64,000 nucleotides of DNA from Chroococcidiopsis sp. CCMEE 29 (GTDB lineage: Bacteria; Cyanobacteriota; Cyanobacteriia; Cyanobacteriales; Chroococcidiopsidaceae): the NCBI RefSeq assembly GCF_023558375.1, contig NZ_CP083761.1, forward strand, positions 1,291,001 through 1,355,000, in the 5' to 3' direction. The notes under the pieces were generated by a model, which was given only the letters and a program-made list of their open reading frames with translations, had not been told where the DNA came from and did not search any database. A program made the translations under genes and the position numbers. Positions 1-64,000 of this stretch are shown piece after piece (the stretch's first letter is position 1; each line of letters opens with the position of its first letter).

Positions 1-71
1 TGTAAAGCAATTAAGTCTTTGACTTGTCTTGGACCTTCGCCTGTATGAATCCAAGTGTCTGCGGTAACACA
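1..71 (-). other. Intein N-terminal segment inside nrdJ
   Basis: From codon 409 (TGT, 71-69) the translation reads CVTADTWIHTGEGPRQVKDL and then IAL. This has Cys1 and the block-A pattern C-x-T-x-D-T-W-I-x-T of protein-splicing elements. The preceding NrdJ residues GLNP would be the N-extein, and a conserved Cys of the continuing CGEI motif would serve as the +1 nucleophile. Only 23 complete intein codons are visible, so whether it is a mini-intein or carries a homing endonuclease, and whether it splices, cannot be judged. Confidence 0.85.
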
Positions 72-1295
72 TGGATTCAAACCGTATCTTGATAGCCTAT
101 GTTCTAACTCTTCATTTGATATTTCAGGATGGTGCTGTTGGAACCAAGAACGAGTATTTTCTTGTGATGTGGCGTAAGTTTTGAGAAACTCTTGTTTCAG
201 TTCTGGAGTATTTAAAATATCTGCATTAGCGCGGGCGATCGCTTCTGGCGCATATTGAATTGCTCCTTCCCCAGAATAGTACTGTTGGCGAACAGCCTGA
301 ACACAATCCTCCAAAGTTGGCTTTTGGTGGAAGACACGAGTATGGTTTGCCATTCGCAAGGCATCGCGTTCTGGATCAATGCGCCAGTTACCCTCTTTAT
401 CCTGTTGCCAGAGGTTTGCTTTAGCATTGGCAAATAATTCATCATGACTATCGCCTTGCCTCATTCCAGCCGATCTTCTGACGTTACCTGCAACCACTAC
501 GACAGCAGCTTCATCAATTAATAAACAACATTCAACAGAATTGAGCTGTCTACCCACAGCTTTGTTGAGGATAGAGGCGCAGCGCTCATATAATTCTGGC
601 AACTTAACTGGGTTGGCAACCCCACCAAAGCCTTTTAGGAGTTCTCCGGCACCCCGAATATCCCTAAGGTCAATTTGAACTTTTACTTCACCTGCAAACC
701 GCTGATCGCTGGAGAGTTCCAGCAGGGTTTGATATGACTTGATCCAACCCTGGCGACTATCCCCAACGTGAATTGTGACAGTGTTACCCTCGATTTGAAC
801 CTCTGTGATGGCACGACGCAGATGAGCAGGTGTAGAGCCAATCTCCCCTTGCACAGTGACAACGAGATGATTGGATATTGAAGGCAGCTGGCTGATGTAG
901 CGAGGTTCAAGGACTGCTCCTGTGCCACAACCCATCATTGCCAGATCCATCATTAAGCCAAAGGCACGCCAATCCACTACGTTGGTGGATGTACAATTGT
1001 ATCCTCCGGAAAAGTTCTCTGGCTTTTCAATCCACTCAGTTCCACCAACCCAGAGCCAACGCCCACTAGGGAGTGATTTCAACTGGTGCTGCATCCGTTC
1101 GATTAGTGTAGCTTCTTCAGGAGTGAGTTTGCCCAACTTAATTAAGCCTTGCAGCGTGCGATCGCACACCTGATCCCACGTCTCACGTCCCGCAGATGTC
1201 CGACGGCTATAAGTCCTAAAAAACACTGGATTAGCAGCAGGGGCAGTTTCAGGGAACTGGCTGGTTTGGGTTATGCGCTCTAGATCTCGCACCAT
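1..1295 (-). CDS. nrdJ: Adenosylcobalamin-dependent ribonucleotide reductase NrdJ, N-terminal half, entering an intein (partial)
   Basis: Class II reductase that makes deoxynucleotides using vitamin B12 to generate the thiyl radical. The frame is open from ATG at 1295 to the window edge (431 codons) and starts MVRDLERITQ. Recognisable elements are SLPSGRWLWVGG (residues 74-85), YNCTSTNV with Cys101 (probably one of the redox cysteines), MMGCGTGAVLEP (120-131), AGNVRRSAGMRQ and the finger-loop motif RYGLNPC. In the family the last motif continues CGEI, and this Cys is the thiyl-radical residue. Here the sequence after NP switches to CVTADTWIHTGEGPRQVKDL, a typical intein N-terminus, so the host protein is interrupted directly before its catalytic Cys. 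The rest of the intein and the C-terminal part of NrdJ lie outside the window. Confidence 0.93.
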   Translation of the reverse strand, partial: MVRDLERITQTSQFPETAPAANPVFFRTYSRRTSAGRETWDQVCDRTLQGLIKLGKLTPEEATLIERMQHQLKSLPSGRWLWVGGTEWIEKPENFSGGYNCTSTNVVDWRAFGLMMDLAMMGCGTGAVLEPRYISQLPSISNHLVVTVQGEIGSTPAHLRRAITEVQIEGNTVTIHVGDSRQGWIKSYQTLLELSSDQRFAGEVKVQIDLRDIRGAGELLKGFGGVANPVKLPELYERCASILNKAVGRQLNSVECCLLIDEAAVVVVAGNVRRSAGMRQGDSHDELFANAKANLWQQDKEGNWRIDPERDALRMANHTRVFHQKPTLEDCVQAVRQQYYSGEGAIQYAPEAIARANADILNTPELKQEFLKTYATSQENTRSWFQQHHPEISNEELEHRLSRYGLNPCVTADTWIHTGEGPRQVKDLIAL

Positions 1296-1473
1296 AGATC
1301 AGGTCTTGTTGCTTTGGGATAGAAAGACTATACGCGATTTAGATATAGCGGTAAAGATTGAAAAATTTAAAACTTTGCGCTAGGTGTAGGGTTTTAACTG
1401 GCTGGGCAGAGGGCAGAAGGTTAAAATAAAGTTTTGAGGTCAAGATGCAACGACACTGGTGAGGGGTGAGTAA

Positions 1474-1989
1474 GTGAGCGATTTCAATTTAGAGCAAGTG
1501 GAGCAACTCAAGCAAATTGGGGCACATCTAAGACAATTTAGACAAAAGCAGTCTATATCTATAAAGGAAATAGCTACTAAAACGCTGATTCGAATGACCT
1601 TGTTGACAGCTCTGGAAGAAGGGAAAATAGACCAGTTGCCAGAGCCAGTTATTATTCGAGGATTTATCCAGCGCTATGGAGATACTCTTGGTCTGGATGG
1701 TGCGGCTTTAGCCAAAACTTTTCCAACTAATATTGTGTCTGTAAAATCTAGTATCTCTGAGCGAGAATTACCTACACTACCAAGCAGTGCGATTTACCTT
1801 TATATTCTCTACATCCTAGTATTAACGACTGCTACCTGTGGACTATTTTTTCTCAACCGCTCACCAACAGCTCAAGCCTTTTTATTAAAGCAAATTTCAT
1901 TAGTAGCGCTATCGGAGAAAACAGTAGCAATGTCTGTACCTTATAGTAGCTCACTCTCCAACTGTAAAGGAGCTACAGGGGTTAATTAG
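1474..1989 (+). CDS. RodZ-like helix-turn-helix protein with one membrane segment
   Basis: 171 residues. The N-terminus (about 8-75) is the HTH_25/RodZ type: LKQIGAHLRQFRQKQ, then SIKEIATKT, LLTALEEGKIDQLPEP and IIRGFIQRYGDTLGLD. A single hydrophobic segment follows at about residues 105-126 (YLYILYILVLTTATCGLFF), then a short outer tail. RodZ proteins link the cell-shape machinery to the membrane and are usually longer with a periplasmic domain. This one is a short form, so the exact role is uncertain. The start is a GTG at 1474, with GAGGGGTGAG just upstream (1461-1470) as a plausible ribosome site. It is divergent from nrdJ. Confidence 0.6.
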   Translation: MSDFNLEQVEQLKQIGAHLRQFRQKQSISIKEIATKTLIRMTLLTALEEGKIDQLPEPVIIRGFIQRYGDTLGLDGAALAKTFPTNIVSVKSSISERELPTLPSSAIYLYILYILVLTTATCGLFFLNRSPTAQAFLLKQISLVALSEKTVAMSVPYSSSLSNCKGATGVN

Positions 1990-2014
1990 AGCGATAAGCA
2001 CGAAAGCGTTAAGT

Positions 2015-2482
2015 CTACCAATTTGAGTGAGATACCCTGACTGATTGGGTTGTCCGAGCTAAAGTCGGAGTTCCTAGATAGTTGGAGCGCATTTGGGGTT
2101 GAGGCACTTCACACACAACATCAGATTGTCTATTGACTTGAAAACAGATGGGTGTAAACAGGAAAATATTGTCGCCAACGTGCTCTTGATAACCACCGAT
2201 GGCGTAGCTGCCGCCTGCGATGATGTCTACTGCTCGCTGTGCCTGCTCTTGGTTCATCATTGTCAAGTTTAACAGCACAGCCTTGCGATCCCATAAAGCT
2301 TGAACTATCTGAGGCATTTCTGCCAACGAGTGCGGCTCGATTACCATCACTTCGTAAGTGTCATCGACGGCTTTTGGCGGGTCGAATAATTGGTACTCAT
2401 CCTCATCTTCATACGAATCTTCGTATTCCACTGGAGCAGTTAGGCTAACTAAATCTCGGAGCAATGCAAAGAGCTTTTTCAC
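2015..2482 (-). CDS. sepF: SepF-like cell division protein
   Basis: 155 residues. It opens with a short amphipathic start (MKKLFALLRDLVSL), which in SepF binds the membrane. An acidic linker follows (EYEDSYEDEDEYQ), then the SepF core (about 44-115) with MVIEPHSLAEMPQIVQAL, AVLLNLTMMNQEQAQRAVDII, GGSYAIGG and NIFLFTP. SepF tethers FtsZ filaments to the membrane at the division site. The C-terminal 40 residues after FTP diverge from the usual pattern. Cyanobacteria often carry more than one SepF-like protein, so this could be a paralogue rather than the main division factor. Confidence 0.75.
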   Translation of the reverse strand: MKKLFALLRDLVSLTAPVEYEDSYEDEDEYQLFDPPKAVDDTYEVMVIEPHSLAEMPQIVQALWDRKAVLLNLTMMNQEQAQRAVDIIAGGSYAIGGYQEHVGDNIFLFTPICFQVNRQSDVVCEVPQPQMRSNYLGTPTLARTTQSVRVSHSNW

Positions 2483-2664
2483 GGTTGACTTTTTTTGAGA
2501 ATTTACACCCTAGTTGACTAATAAAAGCAGAACTGAGATGGAAGATAAATTTGGGAAGAAGGTAGGATTTTTTCAGATTGAACTTGATATCTTATGGATA
2601 ACTAGCCTCACTAAATAAATTGACACTTCCACTAGGTCACAGCGCTTTGGCTTCAACCATTACC

Positions 2665-2853
2665 TTAGTGGGAATTCTGCTGCATCAATTGTTGAGTTAA
2701 TACTGTTAACCAGTACTTGTGTCGCTGCTTAAGTATCACAGCCGTTGGGTCGCTCTGGGATTCTAAGTAAGCGATCGTCTCGCGTAACAGAGCAACAGGC
2801 AGGGCGATATCGCTTGACTGTTTTTGAGTTGTTTTATTAAGCTTTGGCATCAT
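2665..2853 (-). CDS. Small conserved-looking protein of unknown function
   Basis: From the preferred start (MMPKLNKTTQKQ, ATG at 2853) it encodes 62 residues with a helical core, ALPVALLRETIAYLESQ. The reading frame is open for another 21 codons upstream, but that part (MRCSSYYLFLRSGRCCC) looks like non-coding sequence. I do not recognise a family. It lies alone between sepF (same strand) and the FMN-binding protein (opposite strand). Confidence 0.4.
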   Translation of the reverse strand: MMPKLNKTTQKQSSDIALPVALLRETIAYLESQSDPTAVILKQRHKYWLTVLTQQLMQQNSH

Positions 2854-3061
2854 TCTCTTTGTCAAACAGCAACATCTGCCGGAACGTAAAAATAAGTAGT
2901 AGCTACTACACCTCAAGCTGTTTAGGTAGGAAATTTTCTATAAAAGTAGAAGTAGCAGTATTCTATTTATAGGTTCAACCGTAACTTCACTGACGAATTC
3001 ACCCTGATTTGCATTTCCTCAAAAAATCTCAGTAAATACACGGGTCTTAAATCTACTGACA

Positions 3062-3643
3062 ATGTCCCTTGCTCCTTGGCGATCGCCCCTCGCTGGTGCC
3101 TTGCATCGCAATCGTGACCTTGCTTATTCCCGTTACTTGCAACTAGCAACTGTTTTGGCAGATGGTCGCCCAGCAAATCGCACGGTTGTTTTTCGGGGAT
3201 TTCTTGAAGATACCGATCGATTAAAATTTGTCATTGATGCCCGCAGTCAGAAAGTCGAACAGATTTTACACCAACCTTGGGCAGAAGCTTGTTGGTACTT
3301 CCCTGAAACCCGCGAACAATTCCGGCTCGCTGGTGGCTTAAGGCTGGTAAAGGCCGACTATCCTGACACCACTTTACAGCAAGCCCGTCAAACTACCTGG
3401 CAGGAACTGAGTGATGCAGCGCGTTTACAATTTACTTGGCCTGACTCGGGTAAACCGAGAGCTGACGCCGCTGCCTTTGAGTTACCACCACCGGACAGGA
3501 ATGAACCACTACCGCATTTTTGCCTACTGCTACTCGAACCAATGCAAGTAGATCATTTAGAATTACGCGGTGAACCCCAAAATCGCTCGATTTACTGGCG
3601 CAACAGCAACCAAGCTTGGTCTTTGCAAGCAATTAATCCTTGA
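3062..3643 (+). CDS. Pyridoxamine 5'-phosphate oxidase family FMN-binding protein (Alr4036-type)
   Basis: 193 residues, a single FMN-binding split-barrel domain. Characteristic pieces are APWRSPLAGALHRNR at the N-terminus, YLQLATVLADGRPANRTVVFRGF (strands that bind FMN), SQKVEQILHQPWAEACWYFPET and EQFRLAGGLRLV. It ends with the short motif SIYWRNSNQAWSLQAINP. The family is related to PdxH but lacks part of its C-terminal substrate motif, so the substrate is unknown. The stop codon is followed directly by a solitary IS200/IS605-type end (3642-3678). Confidence 0.8.
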   Translation: MSLAPWRSPLAGALHRNRDLAYSRYLQLATVLADGRPANRTVVFRGFLEDTDRLKFVIDARSQKVEQILHQPWAEACWYFPETREQFRLAGGLRLVKADYPDTTLQQARQTTWQELSDAARLQFTWPDSGKPRADAAAFELPPPDRNEPLPHFCLLLLEPMQVDHLELRGEPQNRSIYWRNSNQAWSLQAINP

Positions 3644-3678
3644 CATACTCCCCGGCGTTCACGCTGGGGATTCTAGGC
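3642..3678. repeat. Solitary IS200/IS605-type right-end hairpin
   Basis: The sequence TTGACATACTCC runs into a hairpin, CCCCGGCG-TTCA-CGCTGGGG, followed by ATTCTAGG. The same arrangement (TGACAT-A/C-CTCC, palindrome, G-x-TTC) is found next to the broken tnpB at 5777 and again at 50738. It is taken as the end of a transposable element of that group with no transposase attached. It may also act as a terminator between the convergent genes on either side. Confidence 0.55.
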
Positions 3679-3716
3679 TCAAACAGCAATTGCAGGCGTA
3701 GCCTGTCTTACATCGC

Positions 3717-5066
3717 CTAACCCGACAAGCGAATGGTGAAAGTGCTACCCTTGCCCAACTCACTCTGCAACTGCAAGCTACCGTTGTGTGCCTGAACGAT
3801 CGCCTGAGCGATCGCCAGTCCCAATCCAGAGCCACCAGTATTTCGGGAGCGATCGCTATTGACGCGGTAGAATCGATCAAAAATCCGTTTCTGCTCATCA
3901 GGCGTAATTCCAATGCCTGTATCTTGGATCTGAATCAGAGCTTGGTGGTTGCTACAGCCGAGGATGACAGTTACCAGACCACGTTTAGGGGTGTATTGGA
4001 TGGCATTAACAATTAAGTTAGACACCAGACGATAAAGCTGCTCTTCATCCCCTAAGACATGCAGTAAGTTTTGCACCCGGAAATCAGTATGTAACTCTAC
4101 ACCTGCGGCGATCGCCAATGGTGCCAATTCTTCTACTAAGTCGCTAACCATATCATTCAAACAACACATCTGGCGACGCATCGGCAGTGCTTGCCGCTCC
4201 ATGCGAGCTAGTAGTAGCAAATCGGCAACTAGCTGAGTTAGCCGCTGATTCTGACGATCTATAGTGCTGAGGATGTCCCGTGCTTCTGGCTCAAACAAGT
4301 GAGGTAACCGTAGCGCTGATTCCACTGTCGCCTGGGTAGCAGCTAAAGGGGTCCGCAGTTCGTGGGCTGCATCGGCTGTAAACTGTTGGATTTGCCTGTA
4401 GGATTGGTAAATCGGTTGCATGGCTCTGCCTGCTAACCACCAGCTAGAACCGCCTACCAAAATCATCGCAATTGGCAAACCTAGGAATAAAATCAATGTC
4501 ACGTTAGCGAGATAAGCGTCCAGTTCTTTTAGCGATCGCCCCACTTGCAGGTAGCCCCAAGAATGATTGTCCTGAGTATGCAGAGCTACAGAAATTTGCT
4601 GATAGCGATCGCCTTCAGCGTCTTTGAGAATTTGCCAACGCTGGGGTGAACGGGTAGTTGTACTGACATCTCTTGATAAACCTTGGGGTTGAAATCCAGC
4701 TAGGGCAACCAAGCGTTCTGAATGATCTACTAACCGGATGTAGTAATCGCCTTGGTGAATTGCACCTAAATTATGACGCTCAGAATTGGTCAGCTGGGTA
4801 TTACAGCTAACTTCAACTAGACAAACATTGGGCAAAAGCCTTTTAGCCGCTGGTTCCAAGCGTCCCGGCTGCTTCAAGGTTGGTTCCAAACTGTCATGCA
4901 GTGTTCCAGCGACTGTCTCTAGCTCTGCGTCGATTGTAACCCAGTGAGCATGAGCGATCGCCTCATAAATACCGAATCCACACAGGCTGAGAATCACACC
5001 CATGACTGTCGCATACCAGCTAGCTAATCGCCAGCGAGTCAGCGCAAAGAGTTTATTTTGATTCAT
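3717..5066 (-). CDS. rppB: Membrane sensor histidine kinase, partner of RppA (RppB-like)
   Basis: 449 residues. The order is membrane segment (about 13-36, YATVMGVILSLCGFGIYEAI), periplasmic sensor region (about 37-190), second membrane segment (about 191-213), a short HAMP-like linker, the phosphoacceptor box FTADAAHELRTPL (His about 239), the N box LVSNLIVNAIQYTP, and ATP lid motifs DTGIGI and GGSGLGLAIAQ. The sensor part contains two cysteines (CLVEVSC) and His residues, which could bind metal, but this is inference. Its ATG overlaps the end of rppA by 14 bases, so the two are translationally coupled. The copper-type neighbours suggest metal sensing. RppB/NrsS relatives respond to nickel or redox state. 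Confidence 0.88.
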   Translation of the reverse strand: MNQNKLFALTRWRLASWYATVMGVILSLCGFGIYEAIAHAHWVTIDAELETVAGTLHDSLEPTLKQPGRLEPAAKRLLPNVCLVEVSCNTQLTNSERHNLGAIHQGDYYIRLVDHSERLVALAGFQPQGLSRDVSTTTRSPQRWQILKDAEGDRYQQISVALHTQDNHSWGYLQVGRSLKELDAYLANVTLILFLGLPIAMILVGGSSWWLAGRAMQPIYQSYRQIQQFTADAAHELRTPLAATQATVESALRLPHLFEPEARDILSTIDRQNQRLTQLVADLLLLARMERQALPMRRQMCCLNDMVSDLVEELAPLAIAAGVELHTDFRVQNLLHVLGDEEQLYRLVSNLIVNAIQYTPKRGLVTVILGCSNHQALIQIQDTGIGITPDEQKRIFDRFYRVNSDRSRNTGGSGLGLAIAQAIVQAHNGSLQLQSELGKGSTFTIRLSG

Positions 5067-5757
5067 GGTTCAGGCTGAGACGATATCCGAAACCATAGAC
5101 GGTTTCAATTAAGCGATCGCAGTCTTTCTCTGCCAGTTTGCGTCGCAACAAACGCATTTGAGCTGCCACCACATTACTGATTGGTTCTGCCCCCACTTCC
5201 CATAGCTGATCGATAATCTGGTCGCGGGTGACAATCTGGTTAGGGCGTTTCAGGAAATACTCTAACAGCTGAAATTCCTTGTTCGTTAGGGATATAACCT
5301 GCTGCTCACCCATGGGTTTTTGGCAGTAAAGCGTTCGAGTACCGTAATCAAGCGTAAGGTTTCCGACTTGCAGTTGTTGAGGTTGAATTTGAGGCGATCG
5401 CCGCTGCAATGCTCGCAACCGCGCCAGCAGTTCTGCCATGCCAAACGGCTTCACTAAATAATCATCCGCTCCAGCATCTAGCCCTGCCACCTTATCTTCC
5501 ATCCGATCTTTAGCTGTCAGCATCAATATGGGTAGAGGATCGCCTTGGTGGCGCAGCCTTTTACACAGTTCTAATCCTGACAGTCCTGGCAGTAACCAAT
5601 CGAAAATAGCTAGCGTATATTGCATCCACTGGGCTTCTAAATAGTTCCACGCCTCAATGCCGTCTAGCACCCAGTCCACTACATAAGCTTCTTGATTTAA
5701 GGTTCGCTTAATTGCAGCGCCTAAATCTGGCTCATCTTCAACTAAAAGCACCCTCAT
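5053..5757 (-). CDS. rppA: OmpR-family response regulator RppA
   Basis: 234 residues from MRVLLVEDEPDLG. The receiver domain (about 1-120) has the acidic pocket EDEPD, the phospho-acceptor Asp in AIFDWLLPGLSG and the conserved Lys in DYLVKPF. The winged-helix DNA-binding domain (about 135-230) has LTNKEFQLLEYFLKRPNQIV and VVAAQMRLLRRKL. The WLLPGLSGLELC and VVAAQMRLLRRKL segments match cyanobacterial RppA. The start at 5757 was chosen because the longer frame (to 5829) runs into the right end of the tnpB element. That element sits directly upstream, so the original promoter may have been displaced. It is a candidate for binding the TTCAT-N6-TTCAT boxes in this region. Confidence 0.88.
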   Translation of the reverse strand: MRVLLVEDEPDLGAAIKRTLNQEAYVVDWVLDGIEAWNYLEAQWMQYTLAIFDWLLPGLSGLELCKRLRHQGDPLPILMLTAKDRMEDKVAGLDAGADDYLVKPFGMAELLARLRALQRRSPQIQPQQLQVGNLTLDYGTRTLYCQKPMGEQQVISLTNKEFQLLEYFLKRPNQIVTRDQIIDQLWEVGAEPISNVVAAQMRLLRRKLAEKDCDRLIETVYGFGYRLSLNHESK

Positions 5758-5776
5758 GGAAATTAATATACCTTTT

Positions 5777-5825
5777 CTGACATCCTCCCGACGCTGCACC
5801 GAAGTGACAGCGCGGGGTTCCCAAC
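5777..5825 (-). repeat. Right end of the IS200/IS605-type tnpB element, likely guide-RNA end
   Basis: CTGACATCCTCC is followed by a hairpin (CCCGACGCTG...CAGCG-CGGG) and GGTTCCC, and abuts the tnpB stop at 5826. In this family the transcript running from the tnpB 3' end into the right end is the omega-RNA that guides TnpB. Its location is inferred, not shown. Confidence 0.55.
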
Positions 5826-7004
5826 TCAACCAGTCAACTTATCAATTAAGTTCTCACTCGATTGACAGAGGTTGGTCTGTCCTTGGGCGTTAGTTTGGGC
5901 GTGTCCCGCCCTACTTACTATTTCTAATCTTCTAGCCAAAAGCACTTTTGCAGCGTTCTCGTCGCGACAAAGACTTGCACCACAACTACAAACATGAGTC
6001 CTAGTGCTGAGACTTTTGTTGACAATTTGACCGCAAGAACTACATTCCTGGCTACTCCATTGTGGAGGGACTGGAACAACTATCTTGCCAAATATTTGAC
6101 CGTAGTATTCCAGCCAGTTAAAGAATGTTCGCCACGCGGCATCGCTGATACTTTTGGCGAGATGGTGATTTTTCACCATATTCCGCACTCTCAATGCCTC
6201 GAACACCACGACATCATTAGAAGTCACTACGCACCTTGCCAACTTCACGGCAAAGTCTTTACGCTGGCGCGATACCTTGAGATGCTTTCTTCCCAGTTTA
6301 TTGATAGCCTTCTTTCTTTTATTCGAGCCTTTAACTTTACGGCTTACTCTATGCTGCAAACGTTTTAAGGCTTTCTCCGACTTACGGAGATGGCGAGGGT
6401 TTTCGATCTTTGCCCCGCGATTGTCGGTATAAAAGTGGAGCAAACCAACATCCAAAGCAGCTACCTGCTCTGTCGGTTGAATTTCCTCCCTCCTCCTGTG
6501 TTGAATACAAAACTGTGCGTAATATCCATCAGCTCGTCTAACTACTCTTACCCGCTTGATTTGTTCTATCGCGTAGTAGTTAAGGTCAGTTGCACCAATC
6601 ATGCGAAACGTGCCAGCCTTAAATCCGTCAATGAATGCGATCGATTGTCTATCTTCGGACAGCTTATAGCCGCTAGTTTTGTACTCAACAGAACGGGCTT
6701 TTTTAAACTTGGGAAATCCCTTCTTCTTAACAGAAGGATTTTTGCAGTTGTCGTAGAATCGTTTAATCGAAGTCCACGCTCGTTCGGCACAAGCCTGACG
6801 CGCCATCGAGTTAAGTTTTCCCGCTCATTCGTACTCGGCAGCTAATTTCTTGCAGAGGCGAGACAAGTCATATTGTCCGACACCTTGGTTATCCATCCAG
6901 TATCGAACACACTTGTTGCGGATAAAAGAAGCCGTCCTAATCATCTCATCGACGATCTGAAACTGTTTATCCGAGCCTCTAAGTTTGGCTTCAAGTACGA
7001 ACAC
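5826..7004 (-). pseudogene. tnpB: tnpB (IS200/IS605, OrfB-type RNA-guided nuclease), broken by one nonsense codon
   Basis: The reading frame starts near GTG 7004 (VFVLEAKLRGSDKQ), continues through IRTASFIRNKCVRYWMDNQG and AAEYE, and meets TGA at 6825-6827. It then continues in the same frame with AGKLNSMARQACAERAW to the end. The family has Trp at that point (EYEWAGKLN), so a single TGG-to-TGA change explains the stop. The remainder keeps the RuvC residues (LDVGLLHFYTD; FEALRVRNM; CRDENAAKVL) and the zinc finger (CSSCGQ...CSCG). Full length would be 392 residues. An internal ATG at 6806 could yield a 326-residue form lacking the N-terminal RNA-binding part. No tnpA is adjacent. Confidence 0.85.
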
Positions 7005-7261
7005 AACAACCGTCTGTCTAGTTTATGGAATTATTTTACCATAAGGTTGCGCACGAGCGCTTTATTTTGTTGGTTGGTATTCATCCCAGCACTAGCCTTC
7101 GGCATAGTGTGGGCATTCTGCCCACACTTGGGTAAAAGTCATCCAGGGAGGTTGAGTTTATGTTACTAGCTATTCGATGCCCCAGATGCTTATACTTCCC
7201 GGTTGATTAAAATGCCATTTTCTGTGCCTTTACCAGCCCAGCCACCAACAAATACGATTAA
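7005..7261. other. Probable left end of the tnpB element
   Basis: This holds no supported gene. It contains a perfect 9-bp hairpin, AGTGTGGGC-ATTCT-GCCCACACT (7106-7128), suited to be the left-end hairpin of an IS200/IS605-type element. The exact left boundary is not visible because this family makes no target duplication. Confidence 0.4.
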
Positions 7262-7618
7262 TTATGCTGCCATTGCTGTAGCCATCTGGCGACAAGTCTC
7301 AGCACAACGGCGGCAGGACGCAGCGCAGCGTTGACAATGGTCATGATCGTGTCTCTCGCACTCAGCGGCACAGCGATCGCAAGCTTCAGCACAGACACTG
7401 CACATTTGACCATGAAGATCTGAATTGCGAGCCATGAAACGAGAGCACAGATCGCAGGTATCAGCACAATCGCGGCACCGCTTGATACATTCAGCCATCA
7501 TCTGTACCATATCGCTATCCAAGCAGGCAGTGGCACAGTTTTCGCAATCACGTAAGCAATCAAGACACGCCTGAATGCAAGTTTCAAGTAAGGATTGATG
7601 AGATTGAGATGTTGTCAT
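7262..7618 (-). CDS. Four-helix-bundle copper-storage protein (Csp/DUF326), Cys-rich
   Basis: 118 residues containing 21 cysteines, mostly in C-x2-C, C-x3-C and C-x6-C spacing along predicted helices (ETCIQACLDCLRDCENC, AECIKRCRDCADTCDLC, MCSVCAEACDRCAAEC, HCQRCAASCRRCAETC). This is the pattern of the cytosolic copper-storage protein Csp3, where Cys residues line the inside of a four-helix bundle and bind many Cu(I) ions. No signal peptide is present, which favours the cytosol. The start ATG at 7618 has GGAAG upstream. It lies between the two-component genes and the DUF305 lipoprotein, supporting a copper role. Confidence 0.85.
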   Translation of the reverse strand: MTTSQSHQSLLETCIQACLDCLRDCENCATACLDSDMVQMMAECIKRCRDCADTCDLCSRFMARNSDLHGQMCSVCAEACDRCAAECERHDHDHCQRCAASCRRCAETCRQMATAMAA

Positions 7619-7753
7619 AACTTTCTTCCGAAATCTTTACATGCAAAATGAAGCAGGAAGTATGCTTTTGCAGTTTTACTTTATGAAGTTGCAAGTACAA
7701 TCTCTTCTCTCTAATGGCGGGTTGCTTATTTCTTACTGTAGAGATACAAGGAT

Positions 7754-7769
7754 TTCATACCAGCTTCAT
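7754..7769 (+). promoter_or_regulatory. TTCAT-N6-TTCAT direct-repeat box, copy 1
   Basis: TTCAT-ACCAGC-TTCAT with 11-bp spacing, one helical turn, typical of OmpR-family sites. It is followed by TTTTTTATG, giving a 26-bp match in layout to the boxes at 7848 and 14297. The binding protein is not known from sequence; RppA is the nearest candidate. Confidence 0.5.
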
Positions 7770-7847
7770 TTTTTTATGCTTAAGTGTTTTAGCTGATACC
7801 CACTTAAAAATATTTAATATGATTTTTTGCTGGTTAAGTACAAGAAC

Positions 7848-7863
7848 TTCATCCTAATTTCAT
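7848..7863 (+). promoter_or_regulatory. TTCAT-N6-TTCAT direct-repeat box, copy 2
   Basis: TTCAT-CCTAAT-TTCAT, identical over these 16 bases to the box in front of the efflux operon (14297-14312, other strand). It lies about 150 bp before the DUF305 gene and is followed by a possible -10 (TATAGC) near 7900. Confidence 0.6.
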
Positions 7864-8016
7864 TTCTGTATGCAAGACTAAACTTTTAGTGTTTTCTATA
7901 GCTAGTTGAACAAATTTGCCTAAGTCAACAGCTAGCTAACAAGCGAAGGTACTACACTTGACTCTCTAGCTGACTGAAGAGTTGATAATAGCAGGAGATT
8001 AACTAATAAGTCTTAA

Positions 8017-8730
8017 ATGGATATCAAGTTTATGCAACCGATGAAAACTAGCTGGTTAGCGCTAACCCTTGTAGCGATCGCCTCGACTACAGGTGGGTTT
8101 CTCACAGCTTGTTCTGGTGTCTCCTCGAACGTCAGCCAAGCTCCAAATACCACAGCACCCAACGCTGATGGTATGCAAGGGATGGAGCATGGAAGCGGCA
8201 TGAATCATAGCATGGCAATGGATTTAGGACCTGCCGATGCTTACTACGATCTGGGATTCATTGATGCGATGAGATTACATCACCGCGGGGCGATCGCAAT
8301 GGCTGAAGAAGCACAGCAAAAATCGCAACGCTCCGAAATCAAACAATTAGCAGGCAACATTATTGAAACTCAAAGCAGAGAAGAAAACGAACTGCTACGA
8401 AAGTGGCGGCAAGCTTGGTATCCCGAAGCGGGCGATGAATTTGTTACTTACGGTGGTGAGGTTAAACCTGTAGTTCCTATGTCAGAACAACAAAAGCAAA
8501 GCATGACGATGCTTGAGGATCTAGGATCTGCCGATGCCCAGTTCAACCTGCGATTCATGAATGCGATGATTGCTCACCATGAAGGTGCTATAAGCATGGC
8601 TCAAGATGCACTGAGTAAATCTGAGCGCCCTGAAATCAAAGAATTGGCTCAAGAGATTGCCACTTCCCAACAAGCAGAGATTGAGCAAATGAAGCAGTGG
8701 CGAACAGCCTGGTATAAGCAGAGAGGATAG
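8017..8730 (+). CDS. DUF305 lipoprotein, CopM-like periplasmic copper-binding protein
   Basis: 237 residues. The signal peptide ends in a lipobox (FLTAC), giving a lipoprotein. A Met/His-rich stretch follows (GMQGMEHGSGMNHSMAM), then two DUF305 repeats, each with the pattern F-x-D/N-AM-x2-HH/HHEGA-x-x-MA (about 87-135 and 186-235; FIDAMRLHHRGAIAMA and FMNAMIAHHEGAISMA). The two halves look like an internal duplication. In Synechocystis the DUF305 protein CopM binds copper outside the cell and is encoded with the CopRS two-component system. That parallel and the neighbours suggest the same role. An alternative start is the ATG at 8041 (MKTSW), which gives a more typical signal peptide. Confidence 0.85.
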   Translation: MDIKFMQPMKTSWLALTLVAIASTTGGFLTACSGVSSNVSQAPNTTAPNADGMQGMEHGSGMNHSMAMDLGPADAYYDLGFIDAMRLHHRGAIAMAEEAQQKSQRSEIKQLAGNIIETQSREENELLRKWRQAWYPEAGDEFVTYGGEVKPVVPMSEQQKQSMTMLEDLGSADAQFNLRFMNAMIAHHEGAISMAQDALSKSERPEIKELAQEIATSQQAEIEQMKQWRTAWYKQRG

Positions 8731-8814
8731 ATGAATTCAGTTGTTAGTTCTCAAATATTATAGTAATCCTGACAACCGAGTAAATCGTATTAGTCTGCTT
8801 TTTGAGCAGACTTT

Positions 8815-9324
8815 CTATCTTTTAAAGGTGAAGCGACCATTCACCTTTTCACCATTAATCTCAGAAAGAACGACAACTTTATACTCTCCAGGCGTCTGCT
8901 CAGGTAGTAAAGCAGCGTAGTGTTTACCCGCAGCGTCATAGGTAAGATTTAAAGTTTTTTGGCTACCAGTAGGTGATTGTACTTCAGCTGTCACCTTAGC
9001 GTTAGGAATTGCTTTATGATTAGCACCTTCCTGCAAATAAAAATCCAGGTGAGTGCCATTACTTTCCGGAAGAGCAATCAATTCTAAATGATACTTTCCT
9101 GATTCAATCACCTGACCACCTTGATTCTCGTTAGAATGCCCAGTTGCACTCACCTGATTACCTTGATTCTTACTAGGCTGACTAGTAGTCTCACTCGCCG
9201 TTTCTGAAGGTGAAGCAGCCGAATTGTTTTTTGGATTCGTTACCTGTGTTCCATTACTACAAGCTCCCAGAAAAACCAGTCCTAAACTGCCCACAAATAA
9301 CAAACTTGAACTAAGCAATTTCAT
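8815..9324 (-). CDS. Lipoprotein with C-terminal YtkA/FixH-like beta domain
   Basis: 169 residues. The signal peptide has lipobox VFLGAC (Cys about 22), followed by a Ser/Thr/Asn/Gln-rich linker (about 25-75). The compact C-terminal domain (about 77-169) has SGKYHLELIALPESNGTHLDFYL, AKVTAEVQSPTGSQ and PGEYKVVVLSEINGE, resembling YtkA/FixH-like domains found with heavy-metal transport systems. It is the gene just downstream of the RND pump on the same strand (43 bp gap), so it is probably the last gene of the efflux operon. It may be a periplasmic metal-handling partner (inference). Confidence 0.6.
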   Translation of the reverse strand: MKLLSSSLLFVGSLGLVFLGACSNGTQVTNPKNNSAASPSETASETTSQPSKNQGNQVSATGHSNENQGGQVIESGKYHLELIALPESNGTHLDFYLQEGANHKAIPNAKVTAEVQSPTGSQKTLNLTYDAAGKHYAALLPEQTPGEYKVVVLSEINGEKVNGRFTFKR

Positions 9325-9366
9325 TTGTTTCTCCTCTTCCTTTGTGTCCTTTGTGTCCTTTGCGGT

Positions 9367-12300
9367 TCAAATCTTCCCCTCTGCTACTCCCACATCAGAC
9401 ACCCAAGCCTTCCTCTTAGGCACCAAAAGCTTCCCAAACTGTGTATACAAAGCCGGAAGCACCAGCAACGTTAAAGCCGTAGACGTAAATAATCCCCCTA
9501 GCACCACCACCGCCAACGGTTGCAGAATTTCTTTACCCGCCCCACTCCCGATCGCCAGTGGCAGCATTCCTAGTGCCGATGTCAAAGCCGTCATCAAAAT
9601 AGCTGTTAGCCGTTCCATCGAACCCTCAACCAAAACTTTCTGTAAGGGCATACCAGTTGCCAGCTTATTGTTGTAGTTATCAACTAGCAGCAGACCGTTG
9701 CGGGTAGCAACACCAAACAGGGTGATAAATCCCACCATTGAGGCAACAGAAAGAATGCCACCGCCAACGGCAACAGAAAAGATGCCCCCAGTCAATGCCA
9801 AAGGCAAATTCAGCATAATCATCACAGTTGCCCAGATTGATTTGACCGCGAAGTACATCAAGATAGCGATGACAATCAGCGCCAGAGTGCCAAATACAAG
9901 TAAGTTTTGAGTAGCTCGTTGTTCTGATTCAAACTGACCTCCGTATTGAATAAAGTAGCCGTTAGGTACTTGCAGCTGTTGGCGCACTTGAGCTTGAATG
10001 TCTTCAACTACGCTGCCCAAATCTCTACCAGCAACGTTGGCAGAGACGACAATTAGGCGGGAAACGTTTTCGCGGTTAATGGTGTTAGGACCAGTCCCAT
10101 AGTCGATTTGAGCGACTTGAGCAAGGGGAATTTTGGTACCAGTGGGGGTATTAACGAGCAAGTTGCGGATAGTGTCAAGGTTGTTGCGTGCTTCTTCCTG
10201 TAACCACACCACCAAGTCAAATAACTGTTGTTGTTCTAGCACTTGAGATACTACTCGCCCATTCAATGCCGTTTCGACGATTTGTGAGAGTTGACCAACC
10301 GTCAGACCATAACGGGCAGCGGCGGAGCGGTCAAACTGAATTTGTACCTGTTTAATTGGCACTTGGGGTTCTAGTTGCAGATCTACAACACCGGGAATAT
10401 TGCTGATGACATCTCGGGCTTGAGCACCGAGACGGCGTAATTCTGGGAGATCGGCACCGAAGATTTTGACAGCGATCGCACTCCTGACTCCCGACAGCAC
10501 CTCATCCATCCGGTGAGAAATAAAACCGCCAATATTAGGCGCAACTCCAGGCAACTTAGCAAATTCTTCCCGCAGCTTCTCAATACTCCCCTCTCTGTCC
10601 TTTATCCCCGCCTCACTCAGCTCAACATCCAAGTGTCCTAAGGTGACACTGCCTGCATCCGCATCTCCCGGTGCTCGACCGGAGCGTAACTGCACCAATT
10701 CAAACCGAGGATCATCCTTGAGGGCATCCTGCATTGCCAACCCTGCTCGATTCGTCATTTCTAGAGAAACACCTGGGTAGAGATTGATAGTGTTAACGAG
10801 CGATCGCTCCTGAAACTCCGGCAAGAAGACCCGCCCCAAACTTGGCAGAACAATCAGTGAAGCGATAAATGCAGCAACAGCGATCGCCAGGATAATTTTG
10901 GGGAATTGCAGGGAAAATCTCAGCAGGGGGCGGTACAGCCCTTGGAAAAAGCGCGAAACCCAGGTTTCATCCTCTGGTAACTGCTGATTTGCTAATAAAA
11001 TGGCACATAGCGCTGGAGAAAGTGTTAGCGCTACAAAAGTCGAAGCCAAAATTGACAGTAAATACGCCACTCCCATCGGCGCAAAAATCCGACCTTCCAC
11101 CCCAGTCAGCATGAAAATCGGTGCGAACACCACGGCGATAATTACTGTTGAAAACAGCACACTGACCCTTACTTCCACCGAAGTGTCATAGACAACCTGG
11201 AACGGTGGTACTGGATTACCAGCCTGTTGATTTTTCCGCAACCCTCGGTAGCAGTTTTCCATGTCCACAATCGAGTCATCCACCACCGAACCAATTGCCA
11301 CCGCTAGTCCCCCTAGCGTCATCGTGTTGATGCCCTGACCAAACAAATTCATTAGCATCAAGCCAATGAGCAAAGACAGAGGAATGGCGCTGAGGGTGAT
11401 AACAGCAGTGCGCCAATTCATCAGAAACATCAGCAGGATGATGGAAACGATGATGATACCATCGCGTAGAGAATCTCGAACGTTATCAATGGAGGCATCA
11501 ATAAAATCTGCCTGACGGAAAGTAACGATGACAGTCACATCTGCAGGCAAACTGGGTTTAATCTCCGCCATCGCCGCCTCCACTGCTTTAGTAACGGTGG
11601 GAGTATCAGCTAGCGGCTGTTTGTTAACCATCAGTGCGATCGCCTGTTTGCCATTCAAACTGGCATCGCCACGCTTCAAGGCTGCACCAATGCGGACATC
11701 AGCTATATCTCCCAGCAGCACTGGCGTGCCATTGCGTGCTGTCACAACAGATTTCTCTAAATCTGCTATTGATTCAATTCTCCCGATACCTCGGATTAAC
11801 AGTTCCTGATCTGGACGAATCAGAAATCCCCCAGCAGCATTGGTATTAGCTGCTTGTGCTGCTTCGGTGACATCTGCTAAAGAGACATCAAAAGCTTGCA
11901 ACTTGGCAGGGTCAACCAGTACCTGATACTGACGGATATCTCCCCCATAGGCGATTACCTGAGTCACGCCTGGTACAGCTAGTAGCCGATTGGTAATAAT
12001 GTCGCGGTCAACCAGTTGCCGCAAGTCCATCAGAGAAGTAGGGGCGGGTTTATCGAAAATTTCATGCTGTTGCCTGGCATTCTGGTTAAACTCGCCCGTA
12101 CTGAGTGAGGTGTTCTCCCCTGCAACGCTGAAGGCATATTGAATCACAGTGCCAATGGGAGATGAGATCGGGGAAATTTGCGGCGTTTCGATGCCTTCAG
12201 GTAATTTGGTTGCAGCTTGTTGCAATCTTTCTGTTACCAGTTGGCGGGCTTGGTAAATATCGGTGTCCCAATTGAAAGTGACTTTCACCACAGAAATGCC

Positions 12301-12564
12301 CACAGCGGAGGAGGAGCGCACGGTTTGTATTCCTGGAGTACCGTTGATGGCGCTCTCGATAGGCAGGGTAACGAGCGATTCAACTTCTTCCGGGGCTAGT
12401 CCCGGTGCTTCTGTTTGAATCTCAACTTGGGGAGGAGCAAAGTTGGGAAAGACATCCAGAGGCATCTGGGATACAGTGATAAATCCCCAAACTGTGACGA
12501 TAATCGCACCAATCACAACTAACCAGCGCTGGGCAATAGACCACTTGAGGATGGCGTTGAGCAT
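9367..12564 (-). CDS. Heavy-metal efflux RND transporter, CusA/CzcA family
   Basis: 1065 residues, the normal length for the inner-membrane pump of a tripartite metal exporter. Visible features are the first membrane helix (WLVVIGAIIVTVWGF), the porter start (MPLDVFPNFAPPQVEIQTEAPGLAPEEVE), a TM4 region with GSVVDDSIVDMEN, a second large periplasmic loop, and the closing TM set (MVGFITLFGVATRNGLLLVDN; ALGMLPLAIGSGAGKEILQPLA). Between IQYAFSV and TSLMDLRQLVDRDI lies an extra segment of about 22 residues (155-176). It is encoded by one copy of the palindromic repeat and is absent from the usual alignment. It lies 24 bp after the adaptor gene. Copper or silver is the likely substrate by context. 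Confidence 0.92.
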   Translation of the reverse strand: MLNAILKWSIAQRWLVVIGAIIVTVWGFITVSQMPLDVFPNFAPPQVEIQTEAPGLAPEEVESLVTLPIESAINGTPGIQTVRSSSAVGISVVKVTFNWDTDIYQARQLVTERLQQAATKLPEGIETPQISPISSPIGTVIQYAFSVAGENTSLSTGEFNQNARQQHEIFDKPAPTSLMDLRQLVDRDIITNRLLAVPGVTQVIAYGGDIRQYQVLVDPAKLQAFDVSLADVTEAAQAANTNAAGGFLIRPDQELLIRGIGRIESIADLEKSVVTARNGTPVLLGDIADVRIGAALKRGDASLNGKQAIALMVNKQPLADTPTVTKAVEAAMAEIKPSLPADVTVIVTFRQADFIDASIDNVRDSLRDGIIIVSIILLMFLMNWRTAVITLSAIPLSLLIGLMLMNLFGQGINTMTLGGLAVAIGSVVDDSIVDMENCYRGLRKNQQAGNPVPPFQVVYDTSVEVRVSVLFSTVIIAVVFAPIFMLTGVEGRIFAPMGVAYLLSILASTFVALTLSPALCAILLANQQLPEDETWVSRFFQGLYRPLLRFSLQFPKIILAIAVAAFIASLIVLPSLGRVFLPEFQERSLVNTINLYPGVSLEMTNRAGLAMQDALKDDPRFELVQLRSGRAPGDADAGSVTLGHLDVELSEAGIKDREGSIEKLREEFAKLPGVAPNIGGFISHRMDEVLSGVRSAIAVKIFGADLPELRRLGAQARDVISNIPGVVDLQLEPQVPIKQVQIQFDRSAAARYGLTVGQLSQIVETALNGRVVSQVLEQQQLFDLVVWLQEEARNNLDTIRNLLVNTPTGTKIPLAQVAQIDYGTGPNTINRENVSRLIVVSANVAGRDLGSVVEDIQAQVRQQLQVPNGYFIQYGGQFESEQRATQNLLVFGTLALIVIAILMYFAVKSIWATVMIMLNLPLALTGGIFSVAVGGGILSVASMVGFITLFGVATRNGLLLVDNYNNKLATGMPLQKVLVEGSMERLTAILMTALTSALGMLPLAIGSGAGKEILQPLAVVVLGGLFTSTALTLLVLPALYTQFGKLLVPKRKAWVSDVGVAEGKI
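12038..12101. repeat. 64-bp palindromic interspersed repeat, copy 1, inside the RND pump gene
   Basis: The left arm is GTAGGGGCGGGTTTATC and the right arm GGTTAAACTCGCCCGTAC. It shares arms and length with copies at 16694, 33356 and 45153. It is translated on the minus strand as part of the porter region without breaking the frame. Confidence 0.8.
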
Positions 12565-12565
12565 A

Positions 12566-12601
12566 TTCTAGGAACTAGGGATTAGGGGTTAGGGGCTAGG
12601 G
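12566..12601. repeat. Heptamer tandem repeat (CCCCTAA type) at the end of the adaptor gene
   Basis: Degenerate tandem units of GGGGTTA/GGGATTA/GGGGCTA. On the minus strand the adaptor gene reads into it, and the repeat supplies the last codons (SPSP) and the TAA stop at 12589. It resembles the short tandemly repeated heptamers described in cyanobacteria. Confidence 0.65.
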
Positions 12602-14232
12602 GACTTATTACTAATCGCTTCGTGCCCATCGCCTACACTGGCTGATTGCAGTAGAGGCAATTCGTGACTAGTTCCTACTGATGGTTGACGGCTAACGGGT
12701 TGAGTGCGCCGACCTAACCAGAAGGCACCAGCGGCGATCGCACCTCCAACTGGAATCACCACCCACCAAGGAACTGAAGCTTCTTTGTTTTGCTGCTCCC
12801 CCTGCTTCCCCTGCTCCCCCTGCTTCCCCTGCTCCCCCTGCTCCCCCTGCTCTCGAAAGCCGCCCCGCAACGATTGGGCATAAAGCTGCATTGCGCCTTG
12901 AGTAACTATGCGATCGCCCTCAAACAGGCTACTCTTAACCTCAACTGTGTCGCCGGATAATTGACCTAAAGTGACTTCTACTGGTTCATAGGCATTGCCA
13001 TTTTGCACATAGACCAGTTGCCTACCATTAGCCTCAACCACAGCAGCGTGAGGAATTGTCAAGATCTCTGTTGGTGTTTGAGTCGTTAACACTTCTAACT
13101 CAGCAAACATCCCTGGCTTCAACAACTGGCTAGAGTTATTCAGCTCTGCTTGTACCGGAACAACCCTTGTGTCTCCCACGGTTGAGCCAATTAAAGAAAT
13201 TTGTCCGCTAAAGGTGCGATTGGGTAAACTGGCAACTTGTACTCGGATTTGCTGACCTGTCTTTACTTTGTCCAAGTCTTTTTCGTAGATATTCGCTGTA
13301 GCAAAAACCCGACTGTCATTCAAGATGGTCATTATCGGTTCACCAGCTTCCTCGACCGATTCTCCTAAAGTGATTTCCCGGTCTGCCACTGTACCAGCAA
13401 TTGGGGCAGCTACGGCAATCTGTCCTTTAGCATTAGCGCGGCTTCCTAGTTGTTGCAGTCGGGCTTCATAACCAGCGCTACTCAGGCGCAGCCGAGACTG
13501 TGCTACTTCGACAGCGGATTGGGCGCGTTTGAGCTGGGCTTGGGCTTCTAAAGCTGGCAGTCGGCTGGTAGCTTTGGCAGCGATCGCTCTAGCCTCTGTC
13601 AATTTAGTTTCTGATTCTTGCATTTGTCGGCGCGGGATCGCTCCAGCTGCTTGCAATTCTCTATCTCGGTCATATTGTTCTTGAGCGAATGCCAGATGGC
13701 TTTGTGCTTGTCGGATATCAGCCGCCACCAACTGCTGCTGGCGCTCATAATTCGCTTTTGCTAGCTGCAAATCTGCTTCCGCCTCTTGCAAATCTGCCTG
13801 TGCCTCTGCTCGTTTTTCTGCGGAGTTTACGCGCAGTTGTGCCAATTCTGGACTCGATAAAACGGCGACAGTTTGACCTTTGTTCACAAAGTCACCGGGC
13901 TTTACCAGCAGTTCTACCACAGTGCTGTTGAGGGGAGCAGTCACTTTGACTTTTTGATTGGGCAAGGTTTCAATTTGACCGGTAGTTTTAATGCCTACAG
14001 CTAACCGCTGACGCTGAATCTGCTCAACTTTAATTCCCATCCGTTGGACAGTTTTTTCATCAACCTGAATAGAATTAGCAGTTTGACTGGCTGCGGTTTC
14101 TGGGTGGAATTCGTCTCCGTGTCCACCGTGAGCTAGAACAGCTGCTGGAGTCGTTAATAACAATAGGCTCAGGCAGACTTCAGAAACACAACGGATTGCT
14201 GTAGGTGGTTTAGACCAATCAGGGATGCCCAT
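12589..14232 (-). CDS. Periplasmic adaptor (membrane fusion) protein of the metal RND pump, CusB/CzcB family
   Basis: 547 residues. It has a signal peptide (about 1-34) and a His-rich mature start (HGGHGDEFHPE). The barrel and lipoyl-like halves are KVTAPLNSTVVELLVKPGDF and IAVAAPIAGTVADREITLGE, separated by a long coiled-coil hairpin (about 125-265) with LQEAEADLQLAKANYERQQQ. A beta-barrel domain follows. Near the end, a Gly-Glu-Gln/Gly-Lys-Gln run (about 460-481) is encoded by a G-rich DNA repeat. It is followed by an unusual C-terminal membrane helix (VPWWVVIPVGGAIAAGAFWLG). A TTCAT-N6-TTCAT box sits 65 bp upstream. It is the first gene of the adaptor-pump-lipoprotein operon. Confidence 0.9.
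   Translation of the reverse strand: MGIPDWSKPPTAIRCVSEVCLSLLLLTTPAAVLAHGGHGDEFHPETAASQTANSIQVDEKTVQRMGIKVEQIQRQRLAVGIKTTGQIETLPNQKVKVTAPLNSTVVELLVKPGDFVNKGQTVAVLSSPELAQLRVNSAEKRAEAQADLQEAEADLQLAKANYERQQQLVAADIRQAQSHLAFAQEQYDRDRELQAAGAIPRRQMQESETKLTEARAIAAKATSRLPALEAQAQLKRAQSAVEVAQSRLRLSSAGYEARLQQLGSRANAKGQIAVAAPIAGTVADREITLGESVEEAGEPIMTILNDSRVFATANIYEKDLDKVKTGQQIRVQVASLPNRTFSGQISLIGSTVGDTRVVPVQAELNNSSQLLKPGMFAELEVLTTQTPTEILTIPHAAVVEANGRQLVYVQNGNAYEPVEVTLGQLSGDTVEVKSSLFEGDRIVTQGAMQLYAQSLRGGFREQGEQGEQGKQGEQGKQGEQQNKEASVPWWVVIPVGGAIAAGAFWLGRRTQPVSRQPSVGTSHELPLLQSASVGDGHEAISNKSPSP
12791..12852. repeat. G-rich 9-bp-based repeat read as Gly-Glu-Gln units in the adaptor gene
   Basis: Tandem GGGGAGCAG/GGGAAGCAG units (minus strand). 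Because the unit is 9 bp the frame is kept, giving GEQ/GKQ tripeptides. Related tracts occur at 18187, 19500, 27312, 33249 and 56352. Confidence 0.8.
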
Positions 14233-14296
14233 GATTATGAAATTCCTTGAGTCCTGAAAAAGAGGCTGGAGCTTTAGTTGAGTCTTTCATAGAAAA

Positions 14297-14312
14297 ATGA
14301 AATTAGGATGAA
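14297..14312 (-). promoter_or_regulatory. TTCAT-N6-TTCAT direct-repeat box upstream of the efflux operon, copy 3
   Basis: On the minus strand it reads TTCAT-CCTAAT-TTCAT followed by TTTTCTATG. The 16 bases are identical to the box at 7848, and it lies 65 bp before the adaptor ATG at 14232. A shared regulator for the DUF305 gene and the pump is implied. Confidence 0.65.
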
Positions 14313-14426
14313 ACCCCAGTTTTAATGACTTACGCAGTTGGTAAGCTAATCGGCATTTAAATTGCGTCGGGGCGTCCCCGCGTCTCCGCGTCGAGGCGTC
14401 TTTTTCGCTTTTATTGAAGATGGCAA

Positions 14427-16559
14427 TCAAAGTCGGCAATCCTGTCCGGCAAATTGTGCCAAAGCGGCAATTAATTCGGTTGACTCAACTGGTTTAGGTA
14501 AATGCATCTGAAAGCCAGCTGCCAGTTTAAGCTCCTCATTGCTAGCGTATGCTGGCGTCATGGCGATCGCGGTAATTTTTTCTCCTCGCTCTGCTTCTAA
14601 AGCTCTAACTTGACGGAGCAACTCATAAGCATCTTGTTCCAGCATCCCAATGTCGCCGATCATCACATCCGGCGTCAACTGTTGCAGAGCTGCCATTGCC
14701 TCGCTGACTGATGCTACAGCCGTCACCCTAGCTCCATGCTGTTCAAGTACTGTGGTCAGAAAATCATGAGTGTCAGTATCGCTATCTACGATTAGTACTC
14801 GCAAATCTTCCAGAATGAGAGGTGATGGAGTTGACTCTGTTGAAATCGGGGTCTCTGGAGAGGGATGAGGATTGAGGAGTAAAGGAATCAATTCATCTTT
14901 AATCCTGCCACCTTCATCCTTGAAAAGTGGCAGCTGTACAATAAATGTTGCTCCTGTTCCTTCGCCATCACTTTGTACGTGGACAGTTCCCCTGTGCAGT
15001 TCTACTAAGTGTCTGACGATCGCTAATCCGAGTCCCAGACCACTATGCGATCGGGTCGTTGTGCTATCTGCTTGACGGAAGCGCTCAAACACATAAGGTA
15101 AAAAGTCTTTACCGATCCCAATGCCTGTATCACTCACTTGAATTTGGACGTAGTTGTTAGTTGTCTGTTGTTCGTTGCTACAACTAACTGACAATCGCAC
15201 TTCAACCTTGCCGCCCGCAGGTGTAAACTTAATCCCATTAGAAAGTAGATTCCAAATAACTTGTTGTAGGCGCTCTGGATCGCCTGAAACCAGGAATTTT
15301 GAATTACCAGGTTGCTTGTCAGATTCGATAGATTCTGGATTCTCACTCATATTCTCTAATCCAAAATCGAAAATCAAAAATCGAAAATCGATAGCTTTCG
15401 CTTCAGCAGCTAAACGTACAGAATCTATTGCTGCCTCAATTACAGATACGAGGTTTACTGGAACCAAATGCAGACGCAGCTTGCCGCGAATAATCCGAGA
15501 AACATCCAAGATATCCTCGATCAGTTGCGCCTGCGACTTCGCGTTGCGCTCGATTGTTTCTAGAGCCCGAGCAGTAGTCTTTTCATCAAATTTCTTAGTG
15601 CGCAGTAGTCTAGCCCAGCCCAGGATTGAATTCAGAGGAGTGCGGAGTTCGTGGGAGAGGGTTGCTAAGAACTCATCCTTCATCCGGTTCGCTGCCTCTG
15701 CTTCTTGTCGTGCTGCCTGCTCGCGGATAAATTGAGTGTGTGCTGCCTCCGCCTGCTTGCGCTCAGTGATATCTTCTACCGTTCCCACCTGACCGATCAC
15801 TTGACCTTGCTCAGATAGCATCGGGGAGGAGCGAACGTGAACCCAATGCACGCTTCCCTCTGGAGCCAATAAGCGAAATTCATTGGAGTATTCCTGACCT
15901 TTAAGTGTGCGAGCAGACCAATCTGCCAATACCCAATCGCGATCTTCTGGATGAACTGAGCGCGACCAGCCCTCTATTAAACTCTCCTCAAGCTTGAAGT
16001 TATCGGTAGCTTGGCAGCGGGAGTTAGTATAGGTGCAGCGACCTGCAATATCTGTCATGAAAATACCTACTGGTGAGCAGGCACTTAAAGAGCGAAACTG
16101 TTCTTCACTTTTTCTGAGTTCGGCATTAATGGCGGCAAGTTGTGTGGCTTGTCGTTTTATTTCTGCTGTCTTTTTAAACAGATCGACAAATACCGCCACT
16201 TTCGATTTTAATATTTCTGGCTGTAGAGGCTTGAATAGATAGTCCACTGCTCCCAGGGAATAGCCTTTAAACACTAATGTGTCGCTGGTGCTGAATGCTG
16301 TCAGAAAAATAATCGGAGTGTGCAGCGATCGTTCTCGTTGTCGAATTAGCCTTGCCGTTTCAAATCCATCCATTCCTGGCATCTGGACATCGAGCAAAAT
16401 CACAGCAAAATCTTGATTGAGCAGACATCTCAATGCTTCCGCCCCCGAATGTGCTTTGACAAGATTCTGGTCTAGGCAGTCCAGTATAGCTTCTAGAGCC
16501 AGCAAATTTTGTGGATGATCGTCCACCAGGAGGACATTAACTTTCGATTCGGGGGACAT
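14427..16559 (-). CDS. Hybrid histidine kinase: REC-PAS-HisKA-HATPase-REC
   Basis: 710 residues with no membrane segment. The N-terminal receiver (about 8-125) has LLVDDHPQNLLAL, ILLDVQMPGMDG and YLFKPL. A PAS/PAC sensor (about 150-270) is followed by a phospho-acceptor box, [17 protein letters not shown] (His about 305), ATPase motifs VIWNLLSNGIKFTP, DTGIGIG and GLGLGLAIVRHL, and a C-terminal receiver (about 585-705, VLIVDSDTDTHDF). Three odd stretches look like intergenic repeats read in frame: RFLIFDFGLENMSENPES between HisKA and the N box, SNEQQTTNNY, and DEGGRIKDELIPLLLNPHP before the last receiver. It sits upstream of nothing obvious and downstream of cheB. Confidence 0.9.
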   Translation of the reverse strand: MSPESKVNVLLVDDHPQNLLALEAILDCLDQNLVKAHSGAEALRCLLNQDFAVILLDVQMPGMDGFETARLIRQRERSLHTPIIFLTAFSTSDTLVFKGYSLGAVDYLFKPLQPEILKSKVAVFVDLFKKTAEIKRQATQLAAINAELRKSEEQFRSLSACSPVGIFMTDIAGRCTYTNSRCQATDNFKLEESLIEGWSRSVHPEDRDWVLADWSARTLKGQEYSNEFRLLAPEGSVHWVHVRSSPMLSEQGQVIGQVGTVEDITERKQAEAAHTQFIREQAARQEAEAANRMKDEFLATLSHELRTPLNSILGWARLLRTKKFDEKTTARALETIERNAKSQAQLIEDILDVSRIIRGKLRLHLVPVNLVSVIEAAIDSVRLAAEAKAIDFRFLIFDFGLENMSENPESIESDKQPGNSKFLVSGDPERLQQVIWNLLSNGIKFTPAGGKVEVRLSVSCSNEQQTTNNYVQIQVSDTGIGIGKDFLPYVFERFRQADSTTTRSHSGLGLGLAIVRHLVELHRGTVHVQSDGEGTGATFIVQLPLFKDEGGRIKDELIPLLLNPHPSPETPISTESTPSPLILEDLRVLIVDSDTDTHDFLTTVLEQHGARVTAVASVSEAMAALQQLTPDVMIGDIGMLEQDAYELLRQVRALEAERGEKITAIAMTPAYASNEELKLAAGFQMHLPKPVESTELIAALAQFAGQDCRL

Positions 16560-16693
16560 GTTTTGATCGGGGTTTTTAATATCTTTTGAAAGACTTTCGA
16601 TGTTTAGCTTTTAGGAATGCAACTGTCTAAAGTTACATCAGTAGCCATTTTTCTCCATTTCAATCCTCTAGCTTTGGACATAAGTTTGACTCA

Positions 16694-16760
16694 GTAGGAG
16701 CGGGTTTATCAAAAATTCCATTTGGTAACAAAAAGTTCTGGTTAAACCCGTCCCTACTCC
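16694..16760. repeat. Palindromic interspersed repeat, copy 2, overlapping the cheB stop
   Basis: The left arm is GTAGGAGCGGGTTTATC and the right arm GGTTAAACCCGTCCCTACTCC. Its right edge provides the TAG stop and the preceding Glu codon of cheB (GAG TAG on the minus strand). Confidence 0.8.
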
Positions 16761-17377
16761 TTTAACGCAAATTGACACAAGTTGACCAAGCAGGGAGCAA
16801 TGCCTGAGAGTGGCAAAATCCAGTCTGGTTTCACCGCTGCGATCGCTGCTTCTGGCATTGTTCGACTTTCGGCTGTGGCAGGATCTTGGATAATTGCCAG
16901 TCCGCCTCGCTCTTGGATTTTTGCCAATCCCTGAGCACCATCGTGATTGGCTCCAGTCAATATTACTCCAATAACTCTTTCGGCGTAGACATCGGCTGCT
17001 GACTCGAATAGCACATCAATCGATGGTCGTGCATAAGATACAGGAGCTTCGGTGGACAAAGCAAAACTACCTTGTTCAACTAGTAAGTGATAATCGGCGG
17101 GAGCCAAATATATCCATCCTGGCATAATTGTTTCTTTGTCTTCCACTGCTTTTAATGGCAGCGTGCTGTGTCGCTGCAAGAATGAGCTTAATGTATTGTC
17201 GGAATCTTTGTGCCGGTGTTGAACAACAGCCACAGGCACCAGAAAGCTCTTTGGCAAACCTGCCAGCAGAATACTGAGGGCATTTAGTCCACCCATAGAT
17301 GTACCAACAACAATCAGCTCAAAGGAGGGACGAGCTAGCGGATCGTCTCTAGACAATTCTCCGGTAAATCTTCTCAT
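16754..17377 (-). CDS. cheB: CheB-type protein-glutamate methylesterase, catalytic domain only
   Basis: 207 residues. It has the serine nucleophile motif VVGTSMGGLNAL, the His in VQHRHKDSD and the Asp motif ILTGANHDGAQGL, making up the CheB triad. The usual N-terminal receiver domain is absent. It overlaps cheR by 29 bases, so the two are co-translated. Standing beside cheR and two large hybrid kinases with no receptor genes, it probably belongs to a chemosensory-like or stress-signalling module rather than classical chemotaxis. The stop codon is provided by the palindromic repeat. Confidence 0.9.
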   Translation of the reverse strand: MRRFTGELSRDDPLARPSFELIVVGTSMGGLNALSILLAGLPKSFLVPVAVVQHRHKDSDNTLSSFLQRHSTLPLKAVEDKETIMPGWIYLAPADYHLLVEQGSFALSTEAPVSYARPSIDVLFESAADVYAERVIGVILTGANHDGAQGLAKIQERGGLAIIQDPATAESRTMPEAAIAAVKPDWILPLSGIAPCLVNLCQFALKE

Positions 17378-18173
17378 GTCCTACTAACTCCTCATACTGC
17401 TGCTCATGTGGGGTGAACTTGAGAGACTCTTGGCGTCCGAGTCCTAGCACACCAAAGGTGCCAAGGCTTTCGTACAACAGCTTGTGAACCCGTTCTTGCA
17501 GCAATTGATTGAAATAGATCAAGACGTTGCGACACAGGATGACATTGAACTCATTGAAGGAACTATCGGTTGCCAGGTTATGTTGAGAGAAGACAATATT
17601 CTCCTTGAGGGAAGAGCGAAAAATAGCATTTTCGTAAGCAGCAGTGTAATATTCGGCAAAAGACTGCTTGCCGCCTGCTAGGAGATAATTCTGAGTATAT
17701 TCCTGCATCAATCCCAATGAAAATATCCCAGCCTTGGCTTTTCTCAACACCATCTCATTCATGTCGGTAGCATAGATGCGGCACCGTTGGTAAAGCCCTT
17801 CTTCTTGTAACAAGATAGCCATCGAGTAGACTTCCTCACCCGTTGAACACCCGGCATGCCAGATGCGAATGAAGGGATAGGTACGCAATAACGGCAAAAC
17901 CTTGCTTCTTAAAGCAACATAGAAGCTAGGATCGCGGAACATAGCAGTCACATTGACGGAGAGACCGAGTAAGAATCGTTCTAGACAAGCGGGGTCATGA
18001 AGAACCTTTTCCTGAAGTCCAGAAACAGTCGTTAAATGCTCAGAACGGATTATGTTCCAGATTCGGCGTTTAAGTGAGGCTGGGGCATAATTTCTGAAAT
18101 CAAACCCGTGGTAACGATATACACCCTCCAACAACAGCTGGATTTCGATCGCTTCAAGTTCATTTCTGTTCAT
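17349..18173 (-). CDS. cheR: CheR-type protein-glutamate O-methyltransferase
   Basis: 274 residues. The N-terminal helical domain (about 10-75, with YAPASLKRRI) is followed by the SAM-dependent methyltransferase domain, with the glycine-containing motif IWHAGCSTGEEVYS, the acidic residue in RIYATDMN and the catalytic region NVILCRNVLIYFN. It methylates glutamates on receptor-like proteins using S-adenosylmethionine. It is the upstream partner of cheB. Confidence 0.92.
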   Translation of the reverse strand: MNRNELEAIEIQLLLEGVYRYHGFDFRNYAPASLKRRIWNIIRSEHLTTVSGLQEKVLHDPACLERFLLGLSVNVTAMFRDPSFYVALRSKVLPLLRTYPFIRIWHAGCSTGEEVYSMAILLQEEGLYQRCRIYATDMNEMVLRKAKAGIFSLGLMQEYTQNYLLAGGKQSFAEYYTAAYENAIFRSSLKENIVFSQHNLATDSSFNEFNVILCRNVLIYFNQLLQERVHKLLYESLGTFGVLGLGRQESLKFTPHEQQYEELVGHEKIYRRIV

Positions 18174-18186
18174 AAACCATTTGCTT

Positions 18187-18263
18187 AGGAGCAGCGGAGG
18201 CAGGGGGAGCAGGGGAAGATAAATTTCTATCCCTAACCCCTAACCCCTAGCTCCTAACCCCTA
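18187..18263. repeat. G-rich repeat plus heptamer repeat between cheR and the HAMP-array kinase
   Basis: GGCAGGGGGAGCAGGGG (18198-18214) is followed by CCCTAACCCCTAACCCCTAG units (18229-18263). The heptamer tract touches the stop of the upstream kinase gene at 18261. Confidence 0.65.
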
Positions 18264-21200
18264 TTTATAGAGCCAGACGCGCAGCAGCGAGAGCAACTGC
18301 TCAGTATCTACGGGTTTGGTGATATAGTCTGACGCACCAGCTGCGATGCACTTATCACGATCGCCTTTCATCGCTTTGGCAGTTAGGGCAATCATGGGTA
18401 GCGAACGGAATTGGCTGACATTGCGAATCGCTCGCATCGTCTCGTAACCGTCCATTTCTGGCATCATTATATCCATCAGGACAATATCGATGTCAGGTGT
18501 GTTTTGCAATGTAGCAATACCATCTCTGCCGTTTTCCGCATACAAAACTTGCATTTGATGGCGCTCCAGTAGACTTGTAAGAGCAAAGATATTACGGATA
18601 TCGTCGTCTACAATTAGCACTTTCTTTCTAGCCAGTACGGTGTCTGTTTGCTGGAGTTGTTCGAGCATCTGTTGCTTTGGTTCAGGCAAATTTGCCTGGA
18701 CTCGGTGCAGGAACAAGGCTGTCTCGTCAAGCAGACGTTCCGGAGAGCTCACGTCTTTGATAATGATCGTCTCAGCAATGCGCTTGAGTTCGGTTTCTTC
18801 TGCTCTGGTCAGCTCCTTCCCGGTATAAACAATGATGGGAAGTCCTCCAGCAGTTTCGCGGTTGATCTGCTCGATTAATTCAAACCCGTTCATGTCCGGT
18901 AGTCCTAAATCGAGCACGACGCAGTCAAAGTGACCCGCCTTGATCGCTGCCAACGCCTCTGCACCCGTACTGACGGGAGTTGTAAAAACATCACTGTTGC
19001 CGATTAGCTCCACAATGCTGTGGCGTTGCACGTCATCGTCTTCCACCACTAAGAGGTTCTTCACCTGGCGTTCAATAAAACCCTTGATCTCCGTCAATGC
19101 CTGATTCAATGCCTCAGGGGCTACAGGCTTTTGCAGATAGGCGATCGCTCCGAGTTGCAAACCGCGCTGTCGCCCTTCTGTGGCTGAGATGATATGCACG
19201 GGAATGTGACGGGTGTTTAGGTCATGCTTCAAGCGATCAAGTACCATCCAGCCATCCATATCGGGCAACCGGATATCTAGCACGATCGCATCAGGCTTCA
19301 ATTGCCGCGCCATCTCCAGCCCTGAAACGCCGCGCAAAGCAACAATTCCCTTAAAGCCTTGTTGCCGCGTCATATCTAAGAGGATGCGAGCAAAGTTAAT
19401 ATCATCCTCCACAATCAGCAGCACGCGATCACCTGGCTGGATCTCACCTCTGTCGTCACTAATTTCAACAGTTGGTAGATGATAGGGAGTAGACAAGGGC
19501 TGTTCTCTCTGTCTCTCCCCCTGCTCCCTCTGCCTCCCCTGCTCCCCCTGCGGTAGGTAGAGCGTGAACGTACTACCTTGCCCAAGTTGGCTGACTAAAC
19601 TAATCTCTCCGCCCAGAAGTTTGGCGATTTCTCGACTGATTGACAAGCCCAAGCCCGTACCGCCGTATTTGCGACTGGTGGTGCCATCAGCCTGCTGAAA
19701 CGCCTCGAAAATAATTTTCTGCTTGTCGGCAGCAATGCCAATGCCTGTGTCGCTGACGGAGAAAGCTAAAACCGTATCAGCACGATTTAAATTTCCGTTG
19801 TTGGGATTCCACCCGGAAAGTGCTGGTTCTACCCGCAAAGTTACCTGTCCCTGCTCAGTAAATTTAAAGGCGTTGGAGAGCAGGTTTTTCAGCACTTGTT
19901 GTAAGCGTTTCGAGTCAGTATGAATTGCCTTTGGCAGATTTTCAGCGAATTCCACGGTGAAATTTAACCCTTTGTCATGGGCAACTTGACTGAATATGCG
20001 CTCGAGCTGGTCTCGCAAGTCGGTGAACTGCATGTGAGTAACTTCAAGCGACATAGTGCCAGATTCAATCTTGGCTAGATCCAAAATGTCATTGATCAAA
20101 CTCAACAGATCGCTGCCTGATGAATAGATTGTGCGGCTATATTCGACTTGCTTATCAGTTAAGTTGCCTTCAGCGTTATCCGTCAGCAGTTTGGCTAGAA
20201 TTAACAGACTGTTGAGTGGTGTACGCAACTCATGGGACATATTAGCCAGAAATTCTGACTTGTACTTGGAACTCAGCGCCAATTGCTCAGCTTTCTCTTC
20301 TAGCGCTTTCCTTGCCTGTTCAATCTCCTGATTCTTGCGCTCAACTTCGCGGTTTTGTAAAGCTAGCAACTCTGACCTTTCTTCTAGCTCTTCGTTAGTC
20401 TGTTGCAACTGTTCCTGCTGGGTTTTCAGCAGTTCTTCAGATGCCTTGAGTGATTTTGCCTGTTGTTCTAATCGCTGGTTGGTTTCTCGCAGTTCATTTT
20501 GCTGGCTTTGCAGTTCCTCTGCCAACGATTGCGACTGCTTGAGTAACTCCTCAGTCCGCATACTGGCTGCGATCGTATTTAGCACGATCGCAATACTTTC
20601 AGTCAGTTGATCGAAGAACGTGAGATGAATCTCATTAAAGCGTTGGAAAGAAGCTAATTCGATCACTGCTGTTACCTGCCCCTCAAACAGCACGGGTAAC
20701 ACAACAGCATTAAGTGGGTTGGATTCCCCTAACCCAGAGCTGATCTTGATATAGTTTTCCGGTATCTCTGTCAGCAGAATCCGTTCCTTTTCCAGAGCGC
20801 ATTGTCCCACTAGCCCTTCACCTAGTTTGAAGTGGTTAGCCAGATGCTTGCGTTCGCGGTAGGCGTAGGTGCTGAGGAGCTTGAGCAAGGATTCATGGTT
20901 GTCATCAGATTCCAGGAGGTAGAAAACCCCATGTTGAGCAGAAACCACAGAGGCAAGCTCGGACAAGATTAGCTTGGAAACAGTTTGGAGATCGCGCTGA
21001 CCCTGGAGCATGCGGGTAAACTTAGCCAGGTTGGTTTTCAACCAGTCTTGCTCGGTGTTTTTCTGCGTTGTTTCCCGCAGGTTAGCGATCATCTGGTTGA
21101 TGTTATCTTTGAGGATTGCGACCTCGCCTTCCGCCTGGACTGAAATTGATCGCGTCAGATCTCCCTTGGTAACAGCAGTTGCCACTTCCGCGATCGCCCT

Positions 21201-24200
21201 TACCTGAGTGGTTAAATTGGCAGCGAGTTCGTTGACGTTATCTGTCAAATCTCTCCAAGTCCCTGCTGCGCCTGGCACCTTCGCTTGTCCGCCCAGCTTG
21301 CCTTCGATTCCCACTTCTCGCGCCACTGTCGTCACTTGCTCGGCAAAGGTTGCCAGCGTATTGATCATTTCGTTGATCGTATCTGCTAAGGTGGCAATCT
21401 CTCCTTGGGCTTCGAGCAACAATTTGCGCTTCAAGTCACCATTAGCAACCGCTGTCACGACTTTGGCAATGCCTCGCACTTGAGCTGTGAGATTGCCTGC
21501 CATCGAGTTAACACTGTCAGTCAAATCCTTCCAGGTACCAGCTACGCCCGTAACATGCGCCTGACCACCTAATTTACCTTCGGTTCCCACTTCCCGGGCA
21601 ACACGGGTTACTTCAGAGGCAAAGGAACTGAGCTGATCCACCATCGTGTTAATCGTGTCCTTCAGCTCTAAGATTTCGCCTTTGACATCGACGGTAATCT
21701 TCTTCGAGAGGTCGCCGGTTGCTACAGCTTTAGTAACTTCAGCAATGTTCCGCACCTGCGCTGTCAGGTTACCTGCCATCGAGTTGACGTTATCAGTTAA
21801 ATCCTTCCAGGTGCCACCCACACCCCGGACATATGCTTGGACACCTAACTTGCCTTCCGAACCGACCTCACGGGCTACTCTGGTTACTTCAGAGGCGAAG
21901 GAGTTGAGCTGATCCACCATCGTGTTAATCGTGTTCTTCAGCTCTAGGATTTCGCCTTTAACATCGACGGTAATTTTCTTCGAGAGGTCACCGTTGGCGA
22001 CTGCGGTTGTAACTTCGGCAATATTACGTACCTGGGCGGTTAAGCTTCCCGCCATGAAGTTAACGCTGTCAGTCAAATCTTTCCAGGTGCCTGCCACTCC
22101 CCTGACTTCTGCTTGGACACCTAACTTGCCTTCAGTTCCAACCTCACGGGCTACTCTGGTTACTTCCGAGGCAAAGGAGTTGAGCTGATCCACCATTGTG
22201 TTGACGGTGTTTTTCAGCTCCAGAATTTCGCCTTTGACATCAACGGTAATTTTCTTCGAGAGGTCACCGTTAGCGACTGCTGTTGTAACGGCGGCAATAT
22301 TACGTACTTGAGCGGTTAAGCTTCCCGCCATGAAGTTCACGCTGTCAGTCAAATCTTTCCAAGTACCAGCCACCCCTCGGACATCAGCCTGAACACCCAG
22401 TTTACCTTCCGAACCCACCTCCCGGGCAACCCTGGTTACTTCTGAAGCAAAGGAACTGAGCTGATCCACCATGATGTTGATCGTGTTTTTCAGCTCTAAG
22501 ATTTCGCCTTTTACCTGAACAGTGATTTTCTTGGAGAGGTCGCCATTCGCGATCGCTTTGGCAACTTCTGCAATGTTCCGCACCTGCCCAGTCAAATTAC
22601 CTGCCATCGAGTTGACATTATCGGTCAGATCTTTCCAAGTACCTGCCACTCCCCGCACTTCTGCTTGGACACCTAACTTGCCTTCGGTTCCCACTTCCCG
22701 GGCAACACGGGTTACTTCAGAGGCAAAGGAACTGAGCTGATCCACCATGATATTGATCGTGTTCTTCAGCTCTAAAATTTCCCCTTTTACATCAACCGTA
22801 ATTTTCTTCGAGAGGTCACCATTAGCTACAGCCGTTGTAACTTCGGCAATGTTACGTACCTGGGCCGTCAAGTTACCTGCCATTGAATTAACACTGTCAG
22901 TCAGATCTTTCCAAGTACCAGCGACCCCCCGCACTTCTGCTTGGACACCTAACTTGCCTTCAGTTCCCACTTCCCGGGCAACACGGGTTACTTCAGAGGC
23001 AAAGGAATTGAGCTGATCCACCATCGTGTTAATTGTGTTCTTCAGCTCTAGGATTTCGCCTTTAACATCAACGGTAATTTTCTTCGAGAGGTCACCGTTG
23101 GCGACTGCGGTTGTGACGGTGGCAATATTACGTACTTGGGCGGTTAAGCTTCCCGCCATGAAGTTCACACTGTCGGTTAGATCCTTCCAGGTGCCTGCCA
23201 CTCCCCTGACTTCTGCCTGACCACCTAACTTGCCTTCCGAACCCACCTCACGGGCTACCCGGGTTACTTCCGAGGCAAAGGAGTTGAGCTGATCCACCAT
23301 TGTGTTGACGGTGTTCTTCAGCTCTAAAATTTCCCCTTTTACATCAACCGTAATTTTCTTCGAGAGGTCACCGTTGGCGACTGCAGTTGTGACATCAGCA
23401 ATGTTCCGCACCTGGGCCGTCAAGTTACCTGCCATTGAATTAACACTGTCAGTCAAATCCTTCCAGGTACCCGCTACCCCGCGCACTTCTGCCTGGACGC
23501 CCAGTTTGCCTTCGGAACCCACATCACGGGCGACCCTAGTTACTTCTGAGGCAAAGGAGTTGAGCTGATCCACCATAATGTTGATCGTGTTCTTCAGCTC
23601 TAAAATTTCCCCTTTTACATCAACCGTGATTTTTTTGGATAGATCTCCGTTGGCTACAGCCGTTGTAACTTCAGCAATGTTGCGTACCTGGGCTGTCAGG
23701 TTGCCTGCCATCGAGTTAACTGATTCAGTTAGATCTTTCCAAGTACCAGACACCCCGCTGACTTCTGCTTGAACACCTAACTTGCCTTCCGAACCCACTT
23801 CCCGGGCTACCCTAGTTACTTCCGAGGCAAAGGAACTGAGCTGATCCACCATTGTGTTGACGACCTGGGCAGTTTGCAGAAACTCTCCTTTGAGCGGTCT
23901 ACCCTCAATTTCCGTAGCGATCTTTTGGGATAAATCGCCTTTTGCTACTCCTCGGATCACGCGAGCGGTTTCAGCGGTAGGTTGGACTAAATCAGTGATC
24001 AGGGTATTAACAGAATCAACGCAGTCTGACCATGAACCACCAGCGTTGCCTAGCGTTGCCCGTTGCGTTATATTCCCTTCTTTTCCGACTACCGTGCCTA
24101 TTCTGTCTAACTCGGCAGCCATTCTTTGATTTAGTTCAATCACATCGTTGAGCGCATCGGCGATCTTCCCTGCCATGCCTGTATATTCGAGCGGCATACG

Positions 24201-24296
24201 CACAGAAAAGTCACCTTGCTTAACTGCTACTAGCGTTCTCAGTAGCTGTTTTCCATATAAATTATTTGTATTCTTAGTTGCCTGTTCCGTTGGCAT
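18261..24296 (-). CDS. Giant soluble hybrid kinase: poly-HAMP array-GAF-HisKA-HATPase-three receivers
   Basis: 2011 residues with no membrane helix. Residues about 1-1070 are an array of HAMP-type units with a 92-residue period (276 bp). Ten units carry the [13 protein letters not shown]-type motif or a variant, preceded by two diverged units ([20 protein letters not shown]). Eight share GDLSKKI and are nearly identical at DNA level. Then come a GAF domain (about 1100-1240), a coiled coil, the His box [17 protein letters not shown] (about 1355), an ATPase domain, a short GEQ repeat tract, and three receivers (about 1621-1737, 1745-1858, 1889-2007). The organisation resembles group III fungal-type kinases (NIK1), which have about five such units. 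Confidence 0.92.
19500..19552. repeat. G-rich 9-bp-based repeat inside the giant kinase gene
   Basis: It is read on the minus strand as [17 protein letters not shown] between the ATPase domain and the first receiver, a flexible linker position. It belongs to the same family as the tract in the adaptor gene at 12791. Confidence 0.7.
21631..24100 (-). repeat. 276-bp tandem DNA repeat encoding HAMP units
   Basis: The marker GAGCTGATCCACCAT recurs on the plus strand at 21631 or so, 21907, 22183, 22459, 22735, 23011, 23287, 23563 and 23839, always 276 bp apart. Many third-codon positions are also shared, so the copies look recently duplicated or homogenised. Confidence 0.85.
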
Positions 24297-24633
24297 AACC
24301 TTACCCTTCGCCCTGTATCAGTAAGTATCACTCAAATCGACCTAGATCAGCTATCTGCCCAGTGTTGAACCAAGCAGATTAAGTAGGTAGGTCGAATTAA
24401 GCGAGCCTTTCAACGTGCTTCCAGGGTGAAACAGTTCAGGTAGGTAAGATCTAGCTAGTTGATGAATGCTACTAATTTTGGATTTTAGATTTTGGAGCCA
24501 CTGCGTTGCGGAGGTTCCCTCCGTTGAAGCAAGTGGCGTGATTTTGGATTGAATTTTCTCCCCTGCTCTGCCCTAACCGGCAAATTAGGTGTTTAACAGC
24601 TTAGCTATTTGCCATGGTTCGCGTTGGTCTCGG
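24297..24633. other. Intergenic region with a palindromic repeat
   Basis: No gene is seen. At 24481-24550 there is a repeat, TTTTGGA then GCCACT-GCG...GGAGGTTCCCTCC...GCAAGTGGC then GTGATTTTGGATT. Its partner is at 27231-27306. Confidence 0.5.
24481..24550. repeat. Hairpin-bearing interspersed repeat, copy 1
   Basis: An inner hairpin, GGAGG-TTC-CCTCC, is nested in outer arms GCCACT...AGTGGC (24497-24537) and flanked by GATTTTGG tracts. It has the same architecture as 27231-27306. Confidence 0.6.
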
Positions 24634-25059
24634 CTAACCCAATAAGACCGCACCGATGTTCCAACTCATCCCTAGTAGACAAAGGATTCCCACTGCGTAC
24701 GTAATGGTTCGCCAGGGTTGCAAGCCGAGAAGATACATCAACGTATGAAGTATCCGTGCGATTGTAAAAGTAGAAAACAGCCAAGTTGCCGCCCCAGGCG
24801 ATGCTCCGGTTAGCACATACGCTGTTCCAAGACCCAGAAATATGGGAATGTTCTCCAAGTCGTTAAGCCAAGCTTTGGCCGCCCGTTGGACCTGTGGTAG
24901 CTCTTCTGCTGCGGGCGGCTTATTGAATACTGCAGCGTCCTCTGGATTCACAAACACACGTCTGCCGATGCGATGAAATCCCTGATAAGCTGAAAGCGCA
25001 AACATTTTCAAAAACAGCGCTACAACGCACAACGAATACCAGTAAAGAGCGGTTCCCAT
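24634..25059 (-). CDS. MAPEG-family integral membrane protein
   Basis: 141 residues with four hydrophobic segments (about 5-22, 70-90, 92-112, 118-138). Family signatures are the N-terminal helix with YSLCVVALFLKM, the loop VQRAAKAWLNDLENIPIFLGLGTAYVL and ARILHTLMYLLGLQPWRTITY. MAPEG proteins include glutathione-dependent transferases and peroxidases of membrane-associated eicosanoid and glutathione metabolism. Many bacterial members have no known substrate. ATG 25059 is the only sensible start. Confidence 0.82.
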   Translation of the reverse strand: MGTALYWYSLCVVALFLKMFALSAYQGFHRIGRRVFVNPEDAAVFNKPPAAEELPQVQRAAKAWLNDLENIPIFLGLGTAYVLTGASPGAATWLFSTFTIARILHTLMYLLGLQPWRTITYAVGILCLLGMSWNIGAVLLG

Positions 25060-25159
25060 AGTTCCATGAATAGAGATTCACCTGTTATCTGGTAGTGCCC
25101 ACACTTAATTAATCAACACTCTTGAAGCTGCAGGGGGTATAAAGATTACCCCCTCTAGA

Positions 25160-26263
25160 TCAAACAGCAACAATCGGATGACCGGAACGATTATATTCCT
25201 GGTCTGGCAGCTTCCAAGCTTGACCATCTAAAGCCATTTGCTCAATTAAACTTGCCAGTCGTAGAGCCTTAAGTGCCTGTTCTCCACCCACGGATGGTTG
25301 ATTACCACCCCGCACGCAGTTAACAAAATGCTCTAACTCAGCGTGCAGTGGCTCAATGTTGCTGGTATAGACCTTCTCAATCAAACCATCCTGCCTGTAA
25401 AGCACTTGCCCATAGTCCGTCATACAATTGGCAGTAATCTGCCGGTGAATCAATATTTCATTATTAAGAAAATCCGCCTCAGTCAAGGAGTTCTTGCAAT
25501 GGGCGGCAATACGGCGGATTTTGCGGTGAGTAACTTTACTTGCAGTTAGTGTTGCCACAATGCCATTGGCAAAACCCAATGTAGCGGTCACATAATCTAA
25601 ATAGCCAGAATCAGCGGCGCGGCTACCACTAGCCGTTAACTTTAATACTGGTGCAGCGGCTAATTCTAATAGCAAGTCAATATCGTGGATCATCAGATCC
25701 AGGACAACTGATACATCGTTAGCCCGGTGCGAGGAAGGACTCATGCGGTGGGCTTCTAGAGCTAGCAATTCTTCTGTTTTTAAAACTTTGCTGAGTTCTT
25801 GGAAAGCTGGATTGAAGCGCTCAATATGACCGACTTGTAGGATACACTGGGAATCTGCTGCTGCATTGACCAGCGATTCAGCCTCAGTGATACTAGCAGC
25901 GATCGGCTTTTCAATCAAAACATGAATCCCCGCCTGAAGACAGGTCATCCCGACAGCGTGATGCACGCGGGTGGGAACGGCAACGCAAACAGCCTCAACA
26001 TGAGGCAGTAGGTCGCGGTAATCTTCAAAAAAATGCACCCGGTATTTACTGGCGGTGTCTAGTCCTCGCTCAATATTGATATCTGAGACACCTACGAGTT
26101 CTACATCCTTAAGTAAACTAAGTACACGGGTGTGATGTTGTCCCATGTTACCTACGCCGATCACGCCAATCCGGATCGGTTGCGGCTGGTTGCGCTGCAA
26201 ATGAGGGATTGGTTGTCCCGCTGACATGCTATCTTGCACTCCTGTCTTCTCCTCCACCACCAA
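25160..26263 (-). CDS. Gfo/Idh/MocA-family NAD(P)-dependent oxidoreductase
   Basis: 367 residues. The Rossmann nucleotide-binding motif is GVIGVGNMGQHH (about 32-43). The catalytic lysine region is VLIEKPIA, and the family motifs QVGHIERFNPAF and MIHDIDLLLEL follow. The C-terminal domain is an alpha/beta sheet. These enzymes oxidise or reduce sugar rings and related compounds. HIERFNPA is common in members acting on nucleotide-sugar substrates, but the substrate cannot be assigned. Alternative start: ATG at 26227 (MSAGQPIPH). Confidence 0.85.
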   Translation of the reverse strand: MVVEEKTGVQDSMSAGQPIPHLQRNQPQPIRIGVIGVGNMGQHHTRVLSLLKDVELVGVSDINIERGLDTASKYRVHFFEDYRDLLPHVEAVCVAVPTRVHHAVGMTCLQAGIHVLIEKPIAASITEAESLVNAAADSQCILQVGHIERFNPAFQELSKVLKTEELLALEAHRMSPSSHRANDVSVVLDLMIHDIDLLLELAAAPVLKLTASGSRAADSGYLDYVTATLGFANGIVATLTASKVTHRKIRRIAAHCKNSLTEADFLNNEILIHRQITANCMTDYGQVLYRQDGLIEKVYTSNIEPLHAELEHFVNCVRGGNQPSVGGEQALKALRLASLIEQMALDGQAWKLPDQEYNRSGHPIVAV

Positions 26264-26544
26264 AATGTAAAGACGCCTTTAGAGCACGTCCGGACTCAAC
26301 TTCGAGTTCTTGGTTGTCCAAAATCATCCAGATAGTAACATAGTGGTTCTATTTATGAAGAATTTCAAAGTTTATTTCGTGTTCCTGTAATCTATCTTGT
26401 TTTTGGGACGGATATACCCCTAGTTATTGTCGTTTTGCTGATTCTATGGCAGCAGCGTGAATGTGTCACTTTTTTGCCCGTCCATTTAGAGATTACTGAG
26501 TGCTGAGTTTTGAGTCCTGAGTCCTAAGTAAGAGGAAGTTTAAA

Positions 26545-27228
26545 TTGAAGGCTGTAATTCTGTTATCTGGAGGATTAGACTCTTCGACAGTTCTGTACCA
26601 GGCTAAACGGGACGGTTATGCGTGTTATGCAATTTCGTTTGATTACCAGCAGCGGCATCGGCGAGAGTTAGAGGCAGCTAAGGCGATCGCTCACTCAGCG
26701 GGTGTAGTATACCATCAGCTAGTGTCGTTCGATTTACGTCAGTGGGGTGGTTCGGCGTTAACAGATGACAGCATCAACTTGCCACATCATCGCTCCGTAA
26801 CCGAAATGGCTCAAAATATCCCTGTAACTTATGTCCCAGCCCGGAATACTATCTTTTTAAGCTTTGCCCTAGCTTATGCGGAAACCATCGGTGCGGAGCG
26901 CGTCTATATCGGTGTTAATGCCTTAGATTACTCTGGCTACCCCGATTGTCGACCCGATTACATTCAGGCAATGCAGGAAGTTTTCAGGCTAGGAACCAAG
27001 CTAGGTCGGGAGGGAGAGGTAATTGAGATTGTGGCTCCCCTGATTGACCTGAAAAAAACCGAAATTATCCAGCTGGGCAACCAATTAGGAGTGCCTTGGG
27101 AGCAAACTTGGTCTTGCTATACCGGTGGCGACAGTGCTTGCGGTGTTTGTGACTCTTGCCAATTACGTTTGGCAGCTTTTGCCGCCTTGGAATTACAAGA
27201 TCCGCTGCCTTATCAAGTGAGGGGTTAG
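26545..27228 (+). CDS. queC: 7-cyano-7-deazaguanine synthase QueC
   Basis: 227 residues, full length. It makes preQ0 from carboxy-deazaguanine, ammonia and ATP on the route to queuosine. The PP-loop ATP-binding motif is VILLSGGLDSSTVLY. YVPARNTIFLSFALAYAE, the GVNALDYSGYPDCRP substrate loop and the zinc site (CYTGGDSACGVCDSCQLR, four Cys) are all present. The start is TTG at 26545 with an AAGAGGAAG ribosome site just upstream. No ATG fits the family N-terminus (KAVILLSGG). Confidence 0.95.
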   Translation: MKAVILLSGGLDSSTVLYQAKRDGYACYAISFDYQQRHRRELEAAKAIAHSAGVVYHQLVSFDLRQWGGSALTDDSINLPHHRSVTEMAQNIPVTYVPARNTIFLSFALAYAETIGAERVYIGVNALDYSGYPDCRPDYIQAMQEVFRLGTKLGREGEVIEIVAPLIDLKKTEIIQLGNQLGVPWEQTWSCYTGGDSACGVCDSCQLRLAAFAALELQDPLPYQVRG

Positions 27229-27230
27229 AG

Positions 27231-27306
27231 AATTTTAGATTTTGGATTTTGGAGTTACTTGCGTGCGGGGGTTCCCCCCGCCCTTGCAAAGTGGCGTGAT
27301 TTTGAA
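27231..27306. repeat. Hairpin-bearing interspersed repeat, copy 2
   Basis: GATTTTGG tracts flank GCGGGGG-TTC-CCCCCGC inside outer arms ending in AAGTGGCGTGATTTTG. It matches the repeat at 24481-24550. It lies between queC and the end of the CorC-type gene and may terminate both. Confidence 0.6.
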
Positions 27307-28731
27307 TTACACTCTTGCTCCCCCTGCTCCCCCTGCTTCCCCTGACCCCTCATTTAGCTTCAAGCGGTGGATTTGAATTTGATGTAGACGTGGTCCTTCA
27401 ACTGAAGCTACGGTAAGTTCCAATTCCTGATAGCGCAAGGTTGTCCCAACCGTTGGAATTTCTTGGAGTTGGTATAGCATGAAACCCCCTAGCGTTTGGT
27501 ATTCATCTCTCACAGGCAAGCTTAGAGCTAACAATTCGTTGAGTTCTTCCAGGTTCATTTGCGCCTGCACCAAAAATGTTTGGTCGTCCAAACTCTGGAT
27601 TAACAACTGATCAATGTGTGCTAATTTACCTCCGTCCCCAATAATTTCAGCGATCAAGTCTTGCATGGTAACCAGACCAACTGTGCCGCCAAACTCATTA
27701 ACCACGATCGCCATTGTTTGTTGCGATCGCTGCATAATTGGCAATAACTCACTTAAAGGTGTGGATTCTGGTACAAACGGCACGGGGCGAATCCAGGGGT
27801 AAATCTCAGTTTCTAAAGTCAGTCCCAGAACTAGCGGTGCCAACTCTTTAAAGTGAATAATCCCGCGAACGTCATCTAAAGATTTGCCAATGATCGGATA
27901 GCGGGAGTGACCAGTAGCAGCCATTTCTTCTAGTAGTGTCCGCAAAGTGGCAGTAATCGGTAGGGCAACAATGCTAGGGCGCTGAACCATGACTTCTACC
28001 GCCGTCACATCGCCAAATTCAAAAATATTATTCAGCAGTTCTCGTTCTTCTGCCTCTAAGCCGGTTGATTCACGCTCAGTAGAAATGATCAATTGCAACT
28101 CTTCGGGTGTTACTGGTTGTCTCCACCAACCTTGACCTGTGTAATGAATGCCTGCCAGTCTTAATAGCCAGCGGGTTGATTGGTTGAGAATCCAAATAAA
28201 CGGATTGAAAAAACGCGTGATCGCTTTTAAGGGTGGTCCCAACAACCGAGCCAGTTGCTCTGAGTCCAGCAAAGCTACTGATTTAGGACATAGCTCCCCT
28301 AAAACTATTTGCAGATAGGCAACTAGGAGAAAGGCAAAGGGAATAGATAGGGAATGAGCAATGAATGCGTGCATTCCTTCTGGCAGGGGCCACTGCCCTA
28401 GCCAAAATGCCACCAAAACACCCATTGTACTTTCCCCAATCCAGCCTAGTGCCAGACTCGACAGGGTAATGCCCAACTGTGTTGTAGATAGCAGCCGATC
28501 AATGCTCCGTTGCAAAGCTTGAACTGTGATTGCCTGAGCGTCACCCGCCTCGACTAGTTGGTGGATGCGCGATCGCCGCACCGATACAATCGAAAACTCC
28601 GCGGTGACAAAAAATGCATTGATTGCAATCAGCAATAGCACCGACAACAATCGTAGACCCACATCTGCCCAACTGAGGGAAGGAAAATCACTCACCGCCA
28701 AGACGTTTAACATCGAGGCAACCATCCGCAA
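27307..28731 (-). CDS. CNNM/CorC (hemolysin C-type) membrane transporter with CBS domains
   Basis: 474 residues. The N-terminal DUF21 membrane domain (about 20-215, ALNAFFVTAEFSIVSVRRSRI-like start, LGEL-CPKS) is followed by a pair of CBS domains (about 235-350, VMVQRPSIVALP, GHSRYPIIG) and the small CorC_HlyC domain (about 365-455, FLVQAQMNLEELNELL, TLGGFMLYQL). These proteins are linked to magnesium and cobalt export. The last 12 residues (GSGEAGGAGGARV) are encoded by the G-rich 9-bp-based repeat at 27312-27350, so the natural C-terminus has been extended by the repeat. Confidence 0.9.
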   Translation of the reverse strand: MRMVASMLNVLAVSDFPSLSWADVGLRLLSVLLLIAINAFFVTAEFSIVSVRRSRIHQLVEAGDAQAITVQALQRSIDRLLSTTQLGITLSSLALGWIGESTMGVLVAFWLGQWPLPEGMHAFIAHSLSIPFAFLLVAYLQIVLGELCPKSVALLDSEQLARLLGPPLKAITRFFNPFIWILNQSTRWLLRLAGIHYTGQGWWRQPVTPEELQLIISTERESTGLEAEERELLNNIFEFGDVTAVEVMVQRPSIVALPITATLRTLLEEMAATGHSRYPIIGKSLDDVRGIIHFKELAPLVLGLTLETEIYPWIRPVPFVPESTPLSELLPIMQRSQQTMAIVVNEFGGTVGLVTMQDLIAEIIGDGGKLAHIDQLLIQSLDDQTFLVQAQMNLEELNELLALSLPVRDEYQTLGGFMLYQLQEIPTVGTTLRYQELELTVASVEGPRLHQIQIHRLKLNEGSGEAGGAGGARV

Positions 28732-28906
28732 CCTGGGTATTGGGTGTTGAGCCTTGGGTTGAGTTCTGAATGCTGTTGTAGCTCAAAACTCTCTACAGGC
28801 GAGTTTACATCAGATATCAGTGAGGACATTGAAATTTTAGATAAACTCGCCTTGACAACTCAAAACTCAAAATTCTAGAAAAACTTAATTTTTTCTCAAT
28901 TCAAAC

Positions 28907-29623
28907 TTACCTTGTTACAGGAATATTTAGCGTTTGCAGCCTTAGCCTTTGCTCAGGATAATCAGTCAGTGACATTGAAAGCTTCTTAACATCGTCGAGT
29001 AGAGCTGTAGAAATGCTTACTGTGCCAGAAAATGGCTTGCCATTTGGGGGTAATTCCCCCGGCAGACCTTCAGTATTTGCACTTAGTGTTCGACCCTTGT
29101 CATCCGTTATATCTAAAAAACTGTAAAGGAAACGTACCGTCCGATCTCCCTCATTCTTAAAGTTTACTTTTAATAACAAAGCACCGCCAGAATATTTAGC
29201 AGATAGCACCTCTAGAGTTACTCCCTGATTCCGGTTGGTAATCGGAAACCCTGGCTGCAAAACATCTGCTGCCAACTTCGCCGCTTGAGCCGTCTGGGTT
29301 GATGTCTTCTCGCTGCTCTGTTTATTTTGCGGCTGTGGCTTCTCCGGTCTCGCTTTCTTCCCCTTGCCCTCAATCCGTGCCTTCACAGTGTTGAGAATAT
29401 CTTCTTCCTTCAACATCCCGACTGCGCCCTGTTGTTGAGAGCTGCTTTTACGGATCTTGATCTTACTTGTAGGGGCAGCATCCGGCTGAGTCACACCTTT
29501 AACCGCCTCATGCCCCACAGCAAAACCCCAGATGGCACTCAGATACCCTGCCCCCAACATTAGGATCAACAAAATTAAAGTGAGGGCAACTGTTGAATTC
29601 AATTTGATTGATGATGCTCGCAT
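28907..29623 (-). CDS. Cyanobacterial single-span membrane protein, unknown function
   Basis: 238 residues. It has one N-terminal membrane helix (about 12-36, ALTLILLILMLGAGYLSAIWGF), then a charged, low-complexity linker rich in Lys, Gln and Ser (about 50-120). The folded C-terminal domain (about 128-238) has GVTLEVLSAKYSGGALLLKVNFKN and FLDITDDKGRTLSANTEGLPGELPPNGKPFSGTVSI. That pattern resembles the immunoglobulin-like DUF4352-type domains, but the match is only by eye. It stands alone between the CorC-type gene and the tRNA. Confidence 0.55.
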   Translation of the reverse strand: MRASSIKLNSTVALTLILLILMLGAGYLSAIWGFAVGHEAVKGVTQPDAAPTSKIKIRKSSSQQQGAVGMLKEEDILNTVKARIEGKGKKARPEKPQPQNKQSSEKTSTQTAQAAKLAADVLQPGFPITNRNQGVTLEVLSAKYSGGALLLKVNFKNEGDRTVRFLYSFLDITDDKGRTLSANTEGLPGELPPNGKPFSGTVSISTALLDDVKKLSMSLTDYPEQRLRLQTLNIPVTR

Positions 29624-29784
29624 AGTTTTAGAGCATTGAATTTTTTAACTAAATTTTTATACAACTGATGATTCGCAAGTTGTACAATTGCACTATCAAA
29701 TTATGTGTTGTAAGTGCTTAATCAACTTGTAATTGATTTAGTATAGACTGTAAAACACAAATCTAAGATACAATTATTCTGCAG

Positions 29785-29857
29785 CCAGGGTTGGCCGAGC
29801 GGTTTAGGCAGCGAACTCATAATTCGCCCCAGGCAGGTTCAACTCCTGCACCCTGGA
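29785..29857 (+). tRNA. trnI-CAU: tRNA with anticodon CAU, probably tRNA-Ile2 (lysidine-modified)
   Basis: Cloverleaf of 73 nt: acceptor CCAGGGT/ACCCTGG, D arm GCC...GGC, anticodon stem GCGAA/TTCGC with loop CTCATAA (CAT at 29818-29820), a 5-nt variable loop and TpsiC arm GCAGG-TTCAACT-CCTGC. The anticodon arm AACTCATAATT and the D arm resemble plastid trnI-CAU more than initiator or elongator tRNA-Met. I therefore infer an isoleucine tRNA whose C34 becomes lysidine through TilS. tRNA-Met(CAU) is the alternative. Confidence 0.85.
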
Positions 29858-29882
29858 TTCTCCAGCATCTATGCTGAAATAT

Positions 29883-30344
29883 TTATTGAGATTGCTGTCT
29901 TTCAAATATGATTTCATTTCCCTGCATACCATTATTAACATTCAAAGCGGGAGAACTCAAAATTGATGTATCGTAGGGATTCGGTAGATCTGGAGTGCGA
30001 ATAACTGGGTCACTGGAGACTTGCTGCTCAAGGGTAGTTCGGTACAAATTGTGAACCTCGGCAGCATCTCGGGCAATTTCATTTTCTGGAAAAGAGTTTC
30101 GGCTCAAAGAAGCTGAACCAAATAGGAAGTTAAGTTGCCGTCCAAGCGATCGATTGCGAAAAAAGTCTGGAGCATTGCTAAAAAAAGCCTGGTTAAATCT
30201 CTCAGCTACTGTTTCATTAGCTCTTGGCTGGATGCTTGAAGCTGGTTGAGCGATCGCAGCCGCATGAAAACTAGTAGCGGCGACAATCAGAACTAATACA
30301 CTACTGAGGCATCTAGGGTTTATCTGCACGGTGTTCCCCATCAA
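29883..30344 (-). CDS. Exported small protein of unknown function
   Basis: 153 residues. A signal peptide is plausible (LSSVLVLIVAATSFHAAAIAQ, cleavage near AIAQ-PA). The mature part is hydrophilic with AERFNQAFFSNAPDFFRNRSLGRQL and ends in an Asn/Gln-rich tail. I recognise no family. The protein is probably periplasmic. It is divergent from pyrE. Confidence 0.55.
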   Translation of the reverse strand: MMGNTVQINPRCLSSVLVLIVAATSFHAAAIAQPASSIQPRANETVAERFNQAFFSNAPDFFRNRSLGRQLNFLFGSASLSRNSFPENEIARDAAEVHNLYRTTLEQQVSSDPVIRTPDLPNPYDTSILSSPALNVNNGMQGNEIIFERQQSQ

Positions 30345-30428
30345 TAGTCGGAAAACTTAATTTATGCTTGAGTCTTGAAACAGTTTTAGCCTATTTTTGG
30401 GTTGACCACCAACTTTGTACGTCTAGTA

Positions 30429-31022
30429 ATGACTGATGTCTGGGCAGCTACTGCCGATCTGATTACCCTGCGCCAGCACCTGCTGGATTTATTCTGTCAA
30501 CTTGCCTATCAAGAGGGTGAGTTCGTTCTCTCCTCGGGACAGCGCAGTTCTTACTACATTAATGGCAAGCAAGTTACGCTTCATCCTCAAGGCGCTTTAG
30601 CAATTGGTCGTATCCTCTTATCCCAGCTACCAACAGATACCCAGGCAGTTGCTGGGTTGACATTGGGAGCCGATCCAATTGTCAGTGCCGTGAGTGTAGT
30701 TTCTGCCTATGAAGACCGACCAATACCAGCGTTGATTGTCCGTAAAGAATCTAAAGGACATGGGACGATGGCATATATTGAAGGTCCTAGCCTGCCAACA
30801 GGTGCGTCTGTAGTGGTTTTAGAAGATGTTGTCACTACTGGAAAATCAGCCTTGAAAGCAGTTGAGCGTTTAAAACAGGCAGGTTATAGAGTTAATCAAG
30901 TGATGGCATTGGTAGACAGGCAGCAAGGAGGTGCAGAATTGTACGAATCAGCAGGGTTAAAGTTTCAGGCTGTGTTTTCGATTCAGGATATTCAAGAGCG
31001 CTGGGCGCAGCTGCAGCCTTAA
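30429..31022 (+). CDS. pyrE: Orotate phosphoribosyltransferase
   Basis: 197 residues from ATG 30429 (MTDVWAATADLI). It joins orotate and PRPP to make OMP in pyrimidine synthesis. Family marks are FVLSSGQRSSYYINGKQV, LGADPIVSAV, VRKESKGHGTMAYIEGP and the PRPP-binding motif VVVLEDVVTTGKSALKAVE. The frame is open upstream to a TTG at 30402, but the ATG fits the family start better. It is convergent with groEL, separated by two hairpins. Confidence 0.95.
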   Translation: MTDVWAATADLITLRQHLLDLFCQLAYQEGEFVLSSGQRSSYYINGKQVTLHPQGALAIGRILLSQLPTDTQAVAGLTLGADPIVSAVSVVSAYEDRPIPALIVRKESKGHGTMAYIEGPSLPTGASVVVLEDVVTTGKSALKAVERLKQAGYRVNQVMALVDRQQGGAELYESAGLKFQAVFSIQDIQERWAQLQP

Positions 31023-31028
31023 TAAGAA

Positions 31029-31091
31029 TTAGCCCGCTCTGCCATGAAAGCGGGCTAAGGTTAAAGCTGAGGGGGTGGGCATGACCCACCC
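31029..31091. terminator. Two hairpins between convergent pyrE and groEL
   Basis: Hairpin 1 is TTAGCCCGCT/AGCGGGCTAA with a 10-nt loop (31029-31058). Hairpin 2 is GGTGGG-CATGA-CCCACC (31074-31091), followed by TGCTAAAAATT. They probably end both transcripts. Confidence 0.65.
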
Positions 31092-31100
31092 TGCTAAAAA

Positions 31101-32753
<1,653 letters not shown>

Positions 32754-32811
32754 TTATTGGTAAGAAAACTACAAGATTTTAGATTTGTGATTTTGGATTG
32801 CCAATCTAAAA

Positions 32812-33123
32812 TCAAGCGACGATTGCTAGAATGTCCTTCTCTGAGAGTAAAACGTATTCTTCTGTGCCTAGTTTGACGTCGGTGCCAGCGTATTTGGAGT
32901 AGAGAACTTTTTCTCCTACCTTCACTTCCATCTCCTGGCGAGAGCCATCATCGTTACGCTTACCAGGACCGAGGGCGACTACTTCCCCAACTTGGGGTTT
33001 TTCTTTTGCCGTGTCGGGCAAATATAGCCCACCAGCGGTTTTTTCTTCTGAGGCGCTCACTTTCACGAAAACGCGATCGCCTAAAGGTTTAACTGTAGAA
33101 ACACTTAAAGATACTGCTGCCAT
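32812..33123 (-). CDS. groES: Co-chaperonin GroES
   Basis: 103 residues from ATG 33123 ([21 protein letters not shown]). It caps the GroEL cavity. Motifs are [21 protein letters not shown] (mobile loop), [11 protein letters not shown] and [12 protein letters not shown]. The frame opens further upstream to 33147, but that would run into the CIRCE operator, so 33123 is preferred. Confidence 0.97.
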
Positions 33124-33140
33124 ACAAAACTTCTCCAGAG

Positions 33141-33167
33141 TTAGCACTCTCGACTCCTGAGTGCTAA
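33141..33167 (-). promoter_or_regulatory. CIRCE operator (HrcA site) upstream of groES-groEL
   Basis: TTAGCACTC-N9-GAGTGCTAA, a perfect match to the CIRCE inverted repeat, ends 18 bp before the groES ATG. HrcA repression that is relieved on heat shock is expected from known CIRCE biology. Confidence 0.96.
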
Positions 33168-33248
33168 TTTAGCTGACAGGAGAGGCGATCGCAACAAATT
33201 TGTTTGTACGGGTTCCCGAACTTATGTCTGCTGACAGCTGCGGAGCTT

Positions 33249-33286
33249 ATGGGAGCAGGGGGAGCAGGGGGAGCAGGGGGAGGTAG
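33249..33286. repeat. G-rich 9-bp-based repeat, intergenic copy
   Basis: GGGAGCAGGGGGAGCAGGGG units in the groES-ferredoxin intergenic region. It is the same family as the coding tracts at 12791, 19500 and 27312. Confidence 0.7.
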
Positions 33287-33355
33287 ATCCTTAGAAGACG
33301 CGAAAATAGGCTTAAAAAAGATAGAGTGAACTCAAGCATTCTTCGCCTATTACTG

Positions 33356-33416
33356 GCACGGGCAGGTTGATCAGAAATACCTGGGAACAAAAAAATTCGG
33401 CTAAACCTGCCTCTAC
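33356..33416. repeat. Palindromic interspersed repeat, copy 3
   Basis: The left arm is GCACGGGCAGGTTGATC and the right arm GGCTAAACCTGCCTCTAC. It is more diverged than the other copies but keeps arms, loop length and the A-rich centre. It lies 28 bp upstream of the ferredoxin-like gene start. The remaining sequence between 33168 and 33444 holds no gene. Confidence 0.65.
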
Positions 33417-33444
33417 TACTCTCTACTCACTCAATTTCACAGCG

Positions 33445-33918
33445 ATGACCGAAAACAAAGCAGCTCATATCAGTGCTCAAGATTCCGAAACCTGTCAAGC
33501 TCAAGACGAAGAGACGATGGCAGCTTGCGTACAAACTCTGGGATTGCCGCAAATTGAGCGACACATATTTATTTGTGCCGACCAGACGTTACCCCAATGT
33601 TGCTCAAAAGAAGCCAGTCTGGAATCTTGGAACTACTTGAAGAAGCGACTCAAACAGTTAAAACTTGACAAACCAACAGACACTCGCCCTAGCTGCATTT
33701 TCCGCACCAAAGCTAACTGCCTCCGAGTTTGTTGCCAAGGACCAATCTTGGTAGTTTATCCTGATGGTGTTTGGTATCGTCAAGCCACTCCGGAAGTTAT
33801 TGAGCGAATCATTCAAGAACATTTGATTAGTAATCAGGTTGTTCAAGAATACGCATTCTTAACTCATCGTTTACCTGAACCTGCCATCCTGGCTACGAAA
33901 ACTTCAATTCAAGCTTGA
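33445..33918 (+). CDS. Thioredoxin-like [2Fe-2S] ferredoxin domain protein
   Basis: 157 residues from ATG 33445 ([10 protein letters not shown]). The C-terminal domain (about 35-140) shows the spaced cysteines of the NuoE-like ferredoxin fold: [14 protein letters not shown] and, about 45 residues on, [36 protein letters not shown] follows. Such proteins hold a 2Fe-2S cluster and act in electron transfer; the partner is unknown. The longer frame beginning at 33367 would start inside a palindromic repeat, so it was rejected. Confidence 0.8.
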
Positions 33919-34240
33919 TCTGATTTAATTTAAAGTTCAATAACTTAACGCAGTTATAACGATGGATGTCTACCTGACTTAAGGCAGTGCCATGTGAGTG
34001 GAAGACGGCAACCCCTGAAATATTTCATCAGAGTTTAAACACCAAATTTTTAAAAAGCATATATAATAGCGCCTTAGAAGATATACTGTAAATTTCCTTA
34101 TCCGACAATCGTCTCTGGAGACGATAATGGCTTTTCTCATAAGAAGAAGTAAAGCAGATTAGTAGAATGCGAGCAACCAGTAAACAATCCAGAAAAGACT
34201 ATTGGAATTCGATTGACTCAAGCGTGACGAGTAGCACAGC
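33919..34240. other. Intergenic region upstream of the LuxR-type regulator
   Basis: No gene is found. It contains two perfect palindromes: TGAAATATTTCA at 34016-34027, and ATCGTCTC-TG-GAGACGAT at 34108-34125. The latter lies 116 bp before the regulator ATG and could be an operator. Confidence 0.4.
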
Positions 34241-34888
34241 ATGAAAGAAACTAGTATAAGAGATCACAAACGGCTGCTGTTAATTGATGATGACCCTAAC
34301 CTCATTTTGCTCGTCAAGGATTACTTAGAATTCCGGGGCTATGAAGTCATCACTGCGGAAAATGGTCGAGAAGCGCTGGAAGTACTAGAACATGACATCC
34401 CAGATATGATCATCTGCGACGTGATGATGCCGGAAATGGACGGCTATACTTTTGTCAACCAAGTCAGGCAAGACGAGCGCACTAGTTGGATTCCCGTTTT
34501 ATTTCTTTCCGCCAAAGGTCAAAGTCAAGATCGGGTTAAAGGACTTAACATTGGTGCAGATGTTTATATGGTTAAGCCGTTTGAGCCAGAGGAATTAGTC
34601 GCTCAAGTGGAAGCCTCGCTTAAACAAGCATACCGCCAGAGACAACAACCGGGTAATGGCAGCGAAAGCGAGTCAAAAATCCAGGTTCCCTTCGATGTGC
34701 ATTTGACCCAGACAGAGCTAAAAGTTGTGCAGTTTGTAGCTAGAGGCTTGGCTAACCGTGATATTGCTGAGGAATTAAATGTCAGTCAGCGCACGGTAGA
34801 AAGCCATGTATCTAACATGCTGGGTAAAACTGGTCTTCACAACCGCACTGAACTAGCGCGTTGGGCAATTGAAAATCAGATGGCATAA
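34241..34888 (+). CDS. Response regulator with LuxR-type DNA-binding domain
   Basis: 215 residues. The receiver domain (about 10-125) has LLIDDDPNL, the phospho-acceptor in [14 protein letters not shown] and YMVKPFEPEE. The LuxR/NarL HTH (about 150-212) has LTQTELKVVQFVARGLANRDIAEELNVSQRTVESHVSNML. It resembles the NarL-type regulators widespread in cyanobacteria and red-algal plastids (Ycf29-like), but I cannot assign an orthologue with confidence. No kinase is adjacent. A heptamer repeat follows the stop (34894-34919). Confidence 0.9.
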   Translation: MKETSIRDHKRLLLIDDDPNLILLVKDYLEFRGYEVITAENGREALEVLEHDIPDMIICDVMMPEMDGYTFVNQVRQDERTSWIPVLFLSAKGQSQDRVKGLNIGADVYMVKPFEPEELVAQVEASLKQAYRQRQQPGNGSESESKIQVPFDVHLTQTELKVVQFVARGLANRDIAEELNVSQRTVESHVSNMLGKTGLHNRTELARWAIENQMA

Positions 34889-34893
34889 GTGAG

Positions 34894-34919
34894 AGATTAG
34901 GGATTAGGGGTTAGGGATG
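34894..34919. repeat. Heptamer repeat (GGGATTA/GGGGTTA)
   Basis: ATTAGGGATTAGGGGTTAGG, just after the regulator stop. It is the same family as 12566, 18229, 39793 and 40552. Confidence 0.6.
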
Positions 34920-34968
34920 AGTTAACCTGAACTGCTTTTAACAACCAAAACTAATAACTAACCACTGA

Positions 34969-35307
34969 TTACCAGCCATCTTCTTCGGAATTAGATTGAC
35001 CCCAAATTTCTAGATCTAGTTCATTTAAATAGGTTAGGGCACTTTGAACCTGGGATGCTCTGCCTCTTAGTTCCAAATCAAACCAACCATCGTCGCGGCT
35101 ATTGGCACTGAGTAAGGCAGCGGCTATATTAACTGTCACACCGTGGTGAGATATTAGCCGTGAAATCACTGGCTCTTCATGCAAGTCTTTGGGAATGCGA
35201 ATTTTGATGCGGGTTTGAGTAGGTCTGTTCACTCCCAACTCAGTAGTAGATTCCTCCAGTGCTAATGAATGAGTCTGAGCGTTATTACTGTCTTGAGCTG
35301 CCATCAT
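34969..35307 (-). CDS. NIL-domain protein, last gene of the sulfate uptake operon
   Basis: 112 residues. The N-terminal 30 residues are flexible. The NIL domain (about 31-105) has TRIKIRIPKDLHEEPVISRLISHHGVTVNIAAALLS and GWFDLELRGRASQVQSALTYL. NIL domains occur at the end of some ABC transporter ATPases (methionine type) and here form a separate protein. It starts 6 bp from the end of cysW, so it is in the operon and may bind a sulfur ligand or regulate the transporter (inference). Confidence 0.85.
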   Translation of the reverse strand: MMAAQDSNNAQTHSLALEESTTELGVNRPTQTRIKIRIPKDLHEEPVISRLISHHGVTVNIAAALLSANSRDDGWFDLELRGRASQVQSALTYLNELDLEIWGQSNSEEDGW

Positions 35308-35313
35308 AGCCTC

Positions 35314-36189
35314 CTATTCAACATCTTTGATACGCGTTTTACGTTCTAAAATTTCTTTCAAGACAAGCGTGATTAATGCTAGAAAGGTTAGTACCACTGC
35401 GGCAGCAAACGCTGCTCTAGTCTGATACTGCTTGTATGCTTCTTCTACGAACAGTGCAAGGGTTTGAGTTCTACCAACTAAGTTTCCAGAGACAACAGCA
35501 ACCGCCCCAAATTCGCCCATAGCTCTGGCATTGGTCAAAATTACTCCATAGAGAAGGCTCCAGCGAATCGTGGGCACTGTCACCCGCCAAAAGGTTTGCC
35601 ATTCATTTGCTCCTAAGGTCTTAGCTGCTTCATCCTGATCGAATCCAGCTTCCTCTAATGCTGGAATGACCTCACGTGCTACGAAGGGTAGCGTGATAAA
35701 CATTGTTGCCAGCACAATTCCAGGAAAGGCAAAAATCACCTGAATGTTCAAGTTTTGGAGTAGTGGTCCAAACCAGCCATTGCGGCCGTAAAGCAGTACA
35801 AGCATCAAACCTGCCACAACTGGGGATACCGAAAAGGGCAAGTCAAGAATACTGAGCAGCAGTGCTCGACCGGGAAATTTATGGCGGGCAATTGCCCAGG
35901 CAGCGCAAAGACCAAAGATCGTATTCAATGGCACAGCAATTAGTGCAGCCAGTAGCGTGAGCTTAGCAGCGTGGACAAAATCTGGTTCAGTCAAGGTATG
36001 CAGGAATGGAATTATGCCATCACCAAAAGCAGTTGCAAACACATTCAGGGTGGGAATGTACAAGAACAGTGCTAGATAAACGAATACGCCGCCAATCAAG
36101 GCAGGTTTGACCCATTGCCGCTTCTTGGTTGCTGCATCACCAGGGCTGTTGGATAAAGGTCGAGAAGAGAGTTTCATCTTAGAGGTCAT
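35314..36189 (-). CDS. cysW: Sulfate ABC transporter permease CysW
   Basis: 291 residues with six membrane helices. The ABC permease EAA loop is visible as [59 protein letters not shown] is the CysW-specific C-terminal pattern. It forms the membrane channel with CysT and overlaps the cysT stop by 11 bases. The ATPase gene cysA is not in the window. Confidence 0.95.
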
Positions 36190-37036
36190 AGCGCCGTCCC
36201 CAAGCTTGCAATAAGTTGATGAATAGCAATACCACTAGCGAAATCGCTAGGAGTACCGTGCCAATCACCGTTGCCCCTACATAGTCGTACTGCTCTAGCC
36301 GTTGGAAAACTAACACCGGGGCAATTAGATCTTGAAATGGAATATTGCCAGCCACCAGCACAATTGAACCGTATTCTCCGACCGCGCGAGAAAATCCGAG
36401 AGCCACTCCGGTTAAAATTGCTGGCAATAGCGGTGGTAAAACCACCCGCCAGAAAGTTTTCCATTCAGAGGCACCTAAACACCAGGCAGCCTCTTCAACC
36501 TCGGATTCCATCTCTTGCAAAACGGGCTGCACCGTCCGCACAACAAACGGCAGGGAAATGAAAAGCATCGCTACACCAACGCCTAGGCGAGTGAAAGAGA
36601 CCTTAATTCCTAGCGGTGTTAGCAGCGAGCCAATCCAGCCGTTATTGCTGTAAACTGTCGCAATTGTTAAGCCAGCAACGGCTGTGGGGAGTGCAAACGG
36701 TAAATCAATCGTTGCATCGAGAATGCGCTTAAAGGGAAAGTCGTAACGTACCAGCACCCAGGCGATCACCAGACCAGCCACACCATTAATCGCAGCGGTG
36801 ATCAAGGCGGTGACGAACGTCACGTCGTAGGTCGAGAGGGCAATAGGAGAGGTTGCAATTCGCCAAAACTCAATAGGACCAATCGTGCTGGCTCTCAGCA
36901 CTACGGCGGCTATTGGCAGAAACAGCATTAGGGTGAGGTACGCCCAAGTAAACCGCCACGGCCAAGACGACTGAGTCAGCTGACTAAGTGGGAATTGCCA
37001 AATCGATTTTTTTCCGGTTGAGGAAGATACAGCCAT
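36179..37036 (-). CDS. cysT: Sulfate ABC transporter permease CysT (CysU)
   Basis: 285 residues with six membrane helices. Typical CysT segments are [19 protein letters not shown] and [32 protein letters not shown] (EAA loop), then [23 protein letters not shown]. It is coupled by overlap to cysW and follows sbpA by 44 bp. Confidence 0.95.
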
Positions 37037-37080
37037 ATGGAAAGGATGAAGGGTGAAGGATGAGATTTGACTTTCAAGCT

Positions 37081-38166
37081 TTATCTTCTGAGGTTTGCCT
37101 GAATTTGGTCAAAAATTGCCCCGTCAGCAAAGAATTTCTTCTGAATTTCATCCCAGCCACCTAGATCTTGAGCCGTGAATAGGGTTTGGACTGGTGGAAA
37201 CTGCCCACCTACTTCTTTTCCTGCCGCAGGGTCAGAAGGTCGAAAGCCATATTTGGCAAATGTTTTCTGAGATTCTGGCGTGTAGAGAAATTGGACAAAA
37301 GCTTCGGCAACTTCTCTAGTGCCATGTTTATCAACATTTTGGTCTACAACAGCAATTGGATTATCAATGGAGATGTTAACTTCAGGGATGATATAAGGCA
37401 ACTTCTGACCCTGCTGTTGAGCCAGAATCATTTCATTTTCGTAGTTGATTAAAACGTCTCCCTGACCTTGCTTGAAAAATACGTCAGTAGCTTCACGTGC
37501 ATCTCTAGGTAGTACGGGGACGTTTTCAAACACTTGGGCAACAAAGTTTTGCGCCTTGGCATCATCACCCCCAGTTTGAGTCACTGAACCCCATAACCCC
37601 AAAAAATTCCACCGAGCAACCCCAGAGGTTTTAGGGTTAGCAGTGATTACGCTCACGTCATTCTTTGCCAAGTCCGGCCAATTTTTAATTCCTTTGGGAT
37701 TACCTTCGCGGGTAACAAGCGCCCCCACCGATCTACTCACAATTCCACCATTAGGCGCTTCCTGCCGCCAGCCTGGTTGAATTAGACCTGCTCTTTCAAT
37801 GTTATCTACGTCCATACCAATTGCTAGATGGACAACATCTGCTTCCAAGCCGTCAATCACTGCACGAGTTTGGGAACCAGATCCACCGTAGCTCTGATTA
37901 AAGGTGACGTTTTGATTGTGCTCCTGCCGCCACTGTTCGACAAACCTCGGAATAATCTCGTCGTGGGCAGCTCTGGTGACAGCGAAGGAAACAAGCGTTA
38001 AATTGACATCTCCATTGCCTGCTTGATTACCTGCTTGACCCGTCGTGCCTCCACCACAGGAGGCGATCGCCACACTCAAACCTACTCCCACCAAAAACAG
38101 GGATACATACCTTTTTACCCGGCGCAGGGATGCTCCTTGCTCAGTAATACGTTGCCACAGACCCAT
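37081..38166 (-). CDS. sbpA: Periplasmic sulfate-binding lipoprotein SbpA
   Basis: 361 residues. The signal peptide ends in lipobox AIASC, followed by a Gly/Gln-rich spacer. The binding protein body has [68 protein letters not shown] and [11 protein letters not shown], all typical of the sulfate/thiosulfate family. It delivers sulfate to CysT-CysW and is the first gene of the operon. Confidence 0.95.
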
Positions 38167-38261
38167 CTAAATGTTCTCCTTAAATCCCCGGTTAATCGGT
38201 CGGGATACCGGATTTAATTGATATGGAAATAGATTTTACAGGGCAAATGGCAAAAAAGCAA

Positions 38262-38294
38262 TGAACCCAGCGATCAGCTTAACCACTGGGTTCA
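38262..38294 (-). terminator. Terminator downstream of asnS
   Basis: A perfect 9-bp stem, TGAACCCAG/CTGGGTTCA, with a 15-nt loop. On the minus strand it is followed by TTGCTTTTTTG. It lies about 80 bp after the asnS stop. Confidence 0.7.
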
Positions 38295-38374
38295 AAATGT
38301 AATTTGGCTCAAGACTTAAACTTTTTCTACGTGATCGCGTAAGTAGTCGATCAGCACATCAGTGTCCAATAATC

Positions 38375-39766
38375 CTAAAACTCCGCACTCAATGGTGTGC
38401 GGGGGAACGGAATCACATCGCGGATATTTCCCATTCCCGTCATAAACTGCACCAATCGCTCAAATCCCAAACCAAAGCCAGCATGAGGAACGGTACCATA
38501 ACGGCGCAAATCCAGATACCACCACAAATCTTCGGGATTCATCCCTTGGCTTTGAATCCGTCTTTCTAGTACATCCAGGCGTTCTTCCCGCTGGGAACCA
38601 CCAATAATTTCACCAATTTTGGGTGCGAGGATATCCATAGCGCGAACGGTTTTTTCGTCATCGTTCAGGCGCATGTAGAAAGCTTTAATTTCAACTGGGT
38701 AATCTGTAACGATGACTGGCTTTTTAAACAGCTGTTCCGCTAGGTAGCGTTCGTGTTCTGATTGTAAATCTAACCCCCATTTGACTGGATACTCAAAGAG
38801 TTGATCGGCTTTTTCTAAGAGGGCGATCGCCTCCGTATAAGTTATCCGCTCAAACTGATTGTTGATAATATTGTCAGCTGTTGCCAATACAGTCTGATCA
38901 ATCCGCTGATTGAAAAACTCCATATCTTCTGGACAAGTTTCCAACACAGATTTGAAGATGTGCTTTAGAAATGCCTCTGCTAAATCCATATCTCCTTGAA
39001 GATCGCAGAAAGCCATTTCTGGTTCTACCATCCAAAATTCTGCCAAGTGCCTTGAGGTATTAGAGTTTTCCGCACGGAAGGTAGGACCAAACGTGTAGAC
39101 GTTACTGAATGCCATTGCCATGACTTCAGCTTCCAACTGACCGCTAACTGTTAAGTATGCACGTCCGCCAAAAAAGTCTTTGCTATAATCTACTTCCCCT
39201 GCTTTCTTAAGAGGGACTTGCTTCAGATCCAAACTCGTCACTGTGAATAGTTCCCCAGCGCCTTCGCAGTCATTGGTGGTGATAATCGGCGCGTGCACCC
39301 ACAAAAAGCCGCGTTCCTGAAAGAACTGATGGATAGCGTTAGCACAGGCATTGCGTACCCGGAAAACTGCACCCAAGGAATTGGTTCGCGATCGCAAATG
39401 CCCAATTGTCCGTAAAAACTCAAACGAATGGCGTTTCTTTTGCAGGGGGTAAGTTGCGGGATCAGCCTCCCCGTAGACTTTCACCGTTTGAGCCTTCAAC
39501 TCTATTCGCTGCCCTTTACCTTGAGATGGTACCAACACGCCAGTAACTTCTACTGCAGCCCCTGTATTCACCTGTTTCAGCAATGCTTCATACTCTGGCA
39601 TTTCTGCATTCAACACCACTTGCAAGCTAGCCAGAGATGAGCCATCGTTGACTTCAATAAAAGCAAACCCTTTCAAATCACGTTTCGTTCGTACCCAACC
39701 TTGAATCATCAGCGACTCATCAGGCTGACCAGTTCGCAAAATATCTATAATACGTCGCTTTTCCAT
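38375..39766 (-). CDS. asnS: Asparaginyl-tRNA synthetase
   Basis: 463 residues, class II. The N-terminal OB-fold (about 15-105) has [19 protein letters not shown]. Motif 2 region is [22 protein letters not shown], and motif 3 is [12 protein letters not shown] near the end. Asn specificity is supported by the [17 protein letters not shown] segment. It charges tRNA-Asn. A heptamer repeat (39793-39828) lies in the leader between this gene and the next. Confidence 0.97.
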
Positions 39767-39792
39767 AGTAGCTAAGTAGTGAGTAAATTTTA

Positions 39793-39828
39793 TTCCCTAA
39801 CCCCTAATCCCTAACCCCTAACCCCTAG
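39793..39828. repeat. Heptamer tandem repeat (CCCCTAA type)
   Basis: CCCTAACCCCTAATCCCTAA and further units, ending at the TAG stop of the coiled-coil gene (39825). Confidence 0.7.
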
Positions 39829-40193
39829 TTAGCGCAGGACTTCAATATCCAGCCTACAACAACCCCTAAACCTCCAAAGCGGACAGCTTGCCAGAACGGT
39901 TCTTTGAGACTACCCCAGGAAAATAGCTGACTTTCTAAGTTAACTTCTATAACTTCTAGCTGCTGTTTGATTTGGTTTAACTCTGCCTGAAATTGAGATG
40001 ACTGGTTTTTATGTAGTTGTTGTTTGACCTGTTTTAAGCGCTGCTGAAGTTCTGCTTGACGCTGCTGATCTTGCTGCACTTGGGCATAACGCTGCTTGAG
40101 GGCAATCAGCGATCGCTCTACATCTGCAAGCGATCGTTCAAATTCATCTTCCGGTTGCCCATCTGGTTGAGGTGGCTGTTGAGGCGAGTGCAT
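39825..40193 (-). CDS. Coiled-coil protein with C-terminal membrane anchor, unknown
   Basis: 122 residues. Gln-rich coiled coil covers about residues 20-90 (VERSLIALKQRYAQVQQDQQ, then LKQVKQQLHKNQ). A hydrophobic C-terminus (FGGLGVVVGWILKS, about 106-119) could insert in the membrane as a tail anchor. The family is not recognised. It is divergent from the next gene. Confidence 0.6.
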   Translation of the reverse strand: MHSPQQPPQPDGQPEDEFERSLADVERSLIALKQRYAQVQQDQQRQAELQQRLKQVKQQLHKNQSSQFQAELNQIKQQLEVIEVNLESQLFSWGSLKEPFWQAVRFGGLGVVVGWILKSCAN

Positions 40194-40225
40194 TGAGGCT
40201 TGATAAAGTAGTGATTGAAACTAAT

Positions 40226-40525
40226 ATGCCCAACAGTATGCTTCAACCCAACGAACTTGTGAAAACTACCACCTTAAGCGAACTCAGCACCTTGGAACTT
40301 GCCCAAGCCCTGATGGAGCGTCTCAGCATCTCCCCTAACGATTGGCATCGGTTAAAGTCTAACCGCAAAGTTCGCGCCAACGAGCAAGTAGCAGCTGCCC
40401 TTGTTTTTCTGCTCAAGGATCAACCAGAGGAAGCTCTTCCAAGACTGCAACAGGCAGTTGGTTGGTTAGATAGATCTATTTCTGCACCGCCTTGTCCTAC
40501 TCACGGTCAAAAGAGTGGCGAGTGA
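40226..40525 (+). CDS. Small conserved cyanobacterial-type protein, unknown function
   Basis: 99 residues from ATG 40226 (MPNSMLQPNELVKTTTLSEL). It is all-helical in appearance, with LELAQALMERLSISPNDWHRLKSNRKVRANEQVAAALVFLL and a helical hairpin PEEALPRLQQAVGWLDRSI. The frame is open to 40172, but that start would overlap the divergent gene, so 40226 is preferred. I know of similar cyanobacterial proteins but not their role. Confidence 0.6.
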   Translation: MPNSMLQPNELVKTTTLSELSTLELAQALMERLSISPNDWHRLKSNRKVRANEQVAAALVFLLKDQPEEALPRLQQAVGWLDRSISAPPCPTHGQKSGE

Positions 40526-40551
40526 GAGGGGAACTGGTGTTTAGTATGTTT

Positions 40552-40582
40552 CTAACCCCTAACCCCTAATCCCTAATCCCTA
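40552..40582. repeat. Heptamer tandem repeat (CCCCTAA type)
   Basis: CTAACCCCTAACCCCTAATC and further units, ending at the stop codon of the anti-sigma-type gene (40580). Confidence 0.7.
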
Positions 40583-41029
40583 GTTAAGTAGAGGTAGTCG
40601 AAACCGATGATTTATTTGTTTGCCAAGCTTAAGTTGCGTACCTTCTACGTTCCAGTGAACCTGGTCAAAAATTTCGTGTAGAATACACATGCCGCGCCCG
40701 CTTTCTGACTCTAGAGGAGGTAAGTATTCAGTCGGATCAGCGTGGCATTTATAAGGGGGAGTAAAGCCGCATCCCTGATCCGAAATTACCCACCAATAGT
40801 GGTCATCTTCTAGGGAAAAACGGACTATGACAACTTTGCTGGGATCGAGATTGTTGCCATGCTTGGCGGCATTTACCAAGGCTTCTTGAAGTCCCAGCCG
40901 CAGTTCTGCATGCCATCTATATGGAACTTCTGCTAGCAGTAGATCTAATATTGGACAAAGGTAAAGCGTGGAAGCAAAACTAATTGTGCCCCAGTTACGC
41001 TTAACTGGACGCGGTGAGATAGTAATCAC
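40580..41029 (-). CDS. Anti-sigma-factor-type ATP-binding protein (RsbW-like)
   Basis: 149 residues. A single HATPase_c_2 fold has ELRLGLQEALVNAAKHGNNLDPSK (N box), WWVISDQGCGFTPP (G1) and ESGRGMCILHEIFDQVHW (G2). RsbW-like proteins phosphorylate anti-anti-sigma factors or bind sigma factors. The partner genes are not nearby. Confidence 0.85.
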   Translation of the reverse strand: MITISPRPVKRNWGTISFASTLYLCPILDLLLAEVPYRWHAELRLGLQEALVNAAKHGNNLDPSKVVIVRFSLEDDHYWWVISDQGCGFTPPYKCHADPTEYLPPLESESGRGMCILHEIFDQVHWNVEGTQLKLGKQINHRFRLPLLN

Positions 41030-41446
41030 TACAAAAACCCCGTAGCTTTCAGCTATAAAGACATCAGTTTGCCGATCGTATGACCTTAAAATCTGACAAT
41101 AGCTAGTCAGGTTTGAGTCAAACTTGCGTCTATCAAAAACTTATAGGAAGCATAAGGGAAAGTTCATTGCGATCTAGATTGAGGTTTACATTTTAAGCCG
41201 CCGGTCACGATCCCGATTGAGCAGTCAGCGGGTTGAATCAAGCTTTTAGTCTGCAAAAGCATAAAGCCTCAAGGGTATCTGACAACCTTATAAACTAAAC
41301 AGTCAAACTTGGTCAATTTGACTGTATATTCACGTGAATGTGAGTTTATCTAGCTAAAAAGTTGCAGCTGCTCTTTAATCTTAGCATCCCTGCTCGCCCA
41401 TATCCTAATTATTTATCCAAAGTAAAGATTGAAAGCAGCTCGCCCC
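41030..41446. other. Intergenic region between the anti-sigma-type gene and rlmD
   Basis: No gene is found. It contains a perfect hairpin, ACAGTCAAA/TTTGACTGT (41299-41325), which on the minus strand is followed by TTTAGTTTA and may be a weak rlmD terminator. It also contains the palindrome ATTCACGTGAAT (41328-41339). The rest shows nothing I can identify. Confidence 0.4.
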
Positions 41447-42886
41447 TCAACCCTCAACCCTTTCAAGGAAAGCGGCACACTCCACATGAGCAGTTTGAGG
41501 AAAGAAATCTGCAGGTTGTACCCTAGTTAAACGGTATTTCCCCCCTTGACAAAGTAGTTTTAGGTCGCGAGCAAGGGTAGCAGGTTTACAACTGACGTAA
41601 ACGATCCGACGGGACAAGGATTGCCGTAGGGTGTCGATGACGATGCGATCGCATCCCTTACGCGGTGGATCGAGCAGCACAATATCCGGCACAATTCCCA
41701 GTCGGGGCAGCAATTTCTCTACCTGCCCAACTTGAAATGTCACATTACTAATGCCATTGCTCTGGGCATTTAGCTGAGCTTGTTGCACAGCTTCTGGTTG
41801 TACCTCCAAACCAATTGCTTGCCCCACTCGCCGCGCCAATGGTAAGGTTAATGTCCCAATGCCACAGTAGGCATCAACTAGCATCTCATTTCCTTGCAGG
41901 TTCAACTGTTGCAAAATCACTTGCAACAACGCCTCGGCTGACTCTGTATAGACTTGGAAGAAAGTATCAGGACGCACCTGGAACTCAAGCCCAGCAAACT
42001 GCTCCAGTAAGTAAGCTTTCCCAGCTACACAGCGGGTTTCAGAGCCAAAAATGGCATTTGTGCGTTCAGGATTCCGATTCAGAGACACACCGACTAACTG
42101 AGGATAGTGGTTTAACCACTCCTGTGCTTGAGCTTCAATTTCCGGTATCCAATCTTTTACCACCAACGTCAGCAGCATTTCCCCAGTACGACGACCAATT
42201 CGCAGTGACAGGTGGCGTACTTGCCCTTTGTGACGCTGTTCTTCATACACTCTCCAACCCCTTTGCTGAATATCCCGCTTTACCTCTGCCAGTAGTGGAT
42301 TTAAGCGCGAGTCTTGGACTGGACATTGATTCAGGTTAATTAGCTGGTGACTTCCTTTTTGATAGTAACCAGCTTGAACTTGACTAATAGCTGATATACC
42401 CAGAGGATAGGTAGCTTTATTGCGATAGCCTAAGGAGTCAGGAGCGGCTAAAACTGGATCAACTGGAGGGTTACTAAATCCGCCAATACGTTCGAGGGCT
42501 TGGAGTACCTGATTTCGTTTTGCTGACAACTGATACTCATAAGAAATATGCTGCCACTGGCAACCACCACATTTATCAGCAACAATGCATCTGGGGCGAA
42601 TTCGATGGTCAGATGGTTCTAGCAGCTTTTGTAGCTTCCCGTAGGCGTATTGAGGTTTTACCCTCACTAGTCGAACTAAAGCGCGATCGCCCGGTACAGT
42701 ATCGGGTACAAACACCACGCGATCGCGCCAACGTCCCACTCCGTCACCATCATCATTCAAATTAGTAATGTCTACTTCAACTGTTTCACCCTGCTGCCAT
42801 TGGTCTGGAGTGCGATCGCCAAGCGTCCCCGCAGATGATTCGCTGTGATTGAGATCTGTAGAATTAGGCAACTGGGTAGCAGACAC
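41447..42886 (-). CDS. rlmD: 23S rRNA (uracil-C5)-methyltransferase, RlmD/RumA family
   Basis: 479 residues. The TRAM RNA-binding domain (about 30-90) has VEVDITNLNDDGDGVGRW. An iron-sulfur site (CIVADKCGGCQW plus NQCPVQD) is followed by the methyltransferase domain with MLVDAYCGIGTLTLPLA (SAM binding), LLDPPRKGCD and the catalytic region VSCKPATLARDL. It methylates uracil in rRNA. Which position cannot be read from sequence, and related RlmCD enzymes are possible. Confidence 0.92.
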   Translation of the reverse strand: MSATQLPNSTDLNHSESSAGTLGDRTPDQWQQGETVEVDITNLNDDGDGVGRWRDRVVFVPDTVPGDRALVRLVRVKPQYAYGKLQKLLEPSDHRIRPRCIVADKCGGCQWQHISYEYQLSAKRNQVLQALERIGGFSNPPVDPVLAAPDSLGYRNKATYPLGISAISQVQAGYYQKGSHQLINLNQCPVQDSRLNPLLAEVKRDIQQRGWRVYEEQRHKGQVRHLSLRIGRRTGEMLLTLVVKDWIPEIEAQAQEWLNHYPQLVGVSLNRNPERTNAIFGSETRCVAGKAYLLEQFAGLEFQVRPDTFFQVYTESAEALLQVILQQLNLQGNEMLVDAYCGIGTLTLPLARRVGQAIGLEVQPEAVQQAQLNAQSNGISNVTFQVGQVEKLLPRLGIVPDIVLLDPPRKGCDRIVIDTLRQSLSRRIVYVSCKPATLARDLKLLCQGGKYRLTRVQPADFFPQTAHVECAAFLERVEG

Positions 42887-42961
42887 AACTTTAATCTCCC
42901 TTTATTTGTGTACCACAGACTCGTTAAACTACAAATGATATTCTGACTCATTCCAATAGCT

Positions 42962-43447
42962 ATGAGCGTAGTTAGCCAAGTTATTCTCAATGCCGATGAT
43001 GAGCTTCGCTATCCCAGTACTGGCGAACTCAAGAACATTAAAGATTTTTTACAAACTGGTGAGCAGCGGATGCGGATTGCCGCTACGCTAGCTGAAAACG
43101 AGAAAAAGATTGTTCAGGAAGCCAGTAAGAAGTTATGGCAGAAACGCCCCGACTTTATTGCACCTGGTGGAAATGCCTATGGTGAACGCCAGCGGGCGCT
43201 GTGTCTACGCGACTATGGCTGGTACTTGCGTTTAATTACCTACGGAGTGCTTTCCGGCGACAAAGAACCAATTGAAAAGATTGGTCTAATTGGCGTGCGG
43301 GAAATGTATAACTCGCTAGGCGTTCCCGTTCCTGGTATGGTGGAATCGATCCGCTGCTTGAAGCAAGCCTCTCTCGGTTTACTCAGCCAAGAAGATGCAG
43401 CCGAAGCAGAGCCATACTTTGACTACATTATTCAAGCAATGTCCTAA
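42962..43447 (+). CDS. apcD: Allophycocyanin alpha-B subunit ApcD
   Basis: 161 residues, the exact family length. It is a terminal emitter in the phycobilisome core that passes energy to the photosystems. The bilin attachment Cys is at residue 81 ([13 protein letters not shown]). Other family parts are [35 protein letters not shown] and [23 protein letters not shown]. The sequence pattern, including YPSTGELK, fits ApcD better than ApcA. It is a lone gene with its own promoter region. Confidence 0.95.
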
Positions 43448-43757
43448 TGTTTTTAGGGTTGCCAAAGTAGCGCTGAAATTTTTTAGGTTATATTCCCCAC
43501 GCTTGCTGGTGATTTTGGCAAATCTCCTGTCATGTTACTAAAAAACGTGGGGAAATTTTGTTGTCAGCCCAGGCTACCAACTTTGGATTTTGGATTGAGA
43601 AATCCTTAGCGAGAGGCAGTTTCAGTGTAGCGATTTGTAGCCAAGCTAAAGCGAAACGGTAGCAAAATCTCAACCTAGCTCTTGAGTGCGATTTTCTACA
43701 CTCTGGAGCAATCGCAAACCAGTTAAAATTAAGTCTCTGTCCTGTTGGTGCAATTTC
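43448..43757. other. Intergenic region between apcD and purL
   Basis: It holds arms TTCCCCACG (43493-43501) and CGTGGGGAA (43546-43554) enclosing 44 bases, which could form a long hairpin after apcD. Nothing else is recognised. Confidence 0.4.
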
Positions 43758-46178
43758 ATGTCAGTCTCTACATCTGCCCCTTTTTCCCCTGAAGAAATTG
43801 CCAGTGAAGGTTTGAAGCTGGAAGAGTATGAAGAAATTGTCCGACGGCTGGGGCGGCACCCCAATCAGGCCGAACTAGGAATGTTCGGGGTAATGTGGTC
43901 TGAGCATTGCTGTTACAAAAATTCTCGACCGTTGCTCAAACAATTTCCGACTACAGGCGATCGAATTCTTGTCGGTCCCGGAGAAAACGCAGGTGTAGTC
44001 GATTTAGGCGACGGGCTACGACTAGCTTTTAAAATTGAATCCCACAACCACCCTTCGGCGGTTGAACCATTCCAAGGAGCTGCCACAGGAGTGGGAGGCA
44101 TCCTACGGGATATCTTTACGATGGGAGCGCGTCCCATTGCCCTTTTGAACTCCCTACGCTTCGGTTCTTTGGAAGATGCTCGCACCAAGCGGCTATTTAA
44201 TGGTGTTGTCTCCGGCATAGCCCACTATGGTAACTGTGTCGGGGTACCTACAGTTGGCGGTGAGGTTTACTTTGACCCAGCTTATTCTGGCAATCCCCTA
44301 GTAAACGTGATGGCACTGGGATTGATGGAAACGGCAGAAATTGTCAAATCTGGGGCATCTGGAATTGGCAACCCAGTGCTTTATGTTGGTTCCACCACAG
44401 GACGGGATGGCATGGGAGGCGCTAGTTTTGCCAGTGCGGAACTCAGTGATGAGTCAGAACAAGACCGCCCAGCGGTGCAGGTGGGCGACCCCTTTTTAGA
44501 AAAGTCTTTAATTGAAGCTTGCCTAGAGGCATTCAAAACTGGGGCTGTAGTCGCTGCTCAAGATATGGGGGCAGCGGGGATCACCTGTTCCACATCGGAG
44601 ATGGCTGCTAAAGGCGGTGTTGGGATTGAGCTGGATTTAGATAAAATTCCAGTGCGGGAAACAGGGATGGTGCCCTATGAATACCTGCTTTCTGAATCTC
44701 AAGAGCGGATGCTGTTCGTTGCCCACAAAGGTAGGGAACAAGAGTTAATTCAGATTTTCCACCGCTGGGGACTGCATGCAGTGGTAGCTGGAACGGTAAT
44801 TGCTGAGCCAATCGTGCGAATTTTGTTCCGAGGTGAGATTGCAGCCGAAATCCCAGCTGAAGCTTTAGCAGAAAATACGCCACTTTATCACCGAGACTTA
44901 CTGGCTGAACCACCAGAGTATGCCCGTAAAGCTTGGGAGTGGACACCTGATTCTCTCCCTCCGAGCACAGTAGCTGGGATTGAAATCCAAGGCTTCCGTA
45001 CCTGGAATGAGATTCTGCTGACGCTGTTGGACACCCCAACCATTGCTTCTAAACGCTGGGTCTATCGCCAGTACGACCACCAGGTACAGAACAATACGAT
45101 TACTGTTCCCGGTGGTGCAGATGCAGCTGTAATCCGATTACGTCCAGACCCTGTAAGGGCGGGTTTATCAGACATACCTGCAGACAAACAAACAATTGGG
45201 TCAAACCCGCCCCTACCATTCCTCCCTACCAAAGGTGTTGCCGCAACAGTAGATTGTAATCCTCGTTACGTCTATCTCGACCCCTACGAAGGAGCCAAGG
45301 CAGTAGTAGCAGAAGCTGCCCGAAATCTTAGCTGTGTTGGTGCAGAACCTCTAGCAGTGACAGATAACCTTAATTTCGGTAGTCCAGAAAAACCTGTTGG
45401 TTACTGGCAGCTGGCAGAAGCTTGTAGAGGTTTAGCAGAAGCGTGCCAGGAATTAAACACCCCAGTCACAGGCGGTAATGTCTCCCTTTATAATGAAACT
45501 CTCGATCCGGCTGGTCAGCCTCAGCCCATCTATCCAACACCAGTTGTAGGCATGGTGGGGTTGATTCCTGACTTAACTCGTGTCTGTGGTCAAGCTTGGC
45601 AAGCAGAGGGAGATTTAATTTATCTTCTAGGATTGCCGATAAAATCCAAAATCACATTGGGTGGTTCGGAGTATTTAGCAACCATTCACGGCACAGTTGC
45701 AGGTAGACCGCCACAAGTGGATTTTAACTTGGAGCGTCGTGTCCAGGCTGCTTGCCGCGAAGGGATTCGTCAAGGTTGGATACGTTCAGCTCACGATTGT
45801 GCTGAGGGGGGAATGGCGATCGCACTTGCAGAAGCATGTATTAGCAGTCAGCTAGGAGCGGAAATTAACTTAGGGCTGACTTCAGCCGAGCTGGAAAAGC
45901 AATCATTCCGCTGGGATTGCATTCTTTTTGCTGAGGGTGGAGCCAGGATTCTAGTTTCCGTTTCGCCAGCACAGCAAGTCCTTTGGGAATCTTATTTAAC
46001 ACAGCATCTGGGAACTGACTGGCAAAAAATTGGTCAAGTTGGAAGTGCCGACACATTTTTACGGGTTTTTACGGCTGATAGCCAACCCTTAATAGACGCT
46101 AGGATCGAATTGATGAGCGATGGCTTCTTCAACGCTATCGAACGGCGTTTAACCGTACCAGTCACTATATCCAGTTAG
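43758..46178 (+). CDS. purL: Phosphoribosylformylglycinamidine synthase II (PurL)
   Basis: 806 residues from ATG 43758 ([14 protein letters not shown]). It performs the fourth step of purine synthesis with PurS and PurQ. The catalytic His motif is [17 protein letters not shown]. Others are [40 protein letters not shown]-like [21 protein letters not shown] and [15 protein letters not shown]. An extra segment of about 22 residues (466-487; [20 protein letters not shown]) lies before [11 protein letters not shown]. It is encoded by a palindromic repeat and is not usual in the family. The upstream extension to 43686 does not match PurL. Confidence 0.95.
45153..45216. repeat. 64-bp palindromic interspersed repeat, copy 4, inside purL
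   Basis: The left arm is GTAAGGGCGGGTTTATC and the right arm GGTCAAACCCGCCCCTAC. It is translated in frame in purL. Length and arms match the copy at 12038, which is also inside a gene. Confidence 0.85.
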
Positions 46179-46349
46179 CTTGCCAAAATTGTTCACCGAG
46201 AATCAGTGCCCTAGGGGGGCATTATTACGATACTGTTGTAAGTAGAATAGTTAACAATTTATTAAGCATCCGTTAATGCTATCTGAATTCATCAATTCAG
46301 AAGTATAGCCACTACTGACTCAAACCCTGCTCAGGAGCAAAGCCGTAGC

Positions 46350-47846
46350 ATGATCCCCTACAATCCCCCCACCGAAAATCTGAAGGATGAAGGTATAAAA
46401 ATGAATGAAGAATTAATTCATCCTTCCGACAAGCCAGAGGAAGCCTGTGGTGTTTTTGGTGTCTATGCACCAGGGGAAGACGTTGCCAAACTGACCTACT
46501 TTGGCTTATATGCCCTTCAGCACCGAGGGCAGGAGTCAGCTGGGATTGCCACGTTTGATGGAGAAAAAATTCACCTGCATAAAGAAATGGGGCTAGTGTC
46601 CCAGGTCTTTAATGAGTCAAACTTGAATCAGTTGCCGGGCAGCATAGCTGTGGGTCACACTCGTTACTCAACCACAGGCTCCAGCCGTGTCGTCAATGCT
46701 CAGCCCGCTGTAGTCGAAACTCGCTTAGGCTCTTTGGCTTTAGCTCATAACGGTAATTTAGTCAATACCGCCCAACTGCGTGAGGAACTGCTCCAGCGTC
46801 AATATAACTTAATCACTTCCACAGATTCCGAATTAATTGCCTTTGCGATCGCCGAAGAAATTAATGCTGGCAAACAATGGTTGGAGGGAGCAATTTCTGC
46901 TTTTCAACGCTGCCAAGGAGCTTTTAGTCTAGTGATTGGCGTCCCAGAAGGTGTCATGGGTGTACGTGACCCCAACGGCATTCGTCCCTTAGTCATTGGC
47001 ACCGTGGGTAGTAACCCCTATCGCTATGTCCTTGCCTCTGAAACCTGTGGTCTAGATATCATTGGTGCTGATTACTTACGGGATGTAGAACCGGGAGAGA
47101 TGGTTTGGATCACTGAGGAAGGATTAGCCTCCTTTCACTGGGCGCAACAACCCCAGCGTAAGCTCTGTATTTTTGAAATGATTTACTTTGCTCGACCTGA
47201 TAGCGTTATGCATAGTGAGAGCCTTTATAGCTACAGGCTACGGCTAGGACGGCAGCTGGCTATAGAATCTCCGGCTGATGCCGATATTGTGATTGGTGTT
47301 CCCGATTCTGGTGTGCCAGCTGCCATTGGCTTTTCCCAAGCCTCCGGTATTCCCTATGCTGAAGGACTGATTAAAAATCGCTACGTAGGTCGCACCTTTA
47401 TTCAGCCGACTCAAACAATGCGGGAATCAGGTATCCGCATGAAACTTAATCCCCTCAAAGATGTGCTGGCTGGGAAACGAGTCGTGATTGTAGATGACTC
47501 AATTGTCCGGGGTACGACCAGCCGCAAACTTGTGCAAGCACTCCGAGATGCTGGAGCGCTTGAGGTGCATATGCGCGTGTCCTCTCCGCCAGTAACTCAT
47601 CCCTGCTTCTATGGCATCGACACTGATAGCCAAGATCAGCTAATTGCTGCTACGAAGTCAGTGGCAGAGATTGCTGAGCAAATTGAGGTAGACTCTCTCG
47701 CCTATCTTAGCCATCAAGGAATGTTGAAAGCGACTCAAGAAGACCCTAATAGTTTTTGCTCCGCCTGTTTTACAGGAGATTACCCGGTACCAATTCCTGA
47801 GACGGTTAAGCGTTCTAAATTGATTCTAGAGCGGTCAGTGGTTTGA
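46350..47846 (+). CDS. purF: Amidophosphoribosyltransferase (PurF)
   Basis: 498 residues. It starts purine synthesis by converting PRPP and glutamine to phosphoribosylamine. A short N-terminal propeptide precedes the nucleophile Cys of the glutaminase domain (EEACGVFGVY). RYSTTGSS and SLALAHNGNLVN follow. The phosphoribosyltransferase domain has VVIVDDSIVRGTTSRKLV. Cysteines in PCFYGID and SFCSACFTGDYP fit the iron-sulfur type of enzyme. It follows purL by 171 bp on the same strand. The second ATG at 46401 is an alternative start. Confidence 0.96.
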   Translation: MIPYNPPTENLKDEGIKMNEELIHPSDKPEEACGVFGVYAPGEDVAKLTYFGLYALQHRGQESAGIATFDGEKIHLHKEMGLVSQVFNESNLNQLPGSIAVGHTRYSTTGSSRVVNAQPAVVETRLGSLALAHNGNLVNTAQLREELLQRQYNLITSTDSELIAFAIAEEINAGKQWLEGAISAFQRCQGAFSLVIGVPEGVMGVRDPNGIRPLVIGTVGSNPYRYVLASETCGLDIIGADYLRDVEPGEMVWITEEGLASFHWAQQPQRKLCIFEMIYFARPDSVMHSESLYSYRLRLGRQLAIESPADADIVIGVPDSGVPAAIGFSQASGIPYAEGLIKNRYVGRTFIQPTQTMRESGIRMKLNPLKDVLAGKRVVIVDDSIVRGTTSRKLVQALRDAGALEVHMRVSSPPVTHPCFYGIDTDSQDQLIAATKSVAEIAEQIEVDSLAYLSHQGMLKATQEDPNSFCSACFTGDYPVPIPETVKRSKLILERSVV

Positions 47847-47852
47847 TCAAGA

Positions 47853-47881
47853 AAGGGGTCAGGGGTTAGGGGTCAAGGGGG
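47853..47881. repeat. Heptamer-like repeat after purF
   Basis: AAGGGGTCAGGGGTTAGGGG and related units, 7 bp after the purF stop. It is a looser member of the CCCCTAA family. Confidence 0.5.
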
Positions 47882-47962
47882 TACACAAAGATCCTCATTA
47901 AATCCCCCATTTATGAGTAGAGATTTCCCTGACCCCGCTTAAATCCTGCCGGTGCCAAAAGC

Positions 47963-48574
47963 TTAACCCAACTGGATGGAACCTAGATATTTTGTTAAGT
48001 AAGGGGAGAAAACCTCATAAATCAGTGTTAGCGGCTTTCTGTGATGCCAGAACAGGTAGTGGCGACCCCAAAATGGACCTGGCTGTTCAAAAGCTGACTC
48101 TAAAGCAGAGGAGTTACCGTAATGAATCCCCTGTACATCCCGATACAACTCTGTGCGTAGGCGAGTCAAGCTAGCCCAAATCGGCAAAGCCCGATTCTGC
48201 AAATACTCATCCACATGGCTAGCTTCCCACCAGGATGCAGCATAAGCCAATCGTTGACCGGATAGAGTACGAAGCCACACCTGCCGCCTTAGTCTTGGTC
48301 CTGGTACGGCTTGAATTAGCTCCGGGGCACCGTCTAAGTCCATACCAATCAAAGACATATCAATAACATCCACTTCCGTTGGTTCACCTGTTAGCAGTTG
48401 CAGATGCCGTGTAGGAGATCCGTCTCCTAGGATTAGCAGTTGCCAAGCAGGTGCTAGCTGAGTGTGAGGCAAACCTTTTTGAACGATTTCTTCGCCCCCT
48501 TGCCAAAGTGGTGTGAGGCAGTGCCAAGCTTTTGGCAGCGTCAAGTTGTTTGCCGGTTTAATAATTACAGTCAA
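47963..48574 (-). CDS. Chorismate lyase-like protein (DUF98), probably plastoquinone synthesis
   Basis: 203 residues. The DUF98 pattern is visible: WQLLILGDGSPTRHLQLLTGEP, PELIQAVPGPRLRRQVWLRT, GQRLAYAASWWEASHVDEYL and ALPIWASLTRLRTELYRDVQGIHYG. In Synechocystis the DUF98 protein converts chorismate to 4-hydroxybenzoate for plastoquinone. The start appears to be a TTG at 48574, as no ATG is near. Confidence 0.85.
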   Translation of the reverse strand: MTVIIKPANNLTLPKAWHCLTPLWQGGEEIVQKGLPHTQLAPAWQLLILGDGSPTRHLQLLTGEPTEVDVIDMSLIGMDLDGAPELIQAVPGPRLRRQVWLRTLSGQRLAYAASWWEASHVDEYLQNRALPIWASLTRLRTELYRDVQGIHYGNSSALESAFEQPGPFWGRHYLFWHHRKPLTLIYEVFSPYLTKYLGSIQLG

Positions 48575-48697
48575 TATTCTTTACAAAAGTTCATTTACCT
48601 CCAATCATAAACAATTAGGTGTCAAAAACCTATTGCTCTGCAGGGGATTAAATTGGTTAAAACTGATAATTAATCGCTCCAAGCGGAGGGAGGTAAA

Positions 48698-48779
48698 TGC
48701 GGATGGCGAGACTCGAACTCGCAAGGCGTAAGCCACACGCCCCTCAAACGTGCGTGTCTACCAGTTCCACCACATCCGC
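48698..48779 (-). tRNA. trnL-GAG: tRNA-Leu (anticodon GAG)
   Basis: 82 nt, class II with a long variable arm. The acceptor stem is GCGGATG/CATCCGC, the discriminator A, the D arm GGTGGAACTGGTAGACAC, and the anticodon stem CACGT/GCGTG with loop TTGAGGG (GAG at 48745-48743). The TpsiC arm is GCGAG-TTCGAGT-CTCGC. Confidence 0.95.
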
Positions 48780-48977
48780 AAGATGTGTAGATATATAATG
48801 TAGCATATCTAACGACTCCTAAGTTACATTAATCTTGACAGACGCGATCGCGTGCGCGTAGGCGAAGCTAGCTGTGATTCAGGAACCGATCGCTATCCTA
48901 AGTTTCGCTCGTTAGGTATCTTCTAGGAGTTCGCGAAAGCTTTATTCTACAGATGATACTGACATCGAAGCTAGAAG

Positions 48978-50330
48978 ATGCGCTTTGACAAAATATTAAT
49001 TGCTAACCGTGGGGAAATTGCCCTCCGAATTCTCCGCACCTGTGAAGAAATGGGAATTGCTACCGTTGCGGTTCACTCTACAGTTGACCGCGATGCTCTC
49101 CACGTTCAACTTGCTGATGAAACAGTTTGCATCGGCGAAGCTCCTAGTAGCAAAAGCTATCTAAATATCCCCAGGATTATTGCAGCTGCCTTAACTCGCA
49201 ACGCCACTGCCATCCACCCTGGCTATGGCTTTTTAGCCGAAAACGCCCGGTTTGCTGAAATCTGTGCTGCTCACGAGATTACGTTTATTGGGCCTTCCCC
49301 AGAAGCAATTCGGGCAATGGGGGATAAATCAACTGCCAAGGAAACCATGATCAGGGCTGGAGTACCCACTATACCCGGAAGTGATGGGTTGCTCAGAGAC
49401 GAAAAGGAAGCGCGGGCGATCGCTCGTAAAATTGGCTATCCTGTCATGATCAAAGCCACTGCCGGTGGCGGCGGACGGGGGATGCGGCTGGTGCGAGAGG
49501 ATGACGAACTTCTCAGGCTGTTTTTAGCTGCACAAGGCGAGGCTGAGGCAGCCTTTGGTAATCCTGGTCTTTATCTAGAGAAGTTTATCGAGCGCCCCCG
49601 CCATATTGAATTTCAAATTATGGCTGATAGCTATGGCAACGTCATTCATCTAGGCGAGCGCGACTGCTCAATTCAGCGTCGCCACCAGAAGCTCTTAGAA
49701 GAAGCGCCTAGCCCAGCTCTCACCCCAGAACTACGGGAAAAAATGGGTACAGCCGCCGTCATGGCTGCCAAGTCAATTAACTACGTGGGGGCAGGTACAG
49801 TCGAGTTTCTCCTCTCTCAAACCGGAGAGTTTTATTTCATGGAAATGAACACCCGAATTCAAGTTGAGCATCCTGTCACAGAAATGATCTCCGGACTTGA
49901 CTTAATTGCGGAACAAATCCGGGTAGCCGAAGGTGAAAAACTCCAACTAACTCAAGACGAGGTGATGCTTCGGGGACATGCGATCGAGTGCCGGATCAAC
50001 GCTGAAGACCCAAATCACGACTTTCGGCCTGCTCCCGGGCGGATTAGTGGCTTTCTACCGCCAGGGGGTCCGGGTGTGCGGATAGATTCCCACGTCTACA
50101 CCGATTATCAAATTCCTCCCTATTACGACTCCTTGATTGGCAAGTTAATTGTTTGGGGACCAGACCGCCCTACTGCAATTAACCGGATGAAACGGGCCTT
50201 GCGGGAGTTTGCGCTCACAGGCTTACCAACTACGATTGGCTTTCACCAAAAGATTCTGGAGACCCCAGAGTTTTTGCAGGGTGAAGTCTATACCAATTTT
50301 GTCGAGCAAGTGATGTCACCACGCAAGTGA
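48978..50330 (+). CDS. accC: Biotin carboxylase subunit of acetyl-CoA carboxylase
   Basis: 450 residues, full length. It carboxylates biotin on AccB in fatty-acid synthesis. Motifs are [21 protein letters not shown], the ATP-grasp loop [50 protein letters not shown] and [17 protein letters not shown]. The upstream 200 bp contain an extended HIP1 palindrome ACGCGATCGCGT (48842-48853). Confidence 0.97.
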
Positions 50331-50350
50331 GGAGTGAGCACCCTTTCCCC

Positions 50351-50635
50351 TTACGAAAGCATGGTCAGCAGTCCTTGCTGACCTATCAGAATTTCCCGCA
50401 ATAGACTGAAAATGCCGACCCAAAGGATCGGTGTGATGTCTACCCCACCTATCGGTGGTACTAGCTTTCGCAACGGCACTAAAAAGGGTTCGGTAGGCCA
50501 AGCAACTAAATTAAAGGGAAAGCGGTTGAGATCGACTTGCGGATACCAGGTAAGTACGATTCGGAAAATAAACAACAATATCATCAGTCCCAAGAAGGGA
50601 GCCAAAATCCAACTAGCAAGGGTAACAGTAGTCAT
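50351..50635 (-). CDS. ycf19: YggT-family membrane protein (Ycf19)
   Basis: 94 residues with two hydrophobic helices (about 8-28 and 66-86) around the conserved stretch LTWYPQVDLNRFPFNLVAWPTEPFLVPLRKLVPP, the YggT/Ycf19 signature. It is conserved in cyanobacteria and plastids and is linked to membrane or chloroplast nucleoid organisation. It is convergent with accC. Confidence 0.88.
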   Translation of the reverse strand: MTTVTLASWILAPFLGLMILLFIFRIVLTWYPQVDLNRFPFNLVAWPTEPFLVPLRKLVPPIGGVDITPILWVGIFSLLREILIGQQGLLTMLS

Positions 50636-51289
50636 GAATTGTCGCTAAAAGGAAAAACATCTGGGATTAAAGTTTGGGGTTCAATCCCTGCTGCGCTTTG
50701 CAATTAACTCTGGGCAACTATATTGATTCTGCCAGTGACATACTCCTGCCACCAAAGCTTGTCTTTGGTGCAGGCTTCTCAGCCAATCCAGCTACTGCTT
50801 CGGAGGCGCTGAGCTTTGTTCGGCGACACGGAATGCCCTACCGCCCCGCATCAAATTTCTTACCCCTGTACCCTACAAGTTTTACTGCCTGGGATGATGC
50901 TGGCTTATTCGCGCTACCAGACAAACCAATGGGAACTTGTATTACTTCAAGGATGTGCCTACTTCATTCCAGACTATGCAACGGAGTCGCTTGTCACTGG
51001 TCGCAATGCCAGAGAGCAGAGGCTTATCAGACATTCTGCGGGCGAAGCGCACCATGTATATAATATCACGTTAATTGTTGGTATCCAAGCTCCTGCCCGC
51101 GATTCATCGTCACACCAAACTTTATAACTACTGGAACCGTTCCCCATGACTCACCACCGAGTTGAATCAATCAGGAGTAAGCACAAAATTAAATCCCTAT
51201 TGCCAATCTAAAGTTCAAGAGCCAAAATCATCTTGGTTGAGAGTTTCCCTTTGACCTAAGTGTGTTTATGACAATCTTCATAGTTTAGG
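50636..51289. other. 654-bp region without an intact gene, holding a cryptic IS200/IS605-type element
   Basis: It begins with a right-end-like sequence (50738-50787). The remaining plus-strand frames (two overlapping ORFs of about 100-130 codons) have no recognisable protein features. A minus-strand frame with VRFARRMSDKPLLSG is short and broken. It is probably a deleted transposable element followed by the scpA promoter. Confidence 0.45.
50738..50787. repeat. IS200/IS605-type right end, third copy
   Basis: GTGACATACTCC is followed by the hairpin TGC-CACCAAAG-CTTGT-CTTTGGTG-CA, then GGCTTCTCAGCC. It has the same layout as 3642 and 5777. No tnpB or tnpA is intact nearby. Confidence 0.55.
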
Positions 51290-52180
51290 ATGGACGCTGC
51301 CAAAATTTTTGAAGGAATAGCGCTCTTAATTGATCTGGCACAACGAGGAGAAATTGATCCTTGGGATGTTCAGGTGATTGAGGTGATTGATCGCTACTTG
51401 AGCAAAATTATTACAGCCGAGGTAACACCGGGAGCATATGAAGCGGATTTATCTCAATCCGGTCAAGCTTTTTTGTCGGCATCGATGCTGGTGTTATTCA
51501 AAGCCAACACCTTGATCGAGCTTGAATCACCGGACACTGAACTAGACTCATCAGAAGATGATTTTCTGCTAGAGGGTGAAGACGGGGTAGGAACTAGGCT
51601 GCGGCTGCCTCTAGAGCAGCAGTTAAGCCGTCGTCCAGCCGCTTTGCCGCCCCAAAAACGCCGGGTAACACTCAAGGAGTTGATAGATCAGCTGCAGTTA
51701 ATCGCCACCCAGCTACAACTTTCTGAAGAAGCGATGGCGCTTTCCGGCAAAACTCCACGCACTCGTCGCCTAGATTCACGCTCTCGCGCTCAAGCCGCTC
51801 GTGCGACGCTAGAGTTGGCGCATCAGGAAAATCTGACCGAAGTTGCTGGGGAACTGGAGCAATTTTTCAATCGTCACTCGCACCATATTTTGGCTCAGGA
51901 ACAGGATTGGCTGAACCTGGATCAGCTGGTAGAGTTATGGACTTATACAAAGCAGGCAGCAGCAATGCCATCTTCTATCCAGTACCGCAATCAAATTGAC
52001 GGGCAGAAACATCCTGAACTGTCTTCGCCTCAACTGCCAGCACAACGGCACGAGCGAGTCAGTGTTTTCTGGGCGTTGCTACTGCTATCGGCTCAATCCA
52101 AAGTAGAGTTATCCCAAGAGGAGTTTTACCAAGACATTAAGATTCGGGCGCTCTTAAACTCAGCGCTGAGTGAGGGCTAA
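51290..52180 (+). CDS. scpA: Segregation and condensation protein ScpA
   Basis: 296 residues. The kleisin subunit of the SMC-ScpA-ScpB condensin complex. The N-terminal part has FEGIALLIDLAQRGEIDPWDVQVIEVIDRYL, and the middle has FLSASMLVLFKANTL. The C-terminal winged-helix region has VSVFWALLLLSAQSKVELSQEEFYQDIKI. An acidic and Arg-rich linker lies at about 85-125. It is slightly longer than many bacterial ScpA proteins. Confidence 0.92.
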   Translation: MDAAKIFEGIALLIDLAQRGEIDPWDVQVIEVIDRYLSKIITAEVTPGAYEADLSQSGQAFLSASMLVLFKANTLIELESPDTELDSSEDDFLLEGEDGVGTRLRLPLEQQLSRRPAALPPQKRRVTLKELIDQLQLIATQLQLSEEAMALSGKTPRTRRLDSRSRAQAARATLELAHQENLTEVAGELEQFFNRHSHHILAQEQDWLNLDQLVELWTYTKQAAAMPSSIQYRNQIDGQKHPELSSPQLPAQRHERVSVFWALLLLSAQSKVELSQEEFYQDIKIRALLNSALSEG

Positions 52181-52422
52181 TGCTAACGCTACTGCAAAGG
52201 CATTCTCTTGTAAAGTATGGTTAAGCGTCTGCTCTTAGCTATTCACTCCTGTAATGCCTGATTCAATTGGCTAGGGTTCTTGTCCAAAAAATTGCTAGAG
52301 TTTCACAAACCGGCAATTTATTCAGTGTCCGTAGTTTTGATGATGACTCAAAGATAGAATTGACCGATGATTAGGTATTACATAACTCATTTAAAGTTGC
52401 CTGAGGTGAGGAGTAAATTTTT

Positions 52423-53589
52423 ATGAAAGCCATGATTCTGGCAGCTGGTAAGGGTACTCGCGTTCGTCCTATTACCTATACAATTCCTAAGCCGCTGATT
52501 CCCATCCTGCAAAAACCAGTGATGGAATTTCTTCTAGAACTGCTACGCCAGCATGGTTTTGACCAAATTATGGTCAATGTTAGCCACCTAGCTAATGAAA
52601 TTGAAAACTATTTCCGCGACGGGCAGCGTTTTGGAGTGCAGATTGCTTATTCCTTCGAGGGGCGGATTGTGGATGGCGCTCTCGTCGGGGAAGCAATTGG
52701 TTCTGCTGGCGGGATGCGAAAGATCCAGGACTTTTCACCTTTTTTTGACGATACCTTTGTGGTGTTGTGCGGTGATGCTTTGATTGACCTGGATTTAACA
52801 GCGGCGGTGAAGTGGCATAAAGCCAAAGGGGCGATCGCAACCGTAATTATGAAATCGGTTCCTCGTGAGGAAGTTTCCAGCTATGGCATTGTCGTAACTG
52901 ATGAGTTAGGTCGCGTCAAAGCATTTCAGGAAAAGCCTAAGGTTGAAGAAGCTCTTAGCACTAATATCAGCACTGGGATTTATATTTTCGAGCCAGAGGT
53001 GTTGAATTATATCCCTTCTGGTCAACAATATGACATCGGCAGCCAGCTGTTTCCCAAGCTGGTAGAAATGAATGCGCCTTTTTACGGGCTGGTAATGGAC
53101 TTTGAATGGGTAGATATTGGCAAAGTCCCAGACTATTGGCAGGCGATTCGCAGTGTGTTGTTGGGCGAAATTAAAAATGTTGATATTCCAGGGCATGAAG
53201 TTGCTCCTGGTATTTACACTGGGCTGAATGTGGCTGTGAACTGGGACAAGGTAGATATCAAAGGTCCAGTTTACATTGGCGGCATGACTCGGATTGAGGA
53301 CGGTGCCAAAATCGTCGGACCCACCATGATTGGTCCTAATTGTTGGATTTGTGGCGGTGCTACGGTCGATAACAGTGTCATATTTGAGTACTCTCGCCTG
53401 GGACCGGGAGTACGTCTGGTTGACAAGCTGGTGTTTGGGCGTTACTGCGTGGATAAGACCGGCGCATCGATTGACGTCCAAGCAGCTGCCTTAGACTGGC
53501 TGATTACCGATACCAGACAGGTACTACCATCCCAACCAGCAATAGAGCGGCAAGCGATCGCTGAATTATTAGGCATAGAAGCAAGTTAG
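52423..53589 (+). CDS. Sugar-phosphate nucleotidyltransferase (GDP-mannose pyrophosphorylase type)
   Basis: 388 residues. The N-terminal nucleotidyltransferase domain (about 1-235) has MILAAGKGTRVRPITYTIPKPLIPI, VLCGDALIDLDL and FQEKPKVEEALSTNISTGIYIF. A left-handed beta-helix (about 260-360) of hexapeptide repeats has GPVYIGGMTRIEDGAKIVGPT and IFEYSRLGPGV. It makes an NDP-sugar for surface polysaccharides. The sugar (mannose or glucose) is uncertain. A good AGGTGAGGAG leader precedes the ATG. Confidence 0.9.
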   Translation: MKAMILAAGKGTRVRPITYTIPKPLIPILQKPVMEFLLELLRQHGFDQIMVNVSHLANEIENYFRDGQRFGVQIAYSFEGRIVDGALVGEAIGSAGGMRKIQDFSPFFDDTFVVLCGDALIDLDLTAAVKWHKAKGAIATVIMKSVPREEVSSYGIVVTDELGRVKAFQEKPKVEEALSTNISTGIYIFEPEVLNYIPSGQQYDIGSQLFPKLVEMNAPFYGLVMDFEWVDIGKVPDYWQAIRSVLLGEIKNVDIPGHEVAPGIYTGLNVAVNWDKVDIKGPVYIGGMTRIEDGAKIVGPTMIGPNCWICGGATVDNSVIFEYSRLGPGVRLVDKLVFGRYCVDKTGASIDVQAAALDWLITDTRQVLPSQPAIERQAIAELLGIEAS

Positions 53590-53680
53590 GGTGAGTTGCT
53601 TCGCTCCAGTTTTGAGTTCTAAGTTTTGAATTTTGAATTAAACAAACCTCTTTAACTTAAGAACTCAAAACTATTCCTAC

Positions 53681-55690
53681 TCATGAAGACAGATAAGTGT
53701 ACCGGCTCAAACTCTGCTCATAGGTTTGCAGCAATCGCTGGGCTTCCTGAATAGTAATGCGTTTATCTTGTAAGGCTTGCTCGGAACGCTGACGGATACT
53801 TTCAACCAGATCTTCAGAGTCGTACTGCACATAGCCCACAACTTCGGTCATTGTGTCACCCTTGACAACGTGCTCAATCTGGTAGCCTTTGGGTGTCAGA
53901 TGGATGTGTACAGCGTTAGTGTCGCCAAATAAATTGTGCAGGTTGCCCATAATTTCCTGGTATGCTCCATTGAGAAACATTCCTAGATAGTATGGTTCTC
54001 CTGGTTTGAAGGAATGCAGCTCTAAAACAGACTTCACATCCCGCAAGTCAATAAATCGGTCGATTTTGCCATCACTATCGCAAGTGAGATCTGCTAGAAT
54101 TCCCCGCCGCGTCGGTTCTTCATCAAGCCGGTGAATCGGCATGATCGGAAACAACTGGTCAATTGCCCAACAGTCTGGCGCAGATTGGAAAACAGACATA
54201 TTAACGTAGTAGATGGAAGCCATGATTTTTTCTAGGTCTTCCAGTTCATCCGGGACGTACTCTTGCTGCTTAGTTAAACCCAAAATTTTCTCACAACAAG
54301 CCCAGTAGATGCGCTCGACTCTAGCTCTTTCCGTGAGGCGCAAAATTCCTAAATTAAACCGACTGATAGCTTCGTCTTTGAACTGAACAGCGTCGTGGTA
54401 AGCCTCCTGGTAATTCTCTAAGTTGATCGATTGGTAAGTTTCCCACAAGTGGTGAATAATCGGCGGTTCTCCTTCTTGAGGTGGTTCAGGCGAACCGGAA
54501 GGGACATCAGAGGTGCTAAGGACATCAAAAATCAGCACCGATTGATGGGAAGCGATCGCTCTTCCACTCTCACTGATCAATGTCGGTACGGGGAGCTGGC
54601 GCTCGGCACAGGCGTACTTCAACTCTGCCACGATGTCGTTAGCGTAGTTTTGCATGTTGTAATTTTTCGAGGCATAGAAGTTGGTTTGAGAGCCGTCGTA
54701 GTCAACTCCTAAGCCACCACCAACATCGAGGTATTTCATGCTGGCTCCCAGCTGGGCTAATTCTACGTAAATCTTACTGGCTTCCTGAATAGCGTCTTTG
54801 ATTACATTAATTGCAGAAATTTGAGAGCCAACGTGGAAGTGCAACAGCTGCAACGAATCCATCAGGTTGGCTTCCCTTAACTGGTTAACTGTCTGGATAA
54901 TTTCTGGAATAGTGAGACCAAATTTAGCGCGATCGCCGCTAGAGGTTCCCCAACGTCCCATTCCTTGGGTACTCAGCTTTGCCCTTACCCCTAAAATCGG
55001 CTGAATTCCCAACTGACGGTTGGCATTAATTACCAGTTCCACTTCTTCAATCTGTTCCAGCACAATAATCGGTGTATGCCCTAGTCGCTGGGCTAACATC
55101 GCTGTTTCAATATATTCCCGATCTTTGTAGCCATTGCAGATTAATAGCGCTCCAGGTGTATCTAACATTGCCAAAGCAATCAACAATTCTGGCTTTGAAC
55201 CAGCTTCTAAGCCAAATTGATGAGGTTTGCCAAATCGCACCAAATCCTCGATCAGGTGCTTTTGCTGGTTGCACTTCACAGGAAACACACCTCGGTAAAC
55301 TCCGGGATAGTTGTACCGGGCGATCGCTTTAGCAAAACAGGCATTCAACCGCTCAATTCGGTCTTCCAAAATATCAGAAAAGCGAATTAGTAAGGGGAGT
55401 CCCAGGTTACGTTGCTTTAGAGCGTTGACTAGTTCAAATAGATCTAATGAACCACCGCGATCGCCCTTGGGGGAAACCGTGATGTGACCAGCAGCATTAA
55501 TCGAAAAATAAGGCTCACCCCAGCCTTGAATGCGATAAAGCGCTTCGCTCTCCTCGATGTTCCATGAGGGTTGCAAGTTTGTTCTGGCAAGCGCTACTGA
55601 GCTTTTGTTGTTCTTATCTAGCTCAGCTATTTGTTCATTGTTTGCTGCATTCTCAACCTTCGCTAAAGTCTCGGTTAAGTCAACACCCAT
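53681..55690 (-). CDS. speA: Biosynthetic arginine decarboxylase
   Basis: 669 residues, PLP enzyme of the alanine-racemase fold. It converts arginine to agmatine for polyamine synthesis. PLP lysine region is FPVKCNQQKHLIEDLVRFG. LLICNGYKDREYIETAML, HFHVGSQISAINVIKDA, YLDVGGGLGVDYDG and the C-terminal LPGEL-like CDSDGKIDRFIDL, LGMFLNGAYQEIMGNLHNLFGDTNAVH are all present. Length and order fit cyanobacterial SpeA. Confidence 0.97.
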   Translation of the reverse strand: MGVDLTETLAKVENAANNEQIAELDKNNKSSVALARTNLQPSWNIEESEALYRIQGWGEPYFSINAAGHITVSPKGDRGGSLDLFELVNALKQRNLGLPLLIRFSDILEDRIERLNACFAKAIARYNYPGVYRGVFPVKCNQQKHLIEDLVRFGKPHQFGLEAGSKPELLIALAMLDTPGALLICNGYKDREYIETAMLAQRLGHTPIIVLEQIEEVELVINANRQLGIQPILGVRAKLSTQGMGRWGTSSGDRAKFGLTIPEIIQTVNQLREANLMDSLQLLHFHVGSQISAINVIKDAIQEASKIYVELAQLGASMKYLDVGGGLGVDYDGSQTNFYASKNYNMQNYANDIVAELKYACAERQLPVPTLISESGRAIASHQSVLIFDVLSTSDVPSGSPEPPQEGEPPIIHHLWETYQSINLENYQEAYHDAVQFKDEAISRFNLGILRLTERARVERIYWACCEKILGLTKQQEYVPDELEDLEKIMASIYYVNMSVFQSAPDCWAIDQLFPIMPIHRLDEEPTRRGILADLTCDSDGKIDRFIDLRDVKSVLELHSFKPGEPYYLGMFLNGAYQEIMGNLHNLFGDTNAVHIHLTPKGYQIEHVVKGDTMTEVVGYVQYDSEDLVESIRQRSEQALQDKRITIQEAQRLLQTYEQSLSRYTYLSS

Positions 55691-55836
55691 TTCTTCCTGA
55701 CCTCTATTCTCCCACGAATAGCCAGTTTAACTCATCTATTTTCTAAGCGACTCTGAGCTAAGGGATACTTTCTGGGCTACTCTGTAAAAGTCAGGCGCTG
55801 CAGCGCAATCAGTAGTTTGAAGTTTGGGAGATAGTT

Positions 55837-56286
55837 TTGGAACGCACATTCTTAGCAATCAAGCCGGATGGTGTACAGCGGGGACTGGTGGGCGAAATTA
55901 TCCGTCGCTTTGAAGCTAAAGGCTTTACCCTTGTTGGTTTGAAGTTCATGCAAGTAAGCCGCGATCTGGCACAGCAGCATTACGATGTTCACCGGGAAAG
56001 GCCGTTTTTTGCTGGGCTAGTAGATTTCATTACTTCTGGTCCAGTTGTAGCAATGGTATGGGAAGGAGAAGGTGTTGTGGCAGCAGCCAGGAAAATGATT
56101 GGTGCTACTAACCCCCTAACAGCAGAACCAGGAACGCTAAGGGGCGATTTTGGGGTTAACATTGGACGCAACATCATCCACGGTTCAGATGCCATTGAAA
56201 CTGCCCAGCGTGAAATTGACCTTTGGTTCAAGCAAGAAGAATTAGTCGACTGGCAACCCAGCCTTGCTGCTTGGATTCGGGAATAA
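55837..56286 (+). CDS. ndk: Nucleoside diphosphate kinase
   Basis: 149 residues. It balances nucleoside triphosphates through a phospho-His intermediate. [70 protein letters not shown] (active His in NIIHGSD) are all intact. The start is a TTG at 55837 with GGGAG upstream. The family N-terminus [12 protein letters not shown] begins exactly there. Confidence 0.97.
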
Positions 56287-56351
56287 ATTAGGGGCGAGGA
56301 AGAGGACACGGGGACGGGGTGACGCGGTGACGCGGTGACTTAGAGGAATTT

Positions 56352-56383
56352 CTCCCCCTGCTCCCCCTGCCTCCCCTGCTCTC
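56352..56383. repeat. G-rich 9-bp-based repeat, intergenic copy
   Basis: CTCCCCCTGCTCCCCCTGCC and further units between ndk and terC. A GACGCGGTGACGCGGTGAC tract precedes it (56319-56339). Confidence 0.65.
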
Positions 56384-56392
56384 TTCTGATCC

Positions 56393-57130
56393 CTACTTCG
56401 ACACTTCACTTTTTTCAGGTTCTTCAACTGTTTCAGGTTTTTCAATGGTTGAAGTTGTGAGAGTTCGCTGAGAAAATCCCCAGAGGAAGAGGAGGGCGAT
56501 CGCGCTGATCATTAACCACTCTGGTGGCACCAATTGGTCGTCTATTACTCGTAGCAGCAATCGTAAGCCTACGAGTGCCACTGTAAGATAGCCGGCATCC
56601 TCCAAGTGGACAAATTCATCTAGCCAACGGATAAATAACCCAGCCATGAACCGGAGCGTAATTATGCCAATTGTGGCACCCGTTAGCACTAGCCAAGTTT
56701 CTTGAGAAACGGCGATCGCTGTCGTGACGCTATCGAGGGAAAATGCCAGATCTGTCAGCGCAATTAAGGGAATTGCTTGCAAAAGTGTTTCAAACCGTGG
56801 ACCATGATGCTCATGCTCCGGGTCATCATTTGAAGTAAAGTATTGGAATACAAGCCATAGTAGGTAAGCGGCTCCCAGTAGCTCAAACTGCCAAAAATTA
56901 GTTATCCAAGTAGCCGTTAGAATTAGGCTGATTCGTAACACATAAGCAACAACTAAGCCGAAGTTGAGTGCTTGACGCTGGAGCTTAGGGTCTTCTAGTC
57001 CTTGAGAAAGGGCAGCCAGGGCGATCGCATTGTCAGCAGATAGCACTGCCTCTAAAAAGATCAGGATGATGAGAACCAGGGTGGCTTCAAGCCCTCCATT
57101 CAACGGAGAATTTAGAATTTCGTCTAGCAT
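56393..57130 (-). CDS. TerC-family integral membrane protein
   Basis: 245 residues, seven to eight hydrophobic segments. Family pattern: LVLIILIFLEAVLSADNAIALAALSQGL near the N-terminus, acidic residue inside a helix, and PLIALTDLAFSLDSVTTAIAVSQ in the middle with the second acidic pair. TerC proteins are linked to tellurite resistance and manganese export in bacteria and to thylakoid formation in plants. The C-terminus is a Glu/Pro-rich tail (IEKPETVEEPEKSE). Confidence 0.88.
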   Translation of the reverse strand: MLDEILNSPLNGGLEATLVLIILIFLEAVLSADNAIALAALSQGLEDPKLQRQALNFGLVVAYVLRISLILTATWITNFWQFELLGAAYLLWLVFQYFTSNDDPEHEHHGPRFETLLQAIPLIALTDLAFSLDSVTTAIAVSQETWLVLTGATIGIITLRFMAGLFIRWLDEFVHLEDAGYLTVALVGLRLLLRVIDDQLVPPEWLMISAIALLFLWGFSQRTLTTSTIEKPETVEEPEKSEVSK

Positions 57131-57355
57131 TAACGGTTTTCAGAACCTGATACTGAAAAGCAAAGCAACAAGGGGCAAATCAATTTAAAAATCGCAATGA
57201 TTGCCACATTAATCCAGCTTAACCCTTGAGCAGTTAATGAGGGAACGGCAGGGGAAAGAAATCTTCCATCCGTCTCTTCAACTGAGCGCAGCTTGGTATG
57301 ATTTTGTATCCTGGTACAAATAAAGATATCTGGCACCTCTACATCACCTTGGAGG

Positions 57356-58186
57356 TTGACTGTGACTAGCCCGAAGTTTCATCTACCTCCCCAATCTGAT
57401 CCTCCGCTTTCGCCACGGCTGACATTGCCGACAATGTACGATCTGCCCAGCGAAGATCCAGAGGGACCTGGTTTGCCTGATGAGTTTCACATCTATCAGC
57501 CCCAGCTACTGCGAGAAACCTTTCAGTCTCCCCAGTGGCAACCAGATTTAGTGTTCAGTGCAACTGACCTCAACCTGTACTACGATCTCAGTCATCCCAA
57601 TTGGTATAAACGCCCCGATTGGTTTGGCATTGTAGGTGTTTCTCGGCTATATGAGGGACGCGATCTCCGTTTAAGTTATGTGATTTGGCAAGAGCAGCTT
57701 AGCCCCTTTGTTGTGGTGGAGTTACTTTCCCCAGGTACCGAAGCAGAGGATTTGGGTGAGACAGTGCGCTCGTCTGGGAATCCGCCTACCAAATGGCAAG
57801 TCTACGAACGGATTCTGCGAGTTCTTTATTATATTGTCTTTAGCCGCTACACCGATCAGCTCCAGATTTTTCGCCTGATTGGTGGTCATTACGAAGCGGC
57901 ACAGGTGACTGAAGCAGGTTTGGCTATTCCTGAGCTAGAGCTAACTTTAGGCTTGTGGCGGGGTAATTATCAAAATATTGACCGTTTGTGGTTACGCTGG
58001 CTGACAATAGAAGGGAATTTGATTTTAACTCCCAGCGAACAAGCTTTAGCAGCCCAACAGCAAGCTACGGAAGTAGAGCAGCAATTAGCAGTAGCCCAGC
58101 AGCAAGCTAGGGAAGCTGAACAACGAGCAGAAAGACTGGCTGCACGACTGCGGGAATTGGGGGTTGAGCCAGATCAGTTGGTGTAG
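57356..58186 (+). CDS. Uma2-family (DUF820) putative restriction-endonuclease-fold protein
   Basis: 276 residues. The PD-(D/E)xK-like Uma2 core (about 30-200) has DLVFSATDLNLYYDLSHPNWYKRPDWFGIVGVSR and VVELLSPGTEAEDLGE, then KWQVYERILRVLYYIVF. A Gln/Ala/Glu-rich coiled coil (about 222-265, LAAQQQATEVEQQLAVAQQQ) closes the protein. Uma2 proteins are very abundant in cyanobacteria and their role is unsettled. The start is TTG 57356 or GTG 57362; AGG lies just upstream. Confidence 0.85.
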   Translation: MTVTSPKFHLPPQSDPPLSPRLTLPTMYDLPSEDPEGPGLPDEFHIYQPQLLRETFQSPQWQPDLVFSATDLNLYYDLSHPNWYKRPDWFGIVGVSRLYEGRDLRLSYVIWQEQLSPFVVVELLSPGTEAEDLGETVRSSGNPPTKWQVYERILRVLYYIVFSRYTDQLQIFRLIGGHYEAAQVTEAGLAIPELELTLGLWRGNYQNIDRLWLRWLTIEGNLILTPSEQALAAQQQATEVEQQLAVAQQQAREAEQRAERLAARLRELGVEPDQLV

Positions 58187-58278
58187 AGGCGGTGATGAAT
58201 CCAGCCAATCGCATTAACGGCGCAAGAGTCAAAAATTTAACTAATATCAAATCCGGTTAATTGCCCATAATTTAGTAG

Positions 58279-58337
58279 CCCTCACCCCGCCTTCGGCACC
58301 CCTCTCCCAAGCTTGGGAGAGGGGCAGGGGGTGAGGG
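58279..58337. repeat. Large hairpin interspersed repeat (CCCTCACCCC...GGGGTGAGGG)
   Basis: Outer arms CCCTCACCCC and GGGGTGAGGG enclose an inner arm pair CCCCTCTCCCAAGC/GCTTGGGAGAGGGG. It is nearly fully self-complementary. It lies just past the truncated 70-residue gene and may have been involved in its truncation. Confidence 0.75.
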
Positions 58338-58355
58338 AGAGATATTACGGTCATT

Positions 58356-58568
58356 TCAGCGGACATGATACAACCCTTCGGAAACTTTTTGCTCTGCTAG
58401 ATAGCGCCGAAAGTCGTTCCTAATTCCTAATAGATCCTGTTGTTCAAATTCAGTTAGAGGTTCTAGAGTTAAAAAGTCTGTGAATGAGCCATCTAACTGC
58501 TCTTTCAGGTTCAAAAGCCGATGAACGTCGTTTAAAGATAAGCTGCTAGCTTCTACAGTAAGTGGCAT
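58356..58568 (-). pseudogene. Short gene, probably a truncated cyanobacterial protein of unknown function
   Basis: 70 residues: MPLTVEASSLSLNDVHRLLNLKE, FTDFLTLEPLTEFEQQDLLGIRNDF, then a stop after VSEGLYHVR. I recall longer cyanobacterial proteins that begin like this and continue past VSEGL, so this looks like an N-terminal fragment. It could also be a genuine small protein. Confidence 0.45.
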
Positions 58569-58702
58569 GGTTCCAAGCTTTGTGGTGGCTGACTACAATT
58601 ATCAAACGCGGGCATCGCCCATCTTAATGAAAATCAAAACAATTTCAGGCGAATCTACGTTCAGAATGGTTTTCAGTAACGATGCCGAATCCAGCAAAAA
58701 AT

Positions 58703-60673
58703 ATGTCACAAGTTACCATCGAATCCATCCTTCAAGAAAAACGTTTATTTCATCCACCTGCTGAATTCTCCCACAATGCTCAGATTAAAAGCCTAGAAGA
58801 CTACCAGCACCTCTATGACAAAGCCAAAGCCGATCCTCAGCAGTTTTGGGCAGAACTAGCAGAACAGGAATTACATTGGTTCCAGAAATGGGACAAGGTG
58901 CTAGATTGGCAACCGCCCTTTGCCAAGTGGTTTGTGGGAGGCAAACTCAATATTTCCTACAACTGCCTTGATCGCCATTTAACGACCTGGCGCAAGAATA
59001 AAGCTGCTTTGATTTGGGAAGGAGAACCTGGAGACTCGCGCACCCTCACGTATGCCCAACTGCACCGGGAAGTCTGCCAGTTTGCCAATGCCTTGAAACA
59101 GCTAGGTGTACAAAAGGGCGATCGCGTCGGTATTTATATGCCCATGATCCCGGAAGCAGCGATCGCGATGCTTGCCTGTGCCAGAATCGGTGCTACCCAC
59201 AGCGTCGTCTTTGGTGGCTTCAGTGCCGAAGCGTTGCGCGATCGCTTAATCGATGCCCAAGCTAAGTTGGTCGTCACTGCGGATGGAGGTTGGCGCAAGG
59301 ATGCAATCGTGCCTCTCAAGGAGCAGGTAGACAAAGCTCTATCTGATGGTGCTGTGCCGACAGTCAATCATGTTCTGGTAGTGCAGCGTACAGGTCAACA
59401 AGTTTATATGGAACCAGAACGCGATCACTGGTGGCACGAGCTGCAAAAAGGTGTATCAGCCGATTGTCCGGCCGAACCGATGGACAGCGAAGATATGCTA
59501 TTTGTTCTGTACACTTCTGGCAGCACTGGCAAACCGAAAGGCGTTGTACATACAACTGGTGGTTATAACTTGTACACTCACATGACCACCAAATGGATTT
59601 TTGACCTCCAAGATACCGATGTTTACTGGTGTACTGCGGATGTCGGCTGGATTACTGGTCACAGCTACATTGTCTATGGTCCACTTTCCAACGGTGCAAC
59701 GACGCTAATGTACGAAGGAGCACCCCGTCCTTCCAATCCTGGTTGTATGTGGGACATTGTTGAAAAATACGGGGTTACAGTTTTCTACACTGCACCGACA
59801 GCAATTCGGGCTTTTATCAAGATGGGCGAACACCTGCCCAAAGCCAGAAACCTCACTTCCCTAAGATTGCTAGGAACTGTGGGTGAACCAATTAACCCGG
59901 AAGCCTGGATGTGGTATCACCGCGTAATCGGGGGCGAACGCTGTCCAATTGTCGATACCTGGTGGCAGACAGAAACCGGGGGGATTATGATTACGGCGTT
60001 ACCAGGTGCGATCCCCACGAAACCCGGTTCTGCAACTCTTCCTTTCCCTGGAATTTTGGCTGATGTTGTAGATCTAGAAGGTAACCCAGTGGGGGATAAC
60101 GCAGGTGGCTATTTAGTGGTTCGGCATCCCTGGCCTGGGATGATGCGGACAGTTTACGGCGATCCAGATCGCTTCCGCCGCACCTACTGGGAACACATTC
60201 CTCCCAGAGATGGGCAGTATGTCTATTTTGCTGGGGATGGAGCCAGACAGGATCAAGATGGTTACTTCTGGATCATGGGCAGGGTGGATGATGTGATTAA
60301 TGTCTCTGGTCACCGTCTCGGCACAATGGAAGTTGAATCAGCATTAGTTTCCCACCCAGCGGTTGCTGAGGCAGCGGTTGTCAGTAAGCCAGATGAAATC
60401 AAAGGAGAAGATATTGTTGCCTTTGTTACTCTGGAAGGCACTCATAACCCCAGCGAGGAACTGAGCAAAGAACTGAAGCAGCACGTAGTCCAGGAAATTG
60501 GCGCGATCGCTCGTCCCAGTGAAATCCGCTTTACTGATGCCTTACCTAAGACTCGCTCTGGTAAAATTATGCGGCGGTTACTGCGATCGCTGGCAGCAGG
60601 TCAAGAAGTTTCTGGAGATACCTCAACGCTAGAAGACCGTGGCGTGTTGGACAAACTGCGGCAAGGAGCCTGA
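58703..60673 (+). CDS. acs: Acetyl-CoA synthetase
   Basis: 656 residues from ATG 58703 ([19 protein letters not shown]). It activates acetate with ATP and CoA. The adenylate-forming motifs are [50 protein letters not shown] and the acetylatable lysine motif [12 protein letters not shown] at the C-terminus. An ATG at 58682 is an alternative start. Overlapping hairpins follow (60692-60762). Confidence 0.96.
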
Positions 60674-60691
60674 TTCAGTATTGGAATTTTT

Positions 60692-60764
60692 AACCGCAGA
60701 TGAACGTGGATTAATGCAGATATGTCAGATTCATCTGCATCCATCCGGGCCTATCTGCGGTTTT
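60692..60764 (+). terminator. Nested hairpin terminator after acs
   Basis: Outer stem AACCGCAGA/TCTGCGGTT followed by TTTATT; inner stem ATGCAGAT/ATCTGCAT (60714-60740). It abuts the displaced stop codon of ilvE on the opposite strand (60764-60766). Confidence 0.7.
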
Positions 60765-60803
60765 TATTCTATTGAGATTGCATCTACCCAGTTTCGATAA
60801 TTA

Positions 60804-61758
60804 TAGCAATCACCACATAAGTTAGGACATCATCAAAGGAGCCCTTCTACAGCAGATTTAGCCCGATGCCCAAAGCCTACGACTATGACCTGCGCCGCAA
60901 AGTGCTCGAAGCCATCGAACTGAATGGGATGAAACGTTGCGAAGCCAGTGAATGCTTTGGTATTAGCCGCAATACCATCCATCAATGGCTTCAACTCAAA
61001 GCCGAAACCGGAGATGTTAAACCAAAACCGATAAAGAATCGGGGTCATAGCCATAAGATCACCGATTGGGAAAAATTCCGAGCCTTTGTGGTGGCTAACC
61101 CCGACAAGACTCAAACGCAACTAGCCGAGTTGTGGCAAGACGATCTCAGTGAGCGGACGATGAGCCGGGCACTCCAGCGGCTCGGGTTCACGCGAAAAAA
61201 AAGACTTATGGCTACCGAGAGCGAGATGAGCACAGGCGAGCAGACTTCCGGAAGCAGCTAGCGACACTAGAAGCGGGGCAGATTGTCTATGCCGATGAAG
61301 CAGGGATGGATAGCCGAGATGATTATGCCTATGGCTATAGCCCGCAAGGGGAGCGGCTATATGCCTTGAACTCAGGTTCTAGAAGTGGACGAGTCAACAT
61401 GATGGCGGGGTTGTGTAAAGGGCAGTTGCTGGCTCCGTTCACAATCGAGGGAGCTTGCAATCGAACCGTGTTTGAGATCTGGTTAGAAACCTGCTTGCTC
61501 CCGATCTTGAAGCCAGGGCAGAAGCTGGTGATTGACAATGCTACTTTTCATAAGGGGGGGCGGATTGAGGAGTTGGTGAAGGCAGCTGGTTGCGAGGTTT
61601 GGTACTTGCCGCCGTATTCGCCAGACCTCAATAAGATTGAGCACTGTTGGTCATGGCTCAACAGCCGCATTCGCAAGTGCTTAGACGAATTTGATCCGTT
61701 GCGAGAGGCAATGGAGCATATCCTTAAGATAGCGTCCTAACCTTAGTGGCGACGGCTA
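60804..61758 (+). mobile_element. IS630-type insertion sequence (955 bp), TA target duplication
   Basis: Ends TAGCAATCACCAC... and its imperfect inverse ...GTGGCGACGGCTA form terminal repeats of about 25 bp. TA lies on both sides (60802-60803, 61759-61760), as expected for the IS630/Tc1 group. The insertion point is inside the last exon-like part of ilvE. Confidence 0.85.
60866..61740 (+). CDS. IS630-family transposase, two frames joined by a -1 shift
   Basis: OrfA (60866-61261) has the HTH part: AYDYDLRRKVLEAIELNGMK, CFGISRNTIHQWLQL. OrfB continues in the -1 frame with KTYGYRERDE and the DDE domain: VYADEAGMD, LVIDNATFHK and YSPDLNKIEHCWSWL. The frames meet at a run of eight A (61195-61202), reading CGA AAA AAA AAG, a classic -1 slippery site. 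A programmed frameshift is likely, giving one protein of about 290 residues. Confidence 0.85.
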
Positions 61759-62492
61759 TAGGTTCTCGATTTTCTGTAATTGCTGTAAGTTGTTCTTTGA
61801 TTTTCTCAGTTATTGGCCTGCTTATTGGTAACTGATAATTTTCAATTTTTTTGACTGGAGTGATCTTGGCAGCTGTGCCACATAGAAATACTTCATCAGC
61901 AATTAACAGCTCAGATTTATCTACAGGTCTTTCTAGGACATTAATACCTAAATCTCTTGTAAGTGTAATAATACTATCTCTAGTAATTCCTTCTAAAATA
62001 TCTTGCTCAACTCCAGGAGTAATTACTTGCCCATTTCTTACCAGAAAAATATTCATTCCAGAGGCTTCACAAACTTTGCCCTGAGCATTCATTAAAATTG
62101 CTTCATCAAATCCGGATTCAACAGCTTCAGTTTTAGCTAGAGCAGAAGTTATATAAGCTGCACTGATTTTACCACGCAATGGAAAACTAGAGTCCTCTTG
62201 TCGATACCAAGAACTAATCCGACAGCTGACTCCTGCGGGAGATAAATAATCTTCTAATTCTATCCCATAAACAGAAAAATCTTTCTCAATTTTATGAAGT
62301 CTAGGAGCAATGCCCAAATCTGAGGTGTAAACAAAGGGTCGAATATAAAAAGGCTTTTTTGGTCGATTGATTTTGACAAATTCAACAATAATATGTTTAA
62401 TTTTATCAGCTGGCAAATTATAGTTTAGAAACTTAGCACTGTCACTTAACCTTTGGCAATGACGGTCTAATCTAAATAACAAAGTTTGTTTA

Positions 62493-63433
62493 GAAACTGT
62501 TTGTAAATGTATATGAACAGGAAGCTACTTTAGCCCATAGATGCGCGATATCAAGAGAAGCCCTGTCACCTTACTTCAGGATATGAGCCAGCCATACTAC
62601 GACACAGACCTCACCGATGAGGAATGGGAGCAGATTAAACCTCTGCTGCCCCCAGAAAAGCCCCAGGGCAAGCATCGAGAAGTGGATGTGCAGGAGGTAC
62701 TTAATGCCATTTTCTACCGAGCGGACAATGGGATCAAATGGCGTGCCTTACCGAGCGATTTTCCGGCTTGGCAAACTGTGTATGGGTACTTCCGGTTAGG
62801 GGTGCGTCTAGGGATTTGGGAGCAAATCAACGGAGTACTCGTGCGCCGAGTACGAACTGCTGAGGGACGGGATGCAGACCCTAGCCTGGCAATTATAGAC
62901 ACTCAGTCCGTTAAACTCGGACAAAAAGGGGGGAGGAACAAGGCTTTGATGGGAACAAAAGGGTCAAAGGACGCAAGCGCCATATTGTGACCGATGTTTT
63001 AGGGTTAGTGCTGGGTTGTTATGTCCCCTCTGCCAACACGGCGGATGTCAAAGCAGCCCCTGCGGTCTTGCTATGGGTATTAGAAATGTTCAAGCAAATT
63101 GTCAAAGTGTTGGCTGACCAAGGATATCGAGGGGATTTAGGAGCATTGATTGAGCAGTTTTTTGCTCAGCAACAGCGGCAAGTCCAGTTGGAGTTGAGCC
63201 AACGTCCTAGCGATGCAAAAGGCTTTCAAGTGGAACACAAGCGGTGGATTGTTGAACGCACATGGACATGGTTGGAAAATGCTCGTATTCTTACTCGTGA
63301 CTATGAACGGTTACCGGAGAACCACGAGGGGATGGTTTATGTTGTCATGATCCGGCTCATGCTTCGGCGACTAACAAAGAACTGCCGAACCTGGCAACCT
63401 AAAACTGCTTAATAAGCATTTACAAACAGTTTC
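62493..63433 (+). mobile_element. IS5-type (IS427-like) insertion sequence, 941 bp, TTA target duplication
   Basis: Terminal inverted repeats GAAACTGTTTGTAAATG (left, 62493) and its inverse CATTTACAAACAGTTTC (right, ending 63433) are perfect. TTA flanks both sides (62490-62492, 63434-63436). It is inserted in the N-terminal third of ilvE. Confidence 0.88.
62541..63412 (+). CDS. IS5-family transposase, two frames joined by a -1 shift
   Basis: OrfA (62541-62990) has LTDEEWEQIKPLLPPEKP, IFYRADNGIKWRALPSDFPAWQTVYGYF and IIDTQSVKLGQKGG (first catalytic Asp). In the -1 frame it continues EEQGFDGNKRVKGRKRHIVTDVLGLVLG (in parts), ADQGYRG (second Asp) and VERTWTWLENARIL (Glu). The frames meet at six G (62928-62933). 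This could be a programmed frameshift or a one-base change. The start may be ATG 62583 (MSQPYYDTDL). Confidence 0.85.
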
Positions 63434-63803
63434 TTAGGATCTTGAGGAGCGGGAATACCCCGTAATCCACCAAAAGCTAGAGTTCCATAATGCAAGGCAT
63501 GGGTAGCAATGGAAATTTTCGCCTCATTGAAAGGAATAAATTGGTTTTGAAAATAAGCATTTGATAAAAATTTATACATGCCAAAAATCAAAATAATGAA
63601 TATTATCAGTTGTTCTATAGCACTTCCAAATGATTCATGGACCAAAACATTTTGCCGCTAATTGTTCATTGCCAATAGCCATTAACAGCCGAAGCTAGGA
63701 CCTTCACAACTCACATAGAATTAATTGCTATAGAAGTTTAGTGCTACTAATTCAGAAATATATGCTGGATGAAATTCTTAGTCAATAACAATATCTATAA
63801 CGA

Positions 63804-64000
63804 TCAAGTCAAAATTGTACCACCCATCAACTTTTGATAACGATACTCCAACTCAGCCTGCAATAAAGACCAACGCTGAAGCGTTGAATCTTTGGCTATA
63901 ACCTTTTCAGCTGCCTGCCGCGCTAACTCTAAAACTTCTTGGTCTTCGATTAAACTTGCCAAAGTAAAGTCCGGCAACCCTGATTGACGACTCCCCAATA
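63804..64000 (-). CDS. recG: ATP-dependent DNA helicase RecG, C-terminal end (partial)
   Basis: 65 residues are visible to the stop at 63804: SRQSGLPDFTLASLIEDQEVLELARQ, AAEKVIAKDSTLQRWSLL and YRYQKLMGGTILT. This matches the end of RecG, including the (G/S)RQSG(L/D)P motif of the helicase C-terminus. The frame continues beyond the window. It lies upstream of ilvE on the same strand. Confidence 0.85.
   Translation of the reverse strand, partial: LGSRQSGLPDFTLASLIEDQEVLELARQAAEKVIAKDSTLQRWSLLQAELEYRYQKLMGGTILT

Follow-up and report, generated by a model that had tools for sequence, protein, structure and literature searches.

The closest described relative of the locus analyzed here is the CopRS system of Synechocystis sp. 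PCC 6803. CopRS controls copMRS and copBAC in a copper-responsive manner, and three copM relatives of Anabaena also respond to copper (PMC4335983). A paper of 2014 describes the putative CopR site as a TTCAT repeat, with the spacer written as N4-5 and not as N6, and places the same repeat at the mntC and nrs promoters, which were unresponsive in the strains tested (PMC4182526). The Synechocystis copM promoter is also induced, less strongly, by Zn, Cd and Ni (PMC4890671). In the manganese system, which likewise places a metal transporter under two-component control, ManSR acts on mntCAB by repression (PMC7020235).

We analyzed a stretch of 64 kb of the genome of Chroococcidiopsis sp. CCMEE 29, referred to as the window. 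By gene content and site sequence, the system encoded there (Table 1) is of a known kind, the counterpart of the CopRS regulon in Synechocystis, with which it shares the same six gene types, a related regulator and kinase, a small number of targets, and an N6 box before copM and before copB, as found on the Synechocystis plasmid pSYSX. The differences concern the arrangement. The window copM is not part of a copRS operon and lies on the opposite strand to copRS, copM and copC stand tail to tail, and copRS is located beyond a TnpB fragment and an additional gene with an inverted box, labeled csp for the purposes of this analysis only. Because a genome of the same family shows the order copM-copB-copA-copC-rppA-rppB, gene order evidently varies. 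A single copM-copR-copS operon, which the window lacks, was not taken as defining for a CopRS regulon. The copM product scores 96.5 bits against the CopM family NF049983 (cut-off 90), and the copR product combines a receiver domain (PF00072, 96.1 bits) with a winged-helix Trans_reg_C domain (PF00486, 80.2 bits). The copC-like lipoprotein had no family match in Pfam- and NCBIfam-type model searches.

Table 1. Coordinates of the boxes, promoter elements and genes in the window, with the basis of each assignment.
Feature	Position	Strand	Basis
CopR-type box of copM, proximal, TTCATCCTAATTTCAT	7848..7863	+	Motif; profile 43.8; own-genome E 3.2e-7
Putative extended -10 of copM, TG-C-AAGACT, 7 nt past box	7871..7879	+	Sequence and conserved columns
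CopR-type box of copB-copA-copC genes	14297..14312	-	Motif; profile 39.6; own-genome E 2.0e-7
Putative extended -10 of copB, TG-A-AAGACT	14281..14289	-	Sequence and profile consensus
Distal box, most likely of divergent csp, reversed to csp	7754..7769	+	Profile 15.8; csp-type flank
csp-type promoter flank adjoining distal box, with TGTATC in place of the TATA-like letters of relatives	7720..7753	-	csp-type flank score 21.1
copM, DUF305 lipoprotein with two HH repeats	8017..8730	+	NF049983 CopM; PF03713; translation
copB, RND periplasmic adaptor	12589..14232	-	Family matches; 48% to pSYSX adaptor
copA, CusA/CzcA-type RND pump	9367..12564	-	TIGR00914, 848 bits; 72% to pSYSX pump
copC-like lipoprotein	8815..9324	-	60% over 100 aa to pSYSX protein after copA
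copR (RppA), OmpR-family response regulator	5053..5757	-	NF041734, 415.9 bits; 67% to pSYSX CopR
copS (RppB), sensor kinase	3717..5066	-	NF041735, 718 bits; 54% to pSYSX CopS
csp, Cys-rich DUF326 protein, copper-storage type	7262..7618	-	DUF326 match; plasmid relatives
TnpB fragment, IS605 type, between csp and copRS, in-frame stop upstream	5826..6806	-	Outside regulon

A motif scan of the window found three exact copies of TTCAT-N6-TTCAT and no others, with the exact 11-bp spacing and at the positions given by an earlier, sequence-only reading; the 16-mer TTCATCCTAATTTCAT, which that reading had recognized as the core common to boxes 7848 and 14297, is identical in both. All three are intergenic, two of them 5' of the DUF305 gene and one 5' of the adaptor gene, towards which it is oriented. 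The T-rich runs ending in TATG that had been described behind the boxes are present (TTTTTTTATG, TTTCTGTATG and TTTTTCTATG, each given from the final T of its box), and TATG is better viewed as closing the spacer and supplying the TG of an extended -10. In sites of PhoB/OmpR-type activators, half-sites placed head to tail at 11 bp replace the -35 element, and the -10 element follows about 10 bp downstream. The window boxes resemble this architecture and differ in half-site and regulator.

The bare motif is common and is not diagnostic. There are 28 exact copies in the genome (6.39 Mb), 25 of them outside the window, a rate that predicts 0.25 copies per 64 kb (Poisson P(>=3) = 0.002 for the window). 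With up to two mismatches the motif is not enriched in the window relative to shuffled sequence (78 observed, 80 expected) and was dropped as a test in that form. Such abundance is what functionless chance repeats would display, a reading that we consider practically untenable in view of the recurrence of spacing and sequence in front of corresponding genes across many cyanobacteria, and of an extended profile that picks out these sites. Judged by its sequence, the specific form of the site is the extended box ATTTCATCYTRATTTCAT-N7-TG-N-nAnACT.

The 36-bp profile was trained on 72 different boxes from other cyanobacteria only, restricted to exact TTCAT-N6-TTCAT copies nearest to the gene, so that its TTCAT columns are fixed by choice; the TG and nAnACT columns are conserved among 81 copM and copB boxes of other organisms. 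The scores of the three boxes (Table 1) compare with -3.9 for the next-best site of the window, at most 0.7 for the 25 other exact copies in the genome, and 9.4 for the top-scoring site when the window was dinucleotide-shuffled 100 times. A search of the organism's own genome with a model built from 48 of the 72 training boxes ranked box 14297 first and box 7848 second, at 33.6 and 33.0 bits, followed by a match of 15.7 bits; the distal box 7754 was the last of 16, with 10.9 bits. This search, the scan for further boxes that the sequence-only reading had called for, scored 150 of 3552 first-look candidates and may thus miss weak sites; among these 150 it returned only two matches above 16 bits and no further strong box, and a wider regulon in this genome was rejected. 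Eight matches of 15.5 bits represent a single 27-base sequence at eight places, probably within a repeated element.

The arrangement recurs in other cyanobacteria. In the upstream DNA of copM from other cyanobacteria (73 genes), 62 sense repeats have the N6 spacer, and no other sense spacing between 0 and 20 is seen more than once; the resulting half-site pitch of 11 bp is that of OmpR-type direct repeats. The count was made on 66 of 70 loci, with the window's own boxes excluded and L146-L149, weak matches outside the cyanobacteria, omitted. A box is present at 49 of the 73 genes; two of the 24 without an exact one have less than 180 nt of upstream DNA, and loci L110 and L138, where upstream DNA is short, were scored as having no box. 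Eight non-cyanobacterial copM relatives, counted apart, have none; for one of these the upstream DNA spans 147 nt. At copB the box is found in 32 of 39 genes. These comparisons speak strongly against chance for boxes 7848 and 14297. The plasmid loci comprise 14 of 30 plasmid matches, together with pSYSX, which was retrieved by accession. A second DUF305 gene with a neighboring regulator on contig C2 (L010, L225) was set aside, as it has no box by motif or profile and its regulator is 35% identical.

The box also follows the regulator across genomes. At E<=1e-95, a threshold of our choosing, RppA is found in 39 of 42 genomes with a strict box versus 17 of 250 without, and within the order in 38 of 39 versus 13 of 44. 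Three strict-box genomes have no RppA at this threshold, and the strict pattern is missing from 17 of the 56 genomes that have RppA. This pattern replaced a first one that included TATG and matched 24 of 292 genomes, with 8 matches in the reversed control. An RppA gene at the same threshold lies within 12 kb of 41 of 70 boxes. Among the RppA-type genes of the fetched loci only 1 of 20 has a sense box upstream, and the profile scan found none 5' of copRS in the window.

The assignment of the regulator to the cluster, made in the sequence-only reading under the name RppA, is borne out, with the correction that, by its sequence relationships, this RppA is a CopR relative. It shares a clade of 50 rows with pSYSX CopR (support 100/99), whose members have in common, with few changes, the helix SNVVAAQ(M/V/I)RLLRRKL; the helix is absent from the eight further regulators compared from the Chroococcidiopsis genome. 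Since PGAP gives the NCBIfam name RppA to pSYSX CopR as well, the name does not separate CopR from NrsR. The nickel regulators NrsRS of Synechocystis bear the NCBIfam names RppA and RppB. A response mainly to nickel, cobalt, zinc or silver through an NrsR relative instead of CopR is nevertheless improbable. The clade includes an NrsR-like relative, the second RppA of a Synechocystis-like genome, located beside a different RND pump, and its helix is nearly the same, so that the regulator alone is no proof of copper; the repeats at the nrs promoters (PMC4182526) and the weak response of the copM promoter to Zn, Cd and Ni (PMC4890671) point the same way. By contrast, the target genes are the cop set plus a Cys-rich gene of the copper-storage type, no NrsD-type permease was found among eight window proteins searched, and identities to pSYSX CopR and CopS (67% and 54%) exceed those to the other RppA/RppB pair (61% and 50%), the designation of which as NrsRS is our inference. 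Target genes and identities thus favor the copper branch, and copper is most likely the metal of the regulon. Both the comparison across genomes and published work support the proposal that the cluster's OmpR-family regulator governs a metal-response regulon.

The placement of two boxes before the DUF305 gene holds as to position, although the two are probably not both copM's own, since the distal box has the flank of a csp promoter. The csp-type flank score reaches 21.1 at 7753(-), compared with 22.8 for the lowest of 13 csp training flanks and 8.8 for the next best in the window. Elsewhere, 13 of 17 csp-type genes have an inverted box, accompanied by a conserved flank and, at a distance of 5 nt, by a TATA-like element; in the window the far end of the box is 151 nt from the csp start. 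The csp product matches DUF326 (48.7 bits, cut-off 20.4) and is 88-89% identical to plasmid proteins annotated as four-helix bundle copper-binding proteins; against TIGR04401, the Csp1-type copper-storage protein, it scores 38.4 bits, below the cut-off of 100. Among the papers listed for csp-type proteins in cyanobacteria, none names four-helix bundle copper or DUF326 proteins. The alternative that boxes 7754 and 7848 are tandem promoters of copM, with csp independent, appears unlikely. The distal box is directed towards copM too and is followed by TATG, and a csp relative in a genome of the same family (L228, 38% identical) carries the inverted box much nearer, at roughly 67 nt from its estimated start, which shows that the distance is not constant in all cases. 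Against this, the forward -10 position of the distal box, TTAAGT, fits poorly, its csp-side flank is the best of its type in the window, and the inverted box stays with csp even where copM is not a neighbor, for example at L036, L037, L072 and L080.

Taken together, the boxes are very probably binding sites of CopR, annotated as RppA, through which copper would switch copM, copBAC and, likely by way of the distal box, csp. This reading is based on sequence, spacing, conservation, gene context and relation to the Synechocystis genes. Periplasmic copper would activate the kinase CopS (RppB), which would phosphorylate CopR. Phosphorylated CopR is predicted to occupy two TTTCAT half-sites, head to tail and one helical turn apart, in place of a -35 element, and to recruit RNA polymerase to a weak extended -10 (TG-N-nAnACT), the hexamer of which begins 10 bp past the box. 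Box 7848 would turn on copM, and box 14297 copB-copA-copC. The distal box most likely serves the divergent csp, which is read in the opposite direction, and the direction of any effect on csp is conjectural.

A probable sister box, TTTCATATTNNTTTCAT, shares its TTTCAT half-sites and their 11-bp pitch with the copper box; three copies are present in the genome, located at or close to genes for transporters of the manganese type. Such a box would allow for a regulator of the manganese type on the copper boxes, which we regard as highly improbable: spacers at copper genes are mostly CYTRA-like and those at manganese genes ATTNN, the three manganese-type boxes of the genome score 0.0, -5.8 and -7.8 on the copper profile, and the strict copper box follows the RppA genomes. 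The manganese side differs also in its transporter genes and in the repression reported for it (PMC7020235). From its sequence and context we infer that the sister box is tied to ManR; NCBIfam singles out no manganese regulator among three RppA-family paralogues.

Orientation differs between gene types for both boxes. Probable manganese-type boxes are in sense at mnt import genes and inverted at GDT1/UPF0016 (Hmx-type) genes (87 of 89 places read, the other two being own-genome sites), and CopR-type boxes are in sense at copM and copB and inverted at most csp-type genes. The orientation of the TTTCAT repeat may, as a tentative proposal, set the mode or sign of regulation, activation versus repression, with the manganese-type box placing GDT1/Hmx-type genes of many cyanobacteria under the manganese regulator, for which mntCAB is reported as the one established direct target.

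What began as a guess from a single genome is now a defined copper box of cyanobacteria, ATTTCATCYTRATTTCAT-N7-TG-N-nAnACT, suitable for genome scans. The spacer is N6 in sequences where the 2014 paper writes N4-5 (PMC4182526), and a regulator named RppA is tied to copper genes. Two testable extensions follow: genes of the copper-storage type may be served by an inverted box, and manganese import and GDT1-type genes by a sister box.

The exact repeat TTCAT-N6-TTCAT occurs exactly three times in the window, the third copy lying on the minus strand, and the boxes at 7848 and 14297 share the common 16-mer TTCATCCTAATTTCAT; a T-rich run up to TATG follows all three. These observations agree with the sequence-only reading. 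Chance would give 0.25 exact copies per 64 kb if the 25 copies found elsewhere in the genome set the background rate (P(>=3)=0.002). The bare motif is weak evidence, because forms with up to two mismatches are not enriched in the window (78 vs 80 in shuffles) and the exact form is present in 28 copies in the 6.39-Mb genome. A motif frequent at unrelated promoters would speak against the metal-response regulon under RppA that this reading had proposed; the bare repeat is indeed frequent, but the 25 other exact copies score at most 0.7 against a profile of 72 copM/copB-type boxes, none of them from this genome.

Features of the copper-type cluster in the window
Feature	Positions	Strand	Remark
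copS (RppB): sensor kinase	3717-5066		
copR (RppA): response regulator	5053-5757		
csp: Cys-rich DUF326 protein	7262-7618		
Distal box plus csp-side flank, box inverted relative to csp	7720-7769		
Distal box	7754-7769	+	
Proximal box	7848-7863	+	
Putative extended -10, copM side: TG-C-AAGACT	7871-7879	+	consensus
copM: CopM-family DUF305 lipoprotein	8017-8730		flanks boxes
copC-like small lipoprotein	8815-9324		
copA: CusA/CzcA pump	9367-12564		
copB: RND adaptor	12589-14232		
Putative extended -10, copB side: TG-A-AAGACT	14289-14281	-	consensus
copB-side box	14297-14312	-	

Apart from copM, which is on the plus strand, all genes in the table lie on the minus strand. With training scores of 17.1 to 51.2, the profile gives 43.8 for box 7848, 39.6 for box 14297 and 15.8 for the distal box 7754; the next site in the window scores -3.9, and the top score in 100 dinucleotide shuffles of the window is 9.4. 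A sequence-model search of the genome ranked box 14297 first (33.6 bits, E 2e-7) and box 7848 second (33.0 bits, E 3e-7), the next candidate reaching 15.7 bits and the distal box coming last of 16 with 10.9 bits. This genome scan, which the sequence-only reading had suggested, revealed no further strong target among the 150 of 3552 candidates scored. Elsewhere in the genome, three TTCAT units stand in a row at 11-bp pitch at C1:1890103-1890129 and C1:3794121-3794147, and a 27-base stretch resembling part of the box is alike in eight places (L212-L219), probably within a repeated element. Genes for an OmpR-family regulator and a kinase come immediately after a second DUF305 gene (C2:318442-319461); the two loci fetched around it contain no TTCAT-N6-TTCAT (L010) and no profile match (L225).

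The box is conserved at the equivalent genes of other cyanobacteria. Upstream of copM, sense N6 repeats were found 62 times, at 49 of 73 genes, where no other sense spacing from 0 to 20 turns up more than once and the antisense N6 form appears once; none of eight non-cyanobacterial copM relatives has the box. Among 39 copB genes, 32 carry a sense box, and other sense spacings from 0 to 15 and antisense N6 repeats are absent. Alignment of 81 boxes, 48 of them gap-free, yields the consensus ATTTCATCcTaATTTCAT, in which the TTCAT letters are set by box selection and the remaining positions are free, followed 7 nt on by TG, one base and a conserved nAnACT. We read TG-N-nAnACT as a putative extended -10 with its hexamer beginning 10 bp past the box, and TATG as probably the spacer end plus the TG of this element.

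Box 7754 was earlier counted with box 7848 as preceding the DUF305 gene. Box 7848 is indeed a sense box of the copM type, but the distal box probably belongs to csp, as judged from inverted boxes at csp genes, the flanking sequence and a Gloeocapsa PCC 7428 plasmid locus (L036). The fetched loci hold 17 csp-type genes; 13 are accompanied by an inverted N6 box, one has a sense box and three have none. The nearest inverted copy lies at -151 to -168 in 12 genes and at -178 in one, counted from estimated starts, from which the annotated or longest-frame start departs by 15 nt for some genes (L069, L080); an inverted box is much closer in a more distant csp relative of a same-family genome (L228). 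On the side facing csp, the csp-linked boxes share a conserved flank in which a TATA-like element sits 5 nt away from the box; the consensus drawn from copB boxes and from copM boxes lacking csp does not show this flank. A profile of this flank, box excluded, has its top window match exactly at 7753(-), with 21.1, slightly below the minimum of 22.8 among the 13 training flanks; the next match scores 8.8. In L036, the box keeps its usual spacing from csp although no open frame longer than 75 aa runs in its own direction between 1600 and 3950.

L036 and a Chroococcidiopsis CCNUC1 plasmid locus (L037) are copper islands. CopR-type boxes number five in L036 and seven in L037, and they also occur before an iron-uptake porin gene in L036 and before gorA and a response-regulator gene in L037. 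Nine of the 14 plasmids fetched from the matches were typed as conjugative.

Three other repeats of the genome, C1:2643804 (L019), C1:1741151 (L014) and C1:2974164 (L022), have TTTCATATTNNTTTCAT in common. This sister box stands before an ABC-3 type transporter operon in L019, inverted before a GDT1/UPF0016 pair in L014, and about 320-330 nt past the 3' end of another GDT1 gene, outside its promoter, in L022. Within the order, 63 of 243 genomes contain the longer pattern TTTCATATTNNTTTCATNTT (11 matches, counted by row, for the reversed control). We read 87 of the 89 places of this pattern, spread over 81 loci (L229-L309): 36 are sense upstream of MntA, 30 inverted upstream of GDT1a, one is near a GDT1c gene and four have none of these. 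At the remaining 16, the stretch does include an Mnt or GDT1 relative, but one that fails the rule on distance or identity; for 14 of these, the estimated start of the gene is at the box or within about 50 nt of it, and the sole relative in L273 is a 41% MntA relative on the opposite strand. The sister box appears to mark manganese-type transporter genes in the order. Excerpts of a review (PMC7020235) describe ManSR as the repressor of mntCAB and leave other direct targets open, and those of a research paper (PMC11649195) treat the importers Hmx1/2 as constitutive and state that excess manganese leaves them unchanged in Synechocystis. We infer a link between the sister box and ManR.

The copper-type box is accompanied by its presumed regulator. 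The strict pattern TTTCATNNNNATTTCATNTNNNNNTG, which catches only one of the window's three boxes, was found in 42 of 292 genomes of the phylum, with no match among the rows of the reversed control, and RppA (E<=1e-95) in 56. RppA is present in 39 of the 42 strict-box genomes vs 17 of 250 others, and within the window's order in 38 of 39 vs 13 of 44, although the genomes are related rather than independent and P values of the association overstate the case. Of 70 strict boxes, 41 have an RppA gene no more than 12 kb away. In a tree of 61 regulator sequences (58 different), the CopR of the window and that of the Synechocystis plasmid pSYSX fall in one clade of 50 (support 100/99), which shares, with few changes, the C-terminal helix SNVVAAQ(M/V/I)RLLRRKL, which we take to be the recognition helix. 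This helix is different in eight further regulators of the genome used for comparison, the nearest version being SNVLAALIRLLRRKI (L003). The clade also includes the NrsR-like second regulator of a Synechocystis-like genome; the choice of copper as the metal is therefore based on the target genes together with the CopR and CopS identities, not on the helix.

Identities to the pSYSX counterparts are 67% for CopR, 54% for CopS, 72% for CopA, 48% for CopB and 39% for CopM (best segment); the small lipoprotein is 60% identical over 100 aa to the protein after copA, taken as CopC by the operon name. The pSYSX regulator and kinase are annotated as RppA and RppB, and the earlier name RppA therefore takes in CopR. 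In Synechocystis, the copMRS and copBAC operons are under copper-responsive control by CopRS (PMC4335983). In excerpts of PMC4182526, the only paper found with the string TTCAT among the matches listed from the cyanobacterial metal literature, CopRS targets no operons but these under the tested conditions; a putative CopR site, TTCATN4-5TTCAT, is given for the cop promoters and for two further places, one upstream of mntC and the other between nrsRS and nrsBACD, neither of which responded in the strains used. In pSYSX itself, both cop promoters have an N6 spacer (TTTCATCCTGATTTCAT before copM, TTTCATCTTGGTTTCAT before copB). According to excerpts of PMC4890671, the copM promoter of 72 nt contains two direct repeats and responds more weakly to Zn, Cd and Ni.

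A same-family genome has copM-copB-copA-copC-rppA-rppB in a single direction, with boxes before copM (31.6 by profile) and copB (45.8). The order in the window differs: copM and copC point at each other, and copRS is found on the far side of csp, from which a TnpB fragment separates it. This fragment (5826-7100) is of the IS605 type and has an in-frame stop. The profile search detected no box before copRS of the window, and of the 20 RppA-type genes that the fetched loci contain, a single one is preceded by a sense box. The window may have less of the positive autoregulation seen in copMRS. On comparative grounds, we consider that the boxes mark a real, conserved regulon of known kind, probably of the copper type.
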